A stretch of 33,410 nucleotides of DNA from Flavobacteriales bacterium (lineage in GTDB: Bacteria; Bacteroidota; Bacteroidia; Flavobacteriales_D; Parvicellaceae), in NCBI GenBank assembly GCA_016780365.1, contig JADHMB010000014.1:1-33410 (forward strand). The letters run 5' to 3'. A program made the translations under genes and the position numbers. Positions 1-33,410 of the stretch are shown here, one piece after another. Each line of letters starts with the position of its first letter. The first letter of the stretch is position 1. The notes below the pieces were generated by a model. The model made no database searches. It was not told the DNA's origin and saw nothing but the letters and a program-made list of their open reading frames with translations.

Positions 1-1656
1 GATTGCGGTAGGCTCAAAAATTGTTTTAGGAAAAGATATTTGACAATTATTAGCATCCTTTACCGTTACTAAATAATTACCGTTATCCAATGTGCCAATT
101 GTGTAATCCCCACCATCTAATGAGATTTCATCCCCAATAGGGTCTCCACTAGCTGTTCCGGTCCAACTAACTTGGTATGGGGCAGTTCCCCCAGTTACTG
201 TAACCTCTATTTGGCCATCATTTATCCCTCCATTACAACTAACATCCGTACTTACATTGGTTTGAGATAAAACTGCTGGCTCGTTAATGGTGTGAGAATT
301 AGAATTTAAAATACAACCATTGTTATCAGTTATGGTTAAATCATAATTTCCACCTGAGAGACTACCAATTGAATAACTTCCTCCTGAAGAATTGATTGCA
401 TCACTTTGTGAGCCGATAGCAGCTCCAGTCCAGCTAATGTCATAAGGTGGGTTGCCTCCAGAAACTGTAAGATTTATTGCGCCATTACCATCGCCATTAC
501 ATGTAACGTGTGTTTTGGTATTTGTTTGTGAAAGGGCAACAGGGTTTGTTATAGTAAAAGATTCACTCTCGGTACATCCACCTGCGTCTGTAATTATTAC
601 AGAGTAACTACCAGCGGCTAATGAACTAATTACATAATTTCCTCCATCTGTGTCAATTTCGTCTCCAGCAGGATTTCCAGCTGCGGGACCTGTCCAACTT
701 AAATTGTATGGAGCAAGACCCCCACTGACTGTTATGGTGGAGGTTCCATCACTGGAATTTGAGCAAAGCGTTAGAGTTTCAGAAGATGAAGAAGTTATTG
801 GTGTTGGCGGTGTTAATACTATAGATTCAGAAGCAGTACAGAGATTTACATCTGTAACTGTAACAATATATGTTCCAGTTGGCAAAGTTGCGGTTGTAGT
901 TTGAGTAGTTTGAACGGGCGAAGTGTTCCAAGAATAAGTAAACCCTCCATTTCCACCTGTGGGAACGCTTGTTAGCTGCCCGTCACTTCCTCCACCGCAG
1001 CCCAGAGAAGCAATGTCAGGATTTGGTAATATTACGCTGGGAGTGTCAACAATAAATGTTGAATCAGTTAGACATAAATTGGCATCTGTGACTCTGAACG
1101 TATAAGATCCAAGACCAACAGGGTTAGAAACTGTACTTACAGAACCGTTACCTACCCATTCATAGTTGTATGGAGCTGTCCCACCAGCAATAGTAGCCCT
1201 AATTCTTCCATCAATTTGATCATGGCATGTAGGGTATACTAAAATTTTAGTGACATTACTATTGTTGACAACAATTAGTTCAGCTACGTTAGGTACCTCT
1301 ACTTCAGCTGGAACTGAAATGAAATTGTCATAATCAAAAACACTAATTGTATACAAATTTGCAGATAAATTAGAAAATGCTGTTGGAAATGTATTGGAAA
1401 TGGTTTGGAAAGTTGAATTTAGTGTGACCTCGTAATCTGATGAGCCTGTTACTTCAACTTTAATTTGTGCATCTGAAGCGCCGTTACATGTTATTGCTTT
1501 ACCATTATATTGCTCAAGATAAAAAGTTCTTACTGTAACTGCTCCGTTAGTAAAAGGAGAAGAACCGCTTTCAACCCAAGTCTGAGAAAAATTTTTGTTA
1601 CCTAAAAATAGGAGGGAAACAAGTAAAAACAATAACCTAAATAACCTCATTTGCAT
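1..1656 (-). CDS. SprB-repeat surface adhesin, 5' part only (runs off left edge)
   Basis: This reading frame is open from an ATG at 1656 to the left edge (552 codons seen); a second in-frame ATG lies at 1650. The N terminus (MQMRLFRLLFLLVSLLFLG) is a hydrophobic signal peptide ending near a Gln, as usual for Bacteroidota exported proteins. After an N-terminal region of about 280 residues come at least three consecutive SprB-type repeats of about 88 residues, with recurring motifs such as CNGxxxGxI, GGxxPYxxSWTG, GDEI, YxI and ITDxxGC. SprB repeats occur in giant cell-surface adhesins exported by T9SS, and SprB itself drives gliding. The C terminus, where a sorting domain would be, lies outside the window. 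The PorP/SprF-like gene lies upstream, but a 161-bp gap with its own promoter-like sequence suggests separate transcription. Family assignment is firm; a role in motility is inference. Confidence 0.88.
   Translation of the reverse strand, partial: MQMRLFRLLFLLVSLLFLGNKNFSQTWVESGSSPFTNGAVTVRTFYLEQYNGKAITCNGASDAQIKVEVTGSSDYEVTLNSTFQTISNTFPTAFSNLSANLYTISVFDYDNFISVPAEVEVPNVAELIVVNNSNVTKILVYPTCHDQIDGRIRATIAGGTAPYNYEWVGNGSVSTVSNPVGLGSYTFRVTDANLCLTDSTFIVDTPSVILPNPDIASLGCGGGSDGQLTSVPTGGNGGFTYSWNTSPVQTTQTTTATLPTGTYIVTVTDVNLCTASESIVLTPPTPITSSSSETLTLCSNSSDGTSTITVSGGLAPYNLSWTGPAAGNPAGDEIDTDGGNYVISSLAAGSYSVIITDAGGCTESESFTITNPVALSQTNTKTHVTCNGDGNGAINLTVSGGNPPYDISWTGAAIGSQSDAINSSGGSYSIGSLSGGNYDLTITDNNGCILNSNSHTINEPAVLSQTNVSTDVSCNGGINDGQIEVTVTGGTAPYQVSWTGTASGDPIGDEISLDGGDYTIGTLDNGNYLVTVKDANNCQISFPKTIFEPTAI
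12..805 (-). repeat. Three tandem SprB-type repeats of about 264 bp
   Basis: Three in-frame units, about 541-805, 278-541 and 12-278, each encode 88-89 residues. They share a Cys-Asn-Gly near the start, a GGxxPYxxSWTG core, a GD/SEI-type segment and a closing TDxxGC. The units differ at many bases, so they are old duplications rather than recent copies. More units probably lie beyond the left edge. Confidence 0.8.
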
Positions 1657-1675
1657 AAAAATTATAATACTACTT

Positions 1676-1704
1676 CAACACTACTTAATGTCCACGATAC
1701 GCAA
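1676..1704 (-). promoter_or_regulatory. Candidate promoter of the SprB-repeat gene
   Basis: On the minus strand a TTG (1704-1702) is followed after 18 bases by TAGTGTTG (1683-1676), one mismatch from the Bacteroidota -7 element TAnnTTTG. This would start transcription near 1670, giving a leader of about 14 bases before the ATG at 1656. It is seen by eye only. Confidence 0.45.
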
Positions 1705-1728
1705 GAAAACAGAAAAAGTTCTAGTTTT

Positions 1729-1758
1729 TTGTTGAAAAGTACCACTTATTGTTGAAAA
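1729..1758 (-). promoter_or_regulatory. Direct repeat TTTTCAACAA with 20-bp period
   Basis: The ten-base word TTTTCAACAA (minus strand; TTGTTGAAAA on plus) occurs at 1749-1758 and 1729-1738, exactly 20 bp apart. The copies sit about 60 and 80 bases upstream of the predicted start of the SprB-repeat gene, a position suited to an activator binding the same face of the helix. The GTTGA core and spacing loosely resemble LytTR-type direct-repeat sites, but the match is imperfect. Confidence 0.4.
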
Positions 1759-1817
1759 AACATAGGAAAATAGGACATATTAGACGCTAAAAAGGGTGAA
1801 AAGTCAAAAAAAAAGGA

Positions 1818-2747
1818 CTAAAAGAAAGAAATTGTATTTTTATGCTTGTTATTTTCGCTAATTGAGGAAATATAAGATACCATCAACTCATTTGAGTTCA
1901 ATGGCCTTAATAAAATATTGGAAAAAGAAAAATCGTGAGCATAGGAAATTTGCAAATTCTTAGTAAACATAATTTTAAATTGCCCTAAAACAGTATTCTC
2001 ATTTCTTACAGCTATTCCAGTTGATATTATTTCTTTAAAGTCTATTTTTAATCCAGCTATAAGTTTTGGCTTAAATTGTCCTGTAAAATCAAGCATGATA
2101 TTTGGCGTGAAACCAATATTACTCAAAGCTATTTTTTTTGCAGCTATAAATACAATACTAGATTCATTTTGTGATAGGTCACTATTAATAATTTTTTTCC
2201 AGTTGTTTTGAAAAACTTGTTTTGTACTAATTCCAAAAAAATTGTTGTTATTGGTGAGAGCTAAACCCATAGAAAAATCAGGAAATAAGCTGAAGTTTGA
2301 AACATCTACTACTGGATCGTTGGGGTCAAATAAGGTAACACCTGTAACATCTAAACCCAATTGCTGAATCCCAATAAAAGAACCAAAAGATAATCTCCAA
2401 TTAGAACTTAAAAGAAAAGTATAACTGTAAGAAAAATTAATTTTAAAACTTCTAAAGGCTCCAACATTCTCATTTTGAAGAAATCCACCAACATTTGAAA
2501 ATGAAGAAGATTTAACATCTTTTTTGTTCGAGAAAGATGACTGATAACTAAGAAAAGTAGTTTTTGGAGCACCTTCAAACCCAGCCCACTGATTTCGGTA
2601 AATAATATTTAAACTTTTCTTTCCTAAATGAGCAACTGCAGGATTTAAATAAAAAGAATTTTCTAAATAATTTGAGTACTGTAGAGTCTGTTGGCCATGA
2701 TAGCTTACAGAATAAAAAACAACAATAATTAAAAACAGTTTTTTCAC
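1818..2747 (-). CDS. PorP/SprF family outer-membrane protein
   Basis: The 309-residue protein has an N-terminal signal peptide (MKKLFLIIVVFYSVSYHGQ) and then the PorP/SprF hallmark: NPAVAHLGKKSLNIIYRNQW followed by AGFEGAPKTTFLSYQSSF. The rest is rich in alternating beta-strands, consistent with an outer-membrane barrel. Members of this family work with T9SS; SprF is needed for export of SprB, and PorP-like partners usually sit next to a type B sorting-domain protein. Here the start codon is GTG at 2747, overlapping the TGA of the upstream cargo-like gene (GTGA), so the two are translationally coupled. No ATG lies near the signal peptide, which supports GTG. The family is confident; its cognate cargo is inferred from position. 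Confidence 0.9.
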   Translation of the reverse strand: MKKLFLIIVVFYSVSYHGQQTLQYSNYLENSFYLNPAVAHLGKKSLNIIYRNQWAGFEGAPKTTFLSYQSSFSNKKDVKSSSFSNVGGFLQNENVGAFRSFKINFSYSYTFLLSSNWRLSFGSFIGIQQLGLDVTGVTLFDPNDPVVDVSNFSLFPDFSMGLALTNNNNFFGISTKQVFQNNWKKIINSDLSQNESSIVFIAAKKIALSNIGFTPNIMLDFTGQFKPKLIAGLKIDFKEIISTGIAVRNENTVLGQFKIMFTKNLQISYAHDFSFSNILLRPLNSNELMVSYISSISENNKHKNTISFF

Positions 2748-3781
2748 CTTAATAAATTTATTGTTCCTTTAAAAATCTCATTATTTATCTGAGAGCCATT
2801 GTCTAATAGATAAAAATAAGTTCCAGATGGTAATGGCTTTCCGTTGTTACTGCCATCCCATTTTTGAGTATTGCTATAACCAATATTTTGATAGACCTGT
2901 TGTCCCCATTTATTATAAATTTCAACTCTACAAAAAGGATAGTTTTCAATATTTTTAACTGTCCAAAAGTCATTTTTACCATCATTATTTGGTGTTATAG
3001 TATTATAAAAAACTAAAGGGGGCTCCACATAAACTCTTACTATATCTTGGTATTCACATCCGTTTGCATCTGTAACAGTGAGTAGTAAGTCAGTAGTTGA
3101 GTTAGCAGTGAAAAAAGGAGAAAAAGAAGTAGCACTATCCAAAGAAAGACTTGGATACCAATATGGCGTACCATTTCCATAGCCTTGAAGTTGAATTTCA
3201 GAGCCAGGGAATACAAACATGTCTTCACCGGCGTTAATATTAGGTTTGGCACCTATTCCGGATATCTCAATTTGATAAGAGCAAGTTGTTGAAATCGGGA
3301 CTGAATCTAATGAATTATAACCGTCAATTAAAATATAATACTCTTTTTCTGGTAAGAGATTTGGCAATGTCAAATATAAAGAAGAATTCAAAGTGTGACA
3401 GAGGTCAATTATTTCAAACGATTCTGTAGAAAGATTCAAATCTGCATAGATAAAAACAACCTCAATGCTATTTTGAAATAAAAAATTAGAATCTCCAGAA
3501 CATACTATTTGATTGATTAATACATCTACCGATCCTCCACTACTATTGGTAGAGAACTTATACCAAGAAGAATTATCAAGATTAATACAGTTAATTAATG
3601 AATCGAAATTATAATTACTTAAAGAATGCAAAGAATTGGAATAGATGTTGTCGGAAGTAAGAGGTTGCTTAAAGCAAATATGATCAGCATTTTCAAAAAA
3701 ATTATTGGCTCCCACCTGACAAAATAAAATTGTATTCCAAAAGAAATTGAGTAAAAATAAAATCAAAAATTTTCTAAACAT
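2744..3781 (-). CDS. T9SS type B C-terminal-domain surface protein
   Basis: Starting at the ATG at 3781, the protein has 345 residues. It has a signal peptide ending near ILFCQ, a central region with a PKD-like strand pattern (VTDANGCEYQDIVRVYV), and a C-terminal domain of about 90 residues opening with NTITPNNDGKNDFW and including VEIYNKWGQQVY, KWDG and LPSGTYFYLL. That domain is the gliding-motility-associated (type B) sorting signal, which directs export by T9SS. A TTG two codons upstream of nothing else useful (3784) is a poorer start. It is followed by PorP/SprF with a 4-base overlap, the arrangement expected of a cargo and its dedicated outer-membrane partner. The N-terminal half has no domain I recognise. 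Confidence 0.88.
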   Translation of the reverse strand: MFRKFLILFLLNFFWNTILFCQVGANNFFENADHICFKQPLTSDNIYSNSLHSLSNYNFDSLINCINLDNSSWYKFSTNSSGGSVDVLINQIVCSGDSNFLFQNSIEVVFIYADLNLSTESFEIIDLCHTLNSSLYLTLPNLLPEKEYYILIDGYNSLDSVPISTTCSYQIEISGIGAKPNINAGEDMFVFPGSEIQLQGYGNGTPYWYPSLSLDSATSFSPFFTANSTTDLLLTVTDANGCEYQDIVRVYVEPPLVFYNTITPNNDGKNDFWTVKNIENYPFCRVEIYNKWGQQVYQNIGYSNTQKWDGSNNGKPLPSGTYFYLLDNGSQINNEIFKGTINLLR

Positions 3782-3875
3782 CAATGGTGTTAATAATTAG
3801 TTTTTATAAAAAATAATAAAACATTAAATCATGCTATGCTTTAATTTGGCACGATATATGTAAATTTACTAACAT

Positions 3876-6800
3876 ATGATGAAAAACATATTTTTATATA
3901 TAATAGTTTTTTTAACCAATATTTCAGTAGCTCAATATGTTAACTATACTAATGATACTGGGTGGAATTTGGGGTTTAATATAGGTGGAAGCTGGCAAGA
4001 ACCTGAGAGAAAAAATAGTAATTCAGCATTTAGCAATCCCTTTGCAGAGTTTTCCAGGGGATTTACACTAGGTAAGGCTATCTATGAAAAGAAAAATAAA
4101 TTTTTCTCATTTGATCTCAGATTTAGATACCTGAAAGGAAGAAATTCAGGATGGACAGCTACAGCAGATTCGTTTGCGTCACCATATGGCCTTTATGGAA
4201 CGAATTTTATTCTGGATGACTCTATATACGCATACAAAAACTACCAAATGAAATTTAATGAATATACATTTGAGGGAGTATTGACTTTGAATAAATTAAG
4301 AGAAAAAACTGGTCTTATTCTATATGGATTTGGTGGGATTGGCTTAACCTATTACAACATCAACAGAGATATTCTCAATGGAACTTCGGATATAACATTC
4401 ACTGGTGACCCGTACGATTACAGCTCCTTAACATTTATTTCCGACAGACAAACAGCCAGAGATTTAAAAAGATTAAGTGACAACCACTTTGAAACTGAAA
4501 TTGAAACAAATAAATTAAAATTTATGCCTTCTCTAGGTTTTGGAATTGGATATCAATTTAATGAAAGATGGTCTATGGGATTGGAGCATAAAATCACCTA
4601 TGCATTATCCAACAACATAAACGATATTGACAACTCCGAAATAAATGATAGGTACCATTACACTGCACTTAAGCTTAACTTTGATATTTCCTCATATAAA
4701 CCAACTTCATCAAACAATAACCAGTATGTGCCAGAAAGTTCAACACCCATTAATAGTAATCCTCCATTAAATCAAGGCAGGCCTCCCGTAGTTCAGAGAT
4801 TAAATCCAAGTAATAATTTTTATACCACGGAATTGCCAACAATAAATTTTTCAAATTCTATTTTTAACCTTGAGGATGATTTTTCAGCTGGCAGCAATTA
4901 TAATTCAACCAACATAGCCAATATATTTAATATAAATGGAGATGCGCAAAAAATCACAAGCAATGAATTTGTTTTAACTGGGGATTATCAAACTCAGTCT
5001 GGAAATGCATTTACATATAATAAAATAGATTTCTCTCAAGATTTTAAACTAAAGTTTGATGCCAACCTTGGAAGTTTTGATAACGCTGGCGCAGATGGAA
5101 TAGCAATTGTTTTTCATAACGACCCAAGAGGAGTAAATGCATTTGGGCAAAACGGCAAATATATTGGTGCAGGAGGTATCGTTAATGGCATAGTTTTAGA
5201 AATTGACACATATTACAATAGCGAAGTCGATGAAACTTCTAGTGATCATACATCAATTTGGAGAACTGCAAATATAAATGATAAAATATCTTCTGATATT
5301 AGTTTTTCTAACTTAGAAGACGGGGCTTGGCACACAGTTGAAATCAATTGGAATGTATATACTCAGACATTAACCTATACGCTTGATGGCTTTTATGCTG
5401 GCAAAGTTGTTGGAGATCTTACAAATAAATATTTTGGAGGTTCTAGTTCCGTTTATTACGGATATACTGCCTCAACAGGATATTACTTCAATACTCAAAA
5501 AATAAGATTTGAGAATAAAGAACTCAATAATATAAGTGAGATTTCAAATAGAGAATATTTACCTAGGTCCGATATTGAATTTTCAGTAAATGGGATTGGT
5601 TCCAAAAATTACCGTTTTAAAAATGATATTCTATATTCTAACATAAATTTATCCCCGGGAGAAAATATTGTTAGAGTCCGAGGAATTAACCAGTATGGAA
5701 GTGATTTTAAAACCACTACTATATATTATAATACTCCGTCTTTACAAAAGCCGCCCACTGTTAAAATTACAGTGCCAAATACTTCTCCATATATTTCTAG
5801 CGCTCCATATTCCGCAATTCATGCTTCTATATTAAATATTGAAAACAGAAGTCAAATAACATTTAAAATAAATGGTGAAAGAATTTATAACTTCTCTTTC
5901 AATGGTGAATACTTTAGCGCTAATAATATTCCGCTAAATAATGGCAACAATATATTTCAAATTTCTGCTTCCAACAACCACGGTTATGCTAGTGATGAGA
6001 CCATTATTTTTTATTCTTCTCCTCTTCCCAAGCCAATGGTAGATATTACCACTCCTTATACTAACCCTTATAACTCTGTCAACTCAACTACCAACTTGAG
6101 GGCTACCATTTTAAATGTAGAAAATAAATACAATATTGAATTTTACATCAATGGAAACAGGTCCTATGGATTCGATTTTTCAGCAACACAATTTGAAGCA
6201 AAATCAATAAGCTTATTCCCAGGAAAAAATAGAATAAGAATTGTAGGAAAAAATAGTGTGGGATTAGCAGAAGACAATACAACCATAATCTACAATAATT
6301 CTACATTGCCAAAGCCATTAGTAAACATAACTAGTCCAGGCAAAAACCCATATGTTTCTAATAATAACAAAACCAATATATACGCTGATGTGATAAACGT
6401 ATTGAACAGTGCAGATATTTTATTTTATGTCAATAATATTAAAAACACAAACTTTACATTTTATAGAAACAAGTTTGAAGCAGTAGGAGTATTGCTCAAA
6501 ACAGGAAAGAATTATATAAAAATTGTTGGGGCTAATAACCAAGGCTCTAGTTTTGACGAAACTATTATAATATATAAACCCCCAACATTCCCTCTTCCTA
6601 TGGTGAGGTTTACCAGCCCAAGCAAAAGCCCTTCTGAATTAGAATCTAGATTTATAAAAGTAGATGCTAATATATTAAATGTAGTAGGAAAAAATAACAT
6701 CACATTTTCTGTAAATGGAGACCTATTAACAAATTTTAATTTTTCAGGAAATAAATTTGTTGCTAATAATGTTGTATTGAAAAACGGAAAAAATATTATT

Positions 6801-8264
6801 CGCATAAAAGGCCAAAACAACCAAGGTTATGCTACAGATGAAAGTATTGTTTTTTACAAACCAGTAGTAACTCCAAAACCAAACGTGAAGATAACAAGCC
6901 CTGGGCAAAGCCCATTTAATTCTCCATCCTTATATGTTAATATAAGAGCTACCATTTTAAATGTATCCTCTGCTAACAACGTCACATTTAAATTGAACGG
7001 AGTATTACATAATAACTTTACATTTTCCGGAAATATTTTTGAAGCAAATAATATTTTGATAAAAGAAGGTAACAATACAGTAAATATATCGGGGAAAAAC
7101 AGCGCAGGAGTTGATTCTGACCAAACAATAATTTCGTTTAAAAAACCAGCTCAAAATAAACCCCCTAAAATCGTAGTTTCATACCCGTCCAATCCGAGAT
7201 TTAATACCAACAATAAAATGATTTTAATAAGTGGGCAAATACAGAATGTTGAGAATTCTAATAACGTAAGTGTGACTATGAACGGAAATGCTGTAAAAAA
7301 CTTCCTGTTTGATACTTATTTTGATGATTTTCAATGTGAACTCCAATTGCAAAATGGATTAAATATTTTCAATATAAAAGCATTTAATAATGACGGAAAA
7401 GATGAAAGTATAGTCTCCATAGAATATGCTGCTATTGAATGTAAGAATCCTATTATCAATTTAAAAAGCCCCAATAGCAATAGTGTAACAGCTAGTAGTT
7501 CTAGAGGGTATATCAGTGCAGTGATTAATAATACACAAAATGTAATATTTAAAATTGATGGTGTAGCTTCTCAGGGATTTAATTTTAATGTGAATAATGG
7601 TGTGTTTTCTTCGATGATAAATTTATCTCCAGGAACTCATGACTATGAAATTAATGCATTTAATACTTGTGGATCTTCAAGTGAAGTTATTAGTTTTACC
7701 TATGGAAATCTACCAAACAATGGGGAAAATAACAATGAAGAGAAGGAATTAAATGAAGAAACAAAAGAAGAGCAAACAGGTATAAAAGAAGAAGATAATG
7801 AGGGTGATGAAAAAGAAGAAGATAATGAAAAAGAGGAAGATAAGGAAAAGAGCATAAATGAAGAGAAAATGCTTTTGGAACTAAAACAAAAAAAGGCTAT
7901 TCTAGAAGCGCAAAAAAGAAAACAACAGCAAGAACAACAAGCTGCCGAAGCACAAAGAAGAAAACAACAGCAAGAACAACAAGCTGCTGAAGCACAAAGA
8001 AGAAAACAACAGCAAGAACAACAAGCTGCCGAAGCACAAAGAAGAAAAGAACAACAAGCTGCCGAGGAACAACAAGCTGCTGAAGCACAAAGAAGAAAAG
8101 AGGAAAAACAAGCTGCTGAGGAAAAACAAGCTGCTGAAGCACAAAGAAGAAAAGAGGAAAAACAAAAAGAACAGGCACGGCTAAAAAAACAAGCAGCAGA
8201 AAAGAAAAAGGCTGAAGCAGCGAAAGCAAAACAGACGAGTAATAAAAAAACTGGTGGTAAGTAA
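3876..8264 (+). CDS. Multidomain barrel-lectin-Ig-repeat protein with TolA-like C-terminal helix
   Basis: This 1462-residue protein has five visible regions. Residues 1-19 are a signal peptide. Residues about 20-271 are strand-rich with aromatic girdles and end in LKLNFDISSY, like a Bacteroidota outer-membrane beta-barrel. Residues about 324-550 form an L-type (legume-like) lectin domain with GADGIAIVFHNDPRG, EIDTYYN and DHTSIW, the usual metal- and sugar-site region. Residues about 555-1280 hold one partial and seven full Ig-like repeats of about 94 residues (pattern KPxVxITxP...NV...FxxNG...GxNxIxIxGxN). Residues about 1285-1325 are highly acidic, and about 1330-1462 are a Lys/Gln/Ala/Arg/Glu helix like that of TolA. 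There is no T9SS sorting domain at the end. The start has two adjacent ATGs (3876, 3879). Function and topology are unknown; carbohydrate binding is inferred from the lectin fold. It stands alone between a divergent gene and convergent pdxA. Confidence 0.85.
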   Translation: MMKNIFLYIIVFLTNISVAQYVNYTNDTGWNLGFNIGGSWQEPERKNSNSAFSNPFAEFSRGFTLGKAIYEKKNKFFSFDLRFRYLKGRNSGWTATADSFASPYGLYGTNFILDDSIYAYKNYQMKFNEYTFEGVLTLNKLREKTGLILYGFGGIGLTYYNINRDILNGTSDITFTGDPYDYSSLTFISDRQTARDLKRLSDNHFETEIETNKLKFMPSLGFGIGYQFNERWSMGLEHKITYALSNNINDIDNSEINDRYHYTALKLNFDISSYKPTSSNNNQYVPESSTPINSNPPLNQGRPPVVQRLNPSNNFYTTELPTINFSNSIFNLEDDFSAGSNYNSTNIANIFNINGDAQKITSNEFVLTGDYQTQSGNAFTYNKIDFSQDFKLKFDANLGSFDNAGADGIAIVFHNDPRGVNAFGQNGKYIGAGGIVNGIVLEIDTYYNSEVDETSSDHTSIWRTANINDKISSDISFSNLEDGAWHTVEINWNVYTQTLTYTLDGFYAGKVVGDLTNKYFGGSSSVYYGYTASTGYYFNTQKIRFENKELNNISEISNREYLPRSDIEFSVNGIGSKNYRFKNDILYSNINLSPGENIVRVRGINQYGSDFKTTTIYYNTPSLQKPPTVKITVPNTSPYISSAPYSAIHASILNIENRSQITFKINGERIYNFSFNGEYFSANNIPLNNGNNIFQISASNNHGYASDETIIFYSSPLPKPMVDITTPYTNPYNSVNSTTNLRATILNVENKYNIEFYINGNRSYGFDFSATQFEAKSISLFPGKNRIRIVGKNSVGLAEDNTTIIYNNSTLPKPLVNITSPGKNPYVSNNNKTNIYADVINVLNSADILFYVNNIKNTNFTFYRNKFEAVGVLLKTGKNYIKIVGANNQGSSFDETIIIYKPPTFPLPMVRFTSPSKSPSELESRFIKVDANILNVVGKNNITFSVNGDLLTNFNFSGNKFVANNVVLKNGKNIIRIKGQNNQGYATDESIVFYKPVVTPKPNVKITSPGQSPFNSPSLYVNIRATILNVSSANNVTFKLNGVLHNNFTFSGNIFEANNILIKEGNNTVNISGKNSAGVDSDQTIISFKKPAQNKPPKIVVSYPSNPRFNTNNKMILISGQIQNVENSNNVSVTMNGNAVKNFLFDTYFDDFQCELQLQNGLNIFNIKAFNNDGKDESIVSIEYAAIECKNPIINLKSPNSNSVTASSSRGYISAVINNTQNVIFKIDGVASQGFNFNVNNGVFSSMINLSPGTHDYEINAFNTCGSSSEVISFTYGNLPNNGENNNEEKELNEETKEEQTGIKEEDNEGDEKEEDNEKEEDKEKSINEEKMLLELKQKKAILEAQKRKQQQEQQAAEAQRRKQQQEQQAAEAQRRKQQQEQQAAEAQRRKEQQAAEEQQAAEAQRRKEEKQAAEEKQAAEAQRRKEEKQKEQARLKKQAAEKKKAEAAKAKQTSNKKTGGK
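5751..7715 (+). repeat. Seven tandem Ig-like repeats of about 285 bp
   Basis: Seven in-frame units begin near 5751, 6025, 6303, 6591, 6874, 7159 and 7435. Units 1-5 are the closest relatives, each opening with a Pro-rich KPxVxIT-type strand followed by a SPxxxP-like turn, NV, an FxxNG hairpin, FxA/NN and GxNxIxIxGxNxxG. Units 6 and 7 are diverged, and a half unit precedes unit 1 (about 5540-5740). The units differ enough at DNA level that recent copying is not evident. Confidence 0.75.
7917..8147 (+). repeat. 42-bp coding minisatellite and its expanded variants
   Basis: Three units of 42 bp (7917-7958, 7959-8000, 8001-8042) each encode RKQQQEQQAAEAQR and differ only at a GCC/GCT codon. Two longer variants follow, 51 bp (8043-8093) and 54 bp (8094-8147), encoding RKEQQAAEEQQAAEAQR and RKEEKQAAEEKQAAEAQR. 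All lengths are multiples of three, so unit loss or gain changes helix length without a frameshift. Near-identity of the copies indicates recent expansion. Confidence 0.92.
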
Positions 8265-8266
8265 CG

Positions 8267-9265
8267 CTAGTCTTTAGATCTATTTAAATAAATTTGTTTT
8301 GCTAATAAAATGGCGTTTTGGAAAGAAATAAAGCTCGCCTTATTTTTTCCCGCTATTTCATATGCCGTTCCGTGATCGGGGGAAGTGCGGATAATAGGAA
8401 GTCCAGCAGTAAAGTTAACCCCTTGGTTTTTACTTAAAATTTTAAAAGGTATAAGCCCTTGATCATGGTACATCCCCAAAATTCCATCATATTCTTTATA
8501 ATTTCCACTTGCAAAGAATCCGTCTGCTGGAAACGTACCTAATACATTAAACCCCTTTTCTATTGCTTGGTCAATAGCCGGTTGAATAATCTTAACTTCT
8601 TGTTGCCCAATAAGCCCTCCATCACCAGAGTGAGGATTAAGTCCTAAAAGCCCTATTTTTGGATTTTTTATTTGGAAATCTCTTTTTAAAGACTGGTCCA
8701 TCAAGCTTATTTTATTCAAAATAGTACCAACTGAAATTGCCTTGGACACTTGGTCTATTGACAAATGATTAGTAACAATTCCAACCTTTAGCTTGTCGTA
8801 AGCCATTAACATTAGTGATTGGATGTTATTGGTAATGCTTGTAAAATACTCGGTATGGCCATTGAAATCAAAATTATCTCCCTGAATAGTGTTTTTATCA
8901 ATTGGGGCTGTCACTATGCCATCAATAAGATTTTTCACAGCATGTTCGCTAGCTTTACTTAATGATTGAAAAGCAACTTTACCACTTTCTTTTTTTTGCT
9001 GTCCAAAATCAATTTTAAAATTTGAATTGCTTAATTGAAAAATGTTTAGACGTCCATATTGGGCTTTGATGGGGTCGTCAATAATATTTATATCCGATTT
9101 AATACCCAAATGATTCAAATAGAATTCAATAATATCCAACTCAGAATAAATAATTGGAATAATACCATTTAAACCATCTTCTTCTGAAAGAGCTTTTAAG
9201 ATAATTTCTGGACCAATACCATTTGGATCACCTATAGATATACCTAATTTGATTAAATTCTGCAT
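8267..9265 (-). CDS. pdxA: 4-hydroxythreonine-4-phosphate dehydrogenase PdxA
   Basis: PdxA oxidises 4-phosphohydroxy-L-threonine in the DXP-dependent route to pyridoxal phosphate, in the cytoplasm. The 332-residue length is normal. Family motifs run in order: ISIGDPNGIGPEI at the N terminus, GHTEYF in the first metal-site region, GLNPHSGDGG, and YHDQGLIPFKI followed by GLPIIRTSPDHGTAYEIAGK at the C terminus, with the metal-binding histidines in place. The ATG at 9265 gives the canonical N terminus. Upstream on the minus strand, TATTTTTG (9289-9282) matches the -7 element, but no TTG sits at the right distance, so the promoter is uncertain. The stop lies two bases from that of the convergent lectin-repeat gene. 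Confidence 0.96.
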   Translation of the reverse strand: MQNLIKLGISIGDPNGIGPEIILKALSEEDGLNGIIPIIYSELDIIEFYLNHLGIKSDINIIDDPIKAQYGRLNIFQLSNSNFKIDFGQQKKESGKVAFQSLSKASEHAVKNLIDGIVTAPIDKNTIQGDNFDFNGHTEYFTSITNNIQSLMLMAYDKLKVGIVTNHLSIDQVSKAISVGTILNKISLMDQSLKRDFQIKNPKIGLLGLNPHSGDGGLIGQQEVKIIQPAIDQAIEKGFNVLGTFPADGFFASGNYKEYDGILGMYHDQGLIPFKILSKNQGVNFTAGLPIIRTSPDHGTAYEIAGKNKASFISFQNAILLAKQIYLNRSKD

Positions 9266-9365
9266 TTGGAATGATTATTGTCAAAAATAACCATAATTAG
9301 GTCTTTATTTATTCTTAAGTCAATTATAAAAAAATTTAAATGCTAAGAATTATGGTCCTTTTGAG

Positions 9366-9373
9366 TAATTTTG
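9366..9373 (+). promoter_or_regulatory. Possible -7 element TAATTTTG before the 885-residue gene
   Basis: TAATTTTG matches the Bacteroidota -7 consensus TAnnTTTG exactly. It ends only seven bases before the ATG at 9381, so transcripts would have almost no leader, and no TTG is seen near -33. It could be chance in this A+T-rich spacer. Confidence 0.25.
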
Positions 9374-9380
9374 AATAAAT

Positions 9381-12038
9381 ATGTTAATTAGAGCTTTTAA
9401 CTTTTTGTTTTTATTAATCCCCATATTTATTTGGGGCTCTCACAACAGAGGGGGTGAAATAACCTACACCCATATTGGAGGTCTAACTTATGAATTTACC
9501 ATTACCACATGTACTGATTTGGGGTCGGTGACCGGAACAGATAGACCAGAACTATTCTTAGACTTTGATTTAGGGACTCCGTTCGCACAAAGAGATACTC
9601 TTTTAAGAACCTCCCAAGTCCCATTATCCCTTAGCCACAAAAAAAATATTTATGTTGGCACACATACTTTTACTTCCACAGGATCTCATAGAATAACTAT
9701 GGAAGACCCCAATAGAAATGCAGGAATTTTAAATGTTTGGCCTAATGGGAATAGTGACGATGTAGTTTTTGCATTAGAGACTTTCTTGATAATTTCTCCT
9801 GTTTTAGGAGCTTCTGGTGGAAACAACTCTGTTCAGTTTACAGAATGTCCATGCCCTGCGGTAGGATGTTTGAATAGGCCTTACTGTTACAACCCCATGG
9901 CTTACGACCCAGATGGAGATTCTTTATCTTATGAGTTGGTAGCTCCATTAGGCCAAGATGCACTTCCTTTGCTATTTGGAAATTATTATGTTTTCCCAGA
10001 TGCAATTGGAGGAGGTAATTTTACTATTGATCCGGTTTTTGGGACTGTATGCTGGAACAATCCGTTGATGGTTGGTGAATTTAATTTTACCATTTTGATA
10101 TCCGAATGGAGAAATGGCTATAAAATAGGTTCTGTTATTAGAGATGTTCAACTAACAATAAAAAATAACTGCACCAATAACCCCCCAGATATCGCCCCTA
10201 TTAGTGATACTTGTGTAAAAGCAGGAAGCACACTAAATATTAACATTCAAGGCACAGACCAAGATTCAGATTTTATTACTCTAATAACTGCAGGACTTTC
10301 TTTTAATTTAAATAACTCTCCATCCACTTTTTCGTCTGTTGCTACTAGTGGTATTGCCAACGGAATATTACAGTGGAATACAAATTGTAGTCATATTCAA
10401 CAATCTTCTTACCCAATATTAGTAGAACTGGAAGACAATGGAAATCCAGTTCTATCGGATTATGAATCTTTTAATATTGCCGTTAGACCTCCAGCGATAA
10501 CTGGGTTAATTGCATCTCCAATTGGAAACTCTATTCATTTAAAATGGGATAAAGCCATTTGCTCCAACGCATTAGGATACAATATTTATAAAAAATTAGG
10601 GTCTATAAATACATTTGAAGAATGTTGTCAACCCCCTAATTTATCAAGCTTTGGCGTGACCCTTATTCATCAAAGCTCTTCTAACAGCGACACTACTTAC
10701 ATAGACTTTGATTCTCTCGAAATTGGGAACTCATATTGTTATTTTGTAACCGGAATATATGATTTTGGTCAACTTGAAAGTTGTCCTTCTGATACAGCAT
10801 GTTCAACACTAAAAAAAGAAGTAGCAGTTATGACCAATGTAAGTGTTGTGAAAACAGACTCTATTGTAGGAATAGATTCTATTAATTGGATTAACCCAAC
10901 AGAACTAGACACAAATCAATACCAAGGCCCCTATCACTACGAAATTACCAACAGTAATGGAAATATAATTCATCAATTTTCTCCAAAAAACTACTTATAT
11001 GAACTAGAAAATAGCTACAGCAATTTAAACATAAATACTGTTGATACCAACAGAATATATAAGGTTGGACTTCATTATACTTATTTAAATTCTGATAGTC
11101 TTATCGGATATAGCAATCCTGCTACAAGTGTTCATCTTAGAACCATTCCAAACGATAACCAAATAGAACTTTTTTGGAATGAAAATGTGCCATGGAATAA
11201 TAATATGTATTTTATTTTTAGAAGCGACTCCATAGATGGTAATTATACTTTAATTGACTCTACTATTGGTAACTATTTTTTAGACTCTGGATTGATCAAT
11301 AGAATACAATATTGCTATTTTATTAAATCGATTGGAGAATATTCAGACCCTTCAATAATAAGTCCATTGATTAATCTTTCTCAAAAAGCATGTGATGTAC
11401 CTTTTGACTATACACCACCTTGTCCTCCAGCATTAACTTTACAAGGAGATTGTGATTTGGAAATAAACACTTTAAATTGGACTAATCCGAACAATTCTTG
11501 CTCTGATGATGCTGTATCCTACTCCTTATATTTTACACCATTTTTGGATAGTGCATATTCACTAATTAATTTCTTTGACAATATTGAAGACACAACATTT
11601 CAGCACCAAAATCAATACAACGGAGTAAATTCTATAGCGGGGTGCTATTATTTAACAGCTACAGATTCCATGATTTACAACAATGAAAGTTTACCAAGTG
11701 ACACAGTATGCTTTGACAATTGCCCAAACTATGTATTTCCTAATATTTTTACTCCAAACGGGGACGGAGTTAACGATTATTTCCAAGCCATAATGCCAAT
11801 TAAGTACATAGACAAAATAGAATTATATATTTTAAATCGTTGGGGAGAAGTTGTTTTCAAAACAACAGATCCTGAGTTTTTATGGGACGGAACTGCAAGT
11901 GAAACACAACAAGATTGTCCAAGCGGGACCTACTACTTTCAATGTTTGGTTAGTAGTATTAGACTATTTGGAATTGAGACAATAGAACTTAATGGCCATC
12001 TACAACTTACAAGAAAAAACATATCAAATAATCAATAA
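9381..12038 (+). CDS. Large T9SS type B surface protein with fibronectin-III-like domains
   Basis: The 885-residue protein starts with a signal peptide (MLIRAFNFLFLLIPIFIWG) and then SHNRGGEITYTHIGGLTYEF, an N-terminal module common in Bacteroidota gliding-associated proteins. A cadherin/PKD-like stretch follows (FTIDPVFGTVCWNNP; IQGTDQDSDFI). At least two fibronectin type III-like domains are suggested by IHLKWDKAICSNALGYNIYK (about 390) and IELFWNENVPWNNNMYFIFR (about 595). The last 100 residues (about 784-885) are a type B sorting domain: NIFTPNGDGVNDYFQA, IELYILNRWGEVVFK, FLWDGT, CPSGTYYFQC. It is cysteine-rich for a surface protein. It abuts ribE with no spacing (TAAATG). No PorP/SprF gene is beside it, so its export partner must be elsewhere. 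Its ligand is not evident. Confidence 0.88.
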   Translation: MLIRAFNFLFLLIPIFIWGSHNRGGEITYTHIGGLTYEFTITTCTDLGSVTGTDRPELFLDFDLGTPFAQRDTLLRTSQVPLSLSHKKNIYVGTHTFTSTGSHRITMEDPNRNAGILNVWPNGNSDDVVFALETFLIISPVLGASGGNNSVQFTECPCPAVGCLNRPYCYNPMAYDPDGDSLSYELVAPLGQDALPLLFGNYYVFPDAIGGGNFTIDPVFGTVCWNNPLMVGEFNFTILISEWRNGYKIGSVIRDVQLTIKNNCTNNPPDIAPISDTCVKAGSTLNINIQGTDQDSDFITLITAGLSFNLNNSPSTFSSVATSGIANGILQWNTNCSHIQQSSYPILVELEDNGNPVLSDYESFNIAVRPPAITGLIASPIGNSIHLKWDKAICSNALGYNIYKKLGSINTFEECCQPPNLSSFGVTLIHQSSSNSDTTYIDFDSLEIGNSYCYFVTGIYDFGQLESCPSDTACSTLKKEVAVMTNVSVVKTDSIVGIDSINWINPTELDTNQYQGPYHYEITNSNGNIIHQFSPKNYLYELENSYSNLNINTVDTNRIYKVGLHYTYLNSDSLIGYSNPATSVHLRTIPNDNQIELFWNENVPWNNNMYFIFRSDSIDGNYTLIDSTIGNYFLDSGLINRIQYCYFIKSIGEYSDPSIISPLINLSQKACDVPFDYTPPCPPALTLQGDCDLEINTLNWTNPNNSCSDDAVSYSLYFTPFLDSAYSLINFFDNIEDTTFQHQNQYNGVNSIAGCYYLTATDSMIYNNESLPSDTVCFDNCPNYVFPNIFTPNGDGVNDYFQAIMPIKYIDKIELYILNRWGEVVFKTTDPEFLWDGTASETQQDCPSGTYYFQCLVSSIRLFGIETIELNGHLQLTRKNISNNQ

Positions 12039-12623
12039 ATGTTTACTGGAATTATAGAAAGCTTAGGTAAAATTACCGAAATAGAAAAAGAAGGAGAAAA
12101 CTACCACTTTACAATAGAGTCAGAAATATCAAAAGAATTAAAAATTGATCAAAGTGTAGCGCACAATGGTGTCTGTTTAACTGTTGTAGAAAAAACAAAT
12201 AAAAATCATATTGTAACTGCAATTCACGAAACTGTTCAAAAGACAAACATGGGGTTTTTAAAAGTCGGAAGTCTTTTAAATCTGGAAAGGTGTCTTAAAA
12301 TTGGTGGAAGACTAGATGGCCACATGGTACAAGGGCATGTAGATGATACTGTTAAATGTGTTAAAATAGTTGACGAAAATGGAAGTTGGAGGTATTATTT
12401 TGAAGGAGCAAATATAGACCCTAAACTACTTGTTAATAAAGGTTCGGTTTGTATCAATGGAGTAAGTTTAACAATTGCAAACACCAAGGGAAAAACTTTT
12501 GAAGTTGCAATTATTCCTTATACCTATGAAAATACAAATTTTAAGAATTTAAAAGCAAATGATTTAATAAATATTGAATACGATATTCTTGGAAAATATA
12601 TTCTTAAAAACCTAAAGCCTTAA
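12039..12623 (+). CDS. ribE: Riboflavin synthase, alpha-chain type
   Basis: Riboflavin synthase dismutates two molecules of 6,7-dimethyl-8-ribityllumazine to riboflavin and a pyrimidinedione. The protein has 194 residues, slightly shorter than typical, and begins with the invariant MFTGIIE. The two homologous barrel halves are visible: VAHNGVCLTVVE and NLERCLKIGGRLDGHMVQGH in the first half and junction, VCINGVSLTIA with VAIIPYTYENTNF in the second. The ATG follows the stop codon of the preceding surface-protein gene directly, so the two are probably cotranscribed though unrelated in function. Its stop abuts the stop of the convergent YceI-like gene with no base between. No FMN riboswitch is present, as expected for an internal operon position. 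Confidence 0.96.
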   Translation: MFTGIIESLGKITEIEKEGENYHFTIESEISKELKIDQSVAHNGVCLTVVEKTNKNHIVTAIHETVQKTNMGFLKVGSLLNLERCLKIGGRLDGHMVQGHVDDTVKCVKIVDENGSWRYYFEGANIDPKLLVNKGSVCINGVSLTIANTKGKTFEVAIIPYTYENTNFKNLKANDLINIEYDILGKYILKNLKP

Positions 12624-13253
12624 TTATAAATCTACAATTACCGTTATATCTACATTTGGCCATAAAACGTTTTTTCCATCTGGGCCAGTATGTTGTTCTA
12701 GACATACTTCATTAAGGGCGTCTAAAGAGGATTGAGCTCCCCAATTTAGAACATCAATGGATGTTTTAAGGTAAATCTCTTTATTAGTTTGATCCATTTC
12801 CCATTTGTACTGCTTTTCAACTTCTTGGCCATTCATGTTAATCACAAGTTTTCCTGAACCGTTTTCATCAATTGAAAGAATTTTTCCTGAAATAGAATCT
12901 GTATCTACCATGGTATTAAAAAAGGAATTGACAATTTTGTAATCTCTTACCTCATCATTGGTGCTTGTTGAAGCAACAGGAATCTTAAATGTAACTCCTG
13001 AAATTGCAGTGCTTAAGTTGGTGCTTTCTGTAAACCCTTTTACTTCTGCTGTCTTAAATTTACCACCAACTTGTGCTTTTGCAGAGTGCTTGAAAGCTGT
13101 CCACTTAATTGTTACCTCTCCAAGTGTATATATGTAATCATTTACTGTTATTTCAGGTATTTTTTTGACAGAAACTAAACCTCCATCTTCAAGAGTTTCT
13201 GAACCACAACCAATAATTAAAAAAGATGCTGTTATAAGTAAAATATTTTTCAT
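12624..13253 (-). CDS. YceI-like lipoprotein
   Basis: The 209-residue protein begins with a lipoprotein signal peptide whose lipobox IIGC ends at Cys16. The mature part matches the YceI fold, a lipocalin-like barrel that binds polyisoprenoid or other hydrophobic ligands in characterised members: WTAFKHSAKAQVGGKF near the start, then VRDYKIVNSFFNTM, NMNG, and WGAQSSLDALNEVCLEQHTG with WPNVDITVIV at the end. Most YceI proteins are soluble periplasmic; here the Cys predicts membrane attachment. Its ATG overlaps the TGA of the biotin carrier gene (ATGA at 13250-13253), so it is translated from the same message. Ligand and role are unknown. Confidence 0.8.
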   Translation of the reverse strand: MKNILLITASFLIIGCGSETLEDGGLVSVKKIPEITVNDYIYTLGEVTIKWTAFKHSAKAQVGGKFKTAEVKGFTESTNLSTAISGVTFKIPVASTSTNDEVRDYKIVNSFFNTMVDTDSISGKILSIDENGSGKLVINMNGQEVEKQYKWEMDQTNKEIYLKTSIDVLNWGAQSSLDALNEVCLEQHTGPDGKNVLWPNVDITVIVDL

Positions 13254-13735
13254 GGTTCAAATTTAATTAAGATGTTGTTTTTTTCAACAGTTTGTTGAGG
13301 GTTTACTTTTATCTCTTTCACTATTCCATCTACAGGCGATGATAAGATGTTTTCCATTTTCATGGCTTCTAAAATAATTACAGGATCGCCTTTTTTCACT
13401 AAATCTGACTCTTTTACAATGACATCGAGAATAAGACCAGGCATAGGGGCTTTTAAAATATTAATGTTTTTTTGGCTCCCTTTTTGAATCCCTAGTTTTT
13501 CTATTGTTTTTTCAACTTGTTTTATTAAGCGAATAGTAGAAATTTCACCATTTATTTTGACTATATAAGACTGGTCAATTGAATTTTCCTTTAAAATTTT
13601 ACATTTAAATTTTTTAGAGCCATTAGACAAAATAATCTCATTCTCAGAGTGATTTATTTCTATTACTTTGAATTTGCCAAGATCTCTTTGACTTAAATCC
13701 AACTGTACAACACTATTTATAATTCCTGTAATCAT
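13250..13735 (-). CDS. Biotin carboxyl carrier protein (acyl-CoA carboxylase type)
   Basis: The C-terminal 70 residues form a biotinyl domain: APMPGLILDVIVKESDLVKK, then the biotinylation site EAMKM with Lys126 (ATG at 13735 as start), then NILSSPVDGIVKEI. The MPG opening and EAMKMEN sequence fit the carriers of propionyl-/acetyl-CoA carboxylases or oxaloacetate decarboxylase better than fatty-acid AccB. The N-terminal 90 residues are strand-rich, like the linker domain of such carriers. A TTG at 13741 is in frame, but the ATG is preferred. No biotin carboxylase or carboxyltransferase gene is in the window, so its partners are elsewhere. It overlaps the YceI-like gene by four bases and is divergent from hemW across about 76 bp. 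Confidence 0.87.
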   Translation of the reverse strand: MITGIINSVVQLDLSQRDLGKFKVIEINHSENEIILSNGSKKFKCKILKENSIDQSYIVKINGEISTIRLIKQVEKTIEKLGIQKGSQKNINILKAPMPGLILDVIVKESDLVKKGDPVIILEAMKMENILSSPVDGIVKEIKVNPQQTVEKNNILIKFEP

Positions 13736-13811
13736 AACCAAAGATTAAAGTAAATTTACAATTATTATCTACTAAATTTAACTTTAAAGACTCCAAGATA
13801 TATAAAAATAG

Positions 13812-14942
13812 ATGAGTGGCATTTATATACATATCCCCTATTGCAAGCAAGCTTGTCACTATTGTGATTTTCATTTTAGCACCTCTATGAAAACAAAGAA
13901 TGAAATGATTGACTGCATCGTTAAAGAAATGGACATTCGAGAAAGTGAGTTTTCCAAAAAAATTGATAGCCTATACATTGGTGGAGGGACGCCATCTCTA
14001 ATGACTAATTTAGAATTAGAAACTATTTTTAATGGACTAGAAAAAAAGATATCTATTGGCGACATAAAAGAAATTACCATAGAAATTAATCCCGAAGATC
14101 TTATTAGTGAAAAATTAGAGTTTTATAAAGAAATTGGTATTAATAGACTAAGTATTGGAATTCAATCCATGAATAACAACATCCTAAAATGGATGAATAG
14201 AAGTCACGATACTAACCAAGTTATAAATGGGTTAAATAATACTAAAGTTGCAGGATTTGAAAATATAAATCTTGATTTTATTTATGGAACTCCCAAAAAT
14301 TTATCAAGAGACTACAAGTCTGAATTATTAGAAATTTTAAAGTTCAATCCAACTCACTTGTCTTGTTATCACTTAACTATTGAAGATGGAACTTATTTTG
14401 GGCATTTAGAAAAAAATAAAAAGATAAAAAGAATTGAAGACGATATTAGTCAACAGGAATTTCGATGGATTTCTGAAAAATTGAAATCTAAAAATTACCA
14501 ACATTACGAGATTTCTAATTTTGCAGTTCAAGGAAAGGAATCTTTTCATAATTCTAATTATTGGAACCAATCTTCCTACATTGGTTTAGGCCCTGGCGCA
14601 CATTCCTTTAGAAATTCTACAAGAAGATGGAATATTTCCAATAATAGACTTTACATAAAAAATATCAAAGCTGGTATCCCCTATTTTGAACAAGAAGTCT
14701 TGTCCCCTTATGATATAGTAAATGAGAAAATAATGCTTGGGTTAAGAACCTTAAATGGACTAGACAAAGACCATGTATTTAGTATTGTCCCCAAAGCTAT
14801 AAAAGAGGGAATTGAAAGTAAATTAAATACATTTTTAAAAGATGAAATCCTTCTCTCTACAAATAATATTATTTCTATGAATCCAGAAAAATGGCTGTTA
14901 TCTGAGTATGTTTCAAGAGAATTATTTATTTTAAAAGAATGA
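13812..14942 (+). CDS. hemW: Radical SAM heme chaperone HemW
   Basis: HemW carries heme to acceptor proteins and uses a radical-SAM cluster; it is often mislabelled as oxygen-independent coproporphyrinogen oxidase. The 376-residue length is normal. The opening IYIHIPYCKQACHYCDF carries the cluster cysteines C11-x3-C15-x2-C18 followed by Asp-Phe, typical of HemW, rather than the extra cysteine of HemN. IGGGTPS, EINPEDL, RLSIGIQSMNN, DFIYGTP and a GLGPGAHSF motif follow in the usual order. The ATG at 13812 gives exactly the family N terminus. Its stop overlaps the start of the next gene (ATGA at 14939-14942), so both are in one operon. Confidence 0.94.
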   Translation: MSGIYIHIPYCKQACHYCDFHFSTSMKTKNEMIDCIVKEMDIRESEFSKKIDSLYIGGGTPSLMTNLELETIFNGLEKKISIGDIKEITIEINPEDLISEKLEFYKEIGINRLSIGIQSMNNNILKWMNRSHDTNQVINGLNNTKVAGFENINLDFIYGTPKNLSRDYKSELLEILKFNPTHLSCYHLTIEDGTYFGHLEKNKKIKRIEDDISQQEFRWISEKLKSKNYQHYEISNFAVQGKESFHNSNYWNQSSYIGLGPGAHSFRNSTRRWNISNNRLYIKNIKAGIPYFEQEVLSPYDIVNEKIMLGLRTLNGLDKDHVFSIVPKAIKEGIESKLNTFLKDEILLSTNNIISMNPEKWLLSEYVSRELFILKE

Positions 14943-15706
14943 TAATTGAATTAGTTGTAAATAACGAGAAAAAGAAAGCAGATCTAACCTACCCAATTGA
15001 TTTGTCTTTAACCTCTAAAGTTAAAAATAGCTTCAAGGCTTGGTATGTAGATGAAATTCAAATAAAAGTTATTAAAAATGGGGACTTTGTTGGAAGTGTG
15101 AATCAAGGAGGAAATGTGAATTTTAAAGAATTACTTATTAACCCTCACGGAAACATGACTCATACAGAATCTGTTGGTCATATATCTAATCAAGAAGTTT
15201 TTGTAAATAACATACTTACCCAGAATCATTTTTCAGCTCAGTTAATTACTATTAGGCCTCAAGAAGCAAGTTATGATATGGAAAATGGAATTAAAAAAGG
15301 TGATTTTTTTATTGGAATAGAACAAATAAAAGATAAAATAAAGCCAAATATTCAATCTCTTATTCTAAGAACACAAAACAACTATAACCAACTAAATGAA
15401 AAGACCTATAACAATACTAATTGGCCTTACTTATCGGAAGAAACTGCAACTTACATAAGAGACTGTGGAATTGTTCATTTGCTAATTGACCAGCCATCTG
15501 TGGACAAGGAGTTTGATGGTGGAAAGCTATTGGCACATAAAGCATTTTGGAATTATCCCAATGAACTTGATAAAAAGAGAACCATCACAGAACTTATTGG
15601 AGTTCCAGATGAAATTAATGATGGGATTTATCTTTTAAATCTTTCTATGGCCAACATAGAAAACGATGCATCTCCTTCAAGACCAACTATTTATAAATTA
15701 TTTTGA
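14939..15706 (+). CDS. Cyclase-family (kynurenine formamidase-like) metal hydrolase
   Basis: The 255-residue protein matches the cyclase/arylformamidase fold family, whose members hydrolyse formyl-amide or lactone bonds with a divalent metal. The metal-site region is diverged: H70-G-N-M-T-H75-T-E77-S-V-G-H81 replaces the usual HxGTHxDxPxH, keeping two histidines and an acid (Glu for Asp) but lacking the Pro. Later conserved segments include TNWPYLSEETATYIRDCGI and LLIDQPSVDKEFDGG, both typical of the family, and a C-terminal LLNLSMANIENDASPSRPT. It is translationally coupled to hemW. No tryptophan-degradation genes are nearby, so the substrate is open. Confidence 0.78.
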   Translation: MIIELVVNNEKKKADLTYPIDLSLTSKVKNSFKAWYVDEIQIKVIKNGDFVGSVNQGGNVNFKELLINPHGNMTHTESVGHISNQEVFVNNILTQNHFSAQLITIRPQEASYDMENGIKKGDFFIGIEQIKDKIKPNIQSLILRTQNNYNQLNEKTYNNTNWPYLSEETATYIRDCGIVHLLIDQPSVDKEFDGGKLLAHKAFWNYPNELDKKRTITELIGVPDEINDGIYLLNLSMANIENDASPSRPTIYKLF

Positions 15707-15720
15707 AACAAAATTTTGTT
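15707..15720. promoter_or_regulatory. Perfect 14-bp palindrome AACAAAATTTTGTT, possible operator
   Basis: The palindrome lies directly after the stop of the cyclase-family gene and 40 bp before the Lrp/AsnC-type gene. It overlaps the TTTTG that would serve as the -33 element, so a bound protein would block initiation. Lrp/AsnC regulators often bind A+T-rich dyads and repress their own genes. As an RNA hairpin it would be weak, so a terminator is unlikely. Confidence 0.4.
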
Positions 15721-15744
15721 AAAAGCTAATTAAGTGTAATTTTA
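15714..15744 (+). promoter_or_regulatory. Candidate promoter of the Lrp/AsnC gene
   Basis: TTTTG (15714-15718) is separated by 18 bases from TAATTTTA (15737-15744), one mismatch from TAnnTTTG. Transcription would start near 15751, about ten bases before the ATG at 15761. Confidence 0.45.
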
Positions 15745-15760
15745 TTTCAAAACAACACTA

Positions 15761-16249
15761 ATGAAGCTAGATGTAATTGACCTCAAGATTTTAGAAGCTC
15801 TTCAAAAAAATAGTAAGATTACCAATATTGAACTTAGTAAGGTCATTGGCCTTTCTGCTGCTCCAACTTTAGGAAGAGTACAAAAGCTGGAGAAATCTCA
15901 GGTAATTTCAAGCTATCACGCGACTGTTAATCATTCAAAGCTAGGATTGGGGTTTACAGCATTGGTTCACTTGTCTCTTGTTCGTCAGAAAACCGCAGCA
16001 ATTTCTAATTTTTTAAAACAAATTAAAGAAATTAAAGAGGTAAGAGAGTGTCTTCAACTTACTGGGAAGTTTGATTATCAACTAAGAATAATAACCAGCG
16101 ATATTCCCTCTTTTGAAAAATTGCTGGAAAATAAATTAGGCAATATTGAAGAGATAGCTCAATTGGAAACTTCTGTGGTAATTTCAACCAAAAAGAATTC
16201 TAGTGTTGCTCCATTAGATTATAAAAAAGAAATTATTCTAAAAAGATAA
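15761..16249 (+). CDS. Lrp/AsnC family transcriptional regulator
   Basis: The 162-residue protein has the standard two-part structure. An N-terminal winged helix-turn-helix (LDVIDLKILEALQKNSKITN, then IELSKVIGLSAAPTLGRVQK as the DNA-reading region, ending in ISSYHA) is followed by an alpha/beta RAM domain (FTALVHLSL; VRECLQLTGKFDYQLRIITS) that binds small ligands, often amino acids, and mediates oligomerisation. The length fits the family. It probably has its own promoter, with a palindrome over the -33 region suggesting autoregulation. Its last 12 bases overlap the 3' end of the convergent TonB-dependent receptor gene. Targets and effector are unknown. Confidence 0.92.
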   Translation: MKLDVIDLKILEALQKNSKITNIELSKVIGLSAAPTLGRVQKLEKSQVISSYHATVNHSKLGLGFTALVHLSLVRQKTAAISNFLKQIKEIKEVRECLQLTGKFDYQLRIITSDIPSFEKLLENKLGNIEEIAQLETSVVISTKKNSSVAPLDYKKEIILKR

Positions 16250-18661
16250 TTTAGCAGATACCATTAAACTTCTACCCGGAGCGCTAATTCCAGATGCAAA
16301 AGTCTTGTAATGAACATCCAACAAATTATACAGTCCTAAAGACAGTTTTAAAGATTCTTTGTATTGATAACCAACCTGAGTATTTATTACCCACCAGCTA
16401 GGATAACCCATTGGCGAAGCCTCAAGGGGGTTGTCAGCGTTCCCTTGTCCAAAAAGTTTATTAATTTTTTCTGCATTAAAATTATTTAATATTTGAAATT
16501 CAAGCTTTTTAAAAGTATAATTCAAATTTAGTTTGCCAAATAACGGAGGAATATGACTCATAGGCACTTGAGTGTATTTAAGAGTCCCTCTAGTATAACA
16601 AAGACTAGAATGAAACCTTAGATTTTTTAAAAAAGTAATAGAGACTGAACCGCTAAGCCCATAAACTATTCCAATTTCACTATTTTGATTTGCTAAAATT
16701 TCATAATAATTGCTATCGTAATAAATTAAGCTAGAGCCATTAATTTCTAAACTTTGTTTGGTAATTACATTATCCAAAATTGTGAAAAAAGAAGTGGAAG
16801 AAAAACTAAATTGAATGTTTTTAAAATCTATTTTCTTACTGATTCCCAACGAAAAATTATAAGCATATTCCGGAACCAACTGGCTATTAGGGACTGTTAA
16901 AAATTGATCCTTTATAAATACTTTTCCTAAATCGTCAATATTTGGAGCTCTAAAACCAGTACTTAAGTCCAAAAATATTTTTGTAGTTTCATTGGGATAA
17001 AAATAAGTGCTAAGGGATCCGCTTAGTGAGTGTCTTTTAATTTCAAATCCACCCGATAAAAAATCTAGAATATTGTCATTAAATATGCCAGAGGCATGGC
17101 TCCAAGTGTATCTGATTCCTCCAATTAGCGAGAGTCTATTTTTTTTTAGATTGTAACTTGCATAAATAGCAGGAAAAAAAGTATTACTTCCTCCATTAGG
17201 ATATCTTGAATCTATAAAAGAACTAGAGCTGTCTGAGAGATTAAGTTGATAAGCTCTGCTATCAACAGTATTGTAGTATATCTCCGTTCCGTAATCTAGT
17301 TTTGAATTTGAACCAATAGATTTTGAAAGCTGAATATTAGACCCAAGAACATTAACATTCTCTACAGAGTTTTTTTGAAAAAAACTATTAAATCGCCTTG
17401 TGATCCTAGACTCCTGAATATATTGGTGAGAAAAAACAGCTCTAATATCATCAAATAATATAGAGGACAAAGAAGAAGAAAAAGCAATAGAATTCAAAAG
17501 TCTTTTTTGTGGGCCATAATTCCACTGAGAATATTCTGGAAGATTATTTAAAGTTAAATTGTTGAGCTGGTCCAGCCTTTGAAGATTGGAAGAAGAGCTA
17601 AATTGAGAGTTGATAATTAATTTTGAAGTTGTATTTAATTTAAAAAGAATTTTATTAGTTAAATCAATTTGATTGAATCCAACTCCTCTCTGTATAGATG
17701 GATTGGAATTGGCAATCATTGTGTCTTGAAAATTATTAAATTCTGTATAAAAATTATGTAACCCCCAATTTTGAAAGCCATGGACCCTGTTTTTCCCCAT
17801 GGAAACATCTCCAAATTTTTTATAGGTTATAGATGTTAAAGATGCTATATTTTCGCCTGATAAATTAAAATTAATATGGTTGGAAAGTTCATTAGTTGCA
17901 CTATTAAATCTAGTAAAATACAATCCAGAAAAACTGGAAGTATCATTTGTATTTAACAAAGTAGGATCTTTAGTTTTATAATGAATAACTCCACCAATTG
18001 CATCACTACCATAAGAAACAGCAGAAGGACCAAAAATCACATCGCAACTCTCTAAAATAAAAGGATCAACGGTAATGCTGTTTTGTAAATGTCCACCTCT
18101 GTAAATAGCATTATTCATTCTAACACCATCCACCATCAAAAGTATTCTATTAGCTTCGAATCCTCTTATAATTGGGCTGCCACCAGCAAAACTGGTTTTT
18201 TGAATGGTTACTCCATCAACTAAAGTCAAAAGTTCTGCCCCTGTTGATGCATTAGAATTTAATATCTCACTGGATTTAACTACTTGATGATTTAACTCTT
18301 TCATCCCAGTAGGCAATTGTGTGGAGCTAGAGGTGCTAGTTACAAAAACTGGAAGAGATTGGTCTTTGTTATTGGGAATCTGAAACAGAAAGTTTTTTTC
18401 GATAAGCTCTAGCTGGCTTTGTATGTAAGTTTTCCCAGCAAAGTTTATTGAGATGGTGTCGTAATTATTTAATGATTTTAATAGAACAACTCCTTTTCTG
18501 TTAGTAGTAAAGGTGTCTTTTCTAAACTGATTTTGAAATACTACTTTCTTAAATTTTAATTCATTGCCAAATTCATTGACAAAAGTAATTTTCTGGCCTG
18601 TGTAATAAGCACTTGAAAAAAGGAAAATTAAAAAGAAATATGCTTTGAATAAATTACTCAA
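16238..18661 (-). CDS. TonB-dependent outer-membrane receptor
   Basis: The 807-residue protein has a signal peptide (NLFKAYFFLIFLFSSAYYTG), a short carboxypeptidase-regulatory-like beta domain (about 24-100), a plug domain (about 110-235) with GAELLTLVDGVTIQKTSFAG, IIRGFEANRILLMVDGVRMN and GPSAVSYGSDAIGGVI, and a long barrel ending in SLGLYNLLDVHYKTFASG and a terminal Phe. Such receptors import siderophores, heme, cobalamin or glycans using TonB energy; the substrate cannot be told here, and no SusD partner is adjacent, which argues against a glycan system. The start is TTG at 18661, overlapping the TGA of recO (TTGA); no ATG lies near the signal peptide. It is the last gene of a kinase-recO-receptor operon. 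Confidence 0.92.
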   Translation of the reverse strand: MSNLFKAYFFLIFLFSSAYYTGQKITFVNEFGNELKFKKVVFQNQFRKDTFTTNRKGVVLLKSLNNYDTISINFAGKTYIQSQLELIEKNFLFQIPNNKDQSLPVFVTSTSSSTQLPTGMKELNHQVVKSSEILNSNASTGAELLTLVDGVTIQKTSFAGGSPIIRGFEANRILLMVDGVRMNNAIYRGGHLQNSITVDPFILESCDVIFGPSAVSYGSDAIGGVIHYKTKDPTLLNTNDTSSFSGLYFTRFNSATNELSNHINFNLSGENIASLTSITYKKFGDVSMGKNRVHGFQNWGLHNFYTEFNNFQDTMIANSNPSIQRGVGFNQIDLTNKILFKLNTTSKLIINSQFSSSSNLQRLDQLNNLTLNNLPEYSQWNYGPQKRLLNSIAFSSSLSSILFDDIRAVFSHQYIQESRITRRFNSFFQKNSVENVNVLGSNIQLSKSIGSNSKLDYGTEIYYNTVDSRAYQLNLSDSSSSFIDSRYPNGGSNTFFPAIYASYNLKKNRLSLIGGIRYTWSHASGIFNDNILDFLSGGFEIKRHSLSGSLSTYFYPNETTKIFLDLSTGFRAPNIDDLGKVFIKDQFLTVPNSQLVPEYAYNFSLGISKKIDFKNIQFSFSSTSFFTILDNVITKQSLEINGSSLIYYDSNYYEILANQNSEIGIVYGLSGSVSITFLKNLRFHSSLCYTRGTLKYTQVPMSHIPPLFGKLNLNYTFKKLEFQILNNFNAEKINKLFGQGNADNPLEASPMGYPSWWVINTQVGYQYKESLKLSLGLYNLLDVHYKTFASGISAPGRSLMVSAKLSF

Positions 18662-19368
18662 TCGTAAAGAGATTGTAAAATCTTAATGGAATTTAACTTA
18701 TCTGTATTTAGTATCTCATGATAGGACATATACCTCAAAAATAAATCCATAATTAATCTTCTGTTTGTAGAATTAATTTTAAAAAGAAATATATTATCAA
18801 TATTCGTGCCTAATAATTTATTTAATAGTTGATGAGGAAAATTCTCTTCAATATTTGGATCAAAGTTATTGGTAAACTTGCCATCCGAAAGACTAAAATA
18901 AGGAGTTTCAACTCCAAAATTATTTAATGGCTGTGTTCCAAAATGAGTTAAAATTTCTTTAATAAAAAAAATTCCAAATACAGCATTGAAAGGTCTATGC
19001 TCAAAAGAAATAATCATTTTCTCTAGCTCTACAAAAAGTTTTTCATTTTTTTCTTCTGTATGAAAAACTTTATTTAAAATCTCGGTCAGTAAAAGTGCAT
19101 ATCCAGTTTTTCGGATGTCGCTTAAAATGTCAATAATGGGAAATTTCATTTCTACATTATTTGCCCTATTTACTTTTTTTTCTGGATTGTAGGCAGCGCT
19201 AAACTCGATAAAATGAAAAGGTTGAAATAAAAATGCCTGATTTTTTTTGGTGCTAATGGTGAAAACAAAAGTTGATCTTCCATATTGCCTTGTCAGTAAA
19301 TCTACAATAATTGAATTGTGCTTAATTTTAGTAGCTCTAAGAAATAGTCCTTCAATTCTTTGACTCAT
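18658..19368 (-). CDS. recO: DNA repair and recombination mediator RecO
   Basis: RecO helps RecA load on single-stranded DNA coated with SSB and works with RecR. The 236-residue protein begins with the OB-fold start MSQRIEGLFLRATKIKHNSI and VDLLTRQYGRSTFV, typical of RecO. The helical C-terminal part includes YALLLTEILNKVF and a long hydrophobic helix around FNAVFGIFFIKEILTHFG. The Bacteroidota form lacks the cysteine zinc motif found in some RecO proteins, and none is seen here. The ATG at 19368 overlaps the TGA of the upstream histidine kinase, and its own TGA overlaps the start of the receptor gene. Confidence 0.88.
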   Translation of the reverse strand: MSQRIEGLFLRATKIKHNSIIVDLLTRQYGRSTFVFTISTKKNQAFLFQPFHFIEFSAAYNPEKKVNRANNVEMKFPIIDILSDIRKTGYALLLTEILNKVFHTEEKNEKLFVELEKMIISFEHRPFNAVFGIFFIKEILTHFGTQPLNNFGVETPYFSLSDGKFTNNFDPNIEENFPHQLLNKLLGTNIDNIFLFKINSTNRRLIMDLFLRYMSYHEILNTDKLNSIKILQSLYD

Positions 19369-20810
19369 GCTTTTTTGAATGTCATTTTGAATTCAGCACC
19401 CATAACTCTCTCTTTTACCAAGCTTATTTTTCCACTATGATTCAAAATGATTTGCCAAGCTAGAGCTAAACCAAGCCCTTTTCCTTTTGTTTTAGTGGTA
19501 AATTTTGGTTCAAAAATTTTGTCCTGAATATCATTTGTAATACCTGGCCCACTATCAATAAAAGAGACATAAATGTTGTTCTCTTCTTGAGAAAGGTTTA
19601 ATTCAATATGGCCATTGTGGTCCATTGCTTGCAAACTGTTTTGAATTAAATTATTGAAAAGTCTAATGAGTTGATTTTCATCCCCAATCAATCTAAAAGA
19701 ACTGTCCATTTGAAAATTCACATTAAATTTTACATTTTCCTCATGCTTAAATAAGTTAATGATTTTATGGATTATTTCAATTAAATCTAATTCCTTCATT
19801 TTTCCTTTTGGTAGCTCAGCATAATTAGAAAATTCATCGGCTATTTCAGTCAATATCCGAATTTGCTGAAGCATTTTTTCCTGAAAATCTTTCAAGGTAT
19901 CTCGATTCTCACCTTTGGATAAGTCTAATGCCCTGTCCAAATGTTGAATACTTAACTTCATAGGAGTCAATGGGTTTTTGATTTCATGTGCAACTTGTTT
20001 TGCCATTTCTCTCCATGCTATTTGACGTTGGTTTTGAGCTAATTTTTCTTTACTTAATTCTAACTTATTTAGCATTTCGTTGTAAGCATTGACTAAAACT
20101 CCAATTTCATCGTTATTTTCCCATGAAAGCCTTTCATTGTTTTCGCCAATTTCTACTCCTTTAATTTTGGAACTAATAGATGCAATAGATTTGGTGATGT
20201 AGGTAGAAAGTAAATATGCTAAAATGACTGCACCAATAAAAAGCAATAAAAAAATAGTAAGCAACCTCTTTAAAAAATCCCACAGTTCTGTTTTATTGCT
20301 GTAATCTGAAGGATGATAAGGAATATTAATTATGCCCATTTTTTGATTTTTCTTATTGAAAGCAAAAGAGTAAGAGTTAATGTCTTGATTACTTGATCTT
20401 TCAACTAATCTGCCATTTTTTGATTGATCTAGTTTTATCAATAACTCTTTACTTAAATCTCTAGAATATCGCTCCTGAAAAAGGGTGTCTATGGAGGTAA
20501 TTAAAATTTTACCAGATAAATTAAAAATTACAATGGGTAGATTATTAACATCTGCTATTTCTCTAAGTTTGTAATCAAAGTCTTTTGTAATAAACTCACT
20601 CATGGTTGCAGGTTCTAACTCATTTAAAAAATACTGCAATGAAGAATTTATGGTCTTTTCCTTTCTTTGGATTCTCTGAAAATGATATTGGTCGTTTTTT
20701 TCTTTAAAAAAATAAAATGTTGTAGCTCCAATAACCACTAAAGAAAGTGCCACTAAAGCAAGTATAGAAATGTAAAATCTGTTTTTTAAAGAAGAATAAA
20801 ACCAATGCAT
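19365..20810 (-). CDS. NtrY-like membrane sensor histidine kinase
   Basis: Starting at the ATG at 20810, the protein has 481 residues. A first membrane helix (about 12-33), a periplasmic sensor region of about 140 residues and a second helix (LLTIFLLLFIGAVILAYLLS) are followed by a HAMP linker. The dimerisation domain carries AWREMAKQVAHEIKNPLTPM with the phosphorylated His275. The ATPase domain has NLIQNSLQAM (N box), DSGPGI (G1) and TKTKGKGLGLALA (G2). The AWREMA/HEIKNPLTPMKLSIQHL wording resembles the NtrY group. No response regulator gene is adjacent, so the partner is elsewhere. It overlaps recO by four bases and starts 51 bases after atpG, so read-through from the atp operon is possible. 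Confidence 0.92.
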   Translation of the reverse strand: MHWFYSSLKNRFYISILALVALSLVVIGATTFYFFKEKNDQYHFQRIQRKEKTINSSLQYFLNELEPATMSEFITKDFDYKLREIADVNNLPIVIFNLSGKILITSIDTLFQERYSRDLSKELLIKLDQSKNGRLVERSSNQDINSYSFAFNKKNQKMGIINIPYHPSDYSNKTELWDFLKRLLTIFLLLFIGAVILAYLLSTYITKSIASISSKIKGVEIGENNERLSWENNDEIGVLVNAYNEMLNKLELSKEKLAQNQRQIAWREMAKQVAHEIKNPLTPMKLSIQHLDRALDLSKGENRDTLKDFQEKMLQQIRILTEIADEFSNYAELPKGKMKELDLIEIIHKIINLFKHEENVKFNVNFQMDSSFRLIGDENQLIRLFNNLIQNSLQAMDHNGHIELNLSQEENNIYVSFIDSGPGITNDIQDKIFEPKFTTKTKGKGLGLALAWQIILNHSGKISLVKERVMGAEFKMTFKKA

Positions 20811-20860
20811 CAAAGGTAAATTTATGCAAAAGGATTTTATAAAATTAAGATTGTAGAAGT

Positions 20861-21733
20861 TTATCCACCTAGAGCCTCAGCGCCAGCAACAATTTCAAGT
20901 ATTTCGTTGGTAATAGCTGCTTGTCTAGCTTTATTATAAAATAACTTTAAATCGTTTTTCATTTCGTTGGCATTATCGGTAGCTTTATGCATTGCTGTCA
21001 TTCTAGCCCCATGCTCAGAAGCAAATGAATCTAAAAGGGCTTTGTAAAGTTGTATTTTTAATGAGCTTGGAATGAGTTCTTTAAGGATTTCTTCTTGATC
21101 CGGCTCAAAAATATAATCTACTGAACTCTCTTTATCAGATTGGACTGGGACAACTGGTAAAAATGGCTCATTAACTGTAATTTGAACTGCAGCATTTTTA
21201 AAAGAATTGTAGACTAAAAAAGCTTTGTCAAAAACATTATTTTCAAAAGCTGACATTAATTTAGAGGTAATAGAAATAGAGTTATCATAATTTAGATCGT
21301 CCCAAATAGTTTGGGCATCTGCAGGCAACGTCTCACTACCGTTTAATAACTCTGTCTTTTTAAAAGCATCAAAAACTTTTTTTCCAATTGTTAAGATGCT
21401 GTATTCATTCTCAGGGTTTTCTTCAATTGTTTTTTTAATCTCTTTAACAACGTTATTATTGAACCCGCCGCACAAACCTCTATTGGATGATATAGCAATT
21501 AGTAGTACTTTTTTGCCCTTATCGTCTCGCATCATTGGATGTTCTGTTTCTCCAACTGTAGAAGAAACATTTAAAAGAATATCATTGAACTTTTTTGCAA
21601 AAGGTCTCATTTGAATTATCGCATCCTGAGCTCTCTTGAATTTTGCTGCCGATACCATTTTCATAGCAGAAGTTATCTGCATAGTTGACTCTACAGATGT
21701 TATTCTAGTTCGTATTTCTTTTAGGTTGGCCAT
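20861..21733 (-). CDS. atpG: ATP synthase F1 subunit gamma
   Basis: Gamma is the central rotating shaft of F1. The 290-residue protein begins with the conserved coiled-coil NLKEIRTRITSVESTMQITS and AMKMVSAAKF, has the SNRGLCGGFN segment in the middle, and ends with EHGARMTAMHKATDNANEMK and the closing coiled coil that inserts into the alpha/beta ring. It is the last atp gene of the cluster; the beta and epsilon genes that follow gamma in many bacteria are absent, as is usual for Bacteroidota, where atpD and atpC are elsewhere. It follows atpA by six bases. Confidence 0.97.
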   Translation of the reverse strand: MANLKEIRTRITSVESTMQITSAMKMVSAAKFKRAQDAIIQMRPFAKKFNDILLNVSSTVGETEHPMMRDDKGKKVLLIAISSNRGLCGGFNNNVVKEIKKTIEENPENEYSILTIGKKVFDAFKKTELLNGSETLPADAQTIWDDLNYDNSISITSKLMSAFENNVFDKAFLVYNSFKNAAVQITVNEPFLPVVPVQSDKESSVDYIFEPDQEEILKELIPSSLKIQLYKALLDSFASEHGARMTAMHKATDNANEMKNDLKLFYNKARQAAITNEILEIVAGAEALGG

Positions 21734-21739
21734 TGTAAA

Positions 21740-23320
21740 TTATGCTTCGTAATTTTTAGACATTTCTGCAACAACCTTCTTGATTAAATCTGTTACCTCA
21801 TCTGTTAATTTTCCAGATTTTAAAGTATCTAATTCTTTCCTGTATTTGCTTCTCATTAAATCTAAAAAGTTTTCTTCAAAATCTTTAATTTTAGCAGTTG
21901 GTATTCCAGTTAGTATTCCTGTAGAGCCACAGTAAATAATTGCTACTTGTTCTTCAACAGGCATAGGAGAACCTTCGTTTTGTTTTAAAATTTCAACATT
22001 TCTCGCACCTCTTTCCAATACTGCCATTGTAGCTGGATCTAAATCAGACCCAAATTTAGAAAATGCTTCTAGCTCTCTATATTGTGCTTGATCAAGTTTT
22101 AATGTTCCAGAAACTTTTTTCATGGATTTTATTTGTGCAGATCCTCCAACTCTAGAAACAGAAATACCAACGTTTATTGCGGGTCTAATACCAGCATTAA
22201 ATAAGTTGGCTTCTAAAAAAATCTGTCCATCTGTAATAGAAATAACATTTGTTGGAATATAAGCAGAAACATCTCCAGCTTGGGTTTCGATAATTGGTAA
22301 AGCAGTAAGAGATCCACTACCTTTGACTTTTCCTTTCAAAGACTCTGGTAAATCATTCATCTGTTGAGCAATTTCATCAGAGTTATTAATTTTTGCAGCT
22401 CTTTCTAATAATCTGGAGTGTAAATAAAATACATCTCCTGGATAAGCTTCTCTTCCTGGAGGTCTTCTTAATAATAAAGAAACTTCTCTATAAGCAACTG
22501 CTTGTTTAGATAAATCATCAAATATAATTAATGCTGGTCTACCAGTATCTCTAAAATATTCTCCAATTGCAGCGCCAGTAAAAGGAGCATAAAATTGCAT
22601 TGGCGCTGAATCAGAAGCGTTAGCAGCTACTATAACGGTATATTCCATAGCTCCAGCTTCTTCTAATTTACTGACAATACCTGCAATTGTCGAACCCTTT
22701 TGGCCAATTGCTACATAGATGCAGTAAACTGGTTCTCCTCTATCATAAAATTCTTTCTGGTTTATAATGGTGTCAATACAAACAGTTGTTTTTCCTGTTT
22801 GACGATCTCCTATCACCAATTCTCTTTGTCCTCTTCCAATCGGAATCATAGCATCGATTGCCTTAACTCCAGTTTGAAGAGGCTCATTGACTGGTTGTCT
22901 ATAAATAACCCCAGGTGCTTTTCTTTCAATTGGCATTTCGAATAGTTCTCCTTCGATTGGTCCTTTCCCGTCAATTGGCTGTCCAAGAGTGTCAACAACT
23001 CTTCCCATCATTTTCTCACCAACATTTATTGAAGCAATTCTATTGGTTCTTTTAACCGTATCTCCTTCTTTAATATTATTTGAAGCCCCTAATAATACTG
23101 CACCTACATTATCTTCCTCTAAGTTCAAGGCAATGCCTTGAAGACCATTGTCAAATTCTATAAGTTCACCATATTGTACTCCGCCAAGACCGTATATTCT
23201 TGCAATACCATCGCCAATTTGTAATACTGTACCTACTTCTTCTAGTTCAGCTTCAGACTTAAAGCCTGATAGTTGTTGTCTTAGAATTGCTGAGACTTCT
23301 GCTGGTTTTATTTCTGCCAT
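21740..23320 (-). CDS. atpA: ATP synthase F1 subunit alpha
   Basis: Alpha forms the hexameric ring of F1 with beta and carries the non-catalytic nucleotide sites. The 526-residue length is normal for the phylum. The N-terminal barrel ([20 protein letters not shown]), the P-loop GDRQTGKT near residues 169-176, [30 protein letters not shown] and the [17 protein letters not shown] segment are all intact. The beta partner is not in this window. The ATG at 23320 lies ten bases after the atpH stop. Confidence 0.98.
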
Positions 23321-23330
23321 TTTATTGTTT

Positions 23331-23888
23331 TTAGAAATCCTTAATAAAAAGGTTTTTATTGTAACTGTTTTTTAATTCTTTTAATTGCTTTCTCACGCTA
23401 TCGTCAATTTGGAAATCGCCAACTTTAATAATTGCGCCACCTAAAATATCATGATTTATTTGTTCTTTTAATTCCACGTCCTTGCCCATCTTCTTTTTCA
23501 CAAATGAAACAACTTTTTCCTTAAGATCTTTATCTAAAGGAATAGTAGTGGTAACACTAGCTGTAATAATTTTGTGATGTGATTTATATAGCTCAATGAA
23601 GTTTTTAGAAATTGAATGAAGAAGAGATTCTCTTTTTTTCTTAGTAATCAACTCTATGAAAAGATAAGTTGTCTTAGAGAGATTTTTTTCAAATAAGGAT
23701 TTTATAATTGATAATTTCTTACTAGTATTAATTATAGGGCTTTTTAGCATTAGAGTAAATTCACTACTTTCGGAACAAAGAGCTTCAACGGCAAGTAAGT
23801 CATTATAACAATCTTGCAATTGATTTTTTTCAATTGCTAAATCAAGTAAAGATTTTGCGTATCTAGTTGTGATTTTAGAGGCGATCAT
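23331..23888 (-). CDS. atpH: ATP synthase F1 subunit delta
   Basis: Delta joins the alpha/beta ring to the peripheral stalk. The 185-residue protein has the N-terminal helical bundle ([19 protein letters not shown]) that contacts alpha and the C-terminal signature [20 protein letters not shown]. Sequence between is weakly conserved, as in the family. It starts four bases after atpF, and position between atpF and atpA is standard. Confidence 0.95.
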
Positions 23889-23892
23889 ACTT

Positions 23893-24393
23893 CTAATTCA
23901 TCTGATTTTTCAATGTTTCTTCAATAAGCTTTTTCTGACTTTTTACATCTTTAAGCTCTGATTTTATAATTTTCTCAGCCATTTGAATTGATATATCTGC
24001 TATTTCATTTTTCAGTTCTGTCATAGCCTTCATCTTTTCGTTACTAATTTGCTCTTTGGCAGATAATATTATTTTCTCTGCTTCTATAGAAGCTTTATTT
24101 TTTGCTTCTGAAATAGTATTTTCTTTTATAGCCCTTGCTTCTTTGATTATAGAATCTCTTTCTATCCTTGCTTCTTGTAATATCTTTTCGTTATTTGCCG
24201 AAAGTTGTTCCATCTCGGCTTTTGCTTTTTCTGCGGATGATAGAGCTTCTGTAATAGAATTATTTCGGTCATCTACTGCTTTTAAAATAGGTTTCCAGGC
24301 GAACTTCTTTAGAATCACTAGTAATAAAATAAATATTACTACTGTCCAAAACATTAAACCTATTGCTGGTGTTACCAATTGCATTGAATCCAT
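23893..24393 (-). CDS. atpF: ATP synthase F0 subunit b
   Basis: Subunit b is the peripheral stalk. The 166-residue protein has one N-terminal membrane helix (IGLMFWTVVIFILLLVILKK) followed by KFAWKPILKAVDDRNNSI, then a long Ala/Glu/Lys-rich right-handed coiled coil to the C terminus. Length and motif order fit the family. It is separated from atpE by 79 bases that contain a terminator-like hairpin, the largest gap between any two genes of the operon, so its expression may be lower than that of the c subunit. Confidence 0.96.
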   Translation of the reverse strand: MDSMQLVTPAIGLMFWTVVIFILLLVILKKFAWKPILKAVDDRNNSITEALSSAEKAKAEMEQLSANNEKILQEARIERDSIIKEARAIKENTISEAKNKASIEAEKIILSAKEQISNEKMKAMTELKNEIADISIQMAEKIIKSELKDVKSQKKLIEETLKNQMN

Positions 24394-24410
24394 TGTATAT
24401 AATTTAATTT

Positions 24411-24444
24411 AAAAAAAAATAGAGCTGAAGCCAAACGCTCCAGC
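24411..24444 (-). terminator. Intrinsic terminator-like hairpin between atpE and atpF
   Basis: Read on the minus strand, GCTGGAGC (24444-24437) and GCTTCAGC (24431-24424) form an eight-base-pair stem with one G-U pair and a five-base loop GTTTG. TCTA and then nine T residues (24419-24411) follow. It lies about 29 bases after the atpE stop and 18 bases before the atpF ATG. This is the best terminator-like structure seen in the window. As atpF must still be transcribed, it should act as a partial terminator or as an mRNA 3'-end stabiliser for the c-subunit message. Confidence 0.7.
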
Positions 24445-24472
24445 ATCTACTTTTAGTTTGTTATTAGTATAA

Positions 24473-24712
<240 letters not shown>

Positions 24713-24715
24713 TTA

Positions 24716-25813
24716 TTAATGATGATCCACGGTTGCTAACCCTATAAATAAAGAAGTTAACAATGTGAAAATGTAAGCTTGTAGAAATGCTACTAACACT
24801 TCAATTAAATCCATAAATAAAACAAATAGTACAGCCACGGGAGACAAACTCCATGCTGCAACATCTCCCAAACCGCTTTGGGCCATAAATATTAGTGAAA
24901 TTAGACTCAAAATAATGATATGTCCTGCAGAAATATTGGCAAAAAGTCGAATCATTAAAGCAAATGGTTTGGTGAAAATTCCAACAATTTCAATTGGAAT
25001 CATAATAGGCATAAGAGCTAATGGAACTCCGGGAGGATTAAAAATATGCCCCCAATAAGACTTATTTCCTGAAATATTAGTTACTAGTAAAGTTATAAAT
25101 GACAATACTAAAGTGATTGCAATATTTCCAGTAACGTTTGCAGATCCTGGCAGAAGTCCTACAAGATTATTCATTAAAATAAAAAAGAACAAGGTTAATA
25201 AATAAGGAAGGTATTTTTGGTAGTTCTTACCAATATTTGGTTTGACTATATCGTCTCTTACAAAAAGAACCAATGGCTCTAGAAAAGACAACAAGCCACT
25301 TGGAGCAGATTTGTTTTTCTTGGCTTTTGATCCAGAGATTACAAAAAACAATAAAAGTAAAACCAATGCAAAAAGCATAGAAGCTACATTTTTAGTGATT
25401 GAAAAGTCTATTGGGGCAGTGGCATTTGACACGTGATGTTGGTCGTCAAAAGTTGCATTTTGTTGACCATCATTTAACTTATATATTTTGCCATGGACTC
25501 TGACTAATTTATGTCCATTAAATTCAACAACATGATGTCCATCATTGTCGTGGTGAAATTTACTAGACAAAAATGGGCCTATTAGTTCTCCATTGGACCA
25601 TAATATCACTGGAAGATGAATGGTTGCTGAATTATCTCCCTCTCCCCAAAAATGCCATTCGTGAGAATCTGAAATGTGATGCATGATGGCAGGTACAGGG
25701 TTATAAGTTTCTTTTTTGGTAGAATCTTGAGAGTTTTCGCTAGCAATTACTGGTGAAAATGCAACCAAAATCAAGGAAACAAATACAAAAATATTTTTAA
25801 GCGAAAAAGACAT
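24716..25813 (-). CDS. atpB: ATP synthase F0 subunit a with His-rich N-terminal extension
   Basis: Subunit a provides the proton half-channels. From the ATG at 25813 the protein has 365 residues, about 95 more than the E. coli protein; an in-frame TTG at 25846 is a poorer start. A signal-peptide-like helix (NIFVFVSLILVAFSPVIAS) precedes about 100 residues outside the membrane with 13 histidines. The conserved membrane part follows, with LMIRLFANISAGHI carrying the essential Arg289 and a C-terminal LIEVLVAFLQAYIFTLLTSL helix. Long N-terminal extensions are known in Bacteroidota AtpB; the function of this one is not known. It lies 30 bases before atpE. Confidence 0.96.
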   Translation of the reverse strand: MSFSLKNIFVFVSLILVAFSPVIASENSQDSTKKETYNPVPAIMHHISDSHEWHFWGEGDNSATIHLPVILWSNGELIGPFLSSKFHHDNDGHHVVEFNGHKLVRVHGKIYKLNDGQQNATFDDQHHVSNATAPIDFSITKNVASMLFALVLLLLFFVISGSKAKKNKSAPSGLLSFLEPLVLFVRDDIVKPNIGKNYQKYLPYLLTLFFFILMNNLVGLLPGSANVTGNIAITLVLSFITLLVTNISGNKSYWGHIFNPPGVPLALMPIMIPIEIVGIFTKPFALMIRLFANISAGHIIILSLISLIFMAQSGLGDVAAWSLSPVAVLFVLFMDLIEVLVAFLQAYIFTLLTSLFIGLATVDHH

Positions 25814-25890
25814 TATTTTACTAGTTTGAATTTGAAATTCGGCCAAAATTAATTAATTATTTCAATGACTAAAGTATTTTGATAAATTTA

Positions 25891-26256
25891 TTACTCACTA
25901 CCCTTCATTAATAAAAAAATTTCAATAAACAAATGTGCAAAATAAAAAAAGAAAAAGTGCAATATATATGGAAGAAAATTGATGTCTTTTTGAGAAATTA
26001 AAGGATATAAAAAAACAAGACTTGCAATCATTTTAAAAAAACTCAGAGCTAAGTAAGTAAACGGAGAAGTTTTTGATCGTTTTTTTAAAAAATTATATAA
26101 AAAGAAAAAAGAAAAAGTTAGTGCCAACAAAAAAGAATTAACAATAAAAATATCTGCTATTTTTATTTCTTGAATAACTAAAAAATTAACGCATAAAAAA
26201 TCAAATCCTATAAAAAGAAAAAAACATAATATTAGAACTAAATATTTATTAATCAT
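25891..26256 (-). CDS. Small four-helix membrane protein in the atp operon
   Basis: The ATG at 26256 overlaps the TGA of atpZ (ATGA), giving 121 residues; a longer reading from 26331 would overlap atpZ deeply and is rejected. Four hydrophobic helices are visible: KYLVLILCFFLFIGFDFLCV, a second around FIVNSFLLALTFSFFFLYNF, a third around FFKMIASLVFLYPLIS, and a last phenylalanine-rich YILHFFFFYFAHLFIEIFLL. Helix count and location between atpZ and atpB recall AtpI, the small F0 assembly helper, but I see no clear sequence match, so AtpI-like function is inference. Flavobacterial genomes often have a small uncharacterised membrane gene here. Confidence 0.8.
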   Translation of the reverse strand: MINKYLVLILCFFLFIGFDFLCVNFLVIQEIKIADIFIVNSFLLALTFSFFFLYNFLKKRSKTSPFTYLALSFFKMIASLVFLYPLISQKDINFLPYILHFFFFYFAHLFIEIFLLMKGSE

Positions 26257-26450
26257 CTGTTTTTTAAAGTTGTAATAATTTGATAAAAAGCTAAGAAAAC
26301 AGAACTTAAAGAAAATATTAACGTCCACCACGGAGTTTGATTTTGAAAGCTTTTATCTAGATAATTCCCAAAATAGGTCCCAATGCCAATTATTATTCCC
26401 ATTTGAATAGCTAAATTAGTATATAATAAAACTTTGTTCCGGTTTTCCAT
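26253..26450 (-). CDS. atpZ: AtpZ/AtpI-family F0 accessory protein
   Basis: The 65-residue protein has two membrane helices and the family signature: AIQMGIIIGIGTYFGNYLDK followed by TPWWTLIFSLSSVFLAFY. AtpZ and AtpI are small proteins encoded at the head of ATP synthase operons, linked to c-ring assembly and Mg or Ca transport. It is the first gene of the operon, with a good promoter just upstream, and overlaps the next gene by four bases. Confidence 0.88.
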   Translation of the reverse strand: MENRNKVLLYTNLAIQMGIIIGIGTYFGNYLDKSFQNQTPWWTLIFSLSSVFLAFYQIITTLKNR

Positions 26451-26464
26451 AGGAGATTGTTAAG

Positions 26465-26497
26465 CAAAAAATAGTTTGTTTTTAAATGCAGGCAAAA
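26465..26497 (-). promoter_or_regulatory. Promoter of the atp operon
   Basis: On the minus strand TTTTG (26497-26493) is separated by 19 bases from TATTTTTTG (26473-26465), a close match to the Bacteroidota -33/-7 pair. Transcription would begin near 26459, about nine bases before the atpZ ATG. Confidence 0.6.
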
Positions 26498-26498
26498 C

Positions 26499-26530
26499 TT
26501 GTTGTATTTTCGTTAAAGTTATAGATTTTG
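26499..26530 (+). promoter_or_regulatory. Promoter of the penicillin-binding protein gene
   Basis: TTG (26499-26501) is separated by 20 bases from TAGATTTTG (26522-26530), like the -33/-7 pair. Transcription would begin near 26536, which leaves the out-of-frame ATG at 26535 outside the message and favours the TTG start at 26543. Its -33 element lies only one base from that of the divergent atp promoter. Confidence 0.55.
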
Positions 26531-26542
26531 TAAAATGTTCAT

Positions 26543-29017
26543 TTGGAAGAAAAAAAAGAAATAAAATCATCATTATTTAAAAAACTACTAAAGCTCCTAA
26601 TTATCTGGTTCTTGGTGTTCTCTCCTGCACTAGGGCTTTGGGGGTTAATTAATTTGGCAGATGATGAGACTTTACCGGAGATAACAGAACTGGAAAACCC
26701 TAAAACAGATCTCGCTAGTGTGGTTTTAAGCTCTGACTACGTTCCGTTAGGAAAGTATTACCATGAAAATCGTACCAATACTCATTTTAACAACTTGCCA
26801 AAGTCATTAGTTGACGCGCTTATTGCTACGGAAGATGAACGTTTTTTTGAACATTCTGGGATAGATGTAAGAGCCTTACTAAGAGTTTTTAAAGGATTGG
26901 TTTCAGGTGACTTAAAGGGCGGCGGGTCTACCATAACACAGCAATTAGCAAAATTACTTTTCCCTAGAAAAAGATTGAATAAGTTCGAATTTGCATTAAG
27001 GAAATTTAAAGAATGGATAATAGCCTCTAAACTTGAAAAAAATTACACCAAAGAAGAAATCTTGTCAATGTACCTTAACAAGTTTGATTTTTTGAATAAT
27101 GCAGTTGGGATAAATAGTGCTGCCCAAGTTTATTTCAATAAACTACCAAAAGAGTTGGACTTGCATGAGTCTGCAATGTTAATAGGCATGGCAAAAAACC
27201 CTTCTTTGTTTAACCCTGTAAGAAGGCCAGATACTGTTCTTAAAAGAAGAACAGTTGTTTTGTACCAAATGTATAAAAACAACTACATAACTAAAGAAGT
27301 TTTTGACTCTACAAAAAAACTAGAGCTTGACTTGGACTATAATAAAGTAGATCACCAAACTGGGTTAGCTCCATATTTTAGAGAAATATTGAGACTTGAA
27401 CTGGGGCAAATATTATCTGAAAAAAACGAGAATAATGAATATATAATTAAGAAATCAAACGGCGAAAAATTTGATTTGTATTCTGATGGTCTTAAAATTT
27501 ATACCTCCATTGATAGTAGAATGCAAAAACATGCAGAAAAAGCCGTTGAATCTCATTTTAAAAATTATTTGCAAGCTGCATTTGAAAGGAACAATGAAAA
27601 AAATAAAAACAAGCCCTTTTCAAATGATATAACTAAGTCTCAAGCAGATACTATATTGGCTAGAGCTCTGAAACAATCCATGCTTTATAAAAAATTAGTA
27701 GGAAAGGTCTGTTCTTACTGTGAAAGACCAAAAAGATATATTGTTAAAAAAGCGGAAGGATTTGAATGCTCCTACTGCGGAACCGTTAGTCCTTTTCATA
27801 CAAAAGATGAAATTGATAAAAAACTTAATGAAAAAAGAACAGTTAAAGTTTTTGACTGGAATTCAGAAAATTTTGAAAAAGACACTCTTTTTTCTTCAAA
27901 AGACTCTGTTAGATACTACAAAGGTCTGTTAAGGTCTGGTCTAATGTCTATGAACCCTCATAATGGAGAAATTAAAGCTTGGGTTGGTGGTCCAAATTTT
28001 AAACATTTTAAATATGATATGGTTAAAAAGGGTAGACGGCAAGTAGGATCTACCTTTAAACCATTTGTTTATGCTACCGCTTTGGAATCTGGTGTTATAG
28101 ATCCATGTTATCAAGTGCCGGATATAGAATATTGTATTGAAGTACCTTTTAATGAATTTAGAAAAAAACTATGGTGCCCAACCAACTCAGGGGACAACTT
28201 TACTGGAGCCTTGACTTCTATATCTTTTGCTCTGGCCAATTCAATGAATAATATTACGGCAAGTATCATCAAAAAAGGATCTATGATTAACGATGTTTTT
28301 AACCGAGTGGCGCAGCTGGGAATTGATACCTCTAAGTTTGACCAAGTCCCTGCAATGGCTTTAGGGGTTTTCGACATCTCTGTTCACGATATTGTTGGTG
28401 CAATAGCTCCATTTGCTAATCAAGGGGTGTATATGAAGCCCGTTTACCTTCTAAGAATTGAAGACAAATTTGGCAACCTAATTTATGAGCCTAAAATAGA
28501 ATCCAAACAAGTTTGGAACAAGGAAACTGCATATTCAATTTTGGAAATGATGAAGTTGGTAACTAGCGGAGTAAGTCACCCTACCCTAAAAAACGATTAT
28601 GGCAATCCTTTGAGAGGTGGAACAGCAATTCGTATAAGAGCTAAAGAAACAGCAGAAAGACCATATGCTGGGATAACACAGCCAATAGCAGGGAAAACGG
28701 GAACTACTCAAAATCAATCCGATGGGTGGTTTATGGGCTTAACTCCTGATTTAGTTACTGGTGTTTGGGTGGGAGCAGAAGATAGATCTGTTAGATTTAA
28801 TACTTTAAGTATGGGAATGGGAACCAATACTGCACTCCCTGTTTTTGCATATTATACAAAGTATATAAATGCTGACGATTCCTTGAATATTTCACAAGAA
28901 GATTTTCAAATGCCTGAGACTATGTTGAAATCGCCCATTGATTGTAATGAAACTATTAAAAACTCTAAGGTAAAAGACGGTCTAGAAGATGAATGGTCTA
29001 ATGACGATAACTGGTAA
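26543..29017 (+). CDS. mrcA: Class A penicillin-binding protein 1A with two-CxxC insert
   Basis: This is a bifunctional peptidoglycan synthase anchored by one N-terminal helix (about 13-36). The glycosyltransferase domain has ATEDERFFEHSG with catalytic Glu97, then GGGSTITQQLAKLLFPRK and KEEILSMYLNKFDF. The transpeptidase has S503-T-F-K506, S567-M-N569 and K718-T-G720. Between them, at residues 387-413, GKVCSYCERPKR and FECSYCG place four cysteines (390, 393, 409, 412) as two CxxC pairs, like a zinc ribbon; I do not recall this in most Bacteroidota PBP1A proteins. Only TTG at 26543 serves as an in-frame start, because an upstream in-frame TAA closes the frame. Four bases separate it from the CoA transferase genes. 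Confidence 0.95.
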   Translation: MEEKKEIKSSLFKKLLKLLIIWFLVFSPALGLWGLINLADDETLPEITELENPKTDLASVVLSSDYVPLGKYYHENRTNTHFNNLPKSLVDALIATEDERFFEHSGIDVRALLRVFKGLVSGDLKGGGSTITQQLAKLLFPRKRLNKFEFALRKFKEWIIASKLEKNYTKEEILSMYLNKFDFLNNAVGINSAAQVYFNKLPKELDLHESAMLIGMAKNPSLFNPVRRPDTVLKRRTVVLYQMYKNNYITKEVFDSTKKLELDLDYNKVDHQTGLAPYFREILRLELGQILSEKNENNEYIIKKSNGEKFDLYSDGLKIYTSIDSRMQKHAEKAVESHFKNYLQAAFERNNEKNKNKPFSNDITKSQADTILARALKQSMLYKKLVGKVCSYCERPKRYIVKKAEGFECSYCGTVSPFHTKDEIDKKLNEKRTVKVFDWNSENFEKDTLFSSKDSVRYYKGLLRSGLMSMNPHNGEIKAWVGGPNFKHFKYDMVKKGRRQVGSTFKPFVYATALESGVIDPCYQVPDIEYCIEVPFNEFRKKLWCPTNSGDNFTGALTSISFALANSMNNITASIIKKGSMINDVFNRVAQLGIDTSKFDQVPAMALGVFDISVHDIVGAIAPFANQGVYMKPVYLLRIEDKFGNLIYEPKIESKQVWNKETAYSILEMMKLVTSGVSHPTLKNDYGNPLRGGTAIRIRAKETAERPYAGITQPIAGKTGTTQNQSDGWFMGLTPDLVTGVWVGAEDRSVRFNTLSMGMGTNTALPVFAYYTKYINADDSLNISQEDFQMPETMLKSPIDCNETIKNSKVKDGLEDEWSNDDNW

Positions 29018-29021
29018 ATAA

Positions 29022-29723
29022 ATGATTGAAAAAAAAGTTTTAAACGCTGCTGATGGCTGTAAAGACATTTTTAGTGGGGCAACCATAATGCTGGGAGGTT
29101 TTGGGCTTTGTGGGATACCAGAAAACTGCATACAAGCACTAGTAGAAATGAAGATAAATGGATTGACTTGTATTTCTAATAATGCAGGAGTGGATGATTT
29201 TGGTTTAGGCTATCTATTACAGAATAAACAAATTAAAAAAATGATTTCTTCTTATGTAGGAGAAAATGAAGAGTTTGAACGGCAAATGCTTTCTGGAGAA
29301 CTCGAAGTAGATCTTATCCCGCAGGGATCTTTAGCAGAAAGATGCAGAGCTGCTGGAGCTGGAATACCTGCCTTTTTTACTCCTGCAGGATTTGGAACTG
29401 AAATTAGTAAAGGTAAAGAAGTAAGAAATTTTAATGGAAAGCCCCATATCTTAGAAACTGCTTTGAATGCAGATTTTGCAATTGTAAAAGCATGGAAAGG
29501 GGATACAGCAGGAAATTTAATTTATAAAGGAACCGCAAGAAACTTTAACCCTCTTATGGCTATGGCAGGAAAAATTACTATCGCAGAGGTTGAAGAATTG
29601 GTTTCCCCAGGTGAACTTGACCCAAATCAGATTCATACTCCAGGAATATTTATTCAGAGAATTTTTAAAGGTTCAAATTACGAAAAGAGGATAGAGCAAA
29701 GAACCGTAAATGAAAATAAATAA
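29022..29723 (+). CDS. scoA: 3-oxoacid CoA-transferase subunit A
   Basis: Subunit A of the acetoacetate (succinyl-CoA:3-oxoacid) CoA transferase, which moves CoA from succinyl-CoA to acetoacetate in ketone-body and short-chain acid use. The 233-residue length is normal. Family motifs are present: [66 protein letters not shown] and the closing [20 protein letters not shown]. It lies four bases after the penicillin-binding protein gene and overlaps subunit B. Confidence 0.95.
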
Positions 29724-30387
29724 TATGGGGATAGATAAAATTGGGATCGCAAAAAGAATTGCTCAAGAACTAAGAAATGGTTGGTATGTGAACCTTGGGA
29801 TTGGTATTCCAACATTAGTTGCTAATTATATCCCTGATGGAATAAATGTTGAGTTCCAATCTGAAAATGGAATTCTTGGGATGGGCCCGTTCCCAAGGGA
29901 AGAAAATGTAGACGCTGACTTAATTAATGCTGGAAAACAAACCATTACAGCCCTTCCAGGAGCAGTTTACTTCGACTCCTCTATGAGCTTTGCAATGATA
30001 AGAGGGAAACATGTTCAACTTACTGTTTTAGGAGCTATGGAAGTTTCAGAAAATGGAGATATTGCCAATTGGAAAATTCCTGGTAAAATGGTAAAAGGAA
30101 TGGGGGGTGCTATGGACTTAGTAGCTAGTGCAGAAAATATTATTGTTGCCATGATGCACACCAATAAAAAAGGAGAAAGCAAATTATTAGAAAACTGCAG
30201 CCTTCCTCTAACTGGTGTCAATTGCGTTAAAAAAATAGTAACAAATCTTGCAGTATTAAATATTTTACCTGATGGAGGCTTCGAACTCTTAGAAAGGGCG
30301 CCTGGTGTGACGATTGAAGCAATAAAATCTGCTACTAAGGGAAAACTTATTGTAAATAGTAGCGAAATTCCAGAAATGCAATTATGA
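29710..30387 (+). CDS. scoB: 3-oxoacid CoA-transferase subunit B
   Basis: Subunit B carries the catalytic glutamate, here in [16 protein letters not shown]. Other family segments are [64 protein letters not shown] and PGVTIEAI. Two starts are possible: ATG at 29710 (overlapping scoA by 14 bases, 225 residues) or ATG at 29725 (just after the scoA stop, 220 residues). The second gives [13 protein letters not shown], closer to the usual family N terminus. Both subunits are complete, so the enzyme should be functional. Confidence 0.95.
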
Positions 30388-30405
30388 CCTTAAATCTCTA
30401 ATTTA

Positions 30406-31806
30406 TTGAAAAAGGTATCTTTTGTTAGACTGACTTTGATAGCCATATTATTAATTCAAATAGTGGTGATTTTGAATATCCGACCTTGGAAAAATGCAGA
30501 AAAACAAAATGCATTAATTAATTGGGACGTCACTTCGTATTATTCCTACTTGCCAGCAGTTTTTGTGCACCAAGATTTAAAATTTAACTTTTTAAAAAAT
30601 TCAACTATTAATTATGCTGAGAAGCACCAGTTTTGGCCAGAAACTGCCCCAAATGGAAACAAAGTTATTAAAACAACAATGGGAATGTCAATCTTATATC
30701 TCCCCTTTTTTTTAGTTGCTCATGCCTTTGCAATTCTAAGTCCTGAAATAAATGCAAACGGTTTCTCTAAAGTTTATGAAATTGGATTAACATTCTCCTG
30801 TGTATTTTATCTTATAATTGGCATGTGCTTTTTAAGTAAGGTACTATTGAGGCTATATCATAAAAAAATTGTTTCTATTTTATTGCTTTTAGTTTTTTTG
30901 GGAAGTAATCTATTTTTTTACTCTACTAGTGAACCTTGTATGTCTCATGCCTATACGTTTTCTCTAGCTTCCATTCTAATGTACCTTACAACCAAAGTTT
31001 TTAAGAGCTTTGATCTTAAGACAGCAGTACTTTTAGGGCTAATCTTAGGATTGTTGTTTCTTGTTAGGCCAACCAATATTTTGTTCGGATTAGTCTGTTT
31101 TCTTTTCAATGTCTATAGCTGGAAGTCATTTAAAAAAAGATTATTGTGGTCTTTGGAAAACACGAAACTTTTAGTACTAACAATTTTAGTAACTCTTTCA
31201 ATATGCTCTATTCAATTTATTTACTGGAAATGGGCTACAGGAGATTGGATATTCAACTCCTACATTGGAGAAAGGTTTTACTTTGATAGGCCAAGAATAT
31301 TAAATTTTCTTTTTAGCTACCGAAAAGGATGGTTGGTATACAGCCCTATTTTCGTTCTATCTTTTTTAGGAATTTATAAAATGATCAAAAATAAAAACGA
31401 ATGGGGGTTGTCAATTATCATTACTTTGATTGCCACTATTTACCTATTTTCCTCTTGGTGGTGTTGGTGGTTTGGAGGAGGGTTTGGGATGAGACCTATG
31501 ATTGATTATTATCCACTATTGATAATTCCAATTGGAGAGCTTTTAAATCAGAAACTAACCCTTTTAAAAAATGGAGTTTTAACTTTTATTATAGTAAGTA
31601 TTTCTTTTAATTTATTTCAAACACTTCAAAGAAGAAATTTAGTTATTCACTGGGACAGTATGAGTAAGAATTCGTACTGGGCTTTTTTTACGACAATTAA
31701 AATGGAGAGTCGAAAAGACTGGGAGAGACAAGAAAATCTATTAATGAAGCCTAATTATGACAAAGCTAGGAAGGGAAAAAGCGAATATGATTTTGAAATT
31801 TTATAA
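30406..31806 (+). CDS. Multi-spanning GT-C-like membrane protein
   Basis: The 466-residue protein has about ten membrane helices and a first outer loop with NWDVTSYYSYLPAVFVHQDL, whose Asp recalls the acidic site of GT-C glycosyltransferases that use lipid-linked sugars. A LFLVRPTNILFGLVCFLFNV helix and a Trp-rich SSWWCWWFGGGFGMRPMIDY loop are also seen; similar stretches occur in Bacteroidota proteins named as glycosyltransferase 39/87-like. The start is TTG at 30406; an in-frame TAA at 30391 excludes any ATG upstream. Its stop shares the palindrome TTATAA with the stop of the convergent LytTR gene. Substrate unknown; the enzymatic role is inference. Confidence 0.7.
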   Translation: MKKVSFVRLTLIAILLIQIVVILNIRPWKNAEKQNALINWDVTSYYSYLPAVFVHQDLKFNFLKNSTINYAEKHQFWPETAPNGNKVIKTTMGMSILYLPFFLVAHAFAILSPEINANGFSKVYEIGLTFSCVFYLIIGMCFLSKVLLRLYHKKIVSILLLLVFLGSNLFFYSTSEPCMSHAYTFSLASILMYLTTKVFKSFDLKTAVLLGLILGLLFLVRPTNILFGLVCFLFNVYSWKSFKKRLLWSLENTKLLVLTILVTLSICSIQFIYWKWATGDWIFNSYIGERFYFDRPRILNFLFSYRKGWLVYSPIFVLSFLGIYKMIKNKNEWGLSIIITLIATIYLFSSWWCWWFGGGFGMRPMIDYYPLLIIPIGELLNQKLTLLKNGVLTFIIVSISFNLFQTLQRRNLVIHWDSMSKNSYWAFFTTIKMESRKDWERQENLLMKPNYDKARKGKSEYDFEIL

Positions 31807-32499
31807 TAAGTTTAACCTATTAGTTAACTCTTCTTTGTAAGACTTTCCAATATGGATTTCTTTATCATTGATAATTATATAATTGTCTTCTATTGATTTT
31901 ATTTGATCTAACCTTACTATAAATGACCTTTGCACTCTAAGGAAGTCTTTGTTTGGAAGCTTTGCTTGAAGTTCTTTCATTGTAGTTAGCACCGTATGCT
32001 TTTCCTCTTTTGTATGCACCCTCACATAATTCCCAAGAGCTTCTACCCACAAAATTTCTTTAAACTTTAATTGAACAAGTTTTGAGTCTGTTTTAATAAA
32101 TACATGTTCTGAATCGTCATTTTCAACCAACTTTGCCCCCAACCCAAAAAGCTTATTATTTATTTTTTTTACAGTTTTAATAAATCTTGCCCACTCTACT
32201 GGCTTTTTTAAAAAATCTGTAACATTGTATTCGTAAGACTCAAGTGCAAATTCATCATGAGAAGTAATCATTACTACTAAAGGTGGATTTTCTAGATTTT
32301 TCAATAACTCAATTCCTCCCATTTTAGGCATTTCTACATCAAGGAATAAAACATCTACCTGATTGTTATTAATAAAAGTATAAGCATCTAATGCATTTTG
32401 AAAGGTTCCCACACAAGAGAATTCTTCTAATTGGTCAATCATGTCCTCAATAACCGAAATACAAAGTTCGTCATCGTCTACAATAATAGTCTTTATCAT
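31801..32499 (-). CDS. LytTR-family response regulator
   Basis: The 232-residue protein has a receiver domain (about 1-120) with the acidic pocket VDDDE, phospho-acceptor Asp54 in VLFLDVEMPK, and FLKKP (Lys99). A LytTR DNA-binding domain follows (about 130-232): FKEILWVEALGNYVRVHT, LPNKDFLRVQRSFIVRLDQI and the closing IHIGKSYKEEL. LytTR regulators bind direct repeats of about nine bases and often control surface and envelope genes. It overlaps the upstream hybrid kinase by four bases (ATGA at 32496-32499), which suggests they form one pathway, although the kinase has its own receiver and HPt domains. Confidence 0.94.
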   Translation of the reverse strand: MIKTIIVDDDELCISVIEDMIDQLEEFSCVGTFQNALDAYTFINNNQVDVLFLDVEMPKMGGIELLKNLENPPLVVMITSHDEFALESYEYNVTDFLKKPVEWARFIKTVKKINNKLFGLGAKLVENDDSEHVFIKTDSKLVQLKFKEILWVEALGNYVRVHTKEEKHTVLTTMKELQAKLPNKDFLRVQRSFIVRLDQIKSIEDNYIIINDKEIHIGKSYKEELTNRLNLL

Positions 32500-33410
32500 A
32501 ACTGTAATTTTTCTTTAGTATTAGAAAGAAATAAAGTTTTAAGTAGCTTTAAATCCTCCATTAAATCTACTACTTTTTTTAACTCCATAGCGGCAATACA
32601 TTCTGCAATATCGTTGAATTCCATAGTTGCAGAAGAGCCTTTCATTTTATGTAATTTACTTTTAACAAGAGATAAATTTTCAGAGCTAATGGAATCATTT
32701 AGTTCCTTAAAGTCTTTTCTAAATGTTCTAATAAATATTTCTAAATATTTTGCCTTATTATTTGAGCTTATTGATTTACCTAAATCAATGTTTTTTATCG
32801 TCTCTGATATTTTTTTGTAGAGAATCTCTATCTGAAATGGTTTGGAAATACAATCATTCATTCCATTTTGATAACATCGCTCTAAAACATCTTCTACCAA
32901 ATGAGCTGTCATTGCAATAATGGGAATATTATTAATTTTGGCATTCTTAGATTTTCTTATTTCAGAACTTGTTTCAAAACCATTTTTTAAAGGCATTTCT
33001 ATATCCATTAAAATTATGTCGTAATGCTTAGAAGCCACTTTTTCCATCACTTCCTCTCCATTTAAAACCCAGTCTACAGTAACGTTATTTACAGTATTTT
33101 GTATTAGATCTTTAAATAGTTGACCATTAAGCTGGTCATCCTCAGCCATTAATATTTTAAGTTCTTTAATTGGGTAAACCAAACCTTTATTTTCTAAAAC
33201 TCTCTTCTTTGCTATTTCATATGGGATTTTAAATGTAAAATCTGTTCCTAATTCGCTAGATTCCACTTTAATTTCTCCACCCATTAACTCTATTAAAAGA
33301 TCACAAATTGCCAAACCTAAACCAGTGCCGCCGTACTGTCTAGAGGTATTTGTTTTTTCTTGTGCATAAGGCTGAAAAATAAGCTTAAGTTTGTCTTGTT
33401 CGATTCCTTT
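32496..33410 (-). CDS. Hybrid sensor histidine kinase, C-terminal part (runs off right edge)
   Basis: The frame is open to position 33410, so the N-terminal sensor and dimerisation domain are missing; 304 residues are seen. The fragment opens inside the ATPase domain with GIEQDKLKLIFQPYAQ and the G2 box YGGTGLGLAI. A receiver domain follows with AEDDQLNGQL, phospho-acceptor Asp136 (fragment numbering) in ILMDIEMP, and SKPF. An HPt domain closes the protein with His254 in LHKMKGSSATM. The phosphate can thus pass kinase to receiver to HPt, and then probably to the LytTR regulator encoded next. An internal ATG at 33314 is not the true start. Confidence 0.93.
   Translation of the reverse strand, partial: KGIEQDKLKLIFQPYAQEKTNTSRQYGGTGLGLAICDLLIELMGGEIKVESSELGTDFTFKIPYEIAKKRVLENKGLVYPIKELKILMAEDDQLNGQLFKDLIQNTVNNVTVDWVLNGEEVMEKVASKHYDIILMDIEMPLKNGFETSSEIRKSKNAKINNIPIIAMTAHLVEDVLERCYQNGMNDCISKPFQIEILYKKISETIKNIDLGKSISSNNKAKYLEIFIRTFRKDFKELNDSISSENLSLVKSKLHKMKGSSATMEFNDIAECIAAMELKKVVDLMEDLKLLKTLFLSNTKEKLQL

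Follow-up and report, generated by a model that had tools for sequence, protein, structure and literature searches.

A family of flavobacterial proteins with an OmpA-like barrel, a long array of Ig-like domains and, in one genus, a nested L-type lectin

We describe a flavobacterial protein in which a predicted OmpA-like outer-membrane barrel is followed by an array of Ig-like domains, the first of which is interrupted by an L-type lectin. Judging by sequence comparison, the barrel with 6-21 Ig copies defines an order-wide family, and the lectin alone is special to the genus from which the window (the whole stretch of DNA that was analysed, 33,410 nucleotides) was derived. A preliminary description of this DNA knew of no described system with the same order of domains; the combination of barrel and Ig array is no one-off, being found across the order, but the lectin does set this genus apart. 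Each of the parts is known; what we have not found described is one conserved family that couples an OmpA-like barrel to a long Ig array of predicted periplasmic location, with an L-type lectin nested in it, and searches of the open-access literature returned no description of the architecture that joins all three. The family, in which an OmpA-like barrel holds an Ig-like chain, is widespread in marine and other flavobacteria and is apparently undescribed. We give about an even chance to the interpretation that these proteins are outer-membrane-anchored periplasmic rods that act as an anchor or scaffold tied to a surface-adhesin module.

Domain architecture

The window belongs to a 1.97-Mb assembly of 94 contigs that is 86% complete, and its close relatives appear in public data under the labels uncultured Flavobacteriales and Bacteroidetes bacterium MED-G20. 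The open reading frame at 3876-8264 (+) encodes 1462 amino acids with no internal stops, arranged as a signal peptide, barrel, linker, Ig domains with the lectin, acidic segment and charged tail; all features of this protein given below lie on the + strand. The signal peptide, read from the translation (residues 1-19, MMKNIFLYIIVFLTNISVA, followed by Q; 3876..3932), is kept in relatives, and the mature protein mostly starts with Q. Pfam searches of the 1462-aa protein yielded the lectin (PF18483, residues 343-546) and weak Ig-type matches, with no match to a peptidoglycan-binding domain, PF00691 included; a T9SS sorting domain of type A or B was absent by Pfam and NCBIfam, in agreement with the preliminary description.

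The N-terminal domain (residues 20-272; 3933..4691) was assigned by AF2, Foldseek and profile searches as an OmpA-like 8-stranded outer-membrane barrel. The AF2 model (residues ~27-272), built with 36 homologues, contains eight strands (mean pLDDT 85.2, pTM 0.81), and its best matches among solved structures in the PDB are OmpA barrels (Foldseek, E 8e-8), which supports the earlier reading of an N-terminal barrel and its assumption of a membrane location and an even strand number. The lengths of the predicted outer loops vary with a standard deviation of 2.8-4.8 residues, compared with 0-0.23 in the inner turns, and conservation within the domain peaks in the inner turn NKLREKTG. Aligned, the 36 family barrels have a mean column identity of 42%; PF13505 is matched by 17 of them, the window barrel scoring under the curated cut-off. 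The PorG profile NF052316 is matched by 29 of the 36, below the cut-off (26.1 bits for the window barrel against a curated cut-off of 130); a separate, true PorG is encoded in the same genome (148.7 bits), and matches to this profile were detected in every genome searched, over the cut-off in 36 of 40. Given that the family barrels fall far under the cut-off and that every genome searched contains PorG-profile matches, we rejected membership in the PorG family. By prediction, the two share an 8-stranded barrel of the same wider superfamily and a periplasmic C-tail, but the proteins described here have a giant Ig tail in place of the short cysteine tail of the PorG type, with no cysteine found in the window protein after residue 1278. 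OmpA, the best structural match, also combines an N-terminal 8-stranded barrel with a C-terminal part that is periplasmic, here by prediction; unlike OmpA, which has a peptidoglycan-binding domain, the window protein has an Ig array, a lectin and a basic tail.

Following a low-complexity linker (residues 273-302; 4692..4781), the equivalent of which has a pLDDT of 35-38 in a model of the lectin-less orthologue L034, a profile built on second Ig domains taken from 21 relatives detects eight Ig-like domains, seven whole (i-E 1e-15 to 7e-28) and one split. The whole ones are domains 2-8 (residues 626-1278; 5751..7709). The start of domain 1 (residues 303-338; 4782..4889) matches profile positions 1-36 when the lectin is removed (i-E 2e-4 to 4e-4); with the lectin kept in, the match covers positions 1-60 and reaches residue 363. 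The remainder of the domain (residues 564-624; 5565..5747) matches positions 33-95 (i-E 2.5e-16). By these profile matches, the lectin (residues 343-546; 4902..5513) is an insertion within Ig domain 1 and does not stand as a module of its own between barrel and array. The preliminary description had counted seven Ig-like repeats preceded by a lectin module; both array and lectin are real, but the domains number eight and the first is split by the lectin. The modelled tandem Ig domains of L034 match titin Ig pairs.

The assignment of the legume-type lectin itself is borne out by PF18483 (E 7e-44; 150.7 bits against a gathering cut-off of 78.3) and by the bacterial L-type lectin of PDB entry 7elv (E 7e-18), and the predicted metal- and sugar-site residues are kept, namely the GADG Asp, ExDxYxN and the DH motif. 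These likenesses in family and site residues notwithstanding, the window lectin differs from 7elv and other PF18483 members in being nested in an Ig domain of a protein predicted to be anchored in the outer membrane.

Phyletic distribution

A search of 100 relatives showed that the barrel with the Ig array is widely present, without the lectin. The barrel is found, as a single copy, in 49 of the 100 (barrel-profile matches at E 1e-25 or better, a truncated copy in G008 included). It is present in all sampled members of families f8, f10, f11 and f13 and in 23 of the 39 members of the window's own family, its own genome counted; at E 1e-25 the profile found no match in the sampled members of f2-f7, f9 and f12. 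Full loci encode proteins of ~1,100-2,560 aa in which a signal peptide precedes a barrel of ~250 aa, and 6-21 Ig copies can be detected in them. A correlation with gliding was uninformative, GldJ being found in 99 of the 100 relatives. The copy in the same-genus genome G010 (L035 5432-9304), ~93-95% identical, is split into several frames with stops, through either decay or assembly error.

In a phylum-wide sample of 247 genomes, only four others match the barrel at E 1e-20, all of the same class, and a barrel search of public genome contigs matched only two contigs, both of the same genus. Beyond the order, homologous barrels (E 3e-30 to 5e-24 with the barrel profile) are followed by an OmpA domain, PF00691, over the cut-off in two of three. 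These three proteins (L132 6676-8280, L133 5626-7320 and L134 6125-7792; ~535-565 aa) have TSP_3-like repeats between the barrel and the C-terminal OmpA domain; a fourth distant homologue, L131, consists of a barrel with an Ig array.

Within the barrel-Ig family, the lectin is present only in the window's genus. In the same-genus genome G009, Ig domain 1 is whole and the lectin is absent; 13 additional residues are left, QDDFSASSNYNST, matching those that lead into the lectin in the copies that have it. The lectin is carried by G008, which is more distant by Ig-region sequence (77% compared with 91%), and its start is present before the contig end in G003, which the barrel tree places as sister to G009 (97/94); given these two observations, the simpler reading is that the lectin was lost again in G009. 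Lectins found elsewhere in the order show 27-35% identity and lie within large open frames; several of these frames have T9SS-type sequence at their end, suggesting that the usual home of such a lectin is probably outside the cell.

Genomic context

The gene is divergent from a gene for a T9SS type B substrate (CHU_C/TIGR04131, by Pfam and NCBIfam; 346 aa; 2744..3784, -), which is adjoined by the gene for a PorP/SprF-type carrier (1818..2747, -; PF11751 E 4e-49, TIGR03519) and followed by a gene for an SprB-repeat protein that runs off the window (1..1656, -; PF13573, six stretches). On the other side, beyond pdxA, lies the gene for a second T9SS type B protein (885 aa; 9381-12038, +), identified by its sorting domain match; secreted proteins with a T9SS sorting domain are thus encoded at both 2744-3784 and 9381-12038. 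The 885-aa protein occupies the same place in several relatives from the family.

As in the window, the barrel-Ig gene is divergent from an adjacent type B substrate gene in 22 of 43 further loci of the family, all of them with an upstream stretch of 1.5 kb or more, and in 21 of the 43 PorP/SprF adjoins the divergent substrate gene; the frameshifted G010 copy, which is in two pieces, entered this count once. This pairing is conserved in four families of the order, which suggests a role as anchor or scaffold for the adhesin module. About half of the family loci lack an adjacent substrate/PorP pair, and in the same-genus genomes G001 and G004 pdxA and the type B substrate gene flank a site from which the barrel-Ig gene is cleanly missing (L095 5628-6659/6613-7698; L096 5921-6916/6927-8006), so the partnership is not obligatory. 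Co-occurrence with the type B neighbour, traced through its N-terminal part, was discarded as a measure of association because the matches are weak and widespread, and G001 and G004 have the neighbour without the rod gene.

Type B substrates remain bound to dedicated carrier proteins (PMC12635249). Type B adhesins need a hold inside the envelope, for which the proposals include SprF-GldK disulfides and PorE. The order-wide, single-copy Ig-rod family, whose genes often lie beside those of a type B substrate and PorP, is a further candidate for this hold. The rods resemble the proposed substrate-PorP-PorE complexes anchored to the cell wall (PMC12618676) in that their genes are partnered with those of a type B substrate and PorP/SprF, and in their predicted position from the outer membrane to the periplasm; they differ from PorE in architecture, and no homology was seen. 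The C-tail of the PorP/SprF-type carrier (1818-2747, -) is without cysteine here, in three same-genus relatives and in L104, L065 and L074 (cysteine-less entries: the window, L095, L096, L103, L104, L065 and L074); each of the remaining PorP tails examined retains two. SprF of F. johnsoniae is bonded to GldK through tail cysteines of this kind (PMC12635249).

Predicted topology and possible functions

Eight strands after a signal peptide would place both ends of the barrel in the periplasm, and the residues that follow it would face the periplasm, as the preliminary description had reasoned for an even number of strands. Eight strands were again predicted in a second model, comprising the barrel, linker and two Ig domains, in which the linker has no confident structure; this model was built on L034, an alignment mixing lectins with Ig domains having misaligned. 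The OmpA domain (PF00691) is periplasmic and binds peptidoglycan. Together, the even strand number, the indels in the outer loops and the OmpA domain on distant barrel homologues make a periplasmic location of the lectin, Ig rod and tail most likely, and a linker threaded through the barrel to the surface less likely. The barrel would thus sit in the outer membrane with its long loops outside, the Ig-like domains would form a rod beneath it, and the basic low-complexity tail at the end of the rod may contact the cell wall or another periplasmic partner. In the window's genus, the lectin would loop out of Ig domain 1 right under the membrane, an unusual place for a lectin, as had been remarked earlier, and could bind a periplasmic sugar, for example, cell-wall glycan or a glycoprotein. 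The suggestion that the protein links envelope layers finds its best reading in an outer-membrane-anchored periplasmic linker, which may serve as the anchor or scaffold of the type B substrate and PorP/SprF module. A periplasmic rod is favoured by the TPR-type repeats that some relatives have close to their C terminus and by the lack of a T9SS sorting domain; against it stand the missing peptidoglycan-binding domain in the window protein and the T9SS-type frames of the lectin's nearest kin. An Ig domain is ~4 nm long, so that the 21-Ig relatives, at roughly 80 nm if straight, exceed the width of the periplasm and must lie flat or bend. A further extension, by analogy with the luminal L-type lectins that handle glycoproteins in the eukaryotic secretory pathway, would have the lectin capture glycan strands or glycosylated proteins within the envelope, to be passed on to, or anchored at, the neighbouring T9SS module; we regard this as quite improbable.

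A general OmpA-type envelope stabiliser, that is, a rod that tethers the outer membrane to the cell wall mechanically with no special tie to the T9SS module, would fit the OmpA fold of the barrel, the peptidoglycan-binding domain of its distant homologues and the absence of the adjacent T9SS pair from about half of the family loci. We consider it rather unlikely, given that the divergent pairing is conserved in four families and that the window protein has no recognisable cell-wall-binding domain. Still less probable is a surface adhesin of the inverse-autotransporter type, in which the chain would pass back through the barrel to display the Ig domains and lectin at the surface. The gross order, with a barrel at the N terminus and then Ig domains and a lectin-like domain, is that of intimin and invasin (type Ve), very long Ig arrays would suit the outside, and similar lectins of the order otherwise occur in apparently secreted proteins. 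Intimin-type barrels, however, have 12 strands, as opposed to the eight predicted here, which leave little pore; the linker has no confident structure in the L034 model, the homologous barrels carry a periplasmic OmpA domain, and the lectin of intimin and invasin has another fold and is displayed on the surface.

The preliminary description also noted an acidic segment (residues ~1285-1330; 7728..7865, from the sequence) and a charged, helix-forming Ala/Gln/Lys tail, both of which are present; the tail (residues ~1331-1452; 7866..8231) is rich in Ala, Gln, Lys, Arg and Glu. A TolA-like element in which this helix would span the periplasm to the inner membrane and transmit force is very unlikely. 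In its favour are ~120 residues of charged helix-forming sequence and the Ala/Lys-rich tails of L038, L046 and L047; against it, the region is built of tandem repeats of 42 bp and 54 bp (TRF, 7905-8165), same-genus orthologues have shorter tails of variable length, those of most relatives are non-helical and rich in Ser, Thr, Pro and Lys, and the 1462-aa protein, which starts with a signal peptide and barrel, has no Pfam match to a TolA domain. The helix, whose conservation had been proposed as the check on its role, is thus not conserved and is a tandem-repeat expansion, the recurring feature being a basic tail. The mean net charge of the last 30 residues is +5.1 in the family, compared with +0.5 in 100 control ORFs. 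The window protein has a basic end, ..TSNKKTGGK (8232..8261), of a kind common in the family: a G[GR]?[KR]-like C-terminal end occurs in 24 of 34 members and in 1 of the 100 control ORFs, a contrast somewhat flattered by the choice of the motif after viewing the sequences. Near the C terminus, some members contain repeated CHIPPGN...AHGD.LG.C units (L039, L052) or a Cys-containing CGPRFNPG...CL.TP.GT domain (L044, L046, L047, L050).
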